Shown: piece by piece, positions 1-64,000 of the stretch
How the letters are laid out: every line of letters begins with the position of its first letter
How positions within the stretch are numbered: the stretch's first letter is position 1
NCBI RefSeq assembly: GCF_030718085.1
Contig: NZ_JAVAJF010000002.1
Coordinates: 310,001-374,000 of the forward strand
Source: Marinobacter sp. MDS2
Lineage (GTDB): Bacteria > Pseudomonadota > Gammaproteobacteria > Pseudomonadales > Oleiphilaceae
Reading direction: 5' to 3'
DNA: 64,000 nucleotides
Notes under the pieces: generated by a model
Told to the model about the DNA's origin: nothing
Seen by the model: only the letters and a program-made list of their open reading frames with translations
Databases searched by the model: none
Made by a program: the position numbers and the translations under genes

Positions 1-800
1 TTTTGTGAACCCATAACGCCGATATAGAACGCTTCGGTTTTGACCGCTTCAATAAGTGCCGTGTCGTCTATTTTAGGATCATGAGTGAGTGCAACGACTG
101 CGGTTGCGCGGTGACAACCTTCACGGGCAATCCATACCGAGGGCAGTTCCTGACGCAGGGTGACGCCCGGCACGTTGAAGTGGCGCACCTCCTCCGGCCT
201 TGGATCGCAAACGATAACCTCGAAGCCCAGGCTGTGAGCGAAGCTTGCGCACACGGTGGAGACCGGCGAAAGCCCGGCAATCAACAATCGCGAAACGGGC
301 CCGACGCGCAAACGTACGCGCTGTTGCTCTGCGACTTCCTCAACTTTGCTGCCCAGGCTGTGGTCCGGGATCAGTTCAACACAGCCGGATTCCAGGCATA
401 CATCACGAACCAGAGCCCCGGCACCCCCCAGTGCTTGTTTCAAGGCCAGAAAGTGCTCGATTGTCTGTTCGTTGGCCGGCCAGTGTTCCACCAGTACATC
501 CAGAACACCACCGCAAGGAAGGCTGACACGAGGGTTATCCGGGCCGTCTGAGGCGCCGTATCGGATCCGGTTTACGGGCCCCCGGAATTCCCCTTCACTC
601 AATCGGGAGAGAAAATCTTCCTCTACACAGCCGCCAGACAGCGACCCGCAATGATCACCGTCGGCTTTTGCGATCAACCAGGAACCCGGTGCTCGCGGCG
701 ATGAGCCAAAGGTACTCAGTACGGTACACAGCCAGAAATCCTCGCTGGCTTTGCTCCAGCGGATGGCATGCTCAACAACCTGAATGTCCAGCGGCTGCAT
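1..800 (-). CDS. XdhC/CoxI-family protein, C-terminus beyond window edge
   Basis: Read directly from the reverse strand: an ATG at 800 opens 266 codons without a stop to the window edge, so the C-terminus is missing. The translation has the XdhC pattern: an N-terminal stretch with STFGSSPRAPGSW, SGGCVEEDF and LPCGGVLDVLVE, then a Rossmann-like half with VVALTHDPKIDDTALIEA and FYIGVMGSQ. Family members help insert sulfurated molybdenum cofactor into xanthine dehydrogenase or CO dehydrogenase-type hydroxylases. No molybdenum enzyme gene is visible in the window; partners may lie to the left. It follows mmsR on the same strand with about 100 bp between them. The family is clear, the client enzyme is unknown. 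Confidence 0.85.
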   Translation of the reverse strand, partial: MQPLDIQVVEHAIRWSKASEDFWLCTVLSTFGSSPRAPGSWLIAKADGDHCGSLSGGCVEEDFLSRLSEGEFRGPVNRIRYGASDGPDNPRVSLPCGGVLDVLVEHWPANEQTIEHFLALKQALGGAGALVRDVCLESGCVELIPDHSLGSKVEEVAEQQRVRLRVGPVSRLLIAGLSPVSTVCASFAHSLGFEVIVCDPRPEEVRHFNVPGVTLRQELPSVWIAREGCHRATAVVALTHDPKIDDTALIEAVKTEAFYIGVMGSQ

Positions 801-900
801 GGGTGTCTCCCGAAACGTTGTTTAAACGATGTTCTTATTCAAAACTCTAGGCTGCGCCAACTATATCAGGGGCCAAGCATGAGTGGGTGACAGGCAATAA

Positions 901-1818
901 TCAATGCCTTGCGGTGTGGCGATAGTCGCTGGGTGATTTCCCCATCACTTTTTTGAACAGGCGAGAAAAGTAGTAGGCGTCGTCGTAGCCCAGTTGGCGG
1001 CTGATATCCGCAAACGTTTGGCTGGTGGTGTCCAGCAGTTCGCACGCCCGTTCCACCTTCAGGTGCAAAAAATGCTGGATGGGAGCAGTGCCGGTTTGCT
1101 CGCGATAGCGGGTGGCAAAATGTGCGGGGGACAGGCCGGCGAGTTCCGCCAACTCATTCAGTGTCAGCCGTTCTTCAAGGTGTTCCCGCATGTAGTTGTG
1201 AATAACCTCGAGCTCAGCCTGCCGGGCTTGCCCGGTTTCGTCAGCATTGATCGGAACTGCTGCCAGCAGTTGTCGTAATCGGTTGCTGGCATGAATCAGG
1301 CCTTGGGTGCGAAACCCGGTTTGGCGCACCGACAACAAGCCGTTGAAATCCACCAGCAAACGCGGTTGCCGGCCCAAATGGCGAATGTAGGTGCCGTTGG
1401 TGAAGCCCATGTGTTGCCGAAATGCTTCCGCTAAGGGGCCGGAGTAGTGAACCCAGTGAATGGACCACGGGTTGTTCGGGTCTGCGGTGTACCGGTGGCT
1501 GGCTCCGGCGGGCAAGAGCAGCAAATCGCCAGAGCCAACGGTGTGGGGCACACCTTCTACGTTAAGGAACGCGTTTCCATCCGTGCAATAGATCAAAAGA
1601 TTGTCGCGGTGATGCTCCCGGTGCATATGATGCCCGATGGCCTTTCGGTAGTGGCCAAAAGCAAGGGGGTAAAGCTCTCGGGTCAGGTCATGACTGGCGA
1701 GCAGGCGCACGATAGGCTCTGGAATCACGTATCGAACGCTGTCCGCTGGCACCGGCCATTGCGAGGTTTGTGTCGATTGAGAAAGATTTGTTTTTCTTGG
1801 CATCGAAAAATAATCCAT
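901..1818 (-). CDS. mmsR: AraC-family activator, MmsR-like
   Basis: A 305-residue regulator with an N-terminal AraC ligand-binding (cupin) half, including GDLLLLPAGASHRY, and a C-terminal double helix-turn-helix of about 100 residues (LTLNELAELAGLSPAHFATRY, then ISRQLGYDDAYYFSRLFKK and SPSDYR). It is divergent from mmsA across a 128-bp gap, as mmsR is from mmsAB in Pseudomonas aeruginosa, and its length matches that family (about 307). It is therefore inferred to activate the valine/isobutyrate operon on its right. The ATG at 1818 is preferred over an in-frame TTG at 1821; a third in-frame start lies at 1803. No good ribosome binding site separates them. Confidence 0.85.
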   Translation of the reverse strand: MDYFSMPRKTNLSQSTQTSQWPVPADSVRYVIPEPIVRLLASHDLTRELYPLAFGHYRKAIGHHMHREHHRDNLLIYCTDGNAFLNVEGVPHTVGSGDLLLLPAGASHRYTADPNNPWSIHWVHYSGPLAEAFRQHMGFTNGTYIRHLGRQPRLLVDFNGLLSVRQTGFRTQGLIHASNRLRQLLAAVPINADETGQARQAELEVIHNYMREHLEERLTLNELAELAGLSPAHFATRYREQTGTAPIQHFLHLKVERACELLDTTSQTFADISRQLGYDDAYYFSRLFKKVMGKSPSDYRHTARH

Positions 1819-1946
1819 CAAGAGCGAAATTTAGTCAATCACCTATTGTTGGTGTGCGTGCTAGTCTGTGGGTAAATCATCGCCTTGGTGTGGTTGGTAG
1901 ACGACCACCGAGGCGTTCCGGATAACAACAACCACGGGACAGCATC
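1819..1946. promoter_or_regulatory. Divergent mmsR/mmsA intergenic region
   Basis: This 128-bp spacer must hold both promoters and presumably the MmsR sites. I could not pick out a convincing AraC-type direct repeat or a LiuR-type palindrome. An AACAACAA tract at 1924-1931 lies 16 nt before the mmsA ATG and matches the AAYAAYAA motif bound by Hfq/Crc in pseudomonads. Confidence 0.5.
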
Positions 1947-3440
1947 ATGAAGAAAGTACCTCAGTATATTGCCGGTGAATTTGCGCAGAGCCAGACCCAG
2001 AACTGGATCGATGTAACCAACCCTGCAACCAACGAAGTGATCGCTCAGGTGCCTTGTGCAACTACTGACGAAATGCGTCAGGCCATCGACAACGCCGGCG
2101 AAGTGTTCAAAAGCTGGAAAGAAACGCCGATTTCCGAGCGAGCGCGGGTGATGCTCCGTTACCAGGCATTGCTGAAAGAACATCACGACGAGATTGCCGA
2201 AATCCTGTCACAGGAAACCGGCAAGACGTTTGATGATGCCAAGGGTGATGTGTGGCGCGGTATTGAAGTGGTTGAGCACGCCGCGAACGTCGCTTCCATG
2301 ATGATGGGCGAAACGGTCGAAAACGTGGCCCGCGAAGTCGATACACACTCCTGGATTCAGCCGCTGGGTGTTTGTGCCGGTATCACGCCTTTTAACTTCC
2401 CGGCGATGATTCCGCTGTGGATGTTCCCCATGGCCATCGCCTGCGGTAACACCTTCATCCTGAAGCCGTCCGAGCAAGACCCCCTCACGCCCATGCGTTT
2501 GGCGGAACTGTTTGAAGAAGCCGGTGCCCCTAAAGGTGTTCTGCAGGTGGTCCACGGTGCCAAAGAACAGGTAGATACGCTCCTGCACGACCCGGCCATC
2601 AAAGCCATTTCGTTCGTAGGCTCTGTACCTGTTGGTCGTTATATCTATGAAACCGGTACCAGCAACATGAAGCGGGTTCAGAGCTTCGCCGGTGCCAAGA
2701 ACCATATGGTTATCATGCCGGATGCAGACAAGCAGCAAGTATTGAACGCGCTTGTGGGTGCCTCTGTGGGCGCGGCCGGTCAGCGTTGCATGGCGATCTC
2801 CGTTGCGGTGTTCGTGGGCGCAGCCCAAGAGTGGATTCCGGAACTGAAAGAAGCCATGGCCAAGATTCGTCCGGGCGCCTGGAACGATTCCGGCGCCAGC
2901 TACGGCCCGGTTATCAGTGCCAAAGCCAAAGAGCGGGTTGAATCTCTGATCGCCACGGGTGAAGCCCAAGGTGCGAAGCTGGTACTGGATGGCCGTGGAT
3001 GCACTGTTGAAGGTTTCCCCGAAGGCCACTGGGTTGGGCCAACCTTGTTCAGCGAAGTGACCACCGAGATGGATATCTACAATGAAGAAATCTTTGGTCC
3101 TGTGCTGTGTTGCATGAACGCCGACTCACTGGGCGATGCGATTGAGCTGATCAACAACAGCCCCTACGGTAACGGCACCTCGATCTTTACCAACCACGGT
3201 GGCGCAGCACGTCGCTTCCAGCACGAAATCGAGGTTGGTCAGGTGGGTGTCAATATCCCCATCCCTGTGCCCATGCCGTTCTTCTCGTTCACTGGCTGGA
3301 AGGGCTCGTTCTACGGTGATCAGCACGCGTACGGTAAGCAGGCGGTTCGCTTCTACACCGAAACCAAAACCGTGACCTCCCGCTGGTTCAACAGCGAAGC
3401 CACGTCGTCAGAAGCCAACTTCTCTATTCAGCTGCGCTAA
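1947..3440 (+). CDS. mmsA: Methylmalonate-semialdehyde dehydrogenase (CoA-acylating)
   Basis: A 497-residue ALDH-superfamily enzyme that converts methylmalonate semialdehyde, NAD+ and CoA to propionyl-CoA, the last step of valine degradation (and malonate semialdehyde to acetyl-CoA). Visible signatures: [11 protein letters not shown] near 148-158, the cofactor-loop motif [12 protein letters not shown] near 223-234, and the catalytic Cys281 in [11 protein letters not shown], the form typical of MmsA rather than of hydrolytic aldehyde dehydrogenases. It is the first gene of a tight plus-strand operon through mmsB and is divergent from mmsR. The ATG at 1947 sits at the expected N-terminus, and the length equals the family norm. 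Confidence 0.96.
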
Positions 3441-3462
3441 TAGCGCAGTCAGGAGTCGAGTC

Positions 3463-4629
3463 ATGGATTTCAACCTGACGGAAGACCAGCTAGCGTTTCG
3501 GGAAGCGGCAAAGGCTTTTGCCGAGAAAACCATGGCCCCGTTCGCGGGGCAGTGGGACGTAGACCACACCTTCCCGGTGGAGGTAATGAAGCAGGCTGGC
3601 GAGATGGGCTTCATGGGGATTTACACCCCGGAAGCCCTCGGTGGCATGGGGCTGTCCCGGATGGACACCTCGGTGATTGTGGAAGAGCTTGCCATGGCTT
3701 GCCCTTCCACGGCCGCGTTCATCACCATCCACAACATGGCCACTTGGATGGTCGCCAGCTTCGCCGATGACGCGCTTAAACAAAAGTTTGTGCCGAAGAT
3801 GGCGAGCGGAGAGTGGCTGGCCTCGTATTGTCTGACGGAGCCGGGCGCCGGTTCAGACGCGGCCAGCCTTCGCACCAAAGCGATTCGCGACGGCGATAGC
3901 TATGTAATCAACGGCAGCAAGATGTTTATCTCAGGGGCCGGAGATACCGACGTGCTGGTGCTGATGGCCCGCACAGGCGACGCAGACAGCGGAGCCAAAG
4001 GCATATCCACCTTCGTAATTCCGGCGGATGCTGAAGGTGTTTCCTACGGCAAAAATGAAGAAAAGATGGGGTGGCATAGTCAGCCGACCCGAATGGTCAC
4101 TCTTGAAGACGTTCGCATTCCAGCCAGTAACCGCGTGGGCGAAGAAGGCGACGGTTTTGCCATTGCCATGAAAGGGCTGGATGGTGGTCGTTTGAACATT
4201 GCTACCTGTTCGTTGGGCGGCGCGCAGGCCGCGCTTCTCCGAGCCCGCAATTACCTGCACGAACGCCAGCAATTCGGCAAGCCATTGGCGGCGTTTCAGG
4301 CGCTGCAGTTCAAGCTGGCAGACATGGCCACCAATCTGGTGGCGGCGCGGCAAATGGTGCGCTTAGGAGCTTTCAAGTTGGATAGCAAAGACCCGGAGGC
4401 CACGCTGCACTGCGCCATGGCCAAACGCTTCGCCACCGATGCCTGCTTTGAAGTGGCCAATGAAGCGCTGCAGTTGCATGGTGGGTATGGTTATATTCGG
4501 GAATACCCTCTGGAACGGTATGTCAGAGATTTGCGAGTGCACCAGATTCTGGAAGGCACTAATGAAATCATGCGCATGATCATTGCTCGCCGATTGCTGG
4601 ATGATGGCGTGGCCGAAGCCATCCAGTAA
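3463..4629 (+). CDS. Acyl-CoA dehydrogenase, probable isobutyryl-CoA dehydrogenase
   Basis: A 388-residue FAD flavoprotein of the acyl-CoA dehydrogenase family, 22 bp behind mmsA. FAD and substrate motifs YCLTEPGAGSDAASL and the C-terminal LHGGYGYIREYPLERYVRD are present. The catalytic base is Glu364 in HQILEGTNEIMR, the usual position for short-chain enzymes. Placed between mmsA and the hydratase/hydrolase pair, it most likely oxidises isobutyryl-CoA to methacrylyl-CoA in valine degradation. That specificity is inferred from context; the family also covers 2-methylbutyryl-CoA and other short-chain substrates. Confidence 0.93.
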   Translation: MDFNLTEDQLAFREAAKAFAEKTMAPFAGQWDVDHTFPVEVMKQAGEMGFMGIYTPEALGGMGLSRMDTSVIVEELAMACPSTAAFITIHNMATWMVASFADDALKQKFVPKMASGEWLASYCLTEPGAGSDAASLRTKAIRDGDSYVINGSKMFISGAGDTDVLVLMARTGDADSGAKGISTFVIPADAEGVSYGKNEEKMGWHSQPTRMVTLEDVRIPASNRVGEEGDGFAIAMKGLDGGRLNIATCSLGGAQAALLRARNYLHERQQFGKPLAAFQALQFKLADMATNLVAARQMVRLGAFKLDSKDPEATLHCAMAKRFATDACFEVANEALQLHGGYGYIREYPLERYVRDLRVHQILEGTNEIMRMIIARRLLDDGVAEAIQ

Positions 4630-4656
4630 CGGGCAAACAGATAACAAAAGGATTCA

Positions 4657-5439
4657 ATGATGAGTGAACTGATCCAACTCGAAAAACGCGACCATATTGC
4701 GATTCTTACCATTGCCAATCCCCCGGCCAACACCTGGACGGTGGATTCATTAGCCGCTCTGAAAAAGACCATCGCAGAGCTTAATGACGATCAGAATATT
4801 TATGCGTTGGTGGTAACCGGGCAGGGCGAGAAGTTCTTCTCCGCCGGCGCGGACCTGAAAACCTTCGCAGACGGTGACCGGGCCCGAGCGAATGAAATGG
4901 CTCAGCGTTTTGGTGAAGCGTTCGCGGCGTTGACCGGCTTTCGGGGCGTTTCCATTGCCGCCATTAACGGCTACGCCATGGGCGGCGGCCTGGAGTGTGC
5001 GTTGTCCTGCGATATCCGCATTGCCGAAGAACACGCTCAAATGGCACTGCCTGAAGCCAGTGTGGGCCTGTTGCCCTGTGCCGGTGGTACCCAAAACCTG
5101 CCGTGGCTGGTTGGCGAGGGCTGGGCTAAGCGCATGATCCTGTGCGGTGAGCGCGTAACGGCGGAAAAAGCACAGCAAATTGGATTGGTTGAAGAAGTTG
5201 TGCCCTCTGGCCAATCGCTGGAAAAAGCATTGCAGTTGGCGGAAGGCGCCTGCAAGCAAAGCCCGTCATCAATCGCGCGCTGCAAACAGTTGGTGATGAG
5301 TGCGCGCGATGGCCGCAGCCACAGTGACGGCTGGCGCATGGAGCGTGAACTGTTCGTCGAGCTGTTCCACACCGAAGACCAAAAAGAAGGCGTCAACGCG
5401 TTTCTGGAAAAGCGTAAGCCGGAATGGAAAAACCAATAA
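4657..5439 (+). CDS. Enoyl-CoA hydratase, probable methacrylyl-CoA hydratase
   Basis: A 260-residue crotonase-fold protein. It shows the oxyanion-hole segments FSAGADLKTFAD and INGYAMGGGLECALSCD and the acid/base Glu in LPEASVGLLPCAGGTQ. In this operon the expected job is hydration of methacrylyl-CoA to 3-hydroxyisobutyryl-CoA. Two adjacent ATGs (4657 and 4660) follow AAAAGGA; the second has the better spacing. The stop is followed 11 bp later by the hydrolase start, so the two are probably translationally coupled. Confidence 0.92.
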   Translation: MMSELIQLEKRDHIAILTIANPPANTWTVDSLAALKKTIAELNDDQNIYALVVTGQGEKFFSAGADLKTFADGDRARANEMAQRFGEAFAALTGFRGVSIAAINGYAMGGGLECALSCDIRIAEEHAQMALPEASVGLLPCAGGTQNLPWLVGEGWAKRMILCGERVTAEKAQQIGLVEEVVPSGQSLEKALQLAEGACKQSPSSIARCKQLVMSARDGRSHSDGWRMERELFVELFHTEDQKEGVNAFLEKRKPEWKNQ

Positions 5440-5450
5440 CCGGGGCCGTT

Positions 5451-6533
5451 ATGAGCGATCAACCAATAGTATTTGAAGAGTGGAACACCAGCGACGGTGC
5501 ACGCATCGCCGTGGCCCGGCTGAATACGCCACGCAACCTCAACTCGTTGTCCATGGATATGATCCGTTTGTTGACCCCGCAGTTGAAGCGTTGGGCCGAA
5601 GACGCAAGTGTCCGTGCGGTTTGGCTGGAAGCGGAGGGCGAAAAAGCCTTCTGCGCGGGCGGCGATATTGTGTCTCTGTACCGAAGCATGACCGAGCCCG
5701 GCAAGCTGGGGGAAGGTGAGCAGTTTTTTACGGAAGAGTATGAGCTGGATTACCTGATCCATACCTTCCCCAAACCCATCGTGTGTTGGGGCAACGGCAT
5801 CGTCATGGGTGGCGGTATTGGCTTGATGGTCGGTGCTTCTCACCGAGTGGTGACCGAAAATTCTAAGTTGGCCATGCCGGAAGTCAGCATCGGCTTATAT
5901 CCGGATATTGGTGCAGGCTGGTTCCTGAACAGGATGCCCATGCGAACGGGCCTGTTTCTCGGGCTGACCGGCGCGCGCATGAACGCTTCGGATGCGCTGT
6001 TTGTGAACATGGCCGACCGGTTCATATCCCAGGATCGAAAAGCTCAAGTAATCGACGCACTGAAGGCGGTAAGTTGGCAAAACGATAATAGCCATCATGT
6101 CGTCAGTGGCGTGCTGAAACAGTTTGAGCAACAAAGTGCCGAGGCGTTGCCGGAATCTCCGATTCGCAAGCACTTTGACGAGATTCAGCAAGTCACCGAT
6201 GCCGGCTCATTAGAGCAAGTCGTGGCGCAGCTTCAGGAACTCGGTAGCCGTGAAGACTGGTTGGGTAAAACCGTTAAAGGTGTAGCAAAAGCCTCGCCAA
6301 CCGCACTCGCGTTGACCTGGCGGCATTACCACCGAAGCAAGCTGGATGGTTTGAAACAGGTGTTGGATAACGAACTGGTGTTGTCTACGAACTGCCTGAA
6401 GAAGGGTGAGTTTGCCGAAGGCATTCGGGCCTTGTTGATTGATAAAGATATGCAACCACGGTGGCGCTACGCCTCATTGGCGGAGATGGACAGCCAGTGG
6501 ATTGATGAATTTTTTAGCCTGAACGCCGGGTAA
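5451..6533 (+). CDS. 3-hydroxyisobutyryl-CoA hydrolase (HIBCH-like)
   Basis: A 360-residue crotonase-superfamily hydrolase that releases CoA from 3-hydroxyisobutyryl-CoA, which keeps reactive methacrylyl-CoA low. Its length (about 360 against 260 for plain hydratases) and the segments FCAGGDIVSLY, GNGIVMGGGIGLMVGASHR and MPEVSIGLYPDIGAGWFLNR match HIBCH. An in-frame ATG at 5424 overlaps the end of the preceding gene. The ATG at 5451 is chosen because MSDQPIVFEEW is the natural family N-terminus and it avoids the overlap. The ribosome binding site is weak, consistent with coupling to the hydratase. Confidence 0.93.
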   Translation: MSDQPIVFEEWNTSDGARIAVARLNTPRNLNSLSMDMIRLLTPQLKRWAEDASVRAVWLEAEGEKAFCAGGDIVSLYRSMTEPGKLGEGEQFFTEEYELDYLIHTFPKPIVCWGNGIVMGGGIGLMVGASHRVVTENSKLAMPEVSIGLYPDIGAGWFLNRMPMRTGLFLGLTGARMNASDALFVNMADRFISQDRKAQVIDALKAVSWQNDNSHHVVSGVLKQFEQQSAEALPESPIRKHFDEIQQVTDAGSLEQVVAQLQELGSREDWLGKTVKGVAKASPTALALTWRHYHRSKLDGLKQVLDNELVLSTNCLKKGEFAEGIRALLIDKDMQPRWRYASLAEMDSQWIDEFFSLNAG

Positions 6534-6572
6534 CACCCCCGGCGGATTGCAACAATAACAAGGAGAAGCACT

Positions 6573-7460
6573 ATGGCGAAGATCACGTTTATTGGTCTCG
6601 GTAATATGGGGGCGCCGATGGCCTCCAATCTGGTTAAAGCCGGGCACCAGGTGACTGTATTTGATTTGTCGGCATCGGCTGTTGAGGCACTGGTTTCCGA
6701 AGGTGCCAGCAGCGCCGAGAGCGGGAGAGCGGCTGCCGAAGGGGCCGAGTGCGTCATCACCATGTTGCCTGCAGGCAAGCATGTCGAAGCCGTTTATCTG
6801 GGCGAAGACGGACTGCTGTCAGCCTTACCCGAAGGCACGCTGGTGATTGATTCCTCGACCATCGCGCCGGAAACCGCCCGGAGTGTCGCCGAGGCAGCAA
6901 CCGCCAAGGGGCTGGCGTTTATCGATGCCCCGGTATCAGGCGGAGTGGGCGGCGCGAAAGCCGGTACGTTGACATTTATCTGCGGTGGAGAAGCCGATAC
7001 GTTCGAGAAGGCCAAGCCGATTCTCGAAGATATGGGCAAAAACATCTTCCACGCCGGGCCTTTTGGTGCGGGGCAAGTGGCCAAGATTTGCAACAACATG
7101 CTGTTGGCTATCCTGATGGCCGGTACCAGCGAAGCGTTGGCTCTGGGTGCCAAAAACGGCCTTGACCCAGCGGTATTGTCCGAAGTCATGAAACAAAGTT
7201 CGGGTGGCAACTGGGCATTGAATGTGTACAACCCCTGGCCGGGAGTGATGGAAGGGGTACCCGCATCACGGAATTATGAGGGTGGCTTTTTGGTGAACCT
7301 GATGGCGAAAGATCTGGGACTGGCATTTGATAACGCCGTCACGAATCAGGCATCGATTCCCATGGGATCTTTAGCCCGCAACTTGTTCCAGTTGCATGCC
7401 GGGCAAGGCAACGGGGAGCTGGACTTCTCCAGCATCTTGAGGCTGTTTCAGCCAGAGTAA
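6573..7460 (+). CDS. mmsB: 3-hydroxyisobutyrate dehydrogenase
   Basis: A 295-residue beta-hydroxyacid dehydrogenase that oxidises 3-hydroxyisobutyrate to methylmalonate semialdehyde, the substrate of MmsA. The NAD-binding motif GLGNMGAPMASNL sits at 8-20, the substrate motif DAPVSGGVGGAKAGTL near 118-133, and catalytic Lys171 is in GAGQVAKICNNML. It closes the valine operon. A good Shine-Dalgarno (AAGGAG) is preceded by AACAATAA at 6551-6558, a possible Hfq/Crc target. A short terminator follows the stop. Confidence 0.96.
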   Translation: MAKITFIGLGNMGAPMASNLVKAGHQVTVFDLSASAVEALVSEGASSAESGRAAAEGAECVITMLPAGKHVEAVYLGEDGLLSALPEGTLVIDSSTIAPETARSVAEAATAKGLAFIDAPVSGGVGGAKAGTLTFICGGEADTFEKAKPILEDMGKNIFHAGPFGAGQVAKICNNMLLAILMAGTSEALALGAKNGLDPAVLSEVMKQSSGGNWALNVYNPWPGVMEGVPASRNYEGGFLVNLMAKDLGLAFDNAVTNQASIPMGSLARNLFQLHAGQGNGELDFSSILRLFQPE

Positions 7461-7467
7461 TTCGGGG

Positions 7468-7496
7468 AGGGCGGCTTTGTTTCGCCCTTTTCTTTT
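7468..7496 (+). terminator. Rho-independent terminator after mmsB
   Basis: A short GC stem (GGGCG paired with CGCCC) just past the mmsB stop is followed by TTTTCTTTT. The stem is only 5-6 bp, so efficiency is uncertain. Its position at the operon end supports the call. Confidence 0.6.
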
Positions 7497-7505
7497 AGCC
7501 TAAAG

Positions 7506-7521
7506 TTTACCTTTACGTAAA
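7506..7521. promoter_or_regulatory. LiuR-like operator (degenerate) upstream of acyl-CoA synthetase
   Basis: TTTACCTTTACGTAAA matches 14 of 16 positions of the TTTACGTTAACGTAAA palindrome that stands before liuR (30376) and the SDR gene (31624). It lies 65 bp before the ATG at 7587. This is the least symmetric of the four copies. Confidence 0.6.
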
Positions 7522-7586
7522 ATGTATGTCGTGCTAAATCTGTACGAAGCATGTGAACGTGAACACAACAACAATAGGAGTGGACG

Positions 7587-9236
7587 ATGAGCCTTCCGAA
7601 CTACAATGATGTGTACAGCAACTTCGATGCGGCCGCACTGGAGGCAGAGGTCCTGGACGGCCGGTTGGATAGTGGCTTGAACGTTTGCCACGAAATTTGT
7701 GACAAGTGGGCCACCGACCCGAAAAAGGTTGCGCTCTACTACGAGAAAACCGATGGCGGCGATGGAGCGCTCACGTTCGCCGAGCTTAAGGCGGCTTCCG
7801 CGCGTTTCGCAAACTATCTTCAGTCTCTCGGTGTCAGCAAAGGCGACCGCGTCGCGGGCTTGTTGCCACGCGGCCCCGAGTTGTTGATCGTCATTGCCGG
7901 TACTTTACGTTTGGGTGCCGTGTATCAACCGCTGTTTACCGCCTTTGGCTCTGGTGCAATTGAATATCGGCTGGAAAGAGCCGGTACCCGTCTGGTGGTC
8001 ACCGACCCGGATAACTACCCCAAGCTGGGCGATGTGAAAGGCTGCCCGCCCGTGCTGTGCCGCAACGCAGCGGCAACCGGCGACGATGTGCCCGATTTCG
8101 AACAAGTGCTGAGCGCTCAGTCCGATCAATTCGAACCGGTGATGATCACCGGAAACGATCCCTTCTTGCAGATGTTTACCTCTGGAACCGTAGGTAAGGC
8201 CAAGGGCGTTGCTGTGCCTGCCAAAGCCCTGCTGGCCTTCTACGTTTACATGAAGTACGCCATTGATTTGCGTGAAGACGACGTGTTCTGGAACGTGGCT
8301 GACCCCGGCTGGGCCTATGGTCTTTACTATGCCGTGACCGGTCCGCTGTTGATGGGCCACGCCACCCACTTCAACCCCAATGCGTTCACGCCGGAATCCA
8401 CCTACGACATGATCCGCAAGTACGGGATCACCAACCTGGCGGCTGCTCCAACCGCATACCGTTTGCTGAAAGCCAACGACCAAGTGCTGCCGGAAGGGGA
8501 AACGCTCGGTTTGCGGGTGTGCAGCAGCGCCGGTGAGCCGCTGAACCCCGAGGTAGTGAACTGGATAGACCGCCGTTTTGGCTGCCCGGTGAAAGACCAT
8601 TACGGTCAGACCGAAACCGGTATGACTTGCTGTAATTTCCACGCGATGGAGCACCCGATGCGAGACGGTGCCATGGGGTATGCCTCCCCGGGTCATCGTG
8701 TGGTTGCGCTGAACACCAAATACGAAGAAGTGCCAGCAGGAGAGGTCGGGCAGCTGGCGGTCGACACCAAATCTTCGCCATTGTTCCATTTCGACGGTTA
8801 TACCTGGGGCGAAAAAGATCCGTTCGCAAACGGCTACTATCTGACTGGCGACATGGTGGCGTGCCATGGCGATGGCAGTTTCTCCTTCAGCGGCCGGGAC
8901 GACGACATCATCACCACCGCAGGTTACCGGGTTGGCCCGGCAGATGTGGAAAGCACTCTGTTAGAACATGCCGCCGTGGCCGAGTCTGGGGTGGTTGCGA
9001 AACCGGATGAAAAGCGCGGCTCCATCATCAAAGCGTATGTGGTGATCAAAGCGGGGCAGGAGCCCGTTGAAGAGCAAAGTCTGAAGGATGAGCTTCAGGA
9101 GCTGGTACGCAGACGCTTGTCGACCCACGCCTTCCCTCGGGAAATTGAATTCGTGGATGAGTTGCCCAAAACGCCCAGCGGCAAGATTCAGCGCTTTATG
9201 CTGCGAAATCGGGCAGAGGAAGAGGTTTCGGCATGA
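7587..9236 (+). CDS. Acyl-CoA synthetase (AMP-forming), acetyl/medium-chain type
   Basis: A 549-residue adenylate-forming enzyme that makes acyl-CoA from a free acid, ATP and CoA. The P-loop reads FTSGTVGKAKGV (a variant of TSGTTGKPKG), followed by the A5 motif YGQTETGM, the hinge region LTGDMVACHGDGSFSFSGRDD, and the C-terminal catalytic Lys in KTPSGKIQRFML. The overall pattern resembles the acetyl-CoA synthetase/ACSM side of the family rather than FadD. It shares an ATGA overlap with the thioesterase and is preceded by a degenerate LiuR site and by AACAACAA at 7567-7574. A branched short-chain acid is a reasonable substrate but unproven. Confidence 0.88.
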   Translation: MSLPNYNDVYSNFDAAALEAEVLDGRLDSGLNVCHEICDKWATDPKKVALYYEKTDGGDGALTFAELKAASARFANYLQSLGVSKGDRVAGLLPRGPELLIVIAGTLRLGAVYQPLFTAFGSGAIEYRLERAGTRLVVTDPDNYPKLGDVKGCPPVLCRNAAATGDDVPDFEQVLSAQSDQFEPVMITGNDPFLQMFTSGTVGKAKGVAVPAKALLAFYVYMKYAIDLREDDVFWNVADPGWAYGLYYAVTGPLLMGHATHFNPNAFTPESTYDMIRKYGITNLAAAPTAYRLLKANDQVLPEGETLGLRVCSSAGEPLNPEVVNWIDRRFGCPVKDHYGQTETGMTCCNFHAMEHPMRDGAMGYASPGHRVVALNTKYEEVPAGEVGQLAVDTKSSPLFHFDGYTWGEKDPFANGYYLTGDMVACHGDGSFSFSGRDDDIITTAGYRVGPADVESTLLEHAAVAESGVVAKPDEKRGSIIKAYVVIKAGQEPVEEQSLKDELQELVRRRLSTHAFPREIEFVDELPKTPSGKIQRFMLRNRAEEEVSA

Positions 9237-9658
9237 AGGTTAGCTTCGAGGAGCTGAACGCCTTCCTCGTGGACCACTTTCCCCAGGGTGCCGCTTACGG
9301 CACCTTGGCGGATCTTGGTGATGGTTGGGCGGAGATGGTGCTGGAGGTGGATGAGGATCATCTGCGCCCGGGAGGGACGGTTTCCGGGCCCGCCATGATG
9401 GCCTTAGCTGATGTGGCAATGTATGCCGCGTTGCTAGGCCAAATTGGACTGGTGCCTTTGGCGGTAACGACTAATCTTAATATTAACTTCCTGCGAAAAC
9501 CGGTCGCCCATGTGCCCATTCGGGCGAGAGCGTCATTGCTCAAGGTTGGCCGAACCATGGCGGTTGGTGATGTTTTTATCTATTCAGAGGGACTGAAGGA
9601 GCCGGTGGCCCACTCCACCCTTACCTATTCGATTCCGCCAAATAGAAACCAAAATTAG
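9233..9658 (+). CDS. PaaI-type hotdog-fold thioesterase
   Basis: A 141-residue single hotdog domain protein. The central helix segment PGGTVSGPAMMALADVAMYAALL resembles PaaI/YdiI thioesterases, which hydrolyse acyl-CoA esters. The following strand (LAVTTNLNINFLRKP) is also typical. Its start overlaps the synthetase stop by 4 bp (ATGA), so the pair is co-translated. A synthetase/thioesterase pair suggests control of CoA sequestration during growth on branched acids (inference). Confidence 0.85.
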   Translation: MKVSFEELNAFLVDHFPQGAAYGTLADLGDGWAEMVLEVDEDHLRPGGTVSGPAMMALADVAMYAALLGQIGLVPLAVTTNLNINFLRKPVAHVPIRARASLLKVGRTMAVGDVFIYSEGLKEPVAHSTLTYSIPPNRNQN

Positions 9659-9667
9659 TTCTTGACG

Positions 9668-9683
9668 TTTACGTGCACGTAAA
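9668..9683. promoter_or_regulatory. LiuR-like operator upstream of the LIV-type importer
   Basis: TTTACGTGCACGTAAA is a perfect 16-bp palindrome with the same half-site as the liuR and SDR operators (only the two central bases differ). It lies 51 bp before the first ABC gene, in a 76-bp spacer that also carries AACAATAA at 9711-9718. Confidence 0.8.
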
Positions 9684-9734
9684 TCTAACCTGTGGTTAGT
9701 TCATAAAGACAACAATAAAAAGGTCGAGTGGCTC

Positions 9735-10541
9735 ATGAGTGAACCGTACGTTCTCGAGACCCGCAACCTGATCAAGGAATTCAAGGGCTTCATTGCCGTT
9801 AATGACGTCAATCTGAAGATCCGCCAGGGAGACATCCATGCTCTTATCGGACCTAACGGGGCCGGGAAGACCACGGTGTTCAACTTGCTCACCAAATTCC
9901 TGATCCCCACCCGCGGTCAGATTCTTTACAAGGGTGAAGACATTACGTCGTTGAAATCGCCCGCCATTGCCCGGAAGGGCATCATCCGTTCCTTCCAGAT
10001 TTCTGCTGTATTTCCGCACATGACGGCACTTGAGAATATTCGGGTTGCGCTGCAAACCGCCGAAGGTACGTCCTTCAGCTTTTGGAAAAGCGGCAATTCT
10101 CTGAACAAGCTCAATGAACGCAGTATGGAATTGCTGGAATCGGTTGGTCTGGCGGAATACGCCAATACCACGACCGTAGAGTTGGCCTATGGCCGAAAGC
10201 GGGCGCTGGAACTGGCAACCACTCTGGCAATGGAGCCGGAATTGCTGCTGTTGGATGAACCTACGCAAGGCATGGGCTCCGAGGATGTGGACAGAGTTGT
10301 CGAGCTCGTTCGTAAGGCCGCCCAAGGCCGCACCGTGTTGATGGTGGAACATAACCTCAGCGTGGTGAGCAAATTGTGTGATCGGATCACCGTGCTTGCC
10401 CAAGGTGCTGTTCTGACGGAAGGCGATTATCAGACCGTTTCCGCCGACCCGAAGGTCAGAGAAGTGTATATGGGCAGCGATGGCAGTGGTGAGCGCGGCG
10501 TTGCTGACGCCGAAGATGACAATCTGGAGGCTGCCCAATGA
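9735..10541 (+). CDS. LIV-type ABC transporter ATP-binding protein (LivG-like)
   Basis: A 268-residue ATPase of a branched-chain amino acid/amide-type importer. Walker A is GPNGAGKTT, Walker B LLLLDEPTQGMG, and the H-loop MVEHNLSVV. The usual LSGGQ signature is replaced by LAYGRKRALE, as is normal for LivG proteins. It is the first gene of a five-gene importer operon and overlaps the second ATPase by ATGA. A LiuR-like palindrome in its leader suggests the cargo is a branched-chain amino acid or a related acid; substrate assignment is inference. Confidence 0.93.
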   Translation: MSEPYVLETRNLIKEFKGFIAVNDVNLKIRQGDIHALIGPNGAGKTTVFNLLTKFLIPTRGQILYKGEDITSLKSPAIARKGIIRSFQISAVFPHMTALENIRVALQTAEGTSFSFWKSGNSLNKLNERSMELLESVGLAEYANTTTVELAYGRKRALELATTLAMEPELLLLDEPTQGMGSEDVDRVVELVRKAAQGRTVLMVEHNLSVVSKLCDRITVLAQGAVLTEGDYQTVSADPKVREVYMGSDGSGERGVADAEDDNLEAAQ

Positions 10542-11248
10542 GTCGCGATTATGAACAACTGCGCCTTTCAGGGCTGCACGCTTTTTACGGCGAATCGCAC
10601 ATTCTGCACGGCATCGACATGGTGGTGAATCGAGGCGAGCTGGTGACCTTGCTTGGCCGCAATGGTGCAGGGCGAAGTACTACCCTGAAGGCCATCATGA
10701 ACATGGTGGGACGGCGTACCGGCACTATTTCGATCAACGGCGAAGACACCATGCGGTGCGCACCTCACCACATTGCCCGGTTGGGCGTGGGGTATTGTCC
10801 TGAACACAGGGGCATCTTCGCGTCGCTCAGCGTGCAGGAGAACCTGACGCTGCCGCCGGTTGTTAGGAGTGGCGGGCTAAGCCTGGAAGAAATTTACAGC
10901 ATGTTCCCGAATCTTTACGAGCGCCGGTTCAGTCAAGGTACCAAACTATCGGGAGGTGAGCAGCAAATGCTGGCTATGGCGCGAATTCTGCGCACGGGGG
11001 CCAACATGCTGTTGCTGGACGAAATCACTGAAGGGCTTGCACCCGTCATCGTCGAAAAACTCGGTGAAGTGTTAATCGCGCTTAAAAATAAAGGCCTGAC
11101 CATCGTTCTGGTCGAGCAAAACTTCCATTTTGCAGCGCCGCTGGCCGACCGGCATTACGTGATGGAGCATGGCCAAATTGTAGAAGAAATTCACGCCAAC
11201 GAACTTGCTGCCAAGCAGTCGGTGCTGGATGGCTATCTGGGGGTCTGA
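10538..11248 (+). CDS. LIV-type ABC transporter ATP-binding protein (LivF-like), Arg in Walker A
   Basis: A 236-residue second ATPase of the importer. Signature LSGGEQQMLAMAR and Walker B MLLLDEITEGLAP are intact. Walker A reads GRNGAGRSTT, so the invariant Lys is Arg. Similar substitutions appear to occur in some LivF-like subfamilies, and the other ATPase of the pair keeps its Lys, so this subunit may contribute a weak or degenerate site. The start overlaps the preceding gene by 4 bp. Confidence 0.92.
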   Translation: MSRDYEQLRLSGLHAFYGESHILHGIDMVVNRGELVTLLGRNGAGRSTTLKAIMNMVGRRTGTISINGEDTMRCAPHHIARLGVGYCPEHRGIFASLSVQENLTLPPVVRSGGLSLEEIYSMFPNLYERRFSQGTKLSGGEQQMLAMARILRTGANMLLLDEITEGLAPVIVEKLGEVLIALKNKGLTIVLVEQNFHFAAPLADRHYVMEHGQIVEEIHANELAAKQSVLDGYLGV

Positions 11249-11320
11249 ACCCGGAAAGATCGAGAGCAACAAAAGCAACAACAAAACGAACCAATGCAAG
11301 ACAGTATCGGAGATATAACA

Positions 11321-12532
11321 ATGACAATGATGAAAAAGCTTCTTGCTTCAGCCGTTGCATCAGCTTTGATGGTGGGCGGCGCCCAGGCAGACATCTCGAA
11401 CAACACGGTAAAGATCGGCTATCTGGCTGATATGTCTGGCACCTACCGCGATCTGGCTGGCCCGAATGGCTTGAAAGCACTGGAAATGGCCATCAAAGAT
11501 TTCGGCGGCAAGGTGAACGGTGCCAAGATTGAAGTGGTGAGCGCCGACGACCGCAACAGTCCGGACACCTCTTCAAGCACGGTTAGACGCTGGGTTGAGA
11601 ATGAAGATGTCGATCTGGTTGCCGGTATGGTGGCATCCTCGGTATCAATTGCCGTCAGTAAGATTCTGGAAGAGAACGATCGGCTAGGAATTATTTCCGG
11701 CTCGGCGGCCTCAAGCATCACTAACGAGCACTGCACGCCCAACCACATTCACTACGTTTACGACACCTATCCGCTGGCCAACGGTACCGCCAGTGCCGTG
11801 GTCAAAGAAGGCGGCAAGACCTGGTACATGCTGACCGCTGACTACGCCTTTGGCCATGCGTTGGAGAGTGACGTCCGGCAGGTCGTTGAGGCAAACGGCG
11901 GTGAGGTAATCGGAGCGGTGCGCCACCCGTTCCCGACCCAGGATTTCTCATCCTTTATTCTGCAGGCACAGGCTTCAGGTGCAGATGTGGTGGGCTTGGC
12001 GAACGCCGGTTCTGACACCACCAACGCCATCACCACCGCCAGTGAATTCGGGTTGACTCAGTCTGGCCAAACCCTCGCTGCACTGTTGCTGTTCCTGACC
12101 GACGTTCACGCACTGGGCGCTGAAACGGCACAGGGTATCCAGCTGACAACGGGTTGGTACTGGGACATGAACACTGAAACCCGTGAATGGTCTGATCGCT
12201 TCATGGAAGAAACCGGTGTACGCCCGACCATGGTTCACGCCGGTATCTATTCCAGTACTCTGCATTACCTGAATTCGGTGGCGGCAGCGGGTTCTGACGA
12301 TGCGCAGACCGTGCGCAAGCAGATGATGGATATGCCGATTAATGACATGTTTGCCAAGAACGGCAAGATCCGTGTCGATGGCCGCATGGTGCACGATATG
12401 TATCTTGCGGAAGTAAAAACGCCGGCGGAATCCAAGTCCGAATGGGATCTGTACAAAATCCTGAGAACCATTCCGGCTGATGAAGCATACCGCCCGCTGT
12501 CGGAGAGCAAGTGCAAACTGGTGAATATGTAA
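11321..12532 (+). CDS. LIV-type ABC transporter substrate-binding protein
   Basis: A 403-residue periplasmic binding protein (Peripla_BP_6 type). An N-terminal signal peptide is visible (MMKKLLASAVASALMVGGAQA, cleavage after AQA near residue 23). The mature protein starts DISNNTVKIGYLADMSGTY, the classic first strand of LivK-like proteins. The ATG at 11321 is chosen because it has CGGAG 8 nt upstream and begins the signal peptide; an in-frame ATG at 11294 would add a charged extension. AACAACAA lies at 11277-11284. The ligand cannot be read from the sequence. Confidence 0.92.
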   Translation: MTMMKKLLASAVASALMVGGAQADISNNTVKIGYLADMSGTYRDLAGPNGLKALEMAIKDFGGKVNGAKIEVVSADDRNSPDTSSSTVRRWVENEDVDLVAGMVASSVSIAVSKILEENDRLGIISGSAASSITNEHCTPNHIHYVYDTYPLANGTASAVVKEGGKTWYMLTADYAFGHALESDVRQVVEANGGEVIGAVRHPFPTQDFSSFILQAQASGADVVGLANAGSDTTNAITTASEFGLTQSGQTLAALLLFLTDVHALGAETAQGIQLTTGWYWDMNTETREWSDRFMEETGVRPTMVHAGIYSSTLHYLNSVAAAGSDDAQTVRKQMMDMPINDMFAKNGKIRVDGRMVHDMYLAEVKTPAESKSEWDLYKILRTIPADEAYRPLSESKCKLVNM

Positions 12533-12544
12533 GTCGCCAAACGG

Positions 12545-12579
12545 TGTCCGGCCAGCCTCATTGCAGGCTTCGCCGGACA
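12545..12579 (+). repeat. Intercistronic stem-loop after the binding-protein gene
   Basis: TGTCCGGC (12545-12552) pairs with GCCGGACA (12572-12579), with an inner AGCCT/AGGCT stem and no following U-run. Such hairpins behind binding-protein genes commonly protect the upstream mRNA, so that the binding protein is made in excess over the permeases. Confidence 0.6.
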
Positions 12580-12637
12580 GCGATCGGTTGATTGACAGAA
12601 TAACAACAACGCCTGCACTGCTTGTGGAGTAAGCAAT

Positions 12638-13525
12638 ATGACCATGATTTTCGGCGTCCCCCTTGCTGTGCTTTCCGGCCAGCTATTGATCGGCGTTATC
12701 AACGGCGCTTTTTACGCCCTGTTGAGCCTTGGCCTCGCAGTCATTTTTGGCCTTTTGAAGATTATTAACTTTGCCCACGGTGCCATGTACATGCTTGGTG
12801 CTTTGGTGACCGTCGTTCTATTCGATCTGATGGGAGTCAACTACTGGGTAGCACTCTTCGTTGCCCCGTTGCTGGTGGGTGCCTTCGGCATACTCATCGA
12901 ATATTTTTTGCTTCGGCGCATCGCCGGTCAGGATCATATCTACAGTCTGCTCCTGACATTCGGTGTCGCGCTGATTATTCAGGGCGTGTTAACCAACATC
13001 TACGGCGTATCGGGCTTGCGGTATTCCATGCCAGACTTGTTTAAAGGAGGCATCAATCTCGGCTTCATGTTTTTGCCCTACTATCGAGCGTGGGTAATCG
13101 TAGTGGCCTTGCTGGTGTGCTTCGGAACCTGGTTCGTCATCGAGAAAACCAAACTTGGTGCCTATCTGCGAGCCGGCACAGAAGACTCTCAGCTCATGCA
13201 GGGCTTTGGTATCAACGTACCGCTTCTGGTCAGTCTGACCTACGGATTTGGTGTGATGCTGGCCGCCTTCGCGGGTGTGCTTGCAGCGCCTATATACTCA
13301 GTAACGCCGGTGATGGGCTCCAATACACTCATTGTGGTGTTTGCGGTGGTGGTTATCGGTGGCATGGGGTCCATTGGCGGCGCCATCATCACGGGTATCC
13401 TGATGGGGGTTATTGAAGGCTTAACCAAAACCTTCTATCCGCCTGCGTCCTCGGCTGTCATCTTCCTTGTGATGGTTGTTGTACTGATGTTCCGCCCCAA
13501 CGGCCTGTTCGGTAAGGAGGCATAG
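12638..13525 (+). CDS. LIV-type ABC transporter permease (LivH-like)
   Basis: A 295-residue inner-membrane permease with about eight hydrophobic segments. The LivH hallmarks are the N-terminal GVINGAFYALLSLGLAVIFG followed by NFAHGAMYMLGA, and the C-terminal GGMGSIGGAIITGILMGV loop that contacts the ATPases. AACAACAA lies 29 nt before the ATG. It pairs with the LivM-like gene that starts 3 bp after its stop. Confidence 0.93.
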   Translation: MTMIFGVPLAVLSGQLLIGVINGAFYALLSLGLAVIFGLLKIINFAHGAMYMLGALVTVVLFDLMGVNYWVALFVAPLLVGAFGILIEYFLLRRIAGQDHIYSLLLTFGVALIIQGVLTNIYGVSGLRYSMPDLFKGGINLGFMFLPYYRAWVIVVALLVCFGTWFVIEKTKLGAYLRAGTEDSQLMQGFGINVPLLVSLTYGFGVMLAAFAGVLAAPIYSVTPVMGSNTLIVVFAVVVIGGMGSIGGAIITGILMGVIEGLTKTFYPPASSAVIFLVMVVVLMFRPNGLFGKEA

Positions 13526-13527
13526 CC

Positions 13528-14523
13528 GTGAATAACTCTGTTAACTCTGCCGACATCCACAAGGTCATTGTTGAGCAACAAAAAGCCCAGGACCGCAAGA
13601 AGATGATGGTGAACGGCGTCTTGCTGTTGCTGTTGCTGGCAGCGCCTTTCGCTTTTTACCCCGTGTTTTTGATGAAAATCCTGTGCTTCGCGCTGTTCGC
13701 AGTGGCCTTCAACTTGTTGTTCGGGTTCACCGGCTTGTTGTCGTTTGGCCATGCTGCATTCCTGGCGACCGGCGGATACACCACCGGTTATCTGTTAAGC
13801 CATTATTCCGGGCTGACGACCGAGGTGGGGATCATCGCCGGTACCTTAGCGGCAACGGTGATGGGTACGGCGTTCGCGTTGCTGTCCATTCGCCGGCAGG
13901 GCATCTACTTTGCGATGGTCACGCTGGCGTTGGCGCAACTCGTGTTCTTCTTCTACGTACAGTCGGATTTCACCGGAGGTGAAGACGGCATGCACGGTAT
14001 TCCGCGAGGCAAACTACTCGGGGTGCTCGATCTGGAAGACAACCTGAACATGTATTACTTCGTGCTGGCGGTCTTCATTGGCTGTTATCTTTTGGTGCAG
14101 CGCATTGTCAGTAGCCCTTACGGTCAGGTGCTGAAGGCGATCAAACAAAACGAGCCGCGCGCGGTATCGCTCGGCTACAACGTGGATCGCTATAAAATCC
14201 TCGCCTTCGTGATCTCGGCGGCACTGGCCGGACTGGCCGGTTCCATGAAGTCTGTGGTGTTCCAGCTTGCCTCCCTGAACGACGCTCACTGGCACATGTC
14301 GGGTGAAGTCATCCTGATGACGCTGGTTGGCGGCATGGGCACACTGCTTGGCCCCGTTGTTGGCGCTACCTTCGTGGTCAACGTCGAATATCAGTTGGCC
14401 CAGGGGCCGCTTCGGGATTGGGTAGACCCGATTCTTGGCGGCATCTTCGTGCTCACCGTACTGGCTTTCCGAAGCGGTATCGTGGGTGAGATTCAGAAGT
14501 TCATGAAGAAAAATCTTGGCTAA
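13528..14523 (+). CDS. LIV-type ABC transporter permease (LivM-like)
   Basis: A 331-residue permease with a longer hydrophilic N-terminus of about 30 residues, then multiple membrane segments. LivM signatures: FNLLFGFTGLLSFGHAAFLA, SPYGQVLKAIKQNEPRAVSLG and LVGGMGTLLGPVVGA. It starts with GTG; a strong GTAAGGAGG lies at the end of the previous gene. It completes the importer (two ATPases, binding protein, two permeases). Confidence 0.93.
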   Translation: MNNSVNSADIHKVIVEQQKAQDRKKMMVNGVLLLLLLAAPFAFYPVFLMKILCFALFAVAFNLLFGFTGLLSFGHAAFLATGGYTTGYLLSHYSGLTTEVGIIAGTLAATVMGTAFALLSIRRQGIYFAMVTLALAQLVFFFYVQSDFTGGEDGMHGIPRGKLLGVLDLEDNLNMYYFVLAVFIGCYLLVQRIVSSPYGQVLKAIKQNEPRAVSLGYNVDRYKILAFVISAALAGLAGSMKSVVFQLASLNDAHWHMSGEVILMTLVGGMGTLLGPVVGATFVVNVEYQLAQGPLRDWVDPILGGIFVLTVLAFRSGIVGEIQKFMKKNLG

Positions 14524-14917
14524 ATGAAGCTGTTCTGACCTCTCCGGCACGCAATGGTGTGCCGTTGGGGCAGAGCCACCCCGCAATCCCCCTCTGTGCA
14601 ACGATCGACACCTGCCCAATTCACGGAATTATATGAACGCGTTCGCAAAACCCCGTCAACCTCGCAGAAAGCATTGCTAACCTTCTGATAAGTTTAAAAA
14701 ATTAAATCACGGCCACGGGAGTTATACGCCCGGGTTTAGGGGCGTTAGTGGCTTGAAAGGGGGCGTTAACTCCGAGTGCTGCCTCGGAGAGTTTTGGTAA
14801 GGTTATGAATTTCATTGATAGATCTGACCTTTCCGATGCCAGCGTGAATGGAGTTTTACGAATGAGTGAACTACGAGCGCGTTCGTATAATTAGCTGTTA
14901 TGCACAGGGAGAGATGA
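14524..14917. other. 394-bp gene-free spacer with inverted-repeat, MITE-like element
   Basis: No credible ORF is seen. A 21-nt sequence at 14627-14647 recurs inverted at 14872-14892 (18 of 21 identical), bounding a 266-bp segment. Inside are a hairpin ACGCCC/GGGCGT near 14726-14745, two GGGCGTTA motifs, and a terminator-like hairpin CTCCGAG/CTCGGAG (14770-14789) followed by AGTTTT. The right arm touches GCTGTTATGCA (14894-14904), which recurs inverted at 17462-17472. The layout suggests a small non-autonomous element or the remains of a recombination site, but no transposase or integrase is present. Confidence 0.5.
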
Positions 14918-15451
14918 GTGCCATTGTTTGAAACAGAGAGGTTGATTGCAAGGAAGCTGTCCCATCAAGACGTTCCGGCGCTCACCGCAATGCTCAGTGA
15001 TCCAGAAGTCATGAAGTTCTCCGTCCGCGGAGTTTGTGACGAAGAAGCTACCCGAAAATTCGTTGATTGGTGCCTTGAGTGTTACGCCTCTCATGGAATA
15101 GGGCCATGGGCATTGTGTGAGAAAGAATCAGGGAGTTTTATCGGCTTCTGTGGCGTTGGGCCGGAGTTGGTTGGCGATGTTGAGGAGATCAACCTAGGTT
15201 ATCGTCTGGCGCGCAGGTTCTGGCATCAGGGGTATGCAACAGAAGCTGTAAAAGGTGTTCTCCAGTATGCTTTCGACCAAAAACACTGCGAGTCGGTAAT
15301 TGTTATTATCGAGCCGGAGCATACAGCTTCGGTCAGGGTCACGGAGAAGGTCGGGTTCGAAGATTATACGATTCGAGAGTTCCATGCCCGACCTGTGCGG
15401 GTGTATCGAATGTCGTGCGACGACTGGGCACGGCATAACATATTGTTGTAG
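14918..15451 (+). CDS. GNAT-family N-acetyltransferase
   Basis: A 177-residue RimJ/RimL-type acetyltransferase. It has the N-terminal LFETERLIARKL strand, the acetyl-CoA region NLGYRLARRFWHQGYATEAV (motif A, Q/RxxGxG/A-like) and the terminal NxxSxxVxEKVGF-like ASVRVTEKVGFEDY. A GTG start is used, with AGGGAGAG a few bases upstream. It opens an accessory patch unrelated to the BCAA genes on its left. The substrate is unknown. Confidence 0.88.
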   Translation: MPLFETERLIARKLSHQDVPALTAMLSDPEVMKFSVRGVCDEEATRKFVDWCLECYASHGIGPWALCEKESGSFIGFCGVGPELVGDVEEINLGYRLARRFWHQGYATEAVKGVLQYAFDQKHCESVIVIIEPEHTASVRVTEKVGFEDYTIREFHARPVRVYRMSCDDWARHNILL

Positions 15452-15537
15452 TGCGTTCTGGCCAGCTGGTGCTCCACCGGATGCCCCTGTCGGGCGGCCG
15501 CTTAGCTTGTTGGTATGAGGAAAAAAGGAGAACAACA

Positions 15538-15885
15538 ATGGAGTATGTAGAAGGATTCGTTGCCGCAGTGCCCACGAAAAATAAAGATGAATACATCCGC
15601 CACGCAACCGAAGCAGCGCAGCTATTTAAAGAACATGGCGCAATTCGTTTGGTCGAATGTTGGGGTGATGACATACCGCCAGGAGAGCAGACTTCGTTTC
15701 CCAAAGCAGTCCAATGCCGTGAGGACGAAACCGTGGTTTTTTCATGGGTAACCTGGCCCTCAAGACAAGTTAGGGACGCTGGCATGAAAGCACTTCAAGA
15801 AGACCCGAGAATGCAGGATAACCCCATGCCATTTGATGGAAGCCGGTTGATTTACGGCGGCTTCGAGATAATAGTGGACCAATAG
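15538..15885 (+). CDS. DUF1428 family protein (YbaA-like)
   Basis: A 115-residue dimeric ferredoxin-like-fold protein of unknown function. It carries the family pattern YVEGFVAAVPTKNKDEYI, VECWGDDIPPGE, FSWVTWPSRQVRDAG and NPMPFDGSRLIYGGFE. The ATG at 15538 is preceded by AAAAAAGGAG with 8-nt spacing. The longer in-frame start at 15451 lies in the end of the GNAT gene and would add 29 non-family residues. Members are often found as lone small genes in variable regions, as here. Confidence 0.88.
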   Translation: MEYVEGFVAAVPTKNKDEYIRHATEAAQLFKEHGAIRLVECWGDDIPPGEQTSFPKAVQCREDETVVFSWVTWPSRQVRDAGMKALQEDPRMQDNPMPFDGSRLIYGGFEIIVDQ

Positions 15886-15968
15886 GGGTGACTGCCAGAT
15901 TGAGCTACCATCCTATAACCAGTGGCTGTTGGTGAACGTGCCTGCGCTGCATCATTGACGGGGGGCCA

Positions 15969-16709
15969 ATGAGAATAGGCTTGATGATCATTTTAGCTTT
16001 GTGGACCCTTTCAGCAGCGTCCCAATCGCTACGGATTATGGGCGCAGACGATGGTTTTCTGCCGTTTTACTATGGTAAAGATCTAAACAAAGGCATTTTT
16101 GTTGAGGCGATGAACGAATTTGCCTCGAAGACGGGCATTTCGGCCGAATTTCGTGTGATGGCCCGTAAACGCCAAGCCTGGGCCTTGGAACAAGGGCTTG
16201 CCAATGCTGTTTTCGCTAACCCACGATGGATGCCAGCGCCCGAACGAATGCACGCCGTTGGGCCAGTGTTAACCTGGCGTGACCGTGTGTACGCGCAACC
16301 CGGCCTGCAGCCAAATTCATTCGATGATCTTCAGGGGCGCATTTGTCTGCGGAAATGGTTTGTCTACAGTGACCAACTAGACCGAAGGATCGGTACCGAC
16401 CTGGTGCGCCTTAACGCAAACAATGTCCAGCATATGCTTCGCATGTTTCTGCTCAAACGTTGTGATTACGTTGTGATGAATGAAATGGAGTTCCGGTTTC
16501 TGGCGCTGCAGGGAAATTTCGATGAAACACTCTACACCACGGACTTGGTAGACGCTGAATGGCCGGTCTATCTTGGTATCCTGAAAACCGAAGCGGCTCT
16601 GATTGAAGCTGCTGAAGCTTTCTTCGCGAACCACAAGATCGACGTGGAGGCCATGTTGCCCACACTGCCACCGCCAGATCGGCCCATTTTGATTCAGTTG
16701 AACAAGTAG
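15969..16709 (+). CDS. Periplasmic solute-binding domain protein (SBP_bac_3-like)
   Basis: A 246-residue protein with an N-terminal signal peptide (MRIGLMIILALWTLSAASQS) and a type II periplasmic binding fold pattern: LRIMGADDGFLPFYY, a lobe-1 stretch with GILKTEAALIEAAEAF late in the chain, and a central NSFDDLQGRICLRKW. There are no permease or ATPase genes beside it, so it is an orphan binding protein, perhaps a sensor-type or degenerate member. Ligand unknown. Confidence 0.75.
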   Translation: MRIGLMIILALWTLSAASQSLRIMGADDGFLPFYYGKDLNKGIFVEAMNEFASKTGISAEFRVMARKRQAWALEQGLANAVFANPRWMPAPERMHAVGPVLTWRDRVYAQPGLQPNSFDDLQGRICLRKWFVYSDQLDRRIGTDLVRLNANNVQHMLRMFLLKRCDYVVMNEMEFRFLALQGNFDETLYTTDLVDAEWPVYLGILKTEAALIEAAEAFFANHKIDVEAMLPTLPPPDRPILIQLNK

Positions 16710-16790
16710 GGTAGTGAATGGATTTCATGTCGGTTGAACTTAACAATAGAGTAAAGCCGACTGAGGCAACGCAGACTAAGGAGGGTCATT

Positions 16791-17468
16791 TTGGAGTTAG
16801 CTAATGTTGTGCCGTGGGGGCGATCGCTAAAGGAATATAGGGCGATGTTTGAGCTATCGAATGATGACTTGAACACGAGAATTCTAGGTTGCGGCGATGG
16901 CCCGGCCAGCTTCAATGCTGAGGCGACAGCGCAAGGCTGCGAAGTCATCTCATGTGACCCGGTCTATCAATTCAAAGTTGAGGAAGTGCGTCGCCGAATC
17001 GACCAAGTGTACCCGGAAATCATGGCCAAGATGCAACAAGCCGAAGACGGATATATTTGGGACGAGCTCGATAGCGTTGAGCAGCTTGGCCAAGTTCGGA
17101 TGAACGCTATGTCGAGGTTCCTGTCTGATTTTGATGATGGTTACCGACAAGGGCGTTACGTATCAGCGTCCTTGCCTACGCTGCCATTCGCGGACGCGGA
17201 GTTTGATCTGGCACTCTGCTCTCACTTTCTTTTTCTCTACAGTGACCATGTGGACGCGGAAACCCACCTCGCATCAATGCGGGAGTTGTGCAGAGTTGCC
17301 TCGGAGGTTCGCGTCTTTCCTGTTGCCTCGCTGGACGGAAAAGCCTCAAAGCACCTGGATTCCGTTATCTCGGCATTATCTGTAGATGGAGTTGCTGTTT
17401 CGTTGCAGCCTGTCAGCTATCGTTTTCAAAAAGGCGCCACTGAGATGTTGGTGGCAAAGTCTGCATAA
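16791..17468 (+). CDS. SAM-dependent methyltransferase, class I
   Basis: A 225-residue protein with motif I ILGCGDGPASFNAEA, an acidic end of strand 2 (VISCDPVY), and a post-motif LPFADAEFDLALCSHFLFLY characteristic of Rossmann methyltransferases. It starts with TTG, with AAGGAGGG 5 nt upstream, an unusually strong site that compensates for the rare start codon. It ends the accessory patch; its stop codon lies inside the inverted 11-mer TGCATAACAGC. The substrate is unknown. Confidence 0.85.
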   Translation: MELANVVPWGRSLKEYRAMFELSNDDLNTRILGCGDGPASFNAEATAQGCEVISCDPVYQFKVEEVRRRIDQVYPEIMAKMQQAEDGYIWDELDSVEQLGQVRMNAMSRFLSDFDDGYRQGRYVSASLPTLPFADAEFDLALCSHFLFLYSDHVDAETHLASMRELCRVASEVRVFPVASLDGKASKHLDSVISALSVDGVAVSLQPVSYRFQKGATEMLVAKSA

Positions 17469-17572
17469 CAGCACCCGCGGCGAATTCTTACTACGGACCT
17501 ATCGGGTATAAGCACAATGACCGTTGCTGGGTTCTGGAGCCGGGGATAAAGCCCGAGAAACGTTGAACCAAC

Positions 17573-17602
17573 AAAAACCGGGAGCCACGGCTCCCGGTTT
17601 TT
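17573..17602. terminator. Bidirectional terminator
   Basis: ACCGGGAGCC and GGCTCCCGGT form a 10-bp stem with A-run and T-run on the two sides, between the convergent methyltransferase and SCFA-permease genes. It can terminate both strands. Confidence 0.9.
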
Positions 17603-17618
17603 GTCTACGCAAGGCCTA

Positions 17619-18926
17619 TCAGAGCCAAGTCAGACCGGCACTGATGATGACCCCGGTAATGATCAACAGCATCAGGCAGTAGCCCATGATGTCTTTGGCT
17701 TTTAGCCCGGCAATGGCCAGAACCGGCAGCGCCCAGAAGGGTTGCAGCAGGTTGGTCCAGGCATCACCCCAGGCTACGGCCATGGCGACTCTGGGAATCT
17801 CCACGCCGAGTTCCTGAGCAACTGGCAACATCACCGGCGCTTGCACGGCCCACTGGCCACCACCGGATGGTACGAAGATGTTCACCAGCCCCGCACTGAT
17901 AAAGCTCCAGAACGGCAGGCTCTCTGCCGTTGCGAAGGAAACAAAGCCTGCAGAAATGCTGGCCGCCAGGCCGGATGCGGTCATCACACCCATGATGCCG
18001 GCATAGAAGGGGAACTGGATAACAATACCGGCTCCACCTTTAACACCTTCATTCAGGCTAGCCAGCAAGCGCTTTGGCGTTTGGTGCAGGATGATCGCAA
18101 TGAACAGGAACATGAAGTTCACGATGTTCAGGTTCAGGCCGCCGTTATCCAGAAAATACTGAAAGATGAAGGCCAGGCCGCTGAAGCCGATTAACCACGC
18201 CAGTATCCGGCTGTTCTCCAGATGGTCGGCGGGGCGGTTAATGACCACCGCCGTATCGGGCTCGTCATCCAGCAGTTTGGGGTCCACATAAATGCTGTCG
18301 CTCTCTGCCGGCAGCATCAGGCGATTCACCAGCGGTACCACGATGAACAGCGCAACAACGATGGCCAAGTTGAAGAACGCGAAGATGGTTTCGCTGGTAT
18401 CAATGATGCCGATCGCGCTTGCGCTGAAATGGCCATCAGTGGCGATGGTCAGAGGGATCGAGCCGGCCAGGCCACCGTGCCACACGATGAAGCCGGAGTA
18501 AGCACTGGCAACCAGCAGCGGGTAGTGAACCCGGATCTGGCGGGCCAGAGCCTTCGCGAACAGTGCGCCGACCACTAGGCCAAAACCCCAGTTAATCCAG
18601 CTTGCCACCAAAGCAACAAAGGTCACCAGAACGATGGCTTGCCCCGGGGTTTTTGCCAGACTGGCAATGCGATTCAGAATTCCGCGAACCAGAGGCGTAC
18701 TGGCCATCATGAAGCCAGTGACCAGTACCAGCAGCATCTGCATGGAAAACGTCAGCAGGTTCCAGAAGCTGTTGCCCCACATTTCGACAACCGCCATGGG
18801 GCCATGGCCTTCGAAGAGGATGGCCGACACAAACGTGAGCAGGGTGAGGATAATCACGAACAGGTAAGGGTCTGGAAGATACCTCTCCACCAGACTTACC
18901 ATGGGTTTTGATGCGCGCTCTAACAT
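17619..18926 (-). CDS. atoE: Short-chain fatty acid transporter (AtoE family)
   Basis: A 435-residue polytopic membrane protein of the SCFA transporter family, with about ten to twelve hydrophobic segments. Family marks include YLPDPYLFVIILTLLTFV at the N-terminus, SWINWGFGLVVGALFAK, and the C-terminal NIFVPSGGGQWAVQAPVMLP and WGDAWTNLLQPFWALP. It should import short-chain acids such as acetoacetate or butyrate, which suits the acetoacetate-producing liu operon nearby (inference). The ATG at 18926 is chosen for its GGAG six nt upstream; an ATG at 18938 is in frame but lacks one. AATAACAA precedes it. Confidence 0.88.
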   Translation of the reverse strand: MLERASKPMVSLVERYLPDPYLFVIILTLLTFVSAILFEGHGPMAVVEMWGNSFWNLLTFSMQMLLVLVTGFMMASTPLVRGILNRIASLAKTPGQAIVLVTFVALVASWINWGFGLVVGALFAKALARQIRVHYPLLVASAYSGFIVWHGGLAGSIPLTIATDGHFSASAIGIIDTSETIFAFFNLAIVVALFIVVPLVNRLMLPAESDSIYVDPKLLDDEPDTAVVINRPADHLENSRILAWLIGFSGLAFIFQYFLDNGGLNLNIVNFMFLFIAIILHQTPKRLLASLNEGVKGGAGIVIQFPFYAGIMGVMTASGLAASISAGFVSFATAESLPFWSFISAGLVNIFVPSGGGQWAVQAPVMLPVAQELGVEIPRVAMAVAWGDAWTNLLQPFWALPVLAIAGLKAKDIMGYCLMLLIITGVIISAGLTWL

Positions 18927-19033
18927 ACTGTTCTCCATTGTTATTTTTTTAACTTGCCTATGTTAGCAAGCAACAAGGAGAGCGTATCGTCGACCAAAGG
19001 CCAATATCGGAATCGCTGATCTTAAAAGCGGGG

Positions 19034-19747
19034 CTAAACGCCCCAGTCGCGCGTCGCGAGAGCCTCTGCAATGAACTGATAACCCCGTTGGCTGGGATGG
19101 TAACCATCGCTGGCAAGCAGGGAAGGATCTTCGACGGTCGGGTAGTTCAGGTAGCGGAAATCGGCGGGCGTTTGTAGGGCAAGTTCTTGGTAAATTCTGT
19201 CTAGCTGTCGTGCTCTCCAGCCCATAACGTGTCGAAGCGGTGACGGCAGCGTGCTGAATTTCTCCATGGGTGGCACGCTGAGCAACGTGATCGGTGCCTG
19301 AGAGAGTGGCGCGATTGCGCTGCGTAATGTTTTTAGATGCTGCCGGAATTGCGCTCGAGTGGTGAAGCCGGTGGTATCGTTAACGCCCATACTCAACACG
19401 ATCGAATCCGCGGGTGGCAGGTTTTCTGAGGCAAGGGTTTGCAGAAGATTGCCGAGGCGAATACCGTTCACGCCGAAGGTTTGCCAGCCAATCGTTTTGC
19501 CTGTGCGCTGGTTAAGCCGGAGGGCCAACTGGCTGGCAAGGCCATCGCTGTGGGTGGCAACCCCAACTCCGGCAGCCGTTGATTCACCAATTACCAGCAA
19601 GCGAAACTCGGGCGTCCCTTCGCCATACTGGCCGCTCTTTGCTCCGCTTGCTTCTGGCAACCTGGGGGTGACTCGCTGGGCTCGTTTGCCTTGATACAGC
19701 AATATCGGAGACAGCAGGGCGGTGGTCAGCCAGAACGGTGCGTGCAT
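19034..19747 (-). CDS. SGNH/GDSL-family hydrolase
   Basis: A 237-residue single-domain esterase with a hydrophobic N-terminus (residues 4-18), likely a membrane anchor or signal. SGNH blocks: IGESTAAGVGV (Ser in GES rather than GDS), the Asn block SMGVNDTTG, and the C-terminal DGYHPSQRGY with catalytic Asp and His. The ATG follows AAGGA at 6 nt. The function could be lipid or cell-wall ester hydrolysis; the substrate cannot be read. Confidence 0.85.
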   Translation of the reverse strand: MHAPFWLTTALLSPILLYQGKRAQRVTPRLPEASGAKSGQYGEGTPEFRLLVIGESTAAGVGVATHSDGLASQLALRLNQRTGKTIGWQTFGVNGIRLGNLLQTLASENLPPADSIVLSMGVNDTTGFTTRAQFRQHLKTLRSAIAPLSQAPITLLSVPPMEKFSTLPSPLRHVMGWRARQLDRIYQELALQTPADFRYLNYPTVEDPSLLASDGYHPSQRGYQFIAEALATRDWGV

Positions 19748-19910
19748 GTGGAGTCCTTCTAAACGATGGGAGGAATCATCATAGCGCGAAGCCTGTCGTG
19801 AGGGGATAGTCGTTGCCCATACTTGTGAAAGGCTTTGCTGCTGTCGTCGGCGATGTGGTGTAATTCTGGCCTTATCGATAGGGTCTCGGCCCGTATTGGA
19901 GACTTGCTGA

Positions 19911-20819
19911 ATGATTGTACGTAATCGCCCGGGCGCCCTCCGATTAATGCTGGCGTGGAAGGGCTCAGTGGTACCTCATATCCTTCCTCACATTCTGCTG
20001 GCAGGGCTGTTTGCGGCCGGGGTTACCTGGGTGTCTCGTCATCATTATCTGGATGGCATTGTGGACTACAGCCTTCTGCCGTTCACCATCATGGGCATCG
20101 CGCTGTCTATCTTTTTAAGTGTGCGCAACACTGCAACGTACGACCGTTGGTGGGAAGCCCGTAAGCATTGGGGGCATATGGTTTACGAGATTCGTAGTCT
20201 GGCGAGGGTCGGCGGTATTTACCTGAACCCGGAAAGGCGCAGAGAACTGCTGATGCGAAGCCTGGCGCACACGCATTTACTGCGAGGGCAACTGCGAAGT
20301 GAAGACGTTCGTTTGGAATTACCCTCGTCACTGTCAAAGGAATTAGTAGACGCGGCATTGCGTACGCAGAATCCAGCGGCTTTCATGCTGCAGAAGGCGG
20401 GAGAGGTTGTGGCGGAGGCGCTGCAAGCGGGAGATCTGGATTCGATCGGCGCTGCGGCCATAGACCGGCACCTGCATGAGTTGGCGGGTATTCAGGCGGC
20501 TTCGGAACGGATTGCTCATACGCCTTTACCGTTCGCCTATACCTTGTTGGCTCACCGCACGGCTTACGTGTATTGCTACATGCTGCCGTTTGGCTTGGTG
20601 GGAGTTGCCGGTTGGTTTACGCCGGTGTTCACCGCGATTGTGGCGTATACGTTCTTTGGGTTGGACCGCCTGTCAGAGCAGTTGGAGTTTCCGTTTGGCC
20701 GCCACGCGAACGACTTGCCATTGGATGCCATTTGCCGGATACATGAAATCAGCATTGCCGAAGCGCTCGGTGAACCGTCACCCGAGCCGCTGCAGCCGGT
20801 CGAGTTTCAGCTGCAATAA
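19911..20819 (+). CDS. Bestrophin-family anion channel protein
   Basis: A 302-residue protein of the bestrophin/RFP-TM (YneE) family. Membrane helices lie near 20-45, 50-70 and 205-250. The conserved SVRNTATYDRWWEARKHWG and the C-terminal GLDRLSEQLEFPFGRHANDL signature are both intact. Bacterial members form pentameric channels passing cations or anions. A GGAGA site sits upstream of the ATG. It is monocistronic between two terminators. Confidence 0.92.
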   Translation: MIVRNRPGALRLMLAWKGSVVPHILPHILLAGLFAAGVTWVSRHHYLDGIVDYSLLPFTIMGIALSIFLSVRNTATYDRWWEARKHWGHMVYEIRSLARVGGIYLNPERRRELLMRSLAHTHLLRGQLRSEDVRLELPSSLSKELVDAALRTQNPAAFMLQKAGEVVAEALQAGDLDSIGAAAIDRHLHELAGIQAASERIAHTPLPFAYTLLAHRTAYVYCYMLPFGLVGVAGWFTPVFTAIVAYTFFGLDRLSEQLEFPFGRHANDLPLDAICRIHEISIAEALGEPSPEPLQPVEFQLQ

Positions 20820-20820
20820 A

Positions 20821-20849
20821 AAAGGCCCCCGGACATTCCGGAGGCCTTT
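20821..20849. terminator. Bidirectional terminator
   Basis: AAAGGCC...CCGG pairs with CCGG...GGCCTTT around a 5-nt loop, between the convergent bestrophin and acyl-CoA synthetase genes. Confidence 0.88.
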
Positions 20850-20873
20850 GATTTTCATCAGGGAGTGGGCGGA

Positions 20874-22562
20874 CTATTTTTTCAGCCCCAACTCTTCGAT
20901 CGACACTTCCCGCATTTTGAATTTCTGGATTTTCCCGGTGACCGTCATCGGGAATTCATCCACAAACTTGTAGTTGCGTGGAATCTTGAAGTGCGCGATT
21001 TTGCCCTTGCAGAAGGCCTGGAGGTCGTCGGCACTGACCGGTTCGGCATCGGGCCGGAACTTCACCCAAGCGATCAGCTCTTCACCGTACTTGTCATCGG
21101 GAATGCCGGTAACCTGGACTTCCTCGATGGCAGGATGGGTGTAGAAGAACTCTTCGATTTCCTTCGGGTAAATGTTTTCACCGCCTCGAATCACCATGTC
21201 CTTGATGCGGCCGACAATCTGAACGTAGCCTTCGTCGTCCATGGTGGCCAAATCGCCGGTGTGCATCCAGCCGTTTTCGTCGATGGCCTCGCGGGTTTTC
21301 TCTTCGTTGTTCCAGTACTTCAGCATGACGCTGTAGCCGCGGGTACACAGTTCACCGATTTCGCCCCGCGGTACGACATGACCGTTGCCCGGATCGACAA
21401 TTTTGGTTTCCAGGTGAGGCTGAGTACGGCCTACCGTCGTGACCTGCTTTTCGAACGGGTCGAGGGAGCTGGTCTGCGTGGACACCGGGCTGGTTTCTGT
21501 CATGCCGTAGGCAATCTGAACTTCTTTCATGTTCATTTTGCCGTTGACCTTCTTCATCACCTCGGCCGGGCAGATGGACCCGGCCATAATGCCGGTGCGC
21601 AGCGTGGACAGGTCGTAGCTGTCGAAATCCGGCTCTGCCAGCTCGGCGATGAACATGGTGGGCACACCGTAGAGTGCGGTGGCTTTTTCCTGATGTACCG
21701 CTTGCAGGACGGTCTTGGGGTCGAATCCTTCGCCCGGGTAAATCATGGCGCTGCCGTGGGTGATGCAGCCAAGGTTGCCCATGACCATGCCGAAGCAGTG
21801 ATACAGAGGCACCGGGATCACCAAGCGGTCTTTCTCGGTCAGGCGCTGGCTTTCACCCACGAAGTAGCCGTTGTTCAGAATGTTGTGGTGGGTGAGGGTG
21901 GCACCTTTGGGATTGCCGGTGGTGCCGGAGGTGAACTGGATGTTGATGGGGTCATCGAACTGAAGTTGGTTCTGGCGCTTTTCCAGGTCTGCTGCCGATG
22001 CCTGGCCCGCAAAGCCGAGAAATTCCTGCCAAGTCCACATGCCGGTCTGTTTGTCGTCGTGAACGTTGATCACGGCCCTTAGATCCGGCACGTCTTTGGC
22101 GTTCAGTTTGCCGGGTTCGCTTTGCTTCAGTTCCGGCGCCAGCTGATACAGCATTTCCCGGTAATTGGATGTTTTAAAGCTATCCGCGGTCACCAGCACG
22201 CTGATGCCGGCTAGATTCAGGGCATACTGCAGTTCATGCACCCCGTACGAGGGGTTGATGTTGACCAGAATCGCGCCCACTTTGGCGGTGGCGAATTGGG
22301 TGACGGTCCACTCATAACGGTTGGGTGACCAGATACCAACCCGGTCGCCTTTTTGCACGCCAATGGCAAGGAAGGCGCGGGCGGCTTCGTTTACCTTGTC
22401 GACAAATTCTTGATAGGTCCAGCGAATGTCCTGATGCAGGCACACCAAGGCTTCGTTGTTTGGATACTGTTGGGCGGTTCGGTCCAGCATGTCGCCGATG
22501 GTCATGCCCAGAAGGGGCTTTTCGGCGACGCCGCTGGTGTAACTTGGAAGAGTCATGCTCAT
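20874..22562 (-). CDS. Acyl-CoA synthetase (AMP-forming) at the end of the liu operon
   Basis: A 562-residue adenylate-forming ligase. P-loop [17 protein letters not shown]5 motif [10 protein letters not shown], hinge [18 protein letters not shown] and terminal catalytic Lys in [10 protein letters not shown] are all intact. It sits 51 bp behind the peroxidase-related gene and probably belongs to the liu transcript. Activation of isovalerate or another medium/short-chain acid to its CoA ester is plausible, but specificity is not readable. The ATG at 22562 has GGAGG seven nt upstream; an in-frame ATG at 22601 does not. Confidence 0.88.
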
Positions 22563-22613
22563 CTCACTGCCTCCATTGTTTTTGTAGTCGAGGGCTGGCA
22601 AGTTGCGTGCTTG

Positions 22614-23192
22614 CTAGCGGCTCTGGCTGTGATATTCAGGGTTGGGCTGCATATCGCTGGCGATCGCAACCCGGTTAGACATGTTGTAGAAACCCACCAG
22701 ATTGCTAAGGTCCCAAATGGCACGATCGCTGAAACCGGCATCTCGCAGTGCTTGAATTTCCTGCTCAGCAACTGTGGCTGGTGAGCGGGTGAGATGGGAC
22801 GCGAAATCGAGCATCGCTCGCTGCCGCGGGTCCAGTTTGGCACTGCGGTAGTTCATAACCAGATGCTCGCCGAGTGTTGGGTCACCGCTGAGTACGCGCA
22901 CCGCGGCACCGTGGGCGACCAAGCAGTAAAAGCATTTGTTTTCGGAAGAGACCACAACCGCGACCATTTCCCGCTCCAGCTTGGAGAGTTCGCCTTCGCC
23001 CAACATTAATTCGTTGTACAGGCGGGTGAAACCTTCTAATTGGGGCAAGTTTTGACTGTAGGCGGTCAGCACGTTGGGAACCATGCCCAGCTTTTCCTGG
23101 CAGATTTCAAAGTACTTTTTGGTATCTTCGGGCAGATCGCTGATCTCGGGGATCGGCAGGTCCAGAGCAACCACATTGTTATTTTGGTTCAT
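22614..23192 (-). CDS. Peroxidase-related (carboxymuconolactone decarboxylase/AhpD-like) protein
   Basis: A 192-residue all-helical AhpD-superfamily protein. The redox motif C87-x-x-C90 with His94 ([11 protein letters not shown]) is intact, as in the uncharacterised peroxidase-related subfamily of CMD proteins. Its start overlaps the liuE stop by 4 bp, so it is embedded in the leucine operon. It may detoxify peroxides arising from acyl-CoA oxidation (inference). AATAACAA occurs within its first codons. Confidence 0.87.
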
Positions 23193-24097
23193 TGGCAGTG
23201 TCCTCCTAATGCCTGACCGACTTTCGAGCCGTTATGGCGGTTTAGTTGCTGGCTGATCCAGTCTCCGGTGGCAACCAGTTTGTTCAGGTCAACGCCGGTA
23301 TCTATGCCCAATCCGTTCAGAAGATATAGCACGTCTTCGGTAGCGACGTTGCCGGATGCGCCTTTGGCGTAGGGGCAGCCGCCTAACCCTGCAACCGAAG
23401 AATCGATCACGCTGACGCCTTCTTCGAGCACGGCGTAAAGATTGGCCAGTGCCTGTCCGTAGGTGTCGTGGAAGTGAGCCGCCAGCTTGTCCATTGGGAC
23501 GACAGCTGCGACCGCTTCCAGCATGCGTTTGGCTTTCAGCGGTGTGCCGACACCGATGGTGTCACCCAATGAAATCTCGTGGCAGCCCATGTCGTACAGT
23601 GCTTTGGCCACGGTGGCGACTTTTTCGGGCGCAATGTCGCCTTCGTATGGGCAGCCCATAACCGTTGATACATAGCCGCGTACAGGGATGCCGTGTTTGC
23701 GGGCTTCTTCAACAACCGGGGCAAACCGTTCCAGACTTTCGGCAATGCTGCAGTTGATGTTCTTTTGGGTGAACGACTCTGAAGCGGCACCGAATACCGC
23801 CACTTCATCGGCCTTTGCAGCCAGTGCGCCTTCGAACCCTTTCAGGTTCGGGGTGAGGGCCGAGTAACGAACGCCGTTTTTGCGGTTGATGAGTGCCATA
23901 ACGTCGGCCGCATCCGCCATTTGCGGCACCCATTTGGGTGACACAAAGCTGGCGGCTTCAATGTGGGTTAAGCCGCAGTCGGCCAAGCGGTCAATCAACC
24001 CTGTTTTGATGGCGGTGGCAATCACCTCGCCGGGTTCGTTCTGAAGACCGTCCCGGGGGCTCATTTCCACCAGCCGCACCTGTGTCGGGAAGGCCAT
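23189..24097 (-). CDS. liuE: Hydroxymethylglutaryl-CoA lyase
   Basis: A 302-residue TIM-barrel lyase that splits 3-hydroxy-3-methylglutaryl-CoA into acetoacetate and acetyl-CoA, the last step of leucine degradation. Key segments: [12 protein letters not shown] (substrate Arg and metal Asp), [13 protein letters not shown] (metal His pair) and [14 protein letters not shown] with the catalytic Cys. The length fits the family. Start and liuD stop share one base (TAATG), indicating coupling. Confidence 0.96.
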
Positions 24098-26085
24098 TAC
24101 TCTGCCTCCCCGGTGTCGATGGCAATCAACTCCGCACCCTCGGCAACCTGATCCCCTTCGGCGTAGAAAATGTCGCTCACCACGCCATCGGCCGGTGCTT
24201 TAATGGCGTGCTCCATTTTCATGGCTTCCATGATCACCAGGCTTTGCCCCGCGGTTACCTTGTCGCCGACTTTGGCTTGCACGGCCACAATGGCGCCGTT
24301 CATGGGGGCGGCCAGACTGCCTTCGCCAGCTACGTCTTCAAGGCCGTAAGACTCTTGATAAACGGTGCATTTGAAGGTGTCACCCTCGTAAAACAGCACC
24401 AGTTCGTGGTTGTGCAGGTTGCCATGCACACTTAGCCGGTGGCCGTTGAGGACTGCTTGCAGGTAGTCTTCATCCAGACGGGCGTTCAAGTGATAGACGC
24501 TATCATCGACGAGTACCTGATAACGGTCGTCCCGCTCCAGAATTTTCAGCTCGTGAATGTCATTGCCCACCTGCAGGGACAGAGGTTGGGCGAACTCTGA
24601 GTTCATGCGCCAGCTGTTCTTGCGGCCAAACGGCGACCAGGGGTCAGCGGTGACCGGTTCGACGGATTTCCGGTGTTCCAGAATGAAGCCGGCTGCCAGC
24701 ACCAATGCCTTGTCCAGATCCAGCTTGGGCTTCGGAAACAGCAACGACTCGTGTGTGGCAATAAAATTGGTGGTCAGATCAGCCTGACGGAAAGGCTGGC
24801 TGTCCACGGTTGCGTGCAGAAACCGGATGTTGGTTTTCAAACCGGCAATGCGGTAATGCTCCAGCGCCTGGACCATGCGGTTGACCGCCTGATCCCGGGT
24901 TTCGTCCCAAACGATCAGCTTGGCGATCATCGGGTCGTAATGGATGCTGATCTCGTCGCCTTCGGTTACGCCGGTATCCACGCGCACGTGAGCGGATTCG
25001 GCCGGGGTACTCAGGTAGCGAAGCGTGCCTGTAGCGGGCAGGAAGTCCTGATCCGGATCTTCGGCATAGATACGCGCTTCAATGGCGTGGCCGCGGGTTT
25101 TTACCTGTTCCTGAACCAAGGGCAGGGCGTCGCCCCAGGCTACTTTTAGCTGCCATTCCACCAGATCTTGCCCGGTGACCATTTCAGTGACCGGGTGCTC
25201 TACCTGCAGGCGGGTGTTCATTTCCATGAAGAAGAACGAACCGTCCACGTCGTACAGAAATTCGACGGTGCCCGCACCCACATAGTTGATAGCTTGGGCG
25301 GCCCGCACGGCAGCGTCACCCATGGCTTTTCGGGTTTCTTCGCTCAGGCCTGGGGCCGGGGCTTCTTCCAGTACTTTCTGGTGCCGGCGCTGTACGGAGC
25401 AATCCCGCTCTGCCAGATAAATGCCGTTACCGTGCTGGTCGCAGAACACCTGAATCTCGACGTGCCGAGGCTGGGTCAGGTAGCGTTCGATCAGCATGTC
25501 GGGGTTGCCGAAGGCGTTCTTGGCCTCACGCTTGGCAGCCGCCAGAGCGTCGTCAAACTCACCCATGTTTTCGACCACTCGCATGCCTTTACCGCCACCA
25601 CCCGCGACGGCTTTCAGCAGCAACGGGAAGCCGCACTTTTCGGCTTCTTCTCGCAGCAGCTCCGGGGTTTGGTCGCTGCCGTGATAACCCGGCACCAGCG
25701 GCACACCGGCTTTTTCCATGATCGCCTTGGCAGCTGACTTGGAGCCCATGGCGGCAATGGCGGAAGACGGAGGGCCAATGAAGGCAATGCCGTTGGCTTC
25801 GCAGGCTTCGGCGAAATCGGTGTTCTCAGACAAGAAACCATAGCCCGGATGGACCGCCTGCGCGCCGCTTTCTTTAGCGACCTCGATGATCTTGTCGGCT
25901 TTCAGATAACTCTCGGAACTGGCGGCGGGGCCAATCAAAAAGGCTTCGTCTGCCATGGCAACGTGCCGTGCATGGGCATCCGCTTCGGAATACACAGCCA
26001 CACATCGGATGCCCATGCGGTGGGCGGTTTGGATAATCCGGCAGGCGATTTCGCCCCGGTTGGCAATCAGGATCTTGTTAAACAT
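24097..26085 (-). CDS. liuD: Methylcrotonyl-CoA carboxylase biotin-containing (alpha) subunit
   Basis: A 662-residue protein: biotin carboxylase domain (about 1-450, starting [18 protein letters not shown], with the ATP-grasp Gly-rich loop [13 protein letters not shown]), a linker/BT domain, and a C-terminal biotinyl domain with biotin Lys623 in MEAMKMEH. It carboxylates its own biotin; LiuB transfers the carboxyl to 3-methylcrotonyl-CoA. The ATG at 26085 overlaps the liuC stop (TAATG) and is the family start; the in-frame ATG at 26106 is within liuC. Confidence 0.96.
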
Positions 26086-26891
26086 TATTGTGTCTCCGGA
26101 ATCCAACTGGCCTTTCGTTTGTTCAGGAAGGCGCTGAGCCCTTCCTGACCTTCTTCACCCACGCGGATATCGGCGATGCGCTGTGCGGTGTCGTCGATCA
26201 ATTCTGCGGTGATGGGCTTGTGGCTAACGGCAAAGACCAGGTCCTTGGCGGCTTTCATGGCTTCGGGGCCGTTATTGGCCATGTGTTTCAGTAGTTCGGT
26301 GCACCGGGTCTGCAGGGCTTGTTCGTCGTCGCAAACAATGTGTACCAGCCCGAACTGTTGTGCTTCGCTCGCGCTGAACACTTCGGCCGACAGGAAATAA
26401 CGCCGTGCATGTCGCTCGCCAATCGCCCGCACTACGTATGGGCTGATGGCGGCGGGGATAAGGCCGAGTTTGACTTCGCTCAGGCAGAAGCTGGCGGACT
26501 GGGTGGCCAGCACAATATCGCAACAGGCTGCGAGGCCTACCGCACCGCCGAAGGCTGCGCCTTGCACCAGACCGATCACCGGCTTGGACAAGTGGTTAAG
26601 CGTGTTCATCAGCCGAGCCAGTTCCCGGGAGTCGTCCAGGTTTTCCTGACGGGTGTTGTCGGCCATGCGGCGCATCCAGCCTAAATCCGCGCCGGCGGAG
26701 AAGTGTTTGCCTTCGGAACGCAGGATGACAATCTGGGTTTCCGGATCGCGGTCAACGTATTCAAAAGCGTGGATGAGCTGTTGAATGATGGCATCGTCGA
26801 ACGCATTGCGTTTGTCCGGTCGGTTGAGCACGATTTCGGAGATACCGTTATCCCGCTGGTGCATCAGAACCGCTGAGTGTTGTTGTGACAT
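26085..26891 (-). CDS. liuC: Methylglutaconyl-CoA hydratase (crotonase family)
   Basis: A 268-residue crotonase-fold enzyme that hydrates 3-methylglutaconyl-CoA to HMG-CoA. The segments FSAGADLGWMRRMAD and GAAFGGAVGLAACCDI supply the oxyanion hole; LSEVKLGLIPAAISP carries the acidic residue. The ATG at 26891 has GGAG seven nt upstream, and an in-frame ATG at 26924 would overlap liuB. The place between liuB and liuD matches the Pseudomonas liu order. Confidence 0.94.
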   Translation of the reverse strand: MSQQHSAVLMHQRDNGISEIVLNRPDKRNAFDDAIIQQLIHAFEYVDRDPETQIVILRSEGKHFSAGADLGWMRRMADNTRQENLDDSRELARLMNTLNHLSKPVIGLVQGAAFGGAVGLAACCDIVLATQSASFCLSEVKLGLIPAAISPYVVRAIGERHARRYFLSAEVFSASEAQQFGLVHIVCDDEQALQTRCTELLKHMANNGPEAMKAAKDLVFAVSHKPITAELIDDTAQRIADIRVGEEGQEGLSAFLNKRKASWIPETQ

Positions 26892-26904
26892 GTCGGCGCT
26901 CCTT

Positions 26905-28512
26905 TTACATGCGGAACACGCCAAAGCGCGTGGGCTTGGCGGGTCGGTTGAGGGTGGCTGACAGGCTCAGGGCGACCACTTCGCGTGTCTGGGCCGGGTC
27001 GATGACGCCGTCATCCCACAGGCGCGCACTGGCGTAGTAGGGGTGGCCTTGGTGCTCGTAGGTTTCGGTGATCGGCTTTTTGAATTCGGCTTCTTCTTGG
27101 GCGCTCCAGCTCTGGCCTTTGCGCTCCATGCCTTCTCTACGAACCTGGGCCAGTACACCAGCGGCCTGTTCACCGCCCATCACGGAGATACGGGCGTTGG
27201 GCCACATCCACAGGAAGTCCGGGCTGTAGGCTCGGCCACACATGCCGTAGTTGCCGGCACCGTAGCTGCCACCGATCAGGACGGTGATTTTGGGTACGTT
27301 GGCGCAGGCCACGGCCATCACCATTTTGGCGCCGTGTTTGGCAATGCCTTCGGCTTCGTGTTTTTGCCCGACCATAAAGCCGGTGATGTTTTGCAGGAAC
27401 AGCAGCGGAATATTGCGCTGGCAGCAGAGCTCGACGAAGTGGGCGCCTTTTTGAGCGGATTCGCTGAACAGGATGCCGTTGTTGGCGATGATGCCTACAG
27501 GGTAGCCATGTATGTGAGCAAAGCCGGTGACTAGGGTGGAACCGTAGTAGCGTTTGAATTCGTCGAATTCTGAGCCGTCTACGATGCGGGAGATCACGTC
27601 TCGTACGTCAAACTGTTTGCGCAAATCGGTGCCGACGATGCCGTATATTTCGTTTTGGTCGTACAGCGGTGCTTTGGGCTTTTGCACCTCAACCGGCACA
27701 GGCTTGCGGCGGTTCAGGTTAGCAACGCAGCGGCGCGCGATTTCCAGTGCGTGGGCATCGTTTTCCGCGTAGTGGTCGGCAACACCGGAGATTTTGCAGT
27801 GGACGTCGGCTCCGCCGAGGTCTTCGGCGCTGACGACTTCACCGGTGGCAGCTTTCACCAGTGGTGGGCCGGCCAGAAAGATGGTGCCTTGATTGCGTAC
27901 GATGATGGATTCGTCGGCCATGGCGGGCACGTAGGCGCCGCCTGCGGTGCACAGGCCCATAACAACGGCAATCTGGGGAATGTCGTCGGCGGACATTCTG
28001 GCCTGGTTGTAGAAGATGCGGCCGAAATGGTCGCGGTCCGGGAAGACTTCGTCTTGCCTTGGCAGGTTGGCGCCGCCGGAATCTACCAGGTAGATGCAGG
28101 GCAGGCGGTTTTCCATGGCGATTTCTTGTGCCCGCAGGTGTTTTTTGACGGTTAGCGGGTAGTAGCTGCCGCCTTTGACGGTGGCGTCGTTGGCGATGAT
28201 CATGCATTCGGTGCCGGATACGCGTCCGATGCCTGCAACAACGCCTGCGGCGGGGACTTCTTCGTCGTAGACGTTGTAGGCGGCGAACTGGCCGATTTCG
28301 AGGAAGGGCGAGCCGTCGTCCAGTAGGCGGTTAATGCGCTCGCGGGGCAGGAGTTTGCCTCGGTCTGTGTGGCGTTTTTGGTAATCTGGCCCGCCGCCCT
28401 GGTGGATTTTATCGACTTTGTTCCGGAGGTCGGCGACAGCTTGTTGCATAGCCTCTTGATTGGCCAGGAATTCGTCCGATCTTGGATTTATTTTGTTTTG
28501 GAGAATTGTCAT
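26905..28512 (-). CDS. liuB: Methylcrotonyl-CoA carboxylase carboxyltransferase (beta) subunit
   Basis: A 535-residue carboxyltransferase, the same length as the P. aeruginosa enzyme. Crotonase-like N and C halves are visible: [36 protein letters not shown], and C-terminal [20 protein letters not shown] and [20 protein letters not shown]. The ATG at 28512 is the family start. An in-frame ATG at 28659 would translate the adjacent inverted repeat and is rejected. A large hairpin separates it from liuA. Confidence 0.95.
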
Positions 28513-28541
28513 TTGTCGTGGTCCCTCGCGTTGGGGGCGCA

Positions 28542-28647
28542 GGGCTGGAGGGGCGGCGTTCCGAAAACCGCTACAAGCACGTCCGTGTGCGCTTCTCTTC
28601 GGCCATCCATGGCCTACGACATTTTCGGAACGCCGCCCCTCCAGCCC
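28542..28647. repeat. 26-bp perfect inverted repeat between liuA and liuB
   Basis: Arms at 28542-28567 and 28622-28647 are perfectly complementary over 26 bp (GC-rich, ending in CCGAAAA/TTTTCGG). They enclose 54 nt that contain a second palindrome GGCCATCCATGGCC and a CACG/CGTG pair. It lies within the liu transcript, 35 nt before liuA ends and 29 nt before liuB begins. Likely an extragenic repeat element, possibly affecting relative liuA/liuB expression. Confidence 0.85.
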
Positions 28648-28681
28648 CTTGTCGTACATTGGGAGCTGGAGTCTTTGGGTT

Positions 28682-29848
28682 TTACTTGTTCAGGAACAGC
28701 TCTCTGCCGATTAGCATGCGGCGGATTTCAGACGTACCCGCTCCGATTTCGTACAGCTTGGCATCCCGCAGCAGTCGGCCAGTGGGGTATTCGTTGATGT
28801 AGCCGTTGCCGCCGAGCAGCTGGATGGAATCCAGTGCCAGTTTCGTGGCCATCTCGGCGGAGTAGAGGATGGCGCCGGCGGCGTCTTTGCGGGTGGTTTC
28901 ACCGCGGTCGGCGGACATGGCGACCATGTAGACGTAAGATTTTGCGCTGTTCATCCAGGTGTACATGTCGGCCACTTTGCCCTGTACCAGTTCGAACTCG
29001 CCGATGGCCTGGCCGAACTGTTTGCGCTCGCGGATGTAAGGCACGGTTACGTCCATGGCCGCTTGCATGATGCCCAGCGGGCCGCCCGATAGCACGAGGC
29101 GTTCGTAGTCGAGGCCGCTCATCAGTACTTTGGCGCCGTTGCCGACACCGCCGAGTACGTTTTCTTTCGGAACTTTGCAGTCCTGGAACACCAGTTCACA
29201 GGTGTTGGAACCACGCATGCCGAGTTTGTCGAGTTTTTGATGGCGGCTAAAGCCAGGGTAGTCGCGTTCTACGATGAAGGCGGTTACGCCTTTGGAGCCG
29301 CCCTTCGGATCGGTTTTGGCGTAGATAACGTAGGTGCTTGCGTCCGGGCCGTTGGTGATCCACATTTTGTTGCCGTTGAGGACGTAGTGGTTGCCTTCGT
29401 CCCGGGCGTGGAGTTTCATTGAGATTACGTCGGAGCCGGCGTTGGGTTCAGACATGGCGAGGGCACCGACGTGTTCGCCGCTGACGAGTTTGGGCAGGTA
29501 TTTCTGTTTTTGTTCTTCGGTGCCGTTACGGTGAATCTGGTTCACGCACAAGTTGGAGTGGGCACCGTAGGACAAGCCCACAGAGGCGGACGCACGGCTG
29601 ATTTCTTCCATGGCGATCACGTGCGCCAGGTAGCCCATGTCGGACCCGCCGTATTCTTCTTTGACGGTAATACCCAGCAAGCCCATGTCGCCCATTTTCC
29701 GCCACAGATCCATGGGGAATTCGTTGTTGCGGTCGATTTCTTCGGCTCGTGGAGCAATTTCCGCAGCAGCGAAGCCGTTGATCTGTTCGCGCAGCATGTC
29801 GAGGGTTTCGCCAAGGCCGAAATTAAGCTCTGAGTATTGTGATTTCAT
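28682..29848 (-). CDS. liuA: Isovaleryl-CoA dehydrogenase
   Basis: A 388-residue FAD acyl-CoA dehydrogenase that oxidises isovaleryl-CoA to 3-methylcrotonyl-CoA. It has FAD motifs [12 protein letters not shown] and WITNGPDA. The catalytic base is at Glu249 in [15 protein letters not shown], while the usual C-terminal position reads [10 protein letters not shown] without Glu. This shift is diagnostic of isovaleryl-CoA dehydrogenases. It is the first enzyme gene behind liuR. Confidence 0.96.
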
Positions 29849-29884
29849 GGTCGGCTACCTTTTTGTTTTGATATTGGGTTTCGG

Positions 29885-30343
29885 TTATCTGCCGCTATCG
29901 GCGGCAGCATCCTCAAGTACTTGTTCGCCCTGATCGTGGGCTTCTTTCTTTTTCTTGACGTCTGCAAGCGCCTCTCGGCACCTGGCTTCCGCGTTGTCTA
30001 TTTCCATTTCGGCCATGGCGAGGTCGGCTTTTTGTTGCTCCAGATGTGCTCGCCGATCGGCCAGGATTTCCAGCATTTTCAGTAGCTGCTTCTCGTTGCC
30101 AGTGAGGGTTTCGTCCCAGAGGTCAAACAGCTCTTTGGTCTGGCCCAGAGAAAACCCCATGCGTTTGCCGCGTAGAATCAGCTTTAAGCGGACCCTGTCT
30201 TTGGTACTGAAGATACGGGTCTGGCCGCGCCGCGAAGGCTTCAGCAGGCCTTGGTCTTCATAGAAGCGGATGCTCCGGGTTGTGATGTCGAACTCTTGAG
30301 AGAGCTCGCTGATGCTGAAGGTTCGTTTGTCGCTCATGGTCAT
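29885..30343 (-). CDS. liuR: MerR-family regulator LiuR
   Basis: A 152-residue MerR protein: winged helix-turn-helix at about 8-75 (FSISELSQEFDITTRSIRFY, then EDQGLLKPSRRGQTRIF), followed by a coiled-coil dimerisation helix and a Lys/Glu-rich tail. No metal-binding Cys pair is present, as expected for an effector-type member. Its position at the head of liuABCDE and a perfect palindrome 33 bp upstream identify it as LiuR, known in proteobacteria to control leucine/isovalerate genes. In-frame ATGs at 30343 and 30337 cannot be separated. Confidence 0.92.
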   Translation of the reverse strand: MTMSDKRTFSISELSQEFDITTRSIRFYEDQGLLKPSRRGQTRIFSTKDRVRLKLILRGKRMGFSLGQTKELFDLWDETLTGNEKQLLKMLEILADRRAHLEQQKADLAMAEMEIDNAEARCREALADVKKKKEAHDQGEQVLEDAAADSGR

Positions 30344-30375
30344 TCTCGTGAGATTTTTTCTTAGGTTAGTTGAAG

Positions 30376-30391
30376 TTTACGTTAACGTAAA
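30376..30391. promoter_or_regulatory. LiuR operator upstream of liuR
   Basis: TTTACGTTAACGTAAA, a perfect 16-bp palindrome 33 bp before the liuR start. The identical sequence stands at 31624-31639. Its position is suited to autoregulation of the liu operon. Confidence 0.88.
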
Positions 30392-30478
30392 GTGTGTTCT
30401 CGGGCTAAAGCTGGATTTAAGAGATAAGCCATTGATTGGTTTGGATTGTACTTGGTTTGGGTGGGCGAGGAGAGGAGA

Positions 30479-30500
30479 TGGCACCCGTTGCCGGGTGCCA
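30479..30500 (-). terminator. Hairpin downstream of the broken acyl-CoA synthetase
   Basis: TGGCACCCG and CGGGTGCCA form a 9-bp perfect stem with a 4-nt loop, 9 bp after the stop codon on the minus strand. There is no clear U-run, so it may be a weak terminator or a 3'-end stabiliser. Confidence 0.5.
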
Positions 30501-30508
30501 AGTGTGAT

Positions 30509-31506
30509 TCAGGCTTCGCTGGATGGGTTCAGAAACTGCTCTCTCAATTTGCGCTTAAGCAGTTTACCCGCGCTGTTTTTGGGTAACTCGTCCACAAAAT
30601 GTATGTGTTTGGGGATTTTGAATCCGGCCAGTTGGGTTTTGGCATGCGCCAGAAGTGAGTCGGCATCTCGAGGGGCGCCGTCCCGAAGCACCGTGATGGC
30701 ACAGATGGCTTCGATCCACTTCTCGTCGGGCACGCCAATAACTGCTACTTCCGCCACAGACGGGTGTTGGTAAAGGGCTTCCTCAACGTCCCGGCTGGCC
30801 ACCAGGACACCGCCGGTGTTCACCACATCTTTGATGCGATCGACGATGTAGAGGTAGCCGGCGTCGTCTTGGTAGCCGAGGTCGCCCGAGTGGAACCAGC
30901 CATCTTTAAATGCTTCTGCAGTGGCTTCGGGTTTATCCCAGTAACCGATCATCAGTTGGGGGGATCGATGCACAATTTCGCCTTGCTCCCCGGGCTGGCA
31001 CTCCCGCCCTGTTACCGGATCCACGATGCGGGTCCGGACGGTTTGCAGGGGGCGCCCGGCAGAGGTGGGGCGATCTGCGTGTTCATGAGGTAGCAGGACG
31101 GTTGCCAATGGTGCGATTTCACTCTGACCGTAGCAATTATAAAGCCCCGCCTTAGGCAATTGTTCCGCGAGGTCGCGGACGATTTTCTCCGGCATGATGG
31201 ATGCGCCGTAGTAGATCTTGTACAGGTGCTGGAGTTTTGCTGAGTCAAAAAGTGGAGACTGCAGCAACGCAATCCAGACGGTCGGTGGCGCGAAGGAGGC
31301 GTTCAGCTGCTCGTTGATCAGCATGGACACAATGGCGTCTGGTGTCGGGGTGTCGATCAGCCGCGTGTAACCGCCGGTCAGGAGCATGGGCATCATGAAC
31401 ACATGCATTTGTGCTGAATGGTAAAGCGGTAAAGCCGCGAGGCAGCGATCACTCCATGGTCGTCGGTTTGGCTGCCGTTGGTCCGGCTGTTTACGGAGTC
31501 ATCCAT
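30509..31506 (-). pseudogene. Acyl-CoA synthetase pseudogene with internal deletion and frameshift
   Basis: The C-terminal ~300 residues of an AMP-forming ligase are intact (YYGASIMPEKIV, NCYGQSEIAPLA, HSGDLGYQDDAGYLYIVDR, terminal NSAGKLLKRKLREQ). Family homology continues upstream of the first possible start at 31408 (SDRCLAALPLYHSAQ) with no in-frame start codon before a TGA near 31500. An ATG at 31506 with a strong AGAGGTGG site opens a different frame (MDDSVNSRTNGSQT, then a stop after 37 codons). So about 200 residues, including the TSGTTG P-loop, appear deleted, leaving the original start out of frame. A LiuR palindrome remains upstream. Confidence 0.82.
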
Positions 31507-31623
31507 GTTCCACCTCTTTTGTTTATTGTTGTTTCTGCGAGAAAAGTCATTCCAGCTCCTTACGTTATTGGTTGTGTTAGGACTAAAGCGGGAGTTGTTT
31601 CCGGCGCTGGATTCGGGTTAATG

Positions 31624-31639
31624 TTTACGTTAACGTAAA
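31624..31639. promoter_or_regulatory. LiuR operator between pseudogene and SDR operon
   Basis: TTTACGTTAACGTAAA, identical to the liuR operator; with one more base on each side it is an 18-bp perfect palindrome. It lies in the divergent spacer, 79 bp before the SDR ATG and 118 bp before the pseudogene ATG, so it could control both directions. Confidence 0.88.
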
Positions 31640-31717
31640 CTTAAAAGCAAGCGTGCCCCGAGCGTTTCAATGCACAGGGCGCAACGTGACTAAACAAAAT
31701 AAACAGGAAAGCAGGTT

Positions 31718-32479
31718 ATGGAATTCAAAAACGTTCCGGCAATCGTGACCGGCGGAGCCTCCGGCTTGGGTGAGGGCGCGGCTCGCGCACTGGCAGCGGC
31801 GGGCTGCAAAGTGGCCATTCTGGATGTGAACAAAGAGCAGGGTGAAAAAGTGGCTGCCGAGATTGGTGGGATCTTTCTGCACTGCGATGTTTCCTCCTCG
31901 GATAGTGCTGAAGCGGCCGTCAACGCGGCCCGTGAAGCCCATGGCCCCTGCGGTGTTGCGATCAGCTGTGCCGGTATTGGCCCCGCTGAAAAAATTCTGG
32001 GCCGCGAAGGCGTGATGCCGCTGGAAAACTTTAATCGGGTAATCCAGGTGAACCTGATCGGCACCTTCAACATTCTTCGGTTGGCCGCAGCCGATATGGC
32101 GCAGCGCGAGCCTAACGCCGATGGCGAGCGCGGGGTGATCATCAATACCGCGTCGGTTGCTGCATATGAAGGACAGATTGGCCAGGCGGCCTACAGCGCA
32201 TCCAAAGGTGGCGTGGTGGCGTTGACGCTGCAATCCGCTCGCGAACTGGCGCGGGAAGGTGTCCGGGTGAACACCATTGCACCGGGCTTGTTCATGACAC
32301 CCATGCTGGCGGGCATGCCGCAGGAAGTTCAGGACAGCCTCGCGGCAACGCTGCCGTTCCCGAAACGTCTGGGCAAGCCCGAAGAGTTCGGCATGATGGT
32401 CGATCAAATGGTACGAAACCCGTTGCTGAACGGTGAAGTTGTTCGGTTGGACTGCGCTTTGCGTATGGCGCCGCGATAA
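31718..32479 (+). CDS. Short-chain dehydrogenase, 3-hydroxy-2-methylbutyryl-CoA dehydrogenase-like (HSD10 type)
   Basis: A 253-residue classical SDR. NAD-binding TGGASGLGEG near 11-20, structural SCAGIG, and the catalytic YSASK with Ser upstream in INTASVAAYEG. The pattern (ASVAAYEGQIGQAAYSASKG and the C-terminal FPKRLGKPEEFGMMV) is that of HSD17B10-like 3-hydroxyacyl-CoA dehydrogenases, which act on the isoleucine intermediate 2-methyl-3-hydroxybutyryl-CoA. A LiuR operator upstream, an acyl-CoA dehydrogenase behind it and a thiolase further on support an isoleucine role. Confidence 0.9.
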   Translation: MEFKNVPAIVTGGASGLGEGAARALAAAGCKVAILDVNKEQGEKVAAEIGGIFLHCDVSSSDSAEAAVNAAREAHGPCGVAISCAGIGPAEKILGREGVMPLENFNRVIQVNLIGTFNILRLAAADMAQREPNADGERGVIINTASVAAYEGQIGQAAYSASKGGVVALTLQSARELAREGVRVNTIAPGLFMTPMLAGMPQEVQDSLAATLPFPKRLGKPEEFGMMVDQMVRNPLLNGEVVRLDCALRMAPR

Positions 32480-32502
32480 AACAATAACCACAGGTGACAA
32501 GT

Positions 32503-33651
32503 ATGACGAACCCTGTTGATCAAGAAGAGCTGAACCTGTTCCGGGACTCGGTGATCAAAGCGCTGGAAACCGAAGTTGCGCCGCATTACGAAGCTTGGGA
32601 AAAGAATGGCATTGTGCCGCGGGAGTTGTGGAACACCTTGGGCCAAGCCGGCATGTTGTGTGTTGATGTGCCCGAAGACTGTGGCGGTTGCGGTGCGCCT
32701 TTTCAATATTCCGTGGTCGTCGGCGAAGAGCTGGCTCGGTTGGGCTTTGGTGCGCTTTCCACCAACGTGATGGTGCATTCCGACATCGTAGCGCCGTACC
32801 TTTCTCACATCGGCAACGACGAGCAAAAGCAGCAGTGGCTACCCAAGATGGTGTCCGGTGAAGCTGTGGGTGCCATCGCCATGACCGAACCCGGCGCAGG
32901 CAGCGACTTGCAGGCGATTCGCACCAGTGCGGCCAAAGAGGGCGACGAGTACGTGCTGAACGGCTCCAAGACCTTCATCACCAATGGCCAACACGCCGAC
33001 ATGGTGATCGTTGCTGCGAAAACCGATCCCAGCGCCGGTGCCAAGGGTATTAGCCTGTTTCTGGTCGATACCGCGTTACCGGGATTCAGCCGTGGCCAGA
33101 ACATCGACAAGATCGGCCAACATTCGGGCGACACGTCCGAGCTGTTCTTCTCGGATATGCGCATTCCCGCTTCCGCTTTGCTAGGTGAGGAAGGCAAGGG
33201 GTTTGCCTACCTGATGCGTGAATTGCCCCGTGAGCGCCTGGTAATCGGTGCATTGGGTGTTGCCGCTGCTCGCGGTTCGTTGGATATGACCATCCAATAC
33301 ACTCAGGAACGGGAGCTGTTCGGCCAGAAGCTGAGCCAGCTTCAGAACACCCGTTTCGAAATTGCCCGGATGGAAACCGATTATCGCATCAACAAGGCCT
33401 TCGTGGATCAGTGCATTCGCCAGTACGAGGCCGGCGAGCTGGATGCGCCTACTGCTTCCATGGCGAAGTACAGCGCTACGGAAATGCAGTGTCGCGTGGC
33501 AGACGGCTGTTTGCAGCTGTTTGGCGGTTACGGTTACACCACTGAGTATCCGATTTCGCGGAACTTTATTGATGCGCGGGTGCAGCGTATTTATGGCGGC
33601 ACATCTGAGGTAATGAAAGAGATTATTGCCCGTTCGGTGCTGGGGCGCTGA
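32503..33651 (+). CDS. Acyl-CoA dehydrogenase with Glu in the IVD-type position
   Basis: A 382-residue acyl-CoA dehydrogenase. FAD/substrate motifs AIAMTEPGAGSDL and FITNGQHADM and C-terminal LFGGYGYTTEYPISR are intact. The usual catalytic Glu is Gly (RIYGGTSEVM), and a Glu244 in LPRERLVIG occupies the alternative site used by isovaleryl- and long-chain enzymes. The substrate may be 2-methylbutyryl-CoA by operon context or a longer acyl-CoA. The ATG at 32503 follows AGGTG; a GTG at 32494 is an alternative. AACAATAA lies at 32480-32487. Confidence 0.9.
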   Translation: MTNPVDQEELNLFRDSVIKALETEVAPHYEAWEKNGIVPRELWNTLGQAGMLCVDVPEDCGGCGAPFQYSVVVGEELARLGFGALSTNVMVHSDIVAPYLSHIGNDEQKQQWLPKMVSGEAVGAIAMTEPGAGSDLQAIRTSAAKEGDEYVLNGSKTFITNGQHADMVIVAAKTDPSAGAKGISLFLVDTALPGFSRGQNIDKIGQHSGDTSELFFSDMRIPASALLGEEGKGFAYLMRELPRERLVIGALGVAAARGSLDMTIQYTQERELFGQKLSQLQNTRFEIARMETDYRINKAFVDQCIRQYEAGELDAPTASMAKYSATEMQCRVADGCLQLFGGYGYTTEYPISRNFIDARVQRIYGGTSEVMKEIIARSVLGR

Positions 33652-33676
33652 GGGCGTTCTGTTGGTTGGGTTTGGG

Positions 33677-33790
33677 CTCCTAGCCTTTGAGGTGTGCGGG
33701 CGGGTACGCGGGGTATGGGGTGTTTTTCTTCTGGGAAAAATAACTCGCTTCGCTCAGACATCTTTTTCCCTGCCAGAAAAGCACCCCACA
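33677..33790 (+). repeat. Extragenic hairpin repeat, copy A
   Basis: A CTCCTAGCCT box, a GCGGGCGGG box, then a long stem: TGGGGTGTTTTTCT (33717) pairs with AGAAAAGCACCCCA (33775), and GGGAAAAA (33733) with TTTTTCCC (33763). The apical 22-nt loop (33741-33762, core CTCGCTTCGCTCAG) is identical in reverse complement to that of copy C. Confidence 0.85.
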
Positions 33791-33860
33791 CCCCCCCTAC
33801 CGACGGGCAGCACAGGAATAGTAAATTTTCCGGTGAACCCGCCAATGCCCGTCGGCGCGG

Positions 33861-33957
33861 GGTGGTCTTTTCATTTTTTGCCAGAAAATGATGTCTGAGC
33901 GAAGCGAGTTCTTTTTCAAAAAAAATGAAAAGGCCAGCGCGCAAGCCCGCCCGCACA
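33861..33957 (-). repeat. Extragenic hairpin repeat, copy B
   Basis: Opposite orientation to copy A. It has the same loop core (33890-33910, CTGAGCGAAGCGAG) but different arms: CTTTTCATTTTTTG (33867-33880) pairs with CAAAAAAAATGAAAAG (33917-33932), allowing a small bulge. The GCGGGCGGG box lies at the far right in complement. Confidence 0.82.
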
Positions 33958-34060
33958 ACAGGAAGTCTGGGAGCGGAAATCGGGCCTGACGAACAATGAA
34001 TGAGCTATTGATCAGGTTTTGTTAGCCGAATTTTATTCATTACTAAGGAGAACAACACTC

Positions 34061-35239
34061 ATGAACAACGATGTCGTAATAGCAGGCTCGGCTCGAACAC
34101 CGATGGGCGGCATGATGGGCTCTTTGAGCTCAGTACGTTCCCCTGAACTGGGCGCTATCTCCATCAAGGCGGCCATTGAACGGTCCGGATTGCAGCCGGC
34201 CGATATTCAGGAAGTGATCATGGGGTGCGTGCTGCCGGGTGGGTTGGGGCAGGCTCCTGCGCGCCAGGCTTCTCGTGCTTCTGGCATTCCGGATAGCTCG
34301 GGCTGCACCACCATCAACAAAATGTGCGGCTCAGGTATGCAGGCCGTGATCATGGCTCACGACCAAATCAAAGCCGGCACCAACAACTTCATGATTGCTG
34401 GCGGCATGGAGAACATGAGCCAGGCACCATACCTGTTGCCCAAAGCCCGCGCAGGTATGCGCATGGGGCATGGTCAGGTGATGGACAGCATGTTCCTGGA
34501 TGGTCTGGAAGACGCCTATGAAGGTGGTCTGATGGGCGTATTCGCCCAGCGCACGGCCGATAAGTTCAACATCACTCGCGAAAACATGGACGCGTTTGCG
34601 ATCGGGTCACTGCAGAAAGCGTTGGCCGCAATTGAGAATGGCTGGTTCCGCGATGAGATTACGTCGGTTACTGTCTCTGGCCGCGGCGGTGATACCGAAG
34701 TGGATACGGATGAACAGCCCGGTAATGCCAAGCCGGAGAAAATTCCCCATCTGAAGCCTGCGTTTGCCAAAGATGGCTCGGTAACGGCAGCGAATTCCAG
34801 TTCTATCAGTGACGGTGCGTCTGCGTTGGTGCTGGCTTCGTCGGCTGAAGCCGAGGCACGTGGCCTGACACCTCAAGCCCGGATTGTCGCCCATGCAACC
34901 CATGCGCGGTTGCCCGCTGAATTTACCTTGGCGCCGATTGGTTCTATCGAAAAGGTGCTGGCGAAAGCAGGCTGGAGCGTAGACGACGTTGATCTATTTG
35001 AAATCAACGAAGCCTTTGCGGTGGTTACGCTGGCGGCGATCAACGAGCTGAATCTGCCGGCCGAAAAGGTCAACGTTCACGGCGGCGCTTGTGCACTGGG
35101 GCATCCGATTGGGTCTTCCGGTTCCCGCATTCTGATCACCTTGATCAATGCACTGAAACAGCGTGGCCTCAAGCGTGGTGTGGCATCACTGTGTATTGGT
35201 GGTGGCGAAGGAACGGCCGTAGCGGTTGAGCTGATTTAA
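34061..35239 (+). CDS. Acetyl-CoA acyltransferase (thiolase)
   Basis: A 392-residue thiolase: nucleophile Cys89 in INKMCGSGMQAV, His348 in CALGHPIGSSG and Cys378 in LCIGGGEG are all present. It cleaves or forms acetoacetyl-CoA or 2-methylacetoacetyl-CoA. After the SDR and acyl-CoA dehydrogenase it fits the last step of isoleucine degradation or the use of acetoacetyl-CoA. The ATG at 34061 has AAGGAG 10 nt upstream; the in-frame ATG at 34019 adds 14 atypical residues. The 409-bp spacer suggests its own promoter. Confidence 0.94.
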   Translation: MNNDVVIAGSARTPMGGMMGSLSSVRSPELGAISIKAAIERSGLQPADIQEVIMGCVLPGGLGQAPARQASRASGIPDSSGCTTINKMCGSGMQAVIMAHDQIKAGTNNFMIAGGMENMSQAPYLLPKARAGMRMGHGQVMDSMFLDGLEDAYEGGLMGVFAQRTADKFNITRENMDAFAIGSLQKALAAIENGWFRDEITSVTVSGRGGDTEVDTDEQPGNAKPEKIPHLKPAFAKDGSVTAANSSSISDGASALVLASSAEAEARGLTPQARIVAHATHARLPAEFTLAPIGSIEKVLAKAGWSVDDVDLFEINEAFAVVTLAAINELNLPAEKVNVHGGACALGHPIGSSGSRILITLINALKQRGLKRGVASLCIGGGEGTAVAVELI

Positions 35240-35246
35240 AGAAGAG

Positions 35247-35273
35247 TGGCCGGACGCAGGACACGTCCGGCCA
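35247..35273. terminator. Terminator between convergent thiolase and ilvD
   Basis: TGGCCGGACG and CGTCCGGCCA form a perfect 10-bp stem with a 7-nt loop, 8 bp after the thiolase stop and 16 bp from the ilvD stop. T/A runs are short on both sides, but its position makes termination likely. Confidence 0.75.
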
Positions 35274-35288
35274 TTTAGCCGTGCAGGG

Positions 35289-36965
35289 TTACGGCAGGTC
35301 AGTGACTGCGCCGGTAGACGCTGAACTCACCGTCCGGGCGTATTTCGCCAACACACCGCGAGTGACTCTGGGCTCTGGCGCCTTCCAGGCCTTGCGCCGT
35401 TTCTCCATTTCTTCTTCAGGGATCTCCAGAACAATGGAGTTGTTTACCGCATCAATGGTGATGGTGTCGCCTTCCTCCACCAATGCGATTGGGCCACCGA
35501 CCGCGGCTTCCGGAGTGATGTGCCCGACCACGAAACCGTGGCTACCACCTGAAAAGCGACCATCGGTAATCAACGCCACATCACTGCCCAAACCGCGGCC
35601 CATAATGGCCGAAGTGGGGCTTAGCATTTCACGCATACCCGGGCCGCCTTTGGGGCCTTCGTAACGGATAACCAGCACATCCCCGGCAACGACGCTGCCA
35701 TCCAGAATGCGTTCTTGGGCTTCCTCTTCGGAATGAAACACCCGCGCCCGGCCTGAGAAGTGCGTGCCTTCTTTACCGGTGATTTTCGCCACCGAGCCTT
35801 CCGGTGCCAGGTTGCCATACAAAATGCGCAGATGGCTGTCGGCTTTCACCGGATTCTCGAAGGCCCGGATAATCTGCTGATCTTCGGGGTAAGGTGTGAC
35901 GCTTGCCAGGTTCTCCGCCAGTGTTTTCCCCGTCACCGTCATGCAATCGCCGTGCAGCATACCGCGATCCAACAGCATCTTCATGAGCGGCTGAATACCG
36001 CCAATGGCCACCAGCTCAGACATCATGTAATGGCCTGACGGGCGCAGATCAGCGAGCACAGGAACGTTTTTGCCGATCCGGACAAAGTCATCCAAAGACA
36101 ACTCAACACCCACCGTACTCGCCATACCTAATAAGTGCAGCACGGCATTGGTGGAGCCGCCCAAAGTAATCACCACGGTGATGGCGTTCTCAAAGGCTTC
36201 GCGCGTCATGATGTCCGACGGTTTGATGTCTGCGTCCAGCAGTTTCAAAACCGCTTCGCCGGCCGCTTCACAGTCAGCCAGTTTGTTGTTGGACACTGCG
36301 TTTTGGGCCGAGCTGCCTGGCAAACTCATCCCCATGGCCTCAATTGCCGAGGCCATGGTATTCGCGGTGTACATACCGCCACAGGACCCGGCCCCGGGAA
36401 TCGCCGTTTCCTCGATCTGCTTCACCTCAATCAGATCCATCTTGCCCTGAGCGTGTGCACCCACCGCTTCAAAAACAGAAATAATGTCGGTGTGATTCTC
36501 GCCCGGCTGAATCGTCCCGCCATAGACAAACACCGACGGCCGGTTCAATCGCGCCAGCCCCATTAAACAGCCGGGCATGTTTTTGTCACACCCGCCAATG
36601 GCCACCAGCCCGTCAAAACCTTCACAACCGGCCACCGTCTCAATGGAATCTGCAATCACCTCCCGGGAAACCAGAGAATACTTCATACCCTCCGTCCCGT
36701 TGGCGATCCCGTCTGACACCGTGATGGTATTAAAAATCAAACTCTTACCACCGGCCTGATCCGCCCCCTTGGCAGCCTCACGGGCCAGCCCGTCAATGTG
36801 CATATTACAAGGCGTAAGATTGCTCCAGGTAGAAGCAATCCCGATCTGAGGCTTCCGAAAATCCGCATCCTCAAACCCCACAGCCCGCAACATAGCCCGG
36901 CTGGCAGACTTATTGATGCCATCTACCACCGGTGCAGAATAGCGACGACGTTTATCCGTAGCCAT
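35289..36965 (-). CDS. ilvD: Dihydroxy-acid dehydratase
   Basis: A 558-residue Fe-S dehydratase that makes 2-oxoisovalerate and 2-oxo-3-methylvalerate from the dihydroxy acids, the shared third step of Val/Ile synthesis. Cluster ligands are visible: Cys53 (NLTPCNMH), Cys126 ([10 protein letters not shown]) and Cys195 ([10 protein letters not shown]). The length of about 560 is that of the shorter IlvD group, commonly [2Fe-2S]. The ATG at 36965 has AAGGA 8 nt upstream; the ATG at 36974 lies in that site. It follows ilvM after 247 bp containing hairpin repeat C. Confidence 0.96.
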
Positions 36966-37075
36966 GAACCCCATCCTTATAAGTTAGAAATCGAAAACGG
37001 TAGACACCAGAGAACACCACATAGCAACCAAGTGCAACCGTCCACCACGGCCTATCCCCAAAAGGTCCGCCGGTA

Positions 37076-37195
37076 GCGGGGGGCGGAGTCATTTTCTGAC
37101 AGGGAAAAAGATGTCTGAGCGAAGCGAGTTATTTTTCCCAGAAGAAAATGACTCCGCACCCCGCAAACCCGCCCCCAAAACCAACAGGCTAGGGA
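37076..37195 (-). repeat. Extragenic hairpin repeat, copy C, between ilvM and ilvD
   Basis: A perfect 15-bp outer stem GCGGAGTCATTTTCT (37083-37097) with AGAAAATGACTCCGC (37143-37157), extended by a further GC pairing outside. The inner stem is GGGAAAAA (37102-37109) with TTTTTCCC (37132-37139), and the 22-nt loop (37110-37131) is the exact complement of copy A. AGGCTAGGGA at the right end corresponds to the CTCCTAGCCT box of copy A. Confidence 0.88.
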
Positions 37196-37212
37196 GGCGA
37201 AAACACCCAACC

Positions 37213-37491
37213 TCAACCCAAAGCCGACCGAACCGCACTCAGCGGCTGAACCAAAATCTCCTCAACCGTATGCAACTTCTCCAACTGAGCCCGAAGCATA
37301 GCAATCGGCCGGGAACCCTCCAGCGTCAACGCAATCTCCAAATGCTCATTGCCAGAGTTCATCGACATCTGAGAAATCCGAAACCCACGCACCCGAACCA
37401 CCTGACACAACCGCTCAAGCGCCGCCGCCTCCGACTGCATACGACAATTCAAGTGATAACTGGGTGTAGAACACTCTGCTTGCGGACTCAT
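37213..37491 (-). CDS. ilvM: Acetolactate synthase small subunit, isozyme II type (ACT domain)
   Basis: A 92-residue single ACT domain protein; the regulatory subunit of AHAS II is about this size, whereas IlvN/IlvH are larger. Visible strand-helix pattern: YHLNCRMQSEAAALERLCQV, RVRGFRISQMSM, LEIALTLEGSRPIAML. Its ATG overlaps the ilvG stop by 4 bp, confirming a co-translated GM pair. No extra regulatory domain is present. Confidence 0.9.
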   Translation of the reverse strand: MSPQAECSTPSYHLNCRMQSEAAALERLCQVVRVRGFRISQMSMNSGNEHLEIALTLEGSRPIAMLRAQLEKLHTVEEILVQPLSAVRSALG

Positions 37492-39188
37492 GCTACCTGC
37501 TCCTTATTAGATGCGCTGGTGCGCCGGGTTTCATCAATCATCTCTTTGTTGCTGCCGCCGGGTTTCACAATCGGCCAAACGTTCTCCTCACGGCTGATGG
37601 CAACGTGCAATAACATCGGCCCGTCATAAGCCAGAATGGCTTCAATACCGCGGCGAATCTGATCTGTGCGCTCAATGTGCAGCGCCGGAATATCAAAAGC
37701 CCGGGCCATCGCTACGAAATCCGGGTTGTCATCCAAATTAATGTGACTCTCACGGTTGCTGTAGAACAGCTCCTGCTGCTGGCGAACCATGCCCAAACAC
37801 TGGTTATCGAGAATGATCAGCTTCAAAGGCAAGTTGTACCGGCGGATGGTGGCCAGCTCCTGCGCGTTCATCATAAACGAGCCATCACCGGTCACATTGA
37901 TCACGGTGCTGTTGCGATCAGCAAACTGCGCACCGATGGCTGCTGGCAAACCAAAGCCCATAGTGCCTAAACCACCGCTGGTCAGATGATGGCGCGGATG
38001 GTCGAACTCGTAATGCTGAGCTACCCACATTTGGTGCTGACCAACGTCGCAGGCAATCACGGCGTTGTCGGGTGCGATTTTTGAAAGCTGGCGAACAAAC
38101 GCCGGGCCTGAAATCGGTGCCAGAGACTCTTCGTTGTCTGCAGCCTGAAAGCCGCCGGTGGTGTGCCAGGTTTTACATTGCTTCTGCCAGTCGGAGATCG
38201 ACAGAGGTTCTGAATTCAATTCTTTGGTGCATGCTTCGAGGATCTGATTCAGATCGCCGCGCAACGCGAGATCCGCAGGGCGAAGCTTGTTGATTTCGGC
38301 GGCATCAGCATCGATATGAATCATCCGGGCGTTAGGCGCGAAACCGTCCAGCTTGCCGGTAGCCCGATCATCCAGACGAGCGCCGATCACGAACAGCAAA
38401 TCGCACTCATCCACCGCTTTGTTCGCCGCACGAGAGCCGTGCATACCCAGCATGCCCAAGTTATGAGGATTGCCTTTGCCTGGGTTGCCAATGCCCTTCA
38501 GGGTAACAACCGAAGGCATGCCGGAGGCCTGAGCAAATTGACGGAAGCTGTCCTCCGCCTGCGCCAAGGACACCCCGCCGCCACTGTAAAGCAGGGGGCG
38601 CTTCGCAGATCGCAGCATGGCCAACGCTTCGGCGACATCCGGACAGTGGCTTTTGGGTGCATTTGTTTTCGTTGCAACAGGAGTAGCAACGTCGGCGAGC
38701 AGAATGTTCTTTGGAATATCAATCCACACCGGCCCCGGCCGGCCACTTTGGGCCAGGGTGATGGCCTCTTCCATAATGGCCGGCAGAGCTTCTGCATCGT
38801 CCACCAGGTAACTGTGCTTAACGATGCCCAGGGTCATGCCGAGAATGTCGGTTTCCTGAAACGCATCGGTGCCAATCAAGGGCGAGGGTACCTGGCCACT
38901 GATGACCAGCATCGGAATGGAATCCATATAGGCATTGGCAACGCCGGTAATCAGATTGGTGGCGCCGGGGCCCGAGGTGGCAATGCAAACGCCAATGTCG
39001 CCGCTGGCACGGGCAAACCCATCGGCGGCCAAGGCGCAGGCCTGTTCATGGCGGCACAGCACATGCTCCACGCCAACATCGTCTACCAGCGCGTCGTAGA
39101 GCGGCATAATGCAGCCGCCCGGATAACCGAAAACGGTATGGATGCTGTGGCGGTGAAACGCGTCAAGAATGTGCTGTGCGCCGTTCAT
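37488..39188 (-). CDS. ilvG: Acetolactate synthase large subunit (AHAS II type)
   Basis: A 566-residue ThDP enzyme that forms acetolactate and acetohydroxybutyrate. N-terminal FGYPGGCIMPLYDAL with the activating Glu in LCRHEQACALAADG, FAD-region LGMLGMHGSRAANKA, and the C-terminal ThDP-binding GDGSFMMNAQELATI...NLPLKLIILDN are intact. The ATG at 39188 is preceded by AAGGGA; an in-frame ATG at 39218 falls in the attenuator hairpin and is rejected. Unlike the E. coli K-12 gene, the frame is uninterrupted. Confidence 0.95.
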   Translation of the reverse strand: MNGAQHILDAFHRHSIHTVFGYPGGCIMPLYDALVDDVGVEHVLCRHEQACALAADGFARASGDIGVCIATSGPGATNLITGVANAYMDSIPMLVISGQVPSPLIGTDAFQETDILGMTLGIVKHSYLVDDAEALPAIMEEAITLAQSGRPGPVWIDIPKNILLADVATPVATKTNAPKSHCPDVAEALAMLRSAKRPLLYSGGGVSLAQAEDSFRQFAQASGMPSVVTLKGIGNPGKGNPHNLGMLGMHGSRAANKAVDECDLLFVIGARLDDRATGKLDGFAPNARMIHIDADAAEINKLRPADLALRGDLNQILEACTKELNSEPLSISDWQKQCKTWHTTGGFQAADNEESLAPISGPAFVRQLSKIAPDNAVIACDVGQHQMWVAQHYEFDHPRHHLTSGGLGTMGFGLPAAIGAQFADRNSTVINVTGDGSFMMNAQELATIRRYNLPLKLIILDNQCLGMVRQQQELFYSNRESHINLDDNPDFVAMARAFDIPALHIERTDQIRRGIEAILAYDGPMLLHVAISREENVWPIVKPGGSNKEMIDETRRTSASNKEQVA

Positions 39189-39220
39189 GGTCGTTATTTC
39201 CCTTTTCTTTTGCCGCATAA

Positions 39221-39258
39221 AAAGAAACCCCCGGGACCTTTCGGTGCCGGGGGTTTCT
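39221..39258 (-). terminator. ilv attenuator terminator
   Basis: On the minus strand AGAAACCCCCGG pairs with CCGGGGGTTTCT (12 bp, extended by ACC/GGT) around a GAAA tetraloop, followed by TTTTT, 33 nt before ilvG. The segment CCGGGGGCTTT at 39303-39314, inside the leader reading frame, nearly repeats the 3' arm and can pair with the 5' arm. That gives a mutually exclusive antiterminator. Confidence 0.93.
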
Positions 39259-39279
39259 GGTGTCTGTGTCAGGTTGTCG

Positions 39280-39372
39280 CTATTTCACCTGCTTGTCCAC
39301 GCAAAAGCCCCCGGACGGTACCACGACCACCAGGATTAGCTTGACTAGGACGATTACAGCAGTGAAGTTCAT
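39280..39372 (-). CDS. ilvL: ilv operon leader peptide
   Basis: A 30-codon frame opens with ATG at 39372 and ends with TAG at 39280. Residues 6-18 read VIVLVKLILVVVV, so 12 of 13 are Val, Ile or Leu; two more Val lie at 25 and 29. This is the hallmark of a Val/Ile/Leu-sensing attenuation leader like E. coli ilvL. A stalled ribosome over these codons would leave CCGGGGGCTTT free to form the antiterminator and allow ilvG transcription; smooth translation favours the terminator 20 nt downstream. Confidence 0.93.
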   Translation of the reverse strand: MNFTAVIVLVKLILVVVVPSGGFCVDKQVK

Positions 39373-39416
39373 AAAATCGACAGTTTGCTCTGAATAGAGT
39401 TGAACAATATGTGTAG

Positions 39417-39446
39417 AATCTACCGCACGTTTAAAACCGGTTGCAA
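39417..39446 (-). promoter_or_regulatory. Candidate sigma-70 promoter of ilvL-GMD
   Basis: TTGCAA (39441-39446) and TAGATT (39417-39422 on the minus strand) are separated by 18 bp and would start transcription about 40 nt before the leader peptide ATG. The match is moderate; chosen by position. Confidence 0.4.
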
Positions 39447-39519
39447 CTACTTATTGCAAATTGTTTGCATAAATCCAACTTTCACGGCAACCAAAAACAA
39501 TGAAAACGGCGAGAGTGGT

Positions 39520-40602
39520 ATGACGAAAGCAAAGTGGGGTTCTTTGGGGCTATCGCTGCTGGTAATTGTGGCTTTGATCCTCTGGTTGACGACCGGAGAG
39601 GTCAAGGTAGCGAGCAACGATGCGCCGGAAACGCCCGAACAGCAGGAGAAAGAGCCTACTCAGGTCGAAGTGGAAATCCTGAAAGCGGAGCTCTACCAGC
39701 CCTCGATAAAATTGCAGGGGCAAATCGAACCTTGGCAGAAGGTCATGGTCAGTGCACGCACGGCGGGAACGGTTGAGCGCTTGCAGGCCAACCTGGGGCA
39801 GCAGGTAAAAGCAGGTGATCCTCTGTTGAAGCTCTCCACCGATGGCCGTGATTCTATCGTAGCCAGCTGGCAGGCACGCATACGTAAGCTGAACGCCGAT
39901 TTATCTGCGGCCCGTAAGCTGAAAGCCCGAAACCTGGTGGCGGAGAAGGAAATATTGAGTCTGGAGAGCGAGCTTGCGGCGGCGCGGGCGGAGCTGACGG
40001 CGGCACAGCTGACTCTGCAGCACCTGAACCCTGTGGCGCCGTTTGATGGGGTGGTCAACCGCCGCGAAGTGGACCCCGGAACGCTGGTGAAAGTAGGCAC
40101 GCCCTTGCTCGAACTGGTACAGATTGATCGGCTGAAAGCCACAGGCCAGGTGTCTCAACAAACGGTGAAAGACGTTCAGCCCGGGCAAGCGGTTGAAGTC
40201 ATACTACTGGATGACACCCGCCTGGCTGGCGTGGTCAGCTTTGTTGCCAGTGCTGCTGATACCGCTACTCGCAGCTTTGCAGTAGAAGTGGTGGTCGAAA
40301 ACCCGGAGCGTAAGCGCGCGGCGGGCGGCACGGCGACCCTGAATGTGCGGTTGCCTGAGCAAAAGGCCATGTTCATTTCGCCCGCGTATCTCAGCCTCAA
40401 TGATGATGGGCGCCCCGGCGTGAAGTATGTTGATTCGAACAATCAGGTGGTGTTCGAAACGGTCAAATTACTCAGCATTTCCACCGATGGAGCCTGGGTA
40501 ACCGGCTTGCCCGACGAAATACTACTGATCACTCGCGGAGCCGGATTTGTGGTCGCCGGTGAGGTAGTGAATCCGGTTGATCGTTCCGACAAGCGGGGCT
40601 GA
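39520..40602 (+). CDS. RND efflux periplasmic adaptor (membrane fusion protein)
   Basis: A 360-residue HlyD/AcrA-type adaptor. N-terminal membrane segment (about 8-26), a lipoyl half VMVSARTAGTVERLQANLGQ, a helical hairpin of about 60 residues (LNADLSAARKLKARNLVAEK), the second lipoyl half VAPFDGVVNRREVDPGTLV, then beta-barrel and membrane-proximal domains. The ATG at 39520 starts the natural membrane anchor; an in-frame ATG at 39400 would add 40 residues unlike the family. It shares the TGATG overlap with the pump gene. No outer-membrane channel gene is adjacent. Confidence 0.93.
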   Translation: MTKAKWGSLGLSLLVIVALILWLTTGEVKVASNDAPETPEQQEKEPTQVEVEILKAELYQPSIKLQGQIEPWQKVMVSARTAGTVERLQANLGQQVKAGDPLLKLSTDGRDSIVASWQARIRKLNADLSAARKLKARNLVAEKEILSLESELAAARAELTAAQLTLQHLNPVAPFDGVVNRREVDPGTLVKVGTPLLELVQIDRLKATGQVSQQTVKDVQPGQAVEVILLDDTRLAGVVSFVASAADTATRSFAVEVVVENPERKRAAGGTATLNVRLPEQKAMFISPAYLSLNDDGRPGVKYVDSNNQVVFETVKLLSISTDGAWVTGLPDEILLITRGAGFVVAGEVVNPVDRSDKRG

Positions 40603-43600
40603 TGATTGTGAGAACCCTTATTGCAGCTGCCATGGACAGAAGCCGGACCACCTTGCTGGCATTCTTGTTTCTCCTGATGGGTGGAATGATTGCTTACCAA
40701 GTGATTCCCAAGGAATCGAGCCCTGATATCGCCATCCCTGTGATCTATGTCGCCATGACTCTCGATGGCATCAGTCCGGAAGATGCCGAGCGTTTGCTTG
40801 TCCGCCCCATGGAGCAGGAGTTACGTTCGCTCGAAGGCATCAAAGAGATGCGGGGTAACGCCTCTGAGGGCCATGCCTCCGTCATGTTGGAATTTGATGC
40901 CGGGTTTGACGCTGATAAAGCGCTGCAGGATGTGCGGGAAAAAGTGGACACCGCCCGCAGCAAGCTGCCGCAAGAAGCCGATGAGCCTCGGGTGCATGAA
41001 ATCAATATCTCGCTGTTTCCGGTACTTTCCATTGGCCTGTCTGGCCCCCTGTCAGAGCGTGAGTTGATCACGATTGCTCGGCGTTTTCAGGATGCCATAG
41101 AAGCCGTGCCTGAAGTATTGGAAGTGGATATTGGCGGCGACCGGGAAGACCTGTTGGAAATCGTGGTTGATCCGCAGGTGCTTGAAAGCTACGGCATCGA
41201 TTTCAATCAACTCGCCGCTATGGTTAGCCGCAACAATCGCCTGGTGGCAGCCGGTTCACTGGATACCGGTAGCGGTCGCATGTCGTTGAAAGTGCCTGGT
41301 GTGATCGAGTCGATTGAGGATGTGATGTCGATGCCCATCAAGGTAGATGGCGACACCGTCGTCACCTTCGGTGATGTCGCCATGTTGCAGCGGACATTTA
41401 AAGATCCGACCGGTTTTGCGCGAATCAACAACGAACCGGCCCTGGTGTTGGAGGTGTCGAAACGATCCGGTGCGAACATTATTGCCACCATCGAAAAAGT
41501 TCGCTCACTGGTTGAACAGGTGAAACCCCAGTTGCCGGACGCGCTCGAGATTCGCTACATCATGGATCAGTCGGAGGAGGTTCGGGACATTCTCTCAGAC
41601 CTGCTCAACAACGTGCTGACGGCGATCGTTCTGGTGCTTGTTGTGGTGATAGCGGCCATGGGCGCGCGTTCGGCTCTGTTGGTTGGACTAACCATTCCGG
41701 GGGCGTTCCTGACCGGTATTCTGGTTATCTGGAGTATGGGATTAACGCTCAACATCGTGGTGTTGTTCAGTTTGATTCTGGTGGCGGGAATGCTGGTGGA
41801 TGGTGCCATTGTGGTGTCGGAACTGGCGGACCGTAATTTGACCGATGGCCAACCGGTCAAAACCGCTTGGGTTGAGGCAGCGTCACGAATGGCGTGGCCC
41901 GTGATCGCATCGACGGCAACCACGCTGGCGGTGTTTGTGCCGCTGCTGTTTTGGCCGGGGGTTGTGGGTGAATTCATGAAGTTTCTGCCGATGACCGTGC
42001 TGATTTGTCTGGTGGCCTCACTGGCCATGGCGCTTGTATTTCTGCCGGTTATGGGCGGTGTCAGTGGTGGCCGGCGCGTTCATGAAGATGCGGTCGAAGG
42101 GCGCATTATGAAAGCCTACCGAAGCACCTTGGGCAACATTCTTCGGCGCCCCGGACTCACCCTGACCGGGGCCCTGGTACTTATCGTTTTGATCTATGCC
42201 GCCTATGGCCGCTTCAACCATGGCGTCGATTTCTTTCCGAGTGTGGAACCGGATTCGGCACAGGTTCAGGTACGTGCCCGGGGCGATCTTTCGGTCCTTG
42301 AGCGCGATGCCATTGTTCGTGAAGTAGAGCGCCATTTGCAGAACATGCCAGAAGTAAAAGCGCTGTACGCCCGCTCGATGCTGGCCACCGGCAACAACAT
42401 GGCGCCGGATGTTATCGGTGTTTTGCAGTTCCAGTTCACCGATTGGCATACGCGCCGGCCGGCCACGGAAATATTGGAAGATTTCCGTGCACGAACCGCA
42501 GGCATCCCCGGTATAGAGCTGGAGTTCCGAAAACAGGAAGGTGGCCCGGCAGACGGCAAACCTGTTGAGCTGTTGGTCAGCAGTCTGGATTCCGGGCAGC
42601 TTGATGCCTACGTGGATGAAATTGAACAGACCATGCAGCGTATCGGCGGCTTTATCGATATTGAAGATGATCGCAGTTTGCCGGGCATTGAATGGCGCCT
42701 GCAGGTAAATCGCGAGGCTGCCGCTCGTTTTGGGACCGATGTACTGAGCATCGGTAGCGCCGTGCGTTTGGTGACCAACGGGATGGTTCTGGCTACTTAT
42801 CGGCCCGAGGATGTTCGGGATGAAGTCGATATTGCGGTGCGGGTACCGAATAACTGGCGTGAGCTTGAGCACCTGCAGCGGCAGACCATTAATACGCCTC
42901 GGGGGCAGGTACCATTGTCGGAATTCGTGACTTTGGGGCCGGGTGACAAAACCGGCAGTATCGTGCGTGTGGATGGTCAGCGTACCGTCACCATTAAATC
43001 TGATGTGGCGCCGGGCCGGCGCATGGACGAGCTGCTCAAGGCCTTGCAAGAACAAATGCCGGAACCACCGGAAGGCGTCACGCTGCGCTTCGGTGGCGAA
43101 AATGAAGATCAGCAGCAAGCCTCTAGCTTCCTGATGAGCGCGTTTTTGGTGGCGATTGGTATGATGGTGCTTATTCTGCTCACTCAATTCAATTCCATGT
43201 ACCAGACGTTGCTTATTCTTTCCGCCATTGTGCTTTCGACTGCGGGAGTACTCCTTGGCCTGCTGCTGAACGGCCAGGCGTTCGGCATCGTTATGGTGGG
43301 CATGGGTATTATTGCGTTGGCGGGTATTGTGGTGAACAACAACATCATTCTGATCGATACCTACAATCAGATGAAGCGAGAAGGCATGGAAGCGTTCGAG
43401 GCGGCACTCGAAACCGGCTGTTTGCGTTTCCGCCCGGTGCTTTTGACCGCCACCACCACGATTCTTGGCCTGATGCCTATGGTACTGGGCGTTAACGTGA
43501 ACTTGCTGGAGCCGTCGTTAGGATTGGGGGCGCCGTCCACTCAGTGGTGGACTCAGTTATCCAGCGCAATCGCCGGTGGCTTGGCGTTTGCCACCTTGCT

Positions 43601-43685
43601 TACCTTACTGCTGACCCCAGCTTTGCTGGTGCTGGGGGAGAACGCCGGTCAGCGATTTCGGCTGCTGACCGGCCGCTCCGGCTAA
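40602..43685 (+). CDS. RND-family efflux transporter permease with altered proton-relay residues
   Basis: A 1027-residue inner-membrane RND pump: first helix at 15-35, large periplasmic loops after TM1 and TM7, and twelve membrane helices in two repeats. Compared with AcrB, the TM4 pair Asp-Asp reads Asp-Gly (AGMLVDGAIVVSE) and the TM10 Lys is Asn (GIVVNNNIILIDTYN). Those residues carry protons in AcrB, so the coupling differs in this subfamily. The substrate is unknown; it has an adaptor but no TolC-like gene beside it. Confidence 0.93.
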   Translation: MIVRTLIAAAMDRSRTTLLAFLFLLMGGMIAYQVIPKESSPDIAIPVIYVAMTLDGISPEDAERLLVRPMEQELRSLEGIKEMRGNASEGHASVMLEFDAGFDADKALQDVREKVDTARSKLPQEADEPRVHEINISLFPVLSIGLSGPLSERELITIARRFQDAIEAVPEVLEVDIGGDREDLLEIVVDPQVLESYGIDFNQLAAMVSRNNRLVAAGSLDTGSGRMSLKVPGVIESIEDVMSMPIKVDGDTVVTFGDVAMLQRTFKDPTGFARINNEPALVLEVSKRSGANIIATIEKVRSLVEQVKPQLPDALEIRYIMDQSEEVRDILSDLLNNVLTAIVLVLVVVIAAMGARSALLVGLTIPGAFLTGILVIWSMGLTLNIVVLFSLILVAGMLVDGAIVVSELADRNLTDGQPVKTAWVEAASRMAWPVIASTATTLAVFVPLLFWPGVVGEFMKFLPMTVLICLVASLAMALVFLPVMGGVSGGRRVHEDAVEGRIMKAYRSTLGNILRRPGLTLTGALVLIVLIYAAYGRFNHGVDFFPSVEPDSAQVQVRARGDLSVLERDAIVREVERHLQNMPEVKALYARSMLATGNNMAPDVIGVLQFQFTDWHTRRPATEILEDFRARTAGIPGIELEFRKQEGGPADGKPVELLVSSLDSGQLDAYVDEIEQTMQRIGGFIDIEDDRSLPGIEWRLQVNREAAARFGTDVLSIGSAVRLVTNGMVLATYRPEDVRDEVDIAVRVPNNWRELEHLQRQTINTPRGQVPLSEFVTLGPGDKTGSIVRVDGQRTVTIKSDVAPGRRMDELLKALQEQMPEPPEGVTLRFGGENEDQQQASSFLMSAFLVAIGMMVLILLTQFNSMYQTLLILSAIVLSTAGVLLGLLLNGQAFGIVMVGMGIIALAGIVVNNNIILIDTYNQMKREGMEAFEAALETGCLRFRPVLLTATTTILGLMPMVLGVNVNLLEPSLGLGAPSTQWWTQLSSAIAGGLAFATLLTLLLTPALLVLGENAGQRFRLLTGRSG

Positions 43686-43693
43686 AGCCGGGC

Positions 43694-45319
43694 TCAGTGT
43701 TGTAAGCGCTGGGCAATGGCCTGGGCTTTGCCGGCCATTGCCTCGAGTTCCGGAACAGCCCGCAGGTTGTCTTCTGCCGCTTTGGACATTTTTTCGGAAA
43801 TCTCGGCCACTTCCGTAACGTTTCGATTGATATCCTCACTGACGCTGGTTTGCTCTTCAGCAGCTGTCGCAACCTGAGTGGTCGCGTCATTTACGCTGAG
43901 CATGCGCTGATTGATAACTGCCAGCGTTTGCCTGACGGCATCCACGGAGTCGCTGCTCTCTCTGGCGACAATCCCGGAGGCCTCCATATACTCTGTGGCA
44001 TCTTTAGATCCAGACTGAATATTGGCGATAATGCCGTCAATTTCCACCGTAGACGCCTGTGTTTTTGCTGCCAAATTGCGTACTTCGTCAGCCACAACGG
44101 CAAAACCTCTTCCCGCCTCTCCGGCTCGTGCCGCCTCAATCGCGGCATTCAATGCCAACAGGTTGGTTTGGTCTGCAATCTCGCGAATAACCTGCATAAC
44201 ATTGCCTACCTGCTCACCGCTTTTCGCCAGTTGCGCTACGGTTTCGGTAGAGCTTTGGATTTGGTCCGTCAGGCGATTCATGCTGCTGACGGCAATGTTG
44301 ATCTGATCGTCGGCATGACGGGTCTGATTGGTGGTTTCATCAACCTGACCGGCCACGGAGGCCGCGTGGCGAGCGACGTCCTGCGCCGTCGCAGACATTT
44401 CGTTCATGGCGGTGGCGATCTGGTCGATACGCTGGTGTGCTTGATCTGATTGGTTCGAAACGGCATCGGCACTGGTGCGGATCATTGCGCCGGTATCGGC
44501 CAATTGGGTGGCATTCTGCTTCATCAGTTCGCCGGTATCGGTCAGGAAACGATGCAGAACCCGCGCCGTATCTGCCAGTTTGCCCAGTTCGTCCCGACGC
44601 TCAAGGGTAACCGGGTCGGACAGATCGCCTGCGCCAATTTTGGATAGCTTGCCAACGAGCTCCTGAGTAGGGCGTATCACCGAGCGAATCAATGCAATCA
44701 AGCAGGCGAGGGTGCCCAGAATGATAGCGCCAAGCAACAGACTGCCCATAAACCATGTGTCGGACGTGGCATCTTGGCGCAACTCAGCCGAGCGTGAAAC
44801 GGCAACATCCCGGATTTGCGTGACCGCACCCTCAATCATCCGGCTCGGCTCCCGGTCGATGCCGGCCACTGCCTGATCTCCTGCGGTGTGGTCGAAATTT
44901 GCGGCTTCAAATCGCATGAAGCCTTCGCGATAGGCGCGTCCCATGGTTTCATGAGACGCTTGGAATCGTTGCATCAGCGCTTTTGCTTTGGCATCCGTCA
45001 GCGTCGGGATCAATTGATCAAGCTGGTGCTGAATGTTTGCTTCCGTACTCTGAAACCTATTCCAGTACTTTTCACGCTGCGCCGGATCCGTTCCCCGAAT
45101 CAATACGTTCTTCCATTCCTGAACCTGTGTTTTGAAATCGCTCAGGATGTCCTGAGCCTGGATGGCTTGGACCATTTCGGCGCTAACCAGGTGATCGTAA
45201 TGCTCTTGCACTTTCAATGAACTGTTGAAATACATCGCCGCCATGGTTGCAATCAGAATGTTGGCCAGCGAAACAACGGTGAGAATTCGGTTCAGGATAC
45301 TTTTGGTGTACCACTGCAT
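43694..45319 (-). CDS. Methyl-accepting chemotaxis protein
   Basis: A 541-residue chemoreceptor. TM1 at about 9-30, a periplasmic helical sensor region of about 160 residues (a 4-helix-bundle pattern without a Cache or PAS motif), TM2 near 192-213, a HAMP domain ([20 protein letters not shown]), and a signalling hairpin with the invariant tip [16 protein letters not shown]. No CheR pentapeptide at the C-terminus. The ligand is unknown. It is monocistronic, convergent with the RND gene. Confidence 0.93.
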
Positions 45320-45421
45320 TGGAGGTAATCCTGTTTCATGTGGGGGTTGAACGGTATGATTCGGTCGTACGGAGCGGTCAGGAGAACCCTGCCGTAGATA
45401 GCTTCCTATTATCGGCCATTC

Positions 45422-46147
45422 GTGAAAATGCTGAACCCCCTTTTTGAAATTTATTCTGACCAGTGGCTACTGGCCGTGCACAAGCCATCCGGGCTGTTGG
45501 TGCACCGAAGCCCCATCGACAAGCACGAAACCGAGTTTGCCTTGCAATACGCACGGGAGCTGAACGGCGGCCAGCATGTGTATCCGATTCATCGGCTGGA
45601 CCGACCTACGTCGGGCGTGCTGCTATTCGCTCGTGACCCGGATACGGCCAGGCTCATGGGGCAGGCGATGATGGCCGGCGAGGTGTCGAAAACCTATCAG
45701 GCGGTGGTGCGTGGCTGGACACCGGATTCCGGAGTGATTGATCACCCTTTGAAGGAGGAGCCGGAAGATCGGCGATTGAAAGGGCAGGAACAGCCGGTTC
45801 GAGAAGCGCTGACTCACTACCGGAGATTGGCAACCAGCGAATTGCCTGTCGAAATCGAGCGCTACCCCACCAGCCGCTATAGCTGGATAGAGCTATACCC
45901 GAAAACCGGAAGGAAGCATCAGCTGCGCCGGCATATGAAGCACATTAATCACCCGATTATTGGCGATGCCAATCACGGTCGGGGGCGGCATAACCGGTAC
46001 TTTGCCGAAAGGTTCGGGCAAGGCCGACTGTTGTTGGCTGCCACGGAGCTGCATTTTCAGCATCCGGTCACGGGTGAGCCGGTTGTCCTGAAAACACCGC
46101 CGGAACAGAGTTTTCAGGACGTATTGACTCTCTTTTCACAGACTTAA
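45422..46147 (+). CDS. truC: tRNA pseudouridine(65) synthase TruC-type
   Basis: A 241-residue RluA-family pseudouridine synthase with the catalytic Asp in the [14 protein letters not shown] motif, an N-terminal [15 protein letters not shown], and the C-terminal [21 protein letters not shown] block. The short length without an S4 domain and the HRLDRPTSG form fit TruC (tRNA U65). A GTG start at 45422 is listed; an in-frame ATG at 45428 is equally possible. It is convergent with the amidase, overlapping by 4 bp at the tails. Confidence 0.88.
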
Positions 46148-47565
46148 CGCAAGGCGGGAAACCCGTGTTCCGCTTCCAGGGTGTAAGCCAGTTCGAGCAG
46201 TGTGCGTTCGTCGCCGTGCTTGGCCATGAACTGGACTGATATCGGAAGGTTGTTGTTGGTCAATCCCATCGGCACTGAAATAGCTGGAGCTCCGGTGGCA
46301 TTGGCCAAAGGTGTGAAATTGGAATACTGCGTCAGCCGTTCGAACAGGGTATCGAAAGGCACCGTCGGGCTAAGGTGGCCCAGCGGGGGCGTGGTGTGGG
46401 CGAGTACCGGTGTCAATACCGCGTCATAACCGGTCATCTCACGTGCGTAATCGTGCCAGGAGCGCTTCAGGCGCCAAATGGCAGCAGGAAGTTTCCAGAG
46501 ATTCTTACGGGTTCTGCGATCGAGGCCGTGGGTCAGGCCGTTCACCTTGTGTTTATCAAAATCGGGGTGAAGGATCTTATGGCCTTTAAGTTTCATGCCA
46601 AAGGCGAGCATGCCCCAGTAAAGTGCGAAATCGTCCGGGAAGGATTTCGCCACAGGAACGCTCATGGGCTCAACGATATGCCCGGCCTGTTCCAGCAGTT
46701 TGGCCGTTTTCTCAACCGTGGCCCGGGTATCTGCGTCCGTCGGGTGGCCGTTAATGGAGTCGAAGACCAAGCCAATCCGCAGGCGTTTCTCACCCGGGCC
46801 CCGCACATGACCAATCTTGGGTAATTTCCGATTGTAGAAGTAGTGCTCTGCATGGGCGTAAAAGGCGGCACTGTCGCGCACTGACCTTGTCACTACGCCG
46901 TCACTGACGATATCCACGGGCATGCTTTTCGCTGCTTCGTTCAGGATAACCCGACCTCGAGTGGGTTTGAGCCCGATCAGGCCGCAACAGGCGGCGGGAA
47001 TGCGAATGGAGCCACCACCGTCGTTGGCGTGGGCAATTGGCACCACTCCTGCCGCGACCATCGCTGCCGAGCCGCCAGAGGATGCACCGCTGGAGTAGGC
47101 CAGGTTCCATGGGTTTCGGGTCGGTTCGCTGTTGGCAAACTCGGTGGAGGCATTGAATCCGAATTCCGGCAGAGTGCTCTTGCCGAGGCATATGTAACCC
47201 TGCGCCAGCATCTGTTCAACAAATGGGCTGGTGGCTTGGGCGGGGCTGAGCGGCACAGCTGCGGAGCCGTGTCCGCTGGGTAAACCTTTTACGTCTACGT
47301 TGTCTTTGATGAATGTCGGAACGCCCGCGAACGGAGATTGAGACGCACCTGCCACTTCGGCGTGCGCCCGTGCTTGCTCGTAATTGTCGGTGGCTACACC
47401 ATTGAGTACTGCCTGAGCCTGCCTGGATCTTGCAATCGCCGCTTCGGCGACTTCACCTGCAGATACTTCGCCGCAGCGAATTCGTTCGGCGAGATCTGTC
47501 GCATCGGACGAGCCGAGCGCATCATCCTGAAAACAGTGAAAAGAGGCAGGCTGTTTGTGGTCCAT
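46144..47565 (-). CDS. Amidase-signature family hydrolase
   Basis: A 473-residue amidase-signature enzyme. The catalytic triad is visible: Lys in FIKDNVDVKG, and cis-Ser/Ser nucleophile in SSGASSGGSAAMVAAG with GGSIRIPAACCG behind it. Family members hydrolyse linear amides; a GatA role is unlikely because no gatB or gatC is nearby. GGAG lies six nt before the ATG. The substrate is unknown. Confidence 0.9.
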   Translation of the reverse strand: MDHKQPASFHCFQDDALGSSDATDLAERIRCGEVSAGEVAEAAIARSRQAQAVLNGVATDNYEQARAHAEVAGASQSPFAGVPTFIKDNVDVKGLPSGHGSAAVPLSPAQATSPFVEQMLAQGYICLGKSTLPEFGFNASTEFANSEPTRNPWNLAYSSGASSGGSAAMVAAGVVPIAHANDGGGSIRIPAACCGLIGLKPTRGRVILNEAAKSMPVDIVSDGVVTRSVRDSAAFYAHAEHYFYNRKLPKIGHVRGPGEKRLRIGLVFDSINGHPTDADTRATVEKTAKLLEQAGHIVEPMSVPVAKSFPDDFALYWGMLAFGMKLKGHKILHPDFDKHKVNGLTHGLDRRTRKNLWKLPAAIWRLKRSWHDYAREMTGYDAVLTPVLAHTTPPLGHLSPTVPFDTLFERLTQYSNFTPLANATGAPAISVPMGLTNNNLPISVQFMAKHGDERTLLELAYTLEAEHGFPALR

Positions 47566-47615
47566 TCCATACTCCGGATCAATCGATTGGAGCTAAACCA
47601 TAACGCAGCTTGAAA

Positions 47616-47649
47616 CGTGACGACATATCATTTCAGGTATGTCGTCACG
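47616..47649. repeat. 12-bp perfect inverted repeat between amidase and djlA
   Basis: CGTGACGACATA (47616-47627) and TATGTCGTCACG (47638-47649) form a perfect stem with a 10-nt loop. It could be the djlA 3' hairpin (it is followed by TTTC on the minus strand) or an operator 51 bp before the amidase start. Confidence 0.65.
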
Positions 47650-47698
47650 ATCAGTAGGGGAGTTTTTGACAGTTGGGACGTGGGCGACTTTGGGGTGT

Positions 47699-48481
47699 TT
47701 AAGACGCCTTTTTTCTGGCGTCCTTGATGACGTCGTAGGCGTGGCTGATTTCTCGTGTGCGTTCTTCCGCCATTTCCCGCATGCTCTCGGGCAGGCCTTT
47801 GCCTGCCAGTTTGTCGGGATGGTTTTCGCTCATCAATTTGCGGTACGCGCGTTTGATTTCGGTATCGGAAGCGGCTGGTGCAACGCCGAGTACCTTATAA
47901 GCATCCTCCAGTTGCTGACCGGTCGAATAATTCGTGCTGCTGCCGGCCTGGCCTGCGTGAGCGCCGCGCAACATGGCTTCGAGCTGGTCTACCTGGCTTT
48001 CAGGCAGGCCCAGCCCTCTGGCAATGCGCAGTAGCATTTCGTGTTCGGCGGGGTGAACCTGGCCATCGGCCGCGACCGCGGATACCTGAATCTGAAGAAA
48101 CATCTGAAGCAGGGCCGGCTGCCGGCCCGCAGCCGCAAGAAACTGCTGAAGCGCGGCGTCTAAATCAAAATCCGGCTGCTTACCGCGGTTAAACGCCGCT
48201 TTGGCGATCGCCTTTTGCTCTTCGTTGAGCCGGAACCGTACGAACATGGTTTCAGCCATTTGGATCTCATCGCGGCTGACCACTCCGTCGGCTTTGCACA
48301 AGGCACCCATTACCGAGAATGCCGATTCTATGAAATTCTGCTGAATGTGCTGCAGCCCGCCGACCAGCTTGCTTTTCAGACGCTGAAACAGGAAAGCGCC
48401 AATGGCAGCGCCAATCAAAAAGCCGGGAAAGCGGCCAAAGGCGTAACCGATCAGGCCACCAAAGATCATAGCGAACAGCAT
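47699..48481 (-). CDS. djlA: Co-chaperone DjlA (membrane-anchored J protein)
   Basis: A 260-residue protein with an N-terminal Gly-rich membrane segment (MLFAMIFGGLIGYAFGRFPG), a central TerB-like helical domain (about 45-165, with GVVSRDEI and GQVHPAEHEM pairs) and a C-terminal J domain with the HPD motif in MSENHPDKLAGKG. The order is specific to DjlA, which stimulates DnaK at the inner membrane. AAAGGA precedes the ATG by 7 nt. Confidence 0.94.
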   Translation of the reverse strand: MLFAMIFGGLIGYAFGRFPGFLIGAAIGAFLFQRLKSKLVGGLQHIQQNFIESAFSVMGALCKADGVVSRDEIQMAETMFVRFRLNEEQKAIAKAAFNRGKQPDFDLDAALQQFLAAAGRQPALLQMFLQIQVSAVAADGQVHPAEHEMLLRIARGLGLPESQVDQLEAMLRGAHAGQAGSSTNYSTGQQLEDAYKVLGVAPAASDTEIKRAYRKLMSENHPDKLAGKGLPESMREMAEERTREISHAYDVIKDARKKAS

Positions 48482-48585
48482 TCAGGATTCCTTTAGGTCA
48501 TTATCAATAGCTGAAATATACGGGTTTTTTGTCGTGACTTCATGAACAGGCTTTCATTCATCGGCATGTTTCGGTCGTGACAACA

Positions 48586-49866
48586 CTATTGCAACCAGGC
48601 CGCCAGTAAGCCTGCGGCAAGAGAGAGCATCATAGGGACGGCAACCAGGAGCCCGACATGGCGGTTGCCAATGGCCCAGGCAATACCGGACTTCACCAGA
48701 TTGTTGACTGAGGCGGCAACGACAATCCCCAGAACCGCCGCTTCCATACCCAGGCCGTTGTTAGACATACGAGTCAGCGACAAAGTGATGGCATCGACAT
48801 CGGCTATGCCAGAGGTGGCGGCGAGGGCATAGATGCCGGCATCGCCAAAGGTGTTTTTAAGAAACTCACCGAGCAGCAAGATCGCTGTTAGCAACACACC
48901 AAATACCGCTGCGGATGCGAGGTCCAAGGGGTTCTGGGACAGGATGGGTTGGCTCACCGATTTATGTCGGATGTTGCTGCGCCAGATATAAAACGCGGGG
49001 CCGTATAAAAACACGGTCATCACCAGCACGGGCATGACAAGGTCAGGTAACAGCGCGGGATTGATGATCAGGCAGTAAACCAGAATGCGGGGGAACATGG
49101 TACCACAGGCAATCAGAATCCCTGCGGCGAACTGCGGGTTGAGCACGGGATTTTGTTTCGACTGGCGAGCAAAATGCAGCGTTAGCGCGGTTGACGAACT
49201 GAGGCCGGCAAAAAGGCTGGTGAACAATATGCCTTTCTGGGTGCCGGCCACGCGGATGGCAAAATAGCCGACGAAGGAGATGGAGGCGATCATCACCACC
49301 ATCCACCAGATTTCTCTGGGATTCAGCACTCCACCAGGCCCCATCCGCTCGTCGGGCAACAAGGGCAGCATGACCACCGAAATCAGCAATAGCTTCAGTG
49401 CGGCGTCCAGTTCATGAGCCTGCAGTTTCCTAACCCAATTATGAATTTCTTGTTTGTTGTCCAGAATCAGGGCGGTGACAACCGCAGCGGCAGTCGCAAT
49501 CACCGGGTCGATGGCAACGGCGACGGCGCCAAAGCAGAAGGTCAGAAGCATGCCGATCAAACCGGTGATGCTGAAGTTACGAATGTGTGTCAGACGCTCC
49601 CGATAGGCAACCAGCCCGATGGCTGCGACGCAAAAGAGCAGTGCGGGGAAGGCCCAAACGGTTATTTCGGTGGCCAGAACCGCTGATAAACCACCAAGAA
49701 AACCCACCAGTGAGAAAGTTCGGATACCGGCAATGCGTTCCCCGGCCTTTTGTTCTCTGGCCCCCCAGCCTCGTTCAAGGCCAACGATGGCTCCAAGCAG
49801 TAATGATAAGGCCAGGTGGAGAGCGGTTTGGTTCGAGGCAATAAACTGGCTTGCAACATCATCCAT
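48586..49866 (-). CDS. MgtC/SapB N-domain plus DUF4010 membrane protein
   Basis: A 426-residue polytopic protein. The N-terminal ~150 residues are MgtC/SapB-like (LLGAIVGLERGWGAREQKAGERIAGIRTF), and the rest is a DUF4010-type membrane domain with AGLSSSTALTLHFARQSK and ATSGIADVDAITLSL. The function of the fused family is not established; a role in ion or Mg2+ homeostasis is suggested only by the MgtC part. No other gene shares its transcript. Confidence 0.87.
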   Translation of the reverse strand: MDDVASQFIASNQTALHLALSLLLGAIVGLERGWGAREQKAGERIAGIRTFSLVGFLGGLSAVLATEITVWAFPALLFCVAAIGLVAYRERLTHIRNFSITGLIGMLLTFCFGAVAVAIDPVIATAAAVVTALILDNKQEIHNWVRKLQAHELDAALKLLLISVVMLPLLPDERMGPGGVLNPREIWWMVVMIASISFVGYFAIRVAGTQKGILFTSLFAGLSSSTALTLHFARQSKQNPVLNPQFAAGILIACGTMFPRILVYCLIINPALLPDLVMPVLVMTVFLYGPAFYIWRSNIRHKSVSQPILSQNPLDLASAAVFGVLLTAILLLGEFLKNTFGDAGIYALAATSGIADVDAITLSLTRMSNNGLGMEAAVLGIVVAASVNNLVKSGIAWAIGNRHVGLLVAVPMMLSLAAGLLAAWLQ

Positions 49867-50096
49867 GCAGTTTTTCCGTAAATAGTGAGCCGTTGTGTTT
49901 CAGTTTAGGAAATTACAGAGCGCGGGGCATCTTTGGCCTGCGCGGTTGTGGGGGTTTGTTACTTTTTTGGGCAGTTTCTGGTAAGCTTCGCGCCCCAAAA
50001 TCTGTAGTTATCTGCCTTCCCTGGGTTTTCTGTGCGCTGTTTTAGCTGCGCATGTGACTGTTTCTTTTTTCTCTGTGTAACTGGATATCCCCAACC

Positions 50097-51584
50097 ATGG
50101 TGAACTCACTTAAACAAGATTGGCTCTCGAACATTCGAGGTGATTTGCTGTCCGGCATCGTGGTGGCTCTGGCGCTGATACCCGAGGCCATCGCGTTCTC
50201 GATCATTGCGGGTGTTGATCCCAAGATCGGGCTTTATGCGTCTTTCTGCATCGCCGTTATTATCGCGTTTGTGGGTGGCCGGCCCGGTATGATTTCGGCG
50301 GCGACCGGTGCTATGGCACTGCTGATGGTGACCTTGGTAAAAGAACATGGCCTTCAGTATTTGCTGGCTGCCACGCTTCTGACCGGTGTGTTTCAGATAG
50401 CCGCCGGCTACCTGAAGCTGGGTAGTTTGATGCGTTTTGTGTCCCGCTCGGTGGTGACCGGTTTCGTAAACGCGCTGGCCATTCTGATTTTCATGGCTCA
50501 GTTGCCTGAACTGACCAACGTAACCTGGCACGTGTATGCCATGACGGCGACCGGGCTGGGTATTATTTATTTGTTCCCCTATGTACCCAAGGTGGGCAAG
50601 CTGATCCCGTCTCCTCTGGTGTGCATTATCTCTATGACCGCCGTGGCCATGCTTCTGAACCTGGACATCCGCACGGTCGGCGATATGGGTGAACTGCCGG
50701 ATACCCTGCCGATTTTCCTGTGGCCTGATGTGCCGTTCAACCTCGAAACACTGATGATTATTTTGCCGTATTCTGCCGGGTTGGCGGTGGTAGGTTTGCT
50801 GGAATCCATGATGACCGCAACCATCGTGGATGATCTGACGGATACCACCAGTGACCGTAACCGGGAGTGTAAAGGTCAGGGCATCGCCAATATTGGCTCT
50901 GGTCTGCTGGGCGGTATGGCGGGTTGTGCCATGATCGGTCAGTCTGTCATCAATATTAAATCGGGCGGCCGTGGCCGTTTGTCGACGCTGACAGCGGGTG
51001 TGTTTTTGCTGGTGATGGTGTTGGTGCTTGATGAGTGGCTGGTGCAGATTCCGATGGCCGCGCTGGTTGCCGTGATGATCATGGTGTCTATTGGTACGTT
51101 CAGCTGGACCTCCATTCGGGATCTGAAGAATCACCCGCTTTCGACTAACATCGTGATGGTGGTAACGGTCGTGGTTGTGGTTGCTACCCATAACCTGGCG
51201 TTCGGTGTTTTGGCGGGCGTGCTGCTGGCGTCCTTGTTCTTCGCCAATAAAGTGGGGCATTACATGGCGGTGACTTCCGAGCTGGACGAAGCAACCAATA
51301 CCCGTCGTTATACGGTAACCGGCCAGGTGTTCTTCAGTTCTTCAGAAAAGTTCACGGCTTCCTTTGACTTCAAAGAAGCGGTTGATAATGTTGTGATTGA
51401 CCTCAGTCGCGCCCATTTTTGGGACATCACTGCAGTTGGTGCCTTGGATAAGGCCGTAATCAAGTTCCGCCGAGAGGGTGCGGATGTCGAGGTGATTGGC
51501 CTGAACGAAGCCAGTGCAACGATTGTTGACCGGTTCGGAGTGCACGATAAACCCGAAGCGGTAGATCAGCTGATGGGGCACTGA
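50097..51584 (+). CDS. SulP (SLC26) family anion transporter
   Basis: A 495-residue permease with the SulP N-terminal signature [22 protein letters not shown] and [21 protein letters not shown], then [14 protein letters not shown], and a C-terminal STAS domain from about 395 ([20 protein letters not shown]). Members carry sulfate, bicarbonate or dicarboxylates; the substrate is not decided by sequence. It is followed by a tandem universal stress protein gene, a recurrent pairing for SulP proteins, suggesting regulation by Usp binding (inference). Confidence 0.92.
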
Positions 51585-51660
51585 CGTGCCCCGTGTCAAC
51601 GCAAATGCGGATGGGCAATGCCATAATAACAAACAGAATTCTGATAAAGGCGAGGCAGAC

Positions 51661-52512
51661 ATGTTGAGAGTTGTAGCCTGTATTGATGGTTCCAGAGCTG
51701 TGCACGCTGTGTGCGATTACTCAGCCTGGGCAAGCCGGCACATGGAAGCACCCTTGATGCTGTTGCACGTTCTGGATGACGAACGTTATCCGTCGGAGCC
51801 GGATCTGGCCGGCAATATCGGCCTCGGGAGTCGTGAGCAGCTTTTGACCGAGCTGGCGGAACTCGATCGCAAGCGGTCCAAGTTGGCACTTGAGCATGGA
51901 CACCACATGCTGGACGAGGCGGAAAGCCGGATTACCGCCTCGGGCACGGCTGAGGTGGTGAAACGGCAGCGCCACGGTAACCTGACCGACTCTCTGGTGG
52001 CACTGGAACACGACACCCGATTGTTCGTAATGGGTTTGCACGGTGAGAGCAGCTCGGACAGCAATCTGCATGTCGGTAGCCAACTGGAAACCGTGATTCG
52101 CAGTGTGCAGCGCCCGATTCTTCTGGTGCCGGATGAGTTTTCTGAGCCGAAAACCGCCATGCTGGCGTTTGACGGAAGCGCAACCGCGTTCAAAGGGGTG
52201 GAGATGCTGGCGGCAAGCCCGGTTTTGAAAGGCATACCGCTGCACTTGGTGATGGTGGGTCCCGATACCGCTGATAACTGGGAACAGCTGAAGAAAGCCA
52301 AAGCCAAGCTGTCTGGGTTGGATGTGGAGATCACCCTGGCCATTCGGCAGGGCGATGTGGAACCCACCTTGCACGCCTACCAGAAAGAGCAGGGTATCGA
52401 CATGCTGGTCATGGGCGCCTACGGTCATTCTCGCATTCGGCAGTTCCTGGTGGGTAGCACCACCACGACCATGCTGAAATCCGCAACCAAGCCGTTGGTT
52501 ATTCTTCGCTAA
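51661..52512 (+). CDS. Tandem universal stress protein
   Basis: A 283-residue protein made of two UspA domains. Domain 1 begins LRVVACIDGSRAVHAV; domain 2 begins near 155 (KTAMLAFDGSATAFKG) and ends with the ATP-binding type GAYGHSRIRQFLVGSTTTTML. Only the second half carries a complete G-2x-G-9x-G(S/T)-like loop. The ATG at 51661 is the natural UspA start; an in-frame start at 51586 would add 25 polar residues. It lies 76 bp after the SulP gene and 15 bp before the PLD gene. Confidence 0.92.
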   Translation: MLRVVACIDGSRAVHAVCDYSAWASRHMEAPLMLLHVLDDERYPSEPDLAGNIGLGSREQLLTELAELDRKRSKLALEHGHHMLDEAESRITASGTAEVVKRQRHGNLTDSLVALEHDTRLFVMGLHGESSSDSNLHVGSQLETVIRSVQRPILLVPDEFSEPKTAMLAFDGSATAFKGVEMLAASPVLKGIPLHLVMVGPDTADNWEQLKKAKAKLSGLDVEITLAIRQGDVEPTLHAYQKEQGIDMLVMGAYGHSRIRQFLVGSTTTTMLKSATKPLVILR

Positions 52513-52527
52513 TCAGGAACGTCCGTC

Positions 52528-54087
52528 ATGCCCGGCAAGCTGCAGACTTCGCTTATCAAGTCATTGAGTTTGTGGCTTCTGTTAGGGGGGTTGACGGGGT
52601 GCGCCTCGGCGCTCAAACCGCTCGAGCATGATCAGAATCTGGCACACGAAGCAGTGGCTGATTCGTTCTTCACTCAGCAGGCGGAAAAACATCTATCCGA
52701 CAGTCAGCCGGATACAGGGTTTCTGCTCCTCAATACAGGCCGCGATGCGTTTCTCGTGCGTGCGGCACTTATCGAATCTGCCAGCCAATCTGTTGATGCC
52801 CAATACTATATCTGGAATGACGACAACTCCGGGCGTTATCTTGCCGGCCGTTTGTTAGCGGCGGCAGAGCGTGGCGTTAATGTCCGGCTGTTGCTGGACG
52901 ACATCAACGTGGCCGGTAAGGAATCGTTGTTTGCCGTACTGAACGGTCATCCTAATATTCGCGTTCGCATCTTCAATCCGGCTCGCTCGCGCAGCGGTAT
53001 TGGCCGTTTCTTATCATTGATTCTCGATTTCGACCGCATTAACCGACGCATGCACAACAAAACGTTTGTGGCGGATGGCTATGCCGGCATTGCCGGAGGC
53101 CGAAATATCGGTGACGAGTATTTTGATGAGCATTCTGAGCTGAATTTTCGGGACCGTGACGTCATGGCACTGGGTCCTTTGGTTGGCGATATGACCGACA
53201 ATTTCGAAGCCTATTGGAATAGTCAGTGGTCGTACCCGCTTGAAGATATCTACCAGCCACAACCTCCGGAACTGGCCGTCAGCGCCCGGTCACGCTTGAT
53301 TAATGAAACGGCGCAGGCTCAGTCATTTAAAGCGATACCACCTCAAGGGCATGAGGCTGCAGACACTTTGCTGGAGGAGCGCTTTGCCAGCTTGATTCAA
53401 GCACCGGCCAAGCTGGTGTATGACCTGCCACCGAAAGACCCGGAAGCTCCCACAGATACGCCGAAGCTCACAGCGCAGGCTCTTTACGGATTGGTTTCAC
53501 AGGCCGAGACAGAAATTTTGGTGGAATCGGCGTATTTTGTATTGGCTGATGAGCAGCTCAGCGATTTGCGCGAGGTGGTGAAGCCGGGGCTTTCGATACG
53601 TGCGATTACCAACTCGCTGGCATCGAACGATTTGGTGACCAATCATTCGGCCTACGCCCGGTGGCGCGAAGAAATGCTTGAAAGTGGCATCGAGCTATAC
53701 GAACTTCGTCCTGATGCAAAAGGATGTAAAGCGTGGGTCCTTAATGAAGCGGCTTGTGATAGCGGCGCCGTCAGTCTCCATTCCAAAGCCGTTGTATTTG
53801 ACCAGCGTACTTTGTTTGTAGGTTCGCTCAATGTAAATCTTCGCTCAATCTATTTGAACGGTGAAACGGTGCTGATCATTCAGAGCCCGGAAATGGCTAA
53901 AGCCGTATCTGACGATATCCGTCATTCCATGACACCCGGAAACAGCTGGCATGTGACACTGGATGAGAATGGCGATTTATTGTGGCAATCGGCAGATCAA
54001 CAGGTGCATCAAGAACCGGATGTTGGTTTCTGGCGCCGAGCGAAATCCCGTTTCTTGTCTTGGCTGCCGCTGGAAAAGTATCTATAA
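52528..54087 (+). CDS. Phospholipase D-like lipoprotein, cardiolipin synthase C type
   Basis: A 519-residue protein with a lipoprotein signal (GGLTGCAS, lipobox Cys near residue 25) and two HKD domains: RRMHNKTFVADGYAGIAGG with GGRNIGDEYF, and LHSKAVVFDQRTLFVGSLN. This layout matches ClsC/YmdC-type phosphatidyltransferases, which act at the membrane on phospholipids. Its short distance from the Usp gene suggests co-transcription. The lipid specificity is inferred. Confidence 0.88.
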   Translation: MPGKLQTSLIKSLSLWLLLGGLTGCASALKPLEHDQNLAHEAVADSFFTQQAEKHLSDSQPDTGFLLLNTGRDAFLVRAALIESASQSVDAQYYIWNDDNSGRYLAGRLLAAAERGVNVRLLLDDINVAGKESLFAVLNGHPNIRVRIFNPARSRSGIGRFLSLILDFDRINRRMHNKTFVADGYAGIAGGRNIGDEYFDEHSELNFRDRDVMALGPLVGDMTDNFEAYWNSQWSYPLEDIYQPQPPELAVSARSRLINETAQAQSFKAIPPQGHEAADTLLEERFASLIQAPAKLVYDLPPKDPEAPTDTPKLTAQALYGLVSQAETEILVESAYFVLADEQLSDLREVVKPGLSIRAITNSLASNDLVTNHSAYARWREEMLESGIELYELRPDAKGCKAWVLNEAACDSGAVSLHSKAVVFDQRTLFVGSLNVNLRSIYLNGETVLIIQSPEMAKAVSDDIRHSMTPGNSWHVTLDENGDLLWQSADQQVHQEPDVGFWRRAKSRFLSWLPLEKYL

Positions 54088-54127
54088 GTGTCTTAGGCAG
54101 CACGCCTCACCGCAGCGTATTGATGTG

Positions 54128-56143
54128 CTACTGTGAATTCGAATTCTGCGTAGGCAGAATTTGGGAGCGAAGGTAATAATCCATCAATCGGTGATAATCC
54201 TCTGCCCAACCAGCGTCGAATGGCCGCTTTTCTTCCGGGTTTGGCTGATTAAATAGAGGGTCATCGTCTTGCCAGGGGTAAAACAGACCGGATCTGTCGT
54301 TACTGAACGCGCCATACTTATTGATGCTGCGCTTCAGGTTGAATCCCACGTTGCTGACCCCGTGGGGGCTTAGAAGGTTCTCGCCACCCAGAGTAATATA
54401 GTCTTGGTCTGACAAGCTGTGATGATAGAGCGTGGGAAAAATATCCCGATGTGACCCGATGCGTAGAGGGTCATACCGATGGGATACGTTTTCAAGAATT
54501 GGCTCCGGCACGTGTAACAGAAATGGTACCGCATAGGTGAGGCCGTATTCTGTGGGCTCATGTATGCTCAAGTTTCGCACGCGGTGGTCGCCGGTTACCG
54601 CAATAATGGTGTTGTCGCGAAGCGTCGTTGACTGTTTGATGCCTGACATAAATTGGCCCAGCGCATCCGAGGCGTACTGGAAAGTTTCAAGCAGTACGCT
54701 GGCCTCTTCTCCTTCATATTCGGCCATCGCGGCAAACCGGTCACTGAGTTCCGTCGGCCTAGGCTCGTAGATTTCCGGTACCTGGTACGGTGAATGATTG
54801 GTGGTGGTCATAATAAAAAGCAGGGTAGGTTTGTCCGCTTCTTCCAGTACCTTGTTGGCGAACTGGAACATAAAACCATCAGGTACACCCCAGGTTCCTG
54901 AGTATTCGTCCGCTTCCGGAATGGCTTCGATGATGTCATTTTCATCATAGACGCGGTCGAATCCCTGCCTTGGCAGGTAGCTGGCCAGGTTGCGCCACAT
55001 GCCATTTCCACCGTACAAAAACGCCACCTCATAGCCCGCCCGCTTGTAAGGTAGAACCGCAGAGCTCGGCAATGCGACCGTTTGGGCCGAGGAGTGGCTG
55101 ATGGTCGCTACAGGGCTATGAAACAGTGTCATAACAATACTGTCGATGGTCCCGGATGTGCCCGCTAAAAAGCGCTTGAACAGAAAGTCGTCCTTGAAAT
55201 GCGGGCGAAGTCGTCCTAATAAGTCGTTTTCCGGAGGGTTGTCTTCCACCAGAACATTCATGCCCATTCCCTCCATCATCGTCACAACCACATGGGGCGG
55301 ATGCTCTTGGAGGTATTCGTTTTCCGGCGTGTGGTAGACCGGGGTTGGCTGGCCCAGAACTTTTTCCATCTGGGCGGTCAGTTCGGCCTCAGAAACAGGT
55401 TCAAAGCGCTGTTGTTCCTTATAATCAGAGGTTGCCCACTCCAGCGCCATGAATACGTTTGGGGTGACCATGTTGAGCGGTTTGTATTGGGAAACGCTTG
55501 CGTGATAACGCTTAAGGGGATGGCTGTCTAGAGTGCCCCGCGCCGTGACAAAAGTGGACAGAAACATGGCGACAACGGCCAGTGCGGTAACGCCCCAGTG
55601 CCAGTGCGCTCGTGGGTTAATTCGGCCCAACCGACTGCGGAGGAACCTCCGGGAGAAGAAATAGGCCAGCGCGCCGATCCCAAAAGCCACCAGAGAACCG
55701 CGTATGACAGGGTAGTCTTCCCAGATATTGACAAGCACTGCGGTGGAGTCATCTTCCCATAGGCCGAACACAAACAGATCTACATAACTGCCGTAGGTCG
55801 TGTAGTAATAGAAATTGCAGATGCAGCCAATAACATAGAGGGTGGCTATAGCGGTATGGTAGCCGATCGAAAATCTTAACCAGCGCCGGTAAGCGCCGTG
55901 AAATGCCGCGGCAACAAGGCCGCTCAACAAAAGCGGAGAATAGGCAATCGCGGTGACCTTGGCATCAAAACGCCCGCCAACAAAAAAAGCCTGCCAGATA
56001 TCATCTCCAACCCCTGTTTCTGGCAACACATCCCGTATATGCAAAAAAAACAGGTAGCGTGAAACCAACAGGATGCTGAAGGAAAACAGAAAACATTTGA
56101 TTAAAAAAATCGACAGCTGACGAAAGCGGGACTGGTATTTCAT
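54128..56143 (-). CDS. LtaS-like sulfatase-fold phosphoglycerol transferase
   Basis: A 671-residue protein: four to five N-terminal membrane helices (to about residue 190), then a periplasmic alkaline-phosphatase-fold domain. Metal and nucleophile elements: VVVTMMEGMGMN (Glu), the Thr-containing AGTSGTIDSIVM, and VTGDHRVRNL (Asp-His). This is the lipoteichoic-acid-synthase/OpgB class. In Gram-negatives, members add phosphoglycerol or similar groups to periplasmic glycans or lipids; the acceptor here is unknown. Convergent with the PLD lipoprotein. Confidence 0.9.
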   Translation of the reverse strand: MKYQSRFRQLSIFLIKCFLFSFSILLVSRYLFFLHIRDVLPETGVGDDIWQAFFVGGRFDAKVTAIAYSPLLLSGLVAAAFHGAYRRWLRFSIGYHTAIATLYVIGCICNFYYYTTYGSYVDLFVFGLWEDDSTAVLVNIWEDYPVIRGSLVAFGIGALAYFFSRRFLRSRLGRINPRAHWHWGVTALAVVAMFLSTFVTARGTLDSHPLKRYHASVSQYKPLNMVTPNVFMALEWATSDYKEQQRFEPVSEAELTAQMEKVLGQPTPVYHTPENEYLQEHPPHVVVTMMEGMGMNVLVEDNPPENDLLGRLRPHFKDDFLFKRFLAGTSGTIDSIVMTLFHSPVATISHSSAQTVALPSSAVLPYKRAGYEVAFLYGGNGMWRNLASYLPRQGFDRVYDENDIIEAIPEADEYSGTWGVPDGFMFQFANKVLEEADKPTLLFIMTTTNHSPYQVPEIYEPRPTELSDRFAAMAEYEGEEASVLLETFQYASDALGQFMSGIKQSTTLRDNTIIAVTGDHRVRNLSIHEPTEYGLTYAVPFLLHVPEPILENVSHRYDPLRIGSHRDIFPTLYHHSLSDQDYITLGGENLLSPHGVSNVGFNLKRSINKYGAFSNDRSGLFYPWQDDDPLFNQPNPEEKRPFDAGWAEDYHRLMDYYLRSQILPTQNSNSQ

Positions 56144-56423
56144 CTGAGAAATGGCAACACGCGTTAAGAGGAACGGATATCAACAACCGGCTCAATCACA
56201 GACTGTTGTATGTTAACGGGCCCGAACAGCAGCGACGTTATGCATAACAAGGACGTACGTCTGAGCCAATCCACAGGGTGGGGCTATTGTAGCGTGTGAG
56301 TTTGTTAGTGAACAATCCTGTGAATTACAGCGATGTTATGAGGAATGAGAGGATTCGAATGGGTTGAGGGCAAGTCTTGATTGCGACATGTGTCTGGTGA
56401 TGTGCGCCAATGTTTTCGATGCT
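56144..56423. other. 280-bp spacer upstream of the LtaS-like gene
   Basis: No ORF of note. It should contain the promoter of the LtaS-like gene and the 3' end of the flavoprotein transcript region. A 12-bp perfect palindrome GTTATGCATAAC sits at 56237-56248. Nothing else is recognised. Confidence 0.4.
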
Positions 56424-57614
56424 TTAAGCTGAATTTCCAGCCGCCACGCCGGAGGCCCAGGCCCATTGAAAATTGTGCCCGCCTAAATGCCCGGTTACGT
56501 CCACCACCTCTCCGATAAAGTACAGATTGGGCCGATTCAGAACTGCCATGGTCTTTGACGACAGCTGACGAGTGTCTACACCGCCCAACGTGACTTCGGC
56601 GGTTCGGTATCCTTCTGTACCGGCGGGTTTTACCGTCCAGTTTCCCAGTGTATTGGCAACCTGTTCGAGTTCCGGGTTTCGGTATTCCTGCAGCGGCTTG
56701 CTCCAGCCCTGTAATTCATTGAATGCCTGAGCAAAGCGCTTGGGCAAATGTTGGTTCAGGTACTGGGCGATGGTGGACTGAGGTTTGTGCTTGCGCAACG
56801 TAAACAGATCGTCTTGAATGTTTTGCGCTGGCAACAGGTTGATGTGTACCTCGTCGCCGGGTTGCCAATAGCTGGATACCTGCAGCATCGATGGACCACT
56901 TAGGCCGCGGTGGGTGACCAGCAACGGTTCCCTAAAATGATGGTTGTGACAATGGGCTTCCACCGGGCAGCTTATCCCAGACAATGGGGATAGTTGTTGC
57001 TTCAATTCAGGGTGCAGAGTGAAGGGCACCAAGCCTGCTCGAGTGGGCAGTACGCTCAGACCAAACTGTTTGGCAAGCTCGTAGCCAAACCCGGTTGCGC
57101 CCATGGTAGGGATAGAAAGCCCGCCGCAGGCGACTATCAGCGATTCGCAACTCAGCGCACCTGAACTGGTTTGTAGTTTGTAACCGGTCTCGGTGGGCTG
57201 CACCTGCGTGACCGACGTGGCCATGCGGATTTCTGCTCCGGCCCATTCGCATTCTGTCAGTAACACGTTGAGGATGTCTTTCGCGCTGTTTTGGCAGAAC
57301 AGTTGGCCCGGGGCTTTTTCTTCATGCTCGACGCCATGGCGCTCCACCAGCTCCAGAAAATCCTGCGGCGTGTAGCGCTTCAGTGCCGAAATACAGTAAT
57401 GCGGATTGTCGGAAAGAAAGTTCGATGGCGTGCTATTCAGATTGGTGAAATTACAGCGCCCGCCACCCGACATCAGAATCTTCTTGCCGGGTTTGTTGGC
57501 GTGGTCCACGACTAGCACCTTACGCCCGCGATAACCGGCAGTGGCCGCACACATCAACCCGGCAGCGCCTGCGCCGATGATGATAACGTCATAGTGTGAT
57601 GAAGATACTGCCAT
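56424..57614 (-). CDS. BaiN/HI0933-family NAD(P)/FAD-dependent oxidoreductase
   Basis: A 396-residue flavoprotein. FAD-binding GAGAAGLMCAATAGYRGRKV at the N-terminus, the family-specific KILMSGGGRCNFTN, and the C-terminal GGVDTRQLSSKTM and GHNFQWAWASG blocks are complete. The family is widely conserved but its biological reaction is mostly unknown. Its ribosome binding site lies in the 3' arm of a hairpin (57618-57649). Confidence 0.9.
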   Translation of the reverse strand: MAVSSSHYDVIIIGAGAAGLMCAATAGYRGRKVLVVDHANKPGKKILMSGGGRCNFTNLNSTPSNFLSDNPHYCISALKRYTPQDFLELVERHGVEHEEKAPGQLFCQNSAKDILNVLLTECEWAGAEIRMATSVTQVQPTETGYKLQTSSGALSCESLIVACGGLSIPTMGATGFGYELAKQFGLSVLPTRAGLVPFTLHPELKQQLSPLSGISCPVEAHCHNHHFREPLLVTHRGLSGPSMLQVSSYWQPGDEVHINLLPAQNIQDDLFTLRKHKPQSTIAQYLNQHLPKRFAQAFNELQGWSKPLQEYRNPELEQVANTLGNWTVKPAGTEGYRTAEVTLGGVDTRQLSSKTMAVLNRPNLYFIGEVVDVTGHLGGHNFQWAWASGVAAGNSA

Positions 57615-57617
57615 TGC

Positions 57618-57649
57618 CTGCCCGCCACTGATAAAAAACCGGCGGGCAG
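57618..57649 (-). promoter_or_regulatory. Hairpin overlapping the flavoprotein ribosome binding site
   Basis: CTGCCCGCC (minus strand 57649-57641) pairs with GGCGGGCAG (57626-57618), 9 bp with a 14-nt loop. The second arm abuts the ATG at 57614 by 3 nt and contains its purine-rich leader, so a folded transcript would hide the start. It also lies just after the phzF-like stop and may be read as a 3' hairpin. Confidence 0.55.
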
Positions 57650-57653
57650 TATA

Positions 57654-58466
57654 TCAGTCTAAGGGCAGCTTTACGGAGCCTTCCATGAAGAAGGCGGCGT
57701 GGCCGGAAATTGCCACACGGTCGCCCCGAAGCTCGCAGTGAAGCCTGCCACCCCGTTTAGAGAGCTGCATGGCAGTTAAGGATCTTTTGTCCAATTTCTC
57801 AGCCCAGTAGGGGGTGAGCACGCTGTGAATAGAGCCAGTGACCGGGTCTTCGTCGATGCCGACACCCGGAGCAAAATAGCGGCTGACAAAATCACATTGT
57901 CCGCCCCTCGCGGTCACGATTAAGCCCTGATTGCCTAGCTGCGTGAGTAATTGAAGGTCAGGGGCTGCGGCCAGGACCTCCGCCTCAGACGCCATCACAA
58001 TCATGTAATTGGTGTCGTTGGGAACAAAGAACGCTTCGTTGGGTGCTTCTGGCATCGCGGCTTTGATCAATTCAGGGGTGGCGCAGGGCTCGTAGGCGAG
58101 GTTGGGGAAGTCCAGCTCAAGAGAGTCATCCGGCCTCCGGGATACTGACAGTGGCCCGGACTTTGACTGCAATCGCACTATGTCGTGTGGCCAGGCCTGC
58201 TTATTGAACACCACCCAAGCCGCTGCCAGGGTGGCATGGCCGCACAACGGCACTTCCGATTCCGGCGTAAACCACCGAATGTGGAAGTCGGAATCTTCCC
58301 GATCGGGGGTGGGCACCAAAAACGCCGTTTCCGAAAGGTTATTTTCTTCTGCTATCGACTGCAGCACGGTGTCAGGTAGCCAGCGCTCAAGGGGCATGAC
58401 CGCGGCCGGATTGCCGCCAAACAACTCGTTGGTGAACGCATCAATTTGGTAGATCGGGGTTTGCAT
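57654..58466 (-). CDS. PhzF-family isomerase/epimerase
   Basis: A 270-residue PhzF-fold protein. N-terminal IDAFTNELFGGNPAAVM, the catalytic Glu in NNLSETAFLV, CGHATLAAAWVVF, and the C-terminal GVGIDEDPVTGSIHSVLTPY are all present. Despite the name, most members outside phenazine clusters have unknown metabolic roles, and no phz genes are nearby. AGGA lies six nt before the ATG. Confidence 0.93.
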   Translation of the reverse strand: MQTPIYQIDAFTNELFGGNPAAVMPLERWLPDTVLQSIAEENNLSETAFLVPTPDREDSDFHIRWFTPESEVPLCGHATLAAAWVVFNKQAWPHDIVRLQSKSGPLSVSRRPDDSLELDFPNLAYEPCATPELIKAAMPEAPNEAFFVPNDTNYMIVMASEAEVLAAAPDLQLLTQLGNQGLIVTARGGQCDFVSRYFAPGVGIDEDPVTGSIHSVLTPYWAEKLDKRSLTAMQLSKRGGRLHCELRGDRVAISGHAAFFMEGSVKLPLD

Positions 58467-58521
58467 GGTTTGTCCTGTATGTTCGGTGCACCTGGGGCTT
58501 TGGTCGTCAGGCCTGGATTCG

Positions 58522-59190
58522 CTAGGCGGTCACCGGTGACCGATCTTCGCGCAGCGCCTCCGGATTTAACAAACCGGCCGCAATAGCAATGCCGGTTACG
58601 TCTGGCAGCCGGTCGGCACCCAGACGTTTCATCACCCGCGCCCGGTAAAGATCGATGGTTTTCACGCTGACCCCCAGCTGTTCCGCAATTTCCCGGCTGG
58701 TGTAGCCCTGCGCCAGTGGAAGGAATACGTCGCGCTCGCGGCGGGTGAGGGTGCTGATGAGGGCTTCCGCATCGTGGCTAATAGCCACCTGGCTCTCGGA
58801 TGTATTCGGGGTTTGCATCGCTTGCTGGATGCTATCCAGTAGCAGCTGTTCGTTGAACGGTTTCTCGATAAAATCGAACGCGCCGGATTTGAAAGCCCGG
58901 ACGACAATGGGCACGTCCGCGTGACCGGAGACAAAGATAATCGGCACTTCAATGTCGCGTTTTTGCAGTTCTTCCTGAACATTCAGACCGCCGAGCCCGG
59001 GCATGCGAATATCCAGCACCACACAGTCGGGACGGTTCTCGTTGACCTCGTTCAGAAACTGTCGGCCATCGCTGAACGCCTTAACCTGAAGCCCGACTGA
59101 CTCAAGCAGCCACTGAGTTGATTCCAGCATGCCTGCATCATCGTCTACGACGAACACGGTGTTGGTTGCAGCGGACGTGAGTTCAGGCAT
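58522..59190 (-). CDS. FixJ/NarL-type response regulator
   Basis: A 222-residue regulator: receiver domain with acidic pocket Asp16-Asp18 (VFVVDDDAGML), phospho-acceptor Asp60 (VVLDIRMPG), and Lys in FIEKPFNE, then a LuxR-type helix-turn-helix (LTRRERDVFLPLAQGYTSRE, IAEQLGVSVKTIDLYR). Its first 8 bp overlap the kinase gene, so the two are co-translated. It is likely to act on the divergent acyl-CoA synthetase promoter (inference). Confidence 0.93.
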   Translation of the reverse strand: MPELTSAATNTVFVVDDDAGMLESTQWLLESVGLQVKAFSDGRQFLNEVNENRPDCVVLDIRMPGLGGLNVQEELQKRDIEVPIIFVSGHADVPIVVRAFKSGAFDFIEKPFNEQLLLDSIQQAMQTPNTSESQVAISHDAEALISTLTRRERDVFLPLAQGYTSREIAEQLGVSVKTIDLYRARVMKRLGADRLPDVTGIAIAAGLLNPEALREDRSPVTA

Positions 59191-60679
59191 TGAAAGGCTC
59201 CTGTTTGTGTGTGGGGTTGGTGTTTGGGGTGTTCGGGAAGCGGCAAATCAGCGACAGTCCGCCCGTCTCAGCGGGCAGGGCATCGAGAAATCCGCCAAAG
59301 CCCTCAATAATAGAGCGGCTCATGGAAAGCCCCAAGCCAAGTCCTTTGGGTTTGCTGGTGTAGAACGGCTGGAACATCTGTCGAATCCCTTCCTCGTCGA
59401 GGCCGGGGCCTTCGTCGGTTACCACAATCAGGGTCTCATGGTGATCATTGATCAGGGTGCTGACCAGAATGCGTGAAGATCTGGTTTCTGTTTGCTTGTC
59501 GCACGCATCAACGTTCGCTTCGATACCATTTCGAATCAGGTTGATCAGTACTTGTTCCAGCAGTATCGGGTCTGCAGTAACAACCGGATCCTCATGGGCA
59601 AGCTGCCTCAAGATCTTTACGCCATGTTTATCTGCCTCCCATTGGCACAGGCGGGAGACGTCGGAGATAACCGTGTTGAGTGCCACTGGCCCCATGCTTT
59701 TCTTGCCTTTACGCAAGAACGCGCGCAGCCGCTTGATCACTTCGGATGCGCGGTTAGCGTGGTGAACGATTTTTTGAAGGCCATCATCCACTTTTGACAA
59801 TTGCTCCGGATGCTGGTCGCGCTTTCTGAGAAAGCGTTGGCTGGCGCTGGCGAAGTTTACGATGGAGGCCAGTGGCTGGTTCATCTCATGTGCAATGCTT
59901 GAAGCCAGTTCCCCAAGGGTGGCTAGCCGAGCAGTGTGGGCCAGTTCGTCGGCCAGCAGGCGGTTTTGTTCTTCTGATTCTATTCGGGCGGTGATGTCCC
60001 GGGACACACTGATCACTTCCACCACGGCGCCCGTGTAGGTTTCTCGAATGGCGCGGCTGGCAATCTCCAGCCATCGCCGGGCACCGTTCTTATGGGTGAT
60101 CTGGAGGGTCATGGTGGCGTAGCCGTCGTCTCGAAGTTTTTGTCGGGTTTCGGCAAATAAGGTATCCGTTTGATGACCGCTGAAAATGTCTTCCAAACGT
60201 TGCCCGCGTAATTCTTCGGGCCAATAACCCAACAAGCGCCAAGATGCTGGCGTAGCGTCGATAAACCGGCCGTCCGGCGCATGCCGTGAAATCAGGTCGG
60301 TGGTGTTTTCGGTGATCAGCCGGTAGAGGCGGCTTGAGCGGGTGGCTTCTTCCTGGGTGAGGATGTCGGTTGTGGCATCTCGGCCGCGAATCAAAACCTG
60401 TTGAGTGTCTGCGTCCGGAATGAAACACCATAGCAAAATGACGCTACCGATCCTGGATTCAACCTGATCGATGGCCCGATTCTGGCTCAATGCCGATTTG
60501 ATAAGTGCGTTTGTATTGATGGGCAAGACCTCATCGTATTGCCCAGCCTTTGTTGCCCGAAGGGATTGCGCCGCCGGATTTGCCGCGAGCACTTGTGCAT
60601 GAGCATCTACAATAAGAGACGGGCTTGGATCTTGCGGGAGCAATTGCACGAATCCCTTTGTGGTTGAGGAATTATTCAT
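59183..60679 (-). CDS. PAS-domain sensor histidine kinase (FixL-like)
   Basis: A 498-residue soluble kinase without clear membrane helices. Two PAS-like regions (about 15-100 and 115-230; the second includes HAPDGRFIDATPASWRLLGY), an H-box with His264 in SIAHEMNQPLASI, N-box LINLIRNGIEAN and G boxes DEGPGLDEEGI and GLGLGLSMS. No haem-binding His of FixL was identified. The ATG at 60679 is used; the longer frame would begin with a TTG at 60724. Partner of the overlapping FixJ-type gene. Confidence 0.92.
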   Translation of the reverse strand: MNNSSTTKGFVQLLPQDPSPSLIVDAHAQVLAANPAAQSLRATKAGQYDEVLPINTNALIKSALSQNRAIDQVESRIGSVILLWCFIPDADTQQVLIRGRDATTDILTQEEATRSSRLYRLITENTTDLISRHAPDGRFIDATPASWRLLGYWPEELRGQRLEDIFSGHQTDTLFAETRQKLRDDGYATMTLQITHKNGARRWLEIASRAIRETYTGAVVEVISVSRDITARIESEEQNRLLADELAHTARLATLGELASSIAHEMNQPLASIVNFASASQRFLRKRDQHPEQLSKVDDGLQKIVHHANRASEVIKRLRAFLRKGKKSMGPVALNTVISDVSRLCQWEADKHGVKILRQLAHEDPVVTADPILLEQVLINLIRNGIEANVDACDKQTETRSSRILVSTLINDHHETLIVVTDEGPGLDEEGIRQMFQPFYTSKPKGLGLGLSMSRSIIEGFGGFLDALPAETGGLSLICRFPNTPNTNPTHKQEPFNA

Positions 60680-60705
60680 AAGTATAGAATATACCCTATA
60701 ATACG

Positions 60706-60743
60706 ATGGTAGAATTCCTAGCAATAATTCTGTAATCTACCAT
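60706..60743. promoter_or_regulatory. Inverted repeat in the divergent kinase/acyl-CoA synthetase spacer
   Basis: ATGGTAGA (60706-60713) and TCTACCAT (60736-60743) are perfect inverted 8-mers in an A/T-rich region, with AGAATT/AATTCT inside. A good candidate for the response-regulator site controlling both directions. Confidence 0.5.
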
Positions 60744-60825
60744 TTGAACAATCGAAAGAATAACTAGTCTAACCTTTCCACCGTAGACGACATAAAAATA
60801 ACACCCGAATATGAGGACCACACAC

Positions 60826-62454
60826 ATGACTTCGATCTTTGATGACGGCCTTGCGCCACGGGACGCGAACTACGCGGTCCAATCGCCTATTGATTTCATC
60901 GAACGTACCGCCAGCGTTTATCCGAACTATCCCGCCATCATTCACGGCGCTATTCGCCGGAACTGGGCAGAAACGTACGATCGGTGCCGGCGTTTGGCCT
61001 CGGCCCTGAAAGGTCGTGGTATTCACCGGGGCGATACGGTCGCGGTCATGTTGCCGAATATCCCGGCTATGGTGGAGTGCCATTTTGCTGTACCGATGAT
61101 CGGCGCGGTGTTGAATACCCTGAACGTTCGGCTTGATGCTGACGCGATCGGCTTCATGCTGGAACACGGCGAAGCGAAAGTCGTGATTGCGGACCGCGAG
61201 TTCGGCCAAGTGATCAAGGATGCCGTCAGTGGATTGAAAAACAAGCCGCTGGTGATCGATGTCGACGACCCGGAATACGGTGAAGGTGTTCAGGTTAGCG
61301 ATCTGGATTACGAAGCCTTCCTGCAAGAGGGGGATCCCGAGTTTCAGTGGAGTTTCCCTGCGGATGAATGGGACGCGATCTCCCTGAATTACACCTCCGG
61401 TACCACCGGTAACCCGAAAGGCGTGGTCTATCACCATCGCGGCGCCTACGTTAACGCGTTGGGTAACCAGGCGGTTTGGTCTATGGGGATGCACCCGGTG
61501 TATCTCTGGACACTGCCAATGTTCCACTGCAATGGCTGGTGTTTCCCGTGGACCATCACGGCTATGGCCGGTACCCATGTTTGCTTGCGCCGGGTTGACC
61601 CGGAAAAAATTCTGCAGTTGATTCGTGATCATCAGGTTACCCATATGTGTGGCGCGCCGATCGTGCTCAACGCATTGCTGAACGCCTCGCCCGAAGCCAA
61701 AGCGGGCATCGATCACGAAGTGAAGTCTATGACAGCCGGTGCTGCGCCCCCCGCTCAGGTTATTGGCGCGATCGAAGAGCTTGGTATCAAGGTCACTCAC
61801 GTTTACGGCTTGACCGAAGTGTATGGCCCCGTGACCGTGTGTGCTTGGAAATCCGAGTGGGACGAACTGCCGCTGGATGAGCGTGCCAAGCTGAAAGCGC
61901 GTCAGGGTGTTCGTTATCACACCATGGGCGGAACCATGGTGGGTGACCCGAATACCATGGAGCCGGTACCCAAAGATGGCAAAACCATCGGTGAGATTTT
62001 CCTGCGCGGTAACACCGTGATGAAAGGGTACCTGAAGAACCCGACAGCGACGGAAGAAGCGTTCCGTGGTGGCTGGTTCCATACCGGTGACCTGGCGGTC
62101 TGGCACGAAGACGGTTACCTGGAAATCAAGGATCGTCTCAAAGACATCATTATTTCCGGTGGCGAGAATATTTCCACCATCGAGGTGGAAGACACTCTGT
62201 ACCGGCATCCCGCTGTGATGGAAGCGGCCGTTGTCGCGCGGCCTGATGAAAAATGGGGCGAAACACCTTGTGCGTTCGTGACCCTGAAGCCAGAAGCCGG
62301 AGATGTCTCTGAAGACGACATCATCAGCTTCTGCCGCGAACATCTGGCTCGCTTCAAGGTGCCCAAAACGGTGATATTCACTGATCTGCCCAAGACCTCG
62401 ACCGGCAAAATCCAGAAGTTTGTGCTTCGGGATCAGGCCAAAGAGCTGAACTGA
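60826..62454 (+). CDS. Acyl-CoA synthetase (AMP-forming)
   Basis: A 542-residue ligase. P-loop [17 protein letters not shown], substrate/A4 region LPMFHCNGWCFPWT, A5 VYGLTEVYGP, hinge KDRLKDIIISGGENISTIE, catalytic Lys in TSTGKIQKFVLR. It resembles the group of broad medium/long-chain or aromatic acyl ligases with the NGW motif; specificity is not readable. The ATG at 60826 has GAGG 8 nt upstream, better than the in-frame ATG at 60811. Divergent from the two-component system, which probably controls it. Confidence 0.9.
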   Translation: MTSIFDDGLAPRDANYAVQSPIDFIERTASVYPNYPAIIHGAIRRNWAETYDRCRRLASALKGRGIHRGDTVAVMLPNIPAMVECHFAVPMIGAVLNTLNVRLDADAIGFMLEHGEAKVVIADREFGQVIKDAVSGLKNKPLVIDVDDPEYGEGVQVSDLDYEAFLQEGDPEFQWSFPADEWDAISLNYTSGTTGNPKGVVYHHRGAYVNALGNQAVWSMGMHPVYLWTLPMFHCNGWCFPWTITAMAGTHVCLRRVDPEKILQLIRDHQVTHMCGAPIVLNALLNASPEAKAGIDHEVKSMTAGAAPPAQVIGAIEELGIKVTHVYGLTEVYGPVTVCAWKSEWDELPLDERAKLKARQGVRYHTMGGTMVGDPNTMEPVPKDGKTIGEIFLRGNTVMKGYLKNPTATEEAFRGGWFHTGDLAVWHEDGYLEIKDRLKDIIISGGENISTIEVEDTLYRHPAVMEAAVVARPDEKWGETPCAFVTLKPEAGDVSEDDIISFCREHLARFKVPKTVIFTDLPKTSTGKIQKFVLRDQAKELN

Positions 62455-62465
62455 TCAGACCATAA

Positions 62466-62485
62466 GCTGCGCCGCCCGGCGCAGC
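62466..62485 (+). repeat. Intercistronic hairpin
   Basis: GCTGCGCC and GGCGCAGC form an 8-bp perfect stem with a 4-nt loop, between the synthetase and permease genes. There is no U-run, so it is more likely mRNA-stabilising or attenuating than a full terminator. Confidence 0.5.
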
Positions 62486-62547
62486 CAAACCTCAACACAA
62501 AAACAACATGAGTTGGCGCCCGTTACGGTGTGCCCGGAGGTATTGTT

Positions 62548-63924
62548 ATGCAACTTTTACAGAGAAAAAATGGCGAAGAGCAGCCGTACTGGCCGGCTGG
62601 CCCCTTCAAGGTTCGATTGCCTTTTGTTCACTATCGGTGGGAATTCGCGGAGATGGTGCAGGCTTTGATCATGTTCGTGGTCAGTCTTGCCATGATTCCA
62701 CTCCTTGAAAAATATCTGGGCGTTCCCTACGACGTAGCCTTGGCCTACGTGGTGATCTGCGGCATCGGTTTCATGCTGCCTGCGTTGTTGGGTGTGCCGC
62801 TGGTACCGGGCTGGATTACGCCGGGGATCCCTGTGGTGCTGTTGTTCCTGTCGGATTACGAGCCCGGCCCCGAAGCCATTCAGGCGTTGTTTGCGCTGCA
62901 GTTTCTGGTATTCCTGATCTTCCTGATCCTGGGTGTGACTCGCCTCGGCAGTAAACTGGTGGAGTGGATACCCCGTTCCATGAAAGGCGGCATCATCATT
63001 GGCGCCGGTATCGCGGCTCTAATGGGCGAAATTGAAGCGGGTGGACGACTGGCCAATACGCCGATCTCACTGATTGTCGGTGGTTTGGTGTGTCTGTACC
63101 TGATGTTCTCGGTTTCGTTCAAAGGTTTTGTCGACAAGAGTGCACTGGCCCGCAAGATTGCCAATTACGGCATGGTGCCGGGTATGGTTGTGGCGATTCT
63201 GGTGGGCTTTGCGACCGGTGAATACGACGTGCCGGATGTGCAGTGGGGGATCACCAAGCCCGCGTTTGATCAGCTTTGGAACTACCTGCCATTCACCGTT
63301 GGCTTTCCGGATATGAATGTCTTCTTGTATGCCATTCCGACGGCGGTGATTGCCTACGTTATCGCGTTTGGCGACATAGTAGTGGGGCAGTCGTTGATGA
63401 GTCGTGTGGATCATCTGCGAAAAGATGAGGACATCGATAACAGCATTGATCGGGCTCACCTCGTGACTGCACTTCGTAATGGTGGCCACGCATTCTTCGC
63501 ACCGTATCCCGGCCTGGCTGGCCCGATCTGGACGGCCGTCACCGCCACCATGGCTGAGCGCTACAAGTATGGCCGTAATGCGATGGATTCCATCTACAGC
63601 GGTGGCGGTACTTTTTGGATTACCGGCTTCATTGCTCTGTTTGTACTGCCTTTGGTGAGCTTCTTTCAGCCAGTATTGCCAATCGCCTTGTCGTTGACTC
63701 TGTTGCTGACCGGTTACATCTGTTTGATGGTGGGCCTTGAGCAGCTTGAGAACAACACCGAGCGCGGCATTGCCGGCACCATGGGCGTAGTGCTCGCGGT
63801 TTACGGTGCAGGCTGGGGATTGGCGACCGGTGCTGTGTTGTATTTCCTGATCGAGCGTACCCGCCTGCTGGGCTTCACCTCGGATCCGGAAGCACCCGGC
63901 GCTGAAGTAGCCGACGAACACTGA
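62548..63924 (+). CDS. SLC23/UraA-fold-like membrane permease of unknown substrate
   Basis: A 458-residue polytopic protein with about 12-14 hydrophobic segments, beginning after a 30-residue cytoplasmic N-terminus. Segments such as IPRSMKGGIIIGAGIAALMG and IAFGDIVVGQSLMSRV recall the nucleobase/SLC23 and SulP-like 7+7 fold. The family lacks a clear substrate. Linked to an acyl-CoA synthetase and a two-component system, it may import an organic acid that the ligase activates (inference). The ATG at 62548 has GGAGG 8 nt upstream; an in-frame start at 62530 is rejected. Confidence 0.78.
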   Translation: MQLLQRKNGEEQPYWPAGPFKVRLPFVHYRWEFAEMVQALIMFVVSLAMIPLLEKYLGVPYDVALAYVVICGIGFMLPALLGVPLVPGWITPGIPVVLLFLSDYEPGPEAIQALFALQFLVFLIFLILGVTRLGSKLVEWIPRSMKGGIIIGAGIAALMGEIEAGGRLANTPISLIVGGLVCLYLMFSVSFKGFVDKSALARKIANYGMVPGMVVAILVGFATGEYDVPDVQWGITKPAFDQLWNYLPFTVGFPDMNVFLYAIPTAVIAYVIAFGDIVVGQSLMSRVDHLRKDEDIDNSIDRAHLVTALRNGGHAFFAPYPGLAGPIWTAVTATMAERYKYGRNAMDSIYSGGGTFWITGFIALFVLPLVSFFQPVLPIALSLTLLLTGYICLMVGLEQLENNTERGIAGTMGVVLAVYGAGWGLATGAVLYFLIERTRLLGFTSDPEAPGAEVADEH

Positions 63925-63972
63925 TCCTGGCGCCGTTGCTATCAACGGCGGCATCAACCCCTGTGTGTCCTT

Positions 63973-64000
63973 GGGAGGCCTTCGTGCCTCCCTTTTTTTT
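63973..64000 (+). terminator. Rho-independent terminator after the permease
   Basis: GGGAGGC and GCCTCCC (7 bp, 6-nt loop CTTCGT) followed by at least eight T up to the window end. Confidence 0.93.

Follow-up and report, generated by a model that had tools for sequence, protein, structure and literature searches.

A dispersed palindromic repeat with a near-invariant apical tip and divergent, self-matching arms in Marinobacter and several bacterial phyla

Three hairpins, A, B and C, in a window of 64,000 nucleotides from Marinobacter sp. MDS2 (the whole stretch of DNA that was analysed) share an exact 21-nt apical sequence, in agreement with the first-pass annotation, which had described a three-copy family with a near-invariant apical loop. 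We propose that they belong to a dispersed non-coding repeat, a palindromic DNA element whose tip is kept by a trans-acting reader and whose arms are rewritten by template switching, a reading whose chances we put at about even. The element would be an inside-out palindromic repeat, with a folded tip more likely read in trans as single-stranded DNA than as RNA.

A scan of the window located the core CTGAGCGAAGCGAG exactly at 33744-33757 (minus strand), 33895-33908 (plus) and 37115-37128 (plus), and gave five matches when up to two mismatches were allowed, compared with a mean of 0.67 in shuffled sequence; GATGTCTGAGCGAAGCGAGTT is common to the three copies. Hairpin A (33710..33794, minus strand; fold and repeat pairs I1 and I2) is a long stem with an internal loop, its loop strand being minus, and its 18-nt apical motif, GTCTGAGCGAAGCGAGTT, lies at 33742..33759 (minus). 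The 18-nt apical motifs of hairpin B (33857..33942, plus; inverted repeat I15 and fold) and hairpin C (37076..37164, plus; inverted repeat I4 and fold) were found by the same motif scan at 33893..33910 and 37113..37130, respectively, both on the plus strand. Arms in the window are about 30 bp long, and the stem sequences previously quoted for A, B and C were all present. The 22-nt identity claimed between A and C is real but was underestimated in length, as 49 nt are identical when counted on the alignment. A and B form a head-to-head doublet (33671..33979, no strand assigned; inverted repeat I6), whose proposed extent is based on imperfect terminal inverted repeats at 33671-33704 and 33946-33979 (34 nt, 76 percent) and which is present in some relatives and absent from others. 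A 3' tail of C ending in GGCTA (37159..37191, plus) remains in a relative, G079, from which hairpin C has been deleted. Each site lies between genes, as had been stated: A/B is flanked by an acyl-CoA dehydrogenase gene and a thiolase gene, and C has a dihydroxy-acid dehydratase (ilvD-like) gene on one side and ACT-domain/TPP-enzyme (ilvN/ilvB-like) genes on the other.

Folding energies were compared with those of shuffled sequences, using software that assigns no bonus to a GNA loop. The z-scores for A, B and C were -4.2, -1.6 and -5.9 as RNA, the fold of B being equalled by 13 of 200 shuffles, and -4.7, -3.9 and -10.6 as DNA.

The window also holds a similar hairpin, D (28542..28647, minus strand; inverted repeat I5), which the first-pass annotation missed. 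It has 26-nt perfect arms and another cap, which resembles a genus-wide family that we call cap2; whether D is kin to A-C is uncertain. Because the cap2 pattern was drawn to include D, its match there is no independent test. The likeness of cap2 to cap1 is a mere resemblance (GAGCG...AGCG). The idea that cap2 is cap1 plus two inserted hairpins at the two variable positions was rejected, as just 2 of 35 printed copies of cap2 continue past the cap with AGCGAGT; the majority have AGCGTG there.

The genome contains 10 copies (reversed control, 0), and the 17-nt core occurs in 98 of 124 Marinobacter genomes. A lack of further copies had been named beforehand as a reason to give up the family; their abundance in the genome and its relatives means that the family passed this test. 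Wider sampling covered 398 Pseudomonadota and 398 Bacillota genomes plus one exact scan, whose counts are lower bounds. At least 37 of the 118 matches listed for the exact 21-mer were stretches from outside Marinobacter, and it sits atop unrelated stems in other Pseudomonadota, Bacillota, Bacteroidota, Desulfobacterota and one Stahlbacteria MAG. The Bacillota sample gave 108 matches in 14 genomes; its reversed control gave 8 in 5 genomes, a background that counts against our explanation. P. goldsteinii and Eisenbergiella were copy-rich hosts outside Marinobacter. Carriage by phages or plasmids was considered and dropped: the A/B region had no match in a phage collection and one among plasmids, on a Marinobacter plasmid, and several of the six viral stretches containing the 19-mer lacked a good hairpin. 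Nor was there a common neighbour gene, since the largest cluster among 256 ORFs flanking non-Marinobacter copies comprised 7 loci of a single genome (L268 and others, G794); the other clusters held 2-4 loci, some of them cross-taxon (L164/L241/L301/L305; L079/L275; L043/L090; L152/L318). Literature searches found no description of the motif among the titles and abstracts listed, and the three papers in which the 12-mer GAGCGAAGCGAG occurs were eukaryotic by title.

The 18-nt apical motif GTYYGAGCGNAGCGAGTT is the only strongly conserved part of the hairpin, the nearest internal loop lying about 10 nt away. Ten loop positions are invariant, and 58 of 75 substitutions fall at two positions, Y3 and N10, with all four bases occurring at N10. 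This concentration fits a compact tip fold, modelled as a GNA triloop, two G-C pairs, tandem G.A pairs and a pyrimidine bulge. DNA GNA hairpins are described in PMC4686876 as unusually stable whatever the N. The tip here contains GCGNAGC with N free, like the d(GCGNAGC) mini-hairpin, which is known from stable oligonucleotides and as a component of aptamers (PMC4686876); its role in this repeat is one that we infer.

The arms differ between copies and match themselves. Among 31 independent stem classes of Marinobacter, 29 paired best with their own arm, as did 32 of 48 elsewhere. In 11 ortholog comparisons, double changes were compensated 21 times and uncompensated once; uncompensated single changes, at 74, were more numerous than these 21 compensated ones. 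This excess, together with the failure of 34 of 131 non-Marinobacter copies in the arm test, counts against our explanation. Orthologous copies matched their arms to each other block-wise, several bases at a time (one five-base block had three states across three relatives), and hairpins were also inverted in place. In Eisenbergiella, where arms reach about 130 nt, the parts 80-130 nt from the loop are dissimilar among copies and nearly perfectly self-complementary in 16 of 17, which supports our explanation. Arm homogenisation, spacer inversion and multi-base compensatory changes are given as marks of replication template switching in PMC8794818 and PMC8604942, and all three likenesses are seen here; the cases described there are unrelated loci, whereas here one recurring spacer sits in many palindromes. 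Apparently the arms change together because DNA copying keeps matching one to the other. The stems do covary, as the first-pass annotation had claimed, but its conclusion that compensatory changes imply selection on structure is not secure, because arm matching and inversion among orthologs are a template-switching footprint that does not require selection.

Copies are mostly intergenic, chiefly at gene 3' ends, and only 6 of 150 lie between divergent genes. Close pairs were head-to-head (-,+) in 31 of 31 cases in Marinobacter, bearing out the inverted arrangement reported for A and B, and in 13 of 19 elsewhere. Single copies were sense to the gene in 13 cases and antisense in 35 (p 0.002, ignoring ancestry); doublet members were balanced, 15 to 17, and both orientations occur. 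The acyl-CoA dehydrogenase-thiolase site has turned over, being empty or occupied by cap1 or cap2 in relatives; the empty forms were too diverged to fix boundaries and were set aside as a clean empty site. An apparent empty C locus in G079, taken from BLAST coordinates, proved to be a scar where sequence between CCCC repeats had been deleted. None of the relatives compared revealed a transposition event, which tells against our explanation. A GGCTA tail followed 69 of 184 Marinobacter copies, compared with 9 and 7 of 162 in controls, and the next base was C in 35, G in 26, A in 6 and T in 2.

The explanation that we prefer, a DNA element with a tip read in trans, would work as follows. When a strand becomes single during replication or transfer, the hairpin would fold, its tip forming a GNA triloop, two G-C pairs, tandem sheared G.A pairs, a two-pyrimidine bulge and flanking G.T pairs. 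A putative trans-acting enzyme would recognise this tip and spread or maintain the element, which we propose as the reason why the tip is constant across phyla. The arm sequences would be largely free, and template switching during replication would copy one arm onto the other and also flip the loop; such switching could explain why arms diverge between copies and hosts yet stay self-complementary. Any influence on adjacent genes would be a secondary matter. Tentatively, and with much more doubt than belief, we extend this to a compact non-canonical single-stranded DNA fold of the 18-nt tip, read by one widespread putative ssDNA-processing enzyme in several phyla, with arms rewritten from local DNA and a new palindrome captured or generated at each site.

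An element acting as RNA, a transcribed hairpin that stabilises, ends or processes mRNA and whose loop is read by a conserved RNA-binding protein or RNase, seems unlikely. The intergenic placement mostly at gene 3' ends and rarely between divergent genes, the strong RNA folds of A and C and the strand bias of single copies would suit it, and that bias is needless for a pure DNA element; but the use of both orientations, the balanced doublets and the inversion in place do not. By inspection, no T-run follows A or C, and a terminator scan, blind to loops longer than 8 nt (it covered 3-8 nt), found no site at either and, for B, nothing but short hairpins at its base. Rfam 15 at the gathering threshold had no match in the window, and eight related loci gave only sub-threshold miRNA, sRNA and snoRNA matches. 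The same Rfam results and the very small size of the motif make a self-acting ribozyme or deoxyribozyme, with a conjectural cleavage activity, highly improbable, even though it would account for a conserved core, interchangeable helices and patchy cross-phylum spread and would dispense with a conserved host factor. It is also quite improbable that palindromes are made from local DNA around a conserved tip, which would insert into them or nucleate them and with each insertion grow an inverted duplication of its flank. The outer arms of the Eisenbergiella copies would suit that mechanism too; the inner 40 nt, however, are common to these copies, arm ends coincide in three aligned relatives, and no one-armed relative was found.

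Copies are placed like REPs, and mobilisation as a REPIN by RAYT, an IS200-like Y1 transposase that would recognise the GTAG-type tail as the end of the element, had to be weighed; we consider it improbable. It would explain the GGCTA excess and the uniform doublets, and 7 of the 9 genomes fetched have an MNYRR-type Y1 gene with hairpins on one flank or both; a Y1 gene between two cores in one genome had initially suggested RAYT as the mobiliser. These cases are, however, a single orthologous locus, and we demoted RAYT to a rival because its own GTAG REP, GTAGGTCGGATTA, separates it from the hairpins at the two loci read closely and because other Y1 loci lack cores: none was near the Y1 gene of a divergent relative (L221) or at 43 other Y1 loci read. 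PF01797 was found in 63 of 124 Marinobacter genomes, in 14 of 25 hairpin genomes outside the genus and in 5 of 12 of a second set (two genomes shared); neither P. goldsteinii nor Eisenbergiella, both copy-rich, has it. In MDS2 its sole match lies on contig C1 and the window on C2, in line with the reported lack of a RAYT. Thus Y1 transposases are often absent or non-adjacent, and no mobiliser was found, nor a recogniser, which with the patchy PF01797 also tells against our preferred reading. In PMC3116915 and PMC3733652, REPINs and GTAG REPs likewise are extragenic palindromes with inverted doublets and mid-element compensatory changes, and a tail resembling their GTAG end follows roughly one Marinobacter copy in three; but REPINs have invariant ends and a variable spacer, whereas the present element is constant at its centre and variable in its arms. 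Compared with REP families tabulated in PMC3733652, stems and loop are longer and the tip spans phyla; of the REP definition there (stem 5-13 bp, loop 2-20 nt), the 18-nt loop fits and the arms are too long. The sole Marinobacter locus where a RAYT lies by copies has another REP next to that gene, and no cognate RAYT was found beside copies. With its constraint central rather than terminal, the REPIN-like membership offered earlier is not established. PMC3733652 also describes TIRtron/TIRYT repeats, including the self-complementary S. maltophilia 1152 family, which flank a RAYT-like gene; among the Y1 loci read, the hairpin lies beside such a gene at one Marinobacter locus only. CGTC REPs, too, form head-to-head dimers without a dedicated transposase in several phyla, but have an 8-9 bp stem and a 4-5 nt loop there; membership was rejected, as the loop here has 18 nt and a CGTCGG head occurs in just 21 of the 163 copies from Marinobacter and in none of the 116 from elsewhere.

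These results carry a warning that covariation in bacterial hairpins alone is not proof of RNA function, and they pose the question of which protein or replication step reads GTYYGAGCGNAGCGAGTT. With many natural palindromes around one centre, close relatives can be compared to trace how template switching homogenises the arms and how the loop inverts. The constraint on this palindromic repeat is inside out, with a tip common to phyla and arms that are largely disposable. If the tentative extension of our reading is true, the element is mobile and what it passes on is a folded loop, the whole amounting roughly to the tip plus any palindrome.

Three hairpins with a common apical motif, A (33710..33794, minus strand), B (33857..33942, plus strand) and C (37076..37164, plus strand), were confirmed to lie where the first-pass annotation had placed its three copies. 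A 14-nt core was exact in all three, and with up to two mismatches it had five matches in the window versus 0.67 in shuffles; GATGTCTGAGCGAAGCGAGTT was common to A, B and C. The annotation had also reported a 22-nt loop identity between A and C; an identical stretch does exist, and by count on the alignment it was 49 nt long. Folding energies of A, B and C relative to shuffles gave z = -4.2, -1.6 and -5.9 as RNA and -4.7, -3.9 and -10.6 as DNA. The flanking genes encode, by Pfam, an acyl-CoA dehydrogenase, a thiolase, an ILVD_EDD dehydratase, an ACT-domain protein and a TPP enzyme, and from the Pfam domains of C's neighbours we read the names ilvD, ilvN and ilvB. Rfam gave no match at the gathering threshold anywhere in the window. 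Elsewhere in the window, near-identical copies of GTTTACGTTAACGTAAA at 30369-30391 and 31617-31639 flank one ORF and are possibly an operator pair for a nearby gene, which we take, with a family name from reading, to be of the MerR type.

The hairpin family proved to be real and larger than first reported. A genome-wide pattern search found ten copies in the window's genome (3.45 Mb, 10 contigs), nine with an exact 17-nt core and one with a single mismatch, and none for the reversed pattern; an eleventh match (L011) had two mismatches and arms that did not match by inspection. In Marinobacter, the genus being taken from titles in the GTDB scan, 98 of 124 genomes carried the core, with up to 21 copies each and none in the control. 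The order-level sample held it in 15 of 293 genomes (outside the genus, 4 of 281), and the phylum-level sample held the 18-nt core in 9 of 398, three of these nine from the genus. The exact 21-mer occurred in at least 118 stretches of GTDB genomes, at least 37 of them outside Marinobacter; among the matches listed, the hosts were Undibacterium, other Oxalobacteraceae and Burkholderiales, Wenzhouxiangella, Salinisphaera, Pseudomonas neustonica, Desulfuromonadales, Acidaminococcaceae, Phascolarctobacterium, Blautia, Eisenbergiella, Mogibacterium, other Clostridia, Parabacteroides, Bacteroides, Bacteroidales and one Stahlbacteria MAG, several records being MAGs that could individually be misbinned. 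Folding showed wholly different hairpin stems around most of the non-Marinobacter 21-mers among these matches. With up to one mismatch, strain genomes of Parabacteroides goldsteinii and Undibacterium hunanense held 16 and 18 places, respectively. The Bacillota sample had GTYTGAGCGNAGCGAGTT in 14 of 398 genomes at 108 places (summed from the table), the reversed control 8 places in 5 genomes, and two Bacillota copies (L443, L444) had A+T-rich arms under a retained G+C-rich tip. In P. neustonica, 8 kb (L178) held five loop hairpins amid ORF fragments of other repeated hairpins. In G794 and G405 (L287-L306), several copies follow short repeats of the GGCTTTGGCTTT or GCTTTTGACGTT kind and precede a TTTTGGTTACTTTT-like motif. 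Viral contigs (L281-L286) carried the 19-mer in six stretches, three from one metagenome with AAGACCCTAGATGTCTGAGCGAAGCGAGTT on a short stem only; judged from these, phages may carry the tip without the long hairpin.

We next considered the tip, using 322 copies with unique arms, 279 of which passed the arm-pairing filter. The exact 18-mer was present in 212 of the 279, and the 75 substitutions in the others fell at position 10 (39), position 3 (19), position 9 (7), position 4 (5) and elsewhere (5), with ten positions never substituted; all positions were weighted alike, and the counts are not independent because the copies share ancestry. We infer that the tip would fold through G1.T17 and T2.G16, a bulge Y3Y4, sheared G5.A15 and A6.G14, and the pairs G7-C13 and C8-G12 closing a triloop G9-N10-A11. 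The variable positions are those that this putative fold leaves free, so the substitution pattern is as expected under it, with the exception of the G9 to A changes, which do not fit; at position 10 all four bases occur. GC(GNA)GC DNA hairpins are described as unusually stable whatever N is, with a Tm of 78 C for GCGAAGC (PMC4686876). The ViennaRNA DNA parameters give GNA triloops no bonus. Among the short perfect hairpins of 159 regions lying 3' of cores outside Marinobacter, GNA triloops occurred 21 times on the core strand versus 2.8 in mononucleotide shuffles, and the complementary type 11 times versus 4.8; other loops were likewise above shuffles, four-base loops most.

Most arms match their own partners. 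In 178/191 Marinobacter copies and 97/131 others, own-arm complementarity was above the 95th percentile obtained with swapped arms, the lowest scorers including Parabacteroides, Blautia and viral copies, and among independent stem classes the own arm was the best partner in 29/31 and 32/48, respectively. The median distance from the core to the first internal loop was 10 nt for Marinobacter and other copies alike, and this loop was bigger on the 5' side in 89/151 and 66/113 of them, respectively. In Eisenbergiella (17 unique copies), at 80-130 nt from the loop, left-arm likeness between copies equalled swapped-arm pairing (both mean 9.0); in 16 of the 17, however, the outer arms paired with each other much better than this, reaching 50 of 50.

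The first-pass annotation had held that compensatory changes imply selection on structure. Such changes were indeed seen: 1160 paired positions in close relatives (11 comparisons, 9 loci) gave 21 compensated and 1 uncompensated double changes and 74 single changes, and thus arm matching is frequent, yet far from immediate. However, arms also matched in blocks and hairpins inverted in place, as in template switching. A five-base block at one locus existed in three states among three relatives: AAAAA facing GTCCC in arms that mismatch, the one type in both arms, and the other type in both arms. One tract of copy B is CTTTTCA in the window, whereas two relatives have TGTTGGA and a third has TGTTGGG; the opposite arm has changed correspondingly. 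The hairpin was inverted in place at 2 of 9 Eisenbergiella loci, and the A/B doublet occurred in both orders, as A-B (the window and three relatives) and as B-A (three other relatives). Published work gives homogenised arms and inverted spacers as marks of template switching (PMC8604942 and PMC8794818), so covariation alone is not evidence for a selected structure here. The apex is a better candidate for selection, as the internal loop may be too.

Gene contexts were taken from mechanical ORF calls. The 150 Marinobacter copies with clear context lay between 64 convergent, 80 codirectional and 6 divergent gene pairs, with 8/191 copies within an ORF and 33 not classified; the corresponding numbers in other taxa were 34, 55 and 4, with 23/131 and 15. 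Pairs less than 450 nt apart were in (-,+) orientation in 31/31 Marinobacter cases and 13/19 elsewhere. Between codirectional Marinobacter genes, single copies were 13 sense versus 35 antisense (p 0.002, uncorrected for ancestry) and doublet copies 15 versus 17. The acyl-CoA dehydrogenase-thiolase gap, where A and B form a head-to-head doublet, was 8-31 bp long and free of hairpins in 11 of 22 relatives, and contained a doublet of the A/B/C type (cap1) in 6, a hairpin of a second family (cap2) in 4 and a degenerate remnant in 1; in several relatives the doublet stood directly 3' of the thiolase gene. One relative without copy C (G079) had a deletion between CCCC repeats with the tail retained. 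These empty, occupied, remnant and deleted states show that hairpins are gained, lost and exchanged at sites of this kind, although no comparison among the relatives captured how, or in which direction, a gain took place. The cap2 family (GAGCGTACANNGANGTATTNACAGCG, up to one mismatch) was present in 115/124 genus genomes, with up to 45 copies, none in the control and 8 in the window's genome, on arms of the same kind as those of cap1. Hairpin D (28542-28647, minus strand) has 26-nt perfectly complementary arms and lies between two genes of an acyl-CoA pathway region; its cap resembles that of this more abundant Marinobacter family, though the pattern with which the window was searched had been drawn so as to include D.

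We also considered the ends and a possible mobiliser. A GGCTA tail, in most cases some 50 nt 3' of the loop, was found in 69/184 Marinobacter copies versus 9/162 and 7/162 in controls, followed by C (35), G (26), A (6) or T (2); on the opposite strand it reads GTAG or CTAG, like GTAG REPs. The Y1 transposase domain PF01797 was present in 63/124 genus genomes and, among hairpin genomes outside the genus, in 14/25 and, in a second set sharing two genomes with the first, 5/12; it had no match in the copy-rich P. goldsteinii and Eisenbergiella G408. An MNYRR-type Y1 protein had a hairpin at one or both sides in 7/9 genomes examined, all representing one orthologous locus. At two such loci read closely, the Y1 gene's own REP, GTAGGTCGGATTA..., lies between Y1 and the hairpins; the remaining Y1 loci read had no cap1 core nearby, and the hairpin copies had no clear neighbour gene in common. 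In L211 (2150-3800) and L215 (2150-2500), a RAYT-like Y1 gene adjoins GTAGGTCGGATTA...TAATCCGACA repeats, apparently that gene's own REP family in Marinobacter.

We call the A/B/C family a dispersed palindromic repeat with constraint at its tip instead of its ends. Template switching would keep the arms matched, and to us the most economical reading would be recognition of the folded tip, in single-stranded DNA form, by a putative enzyme.
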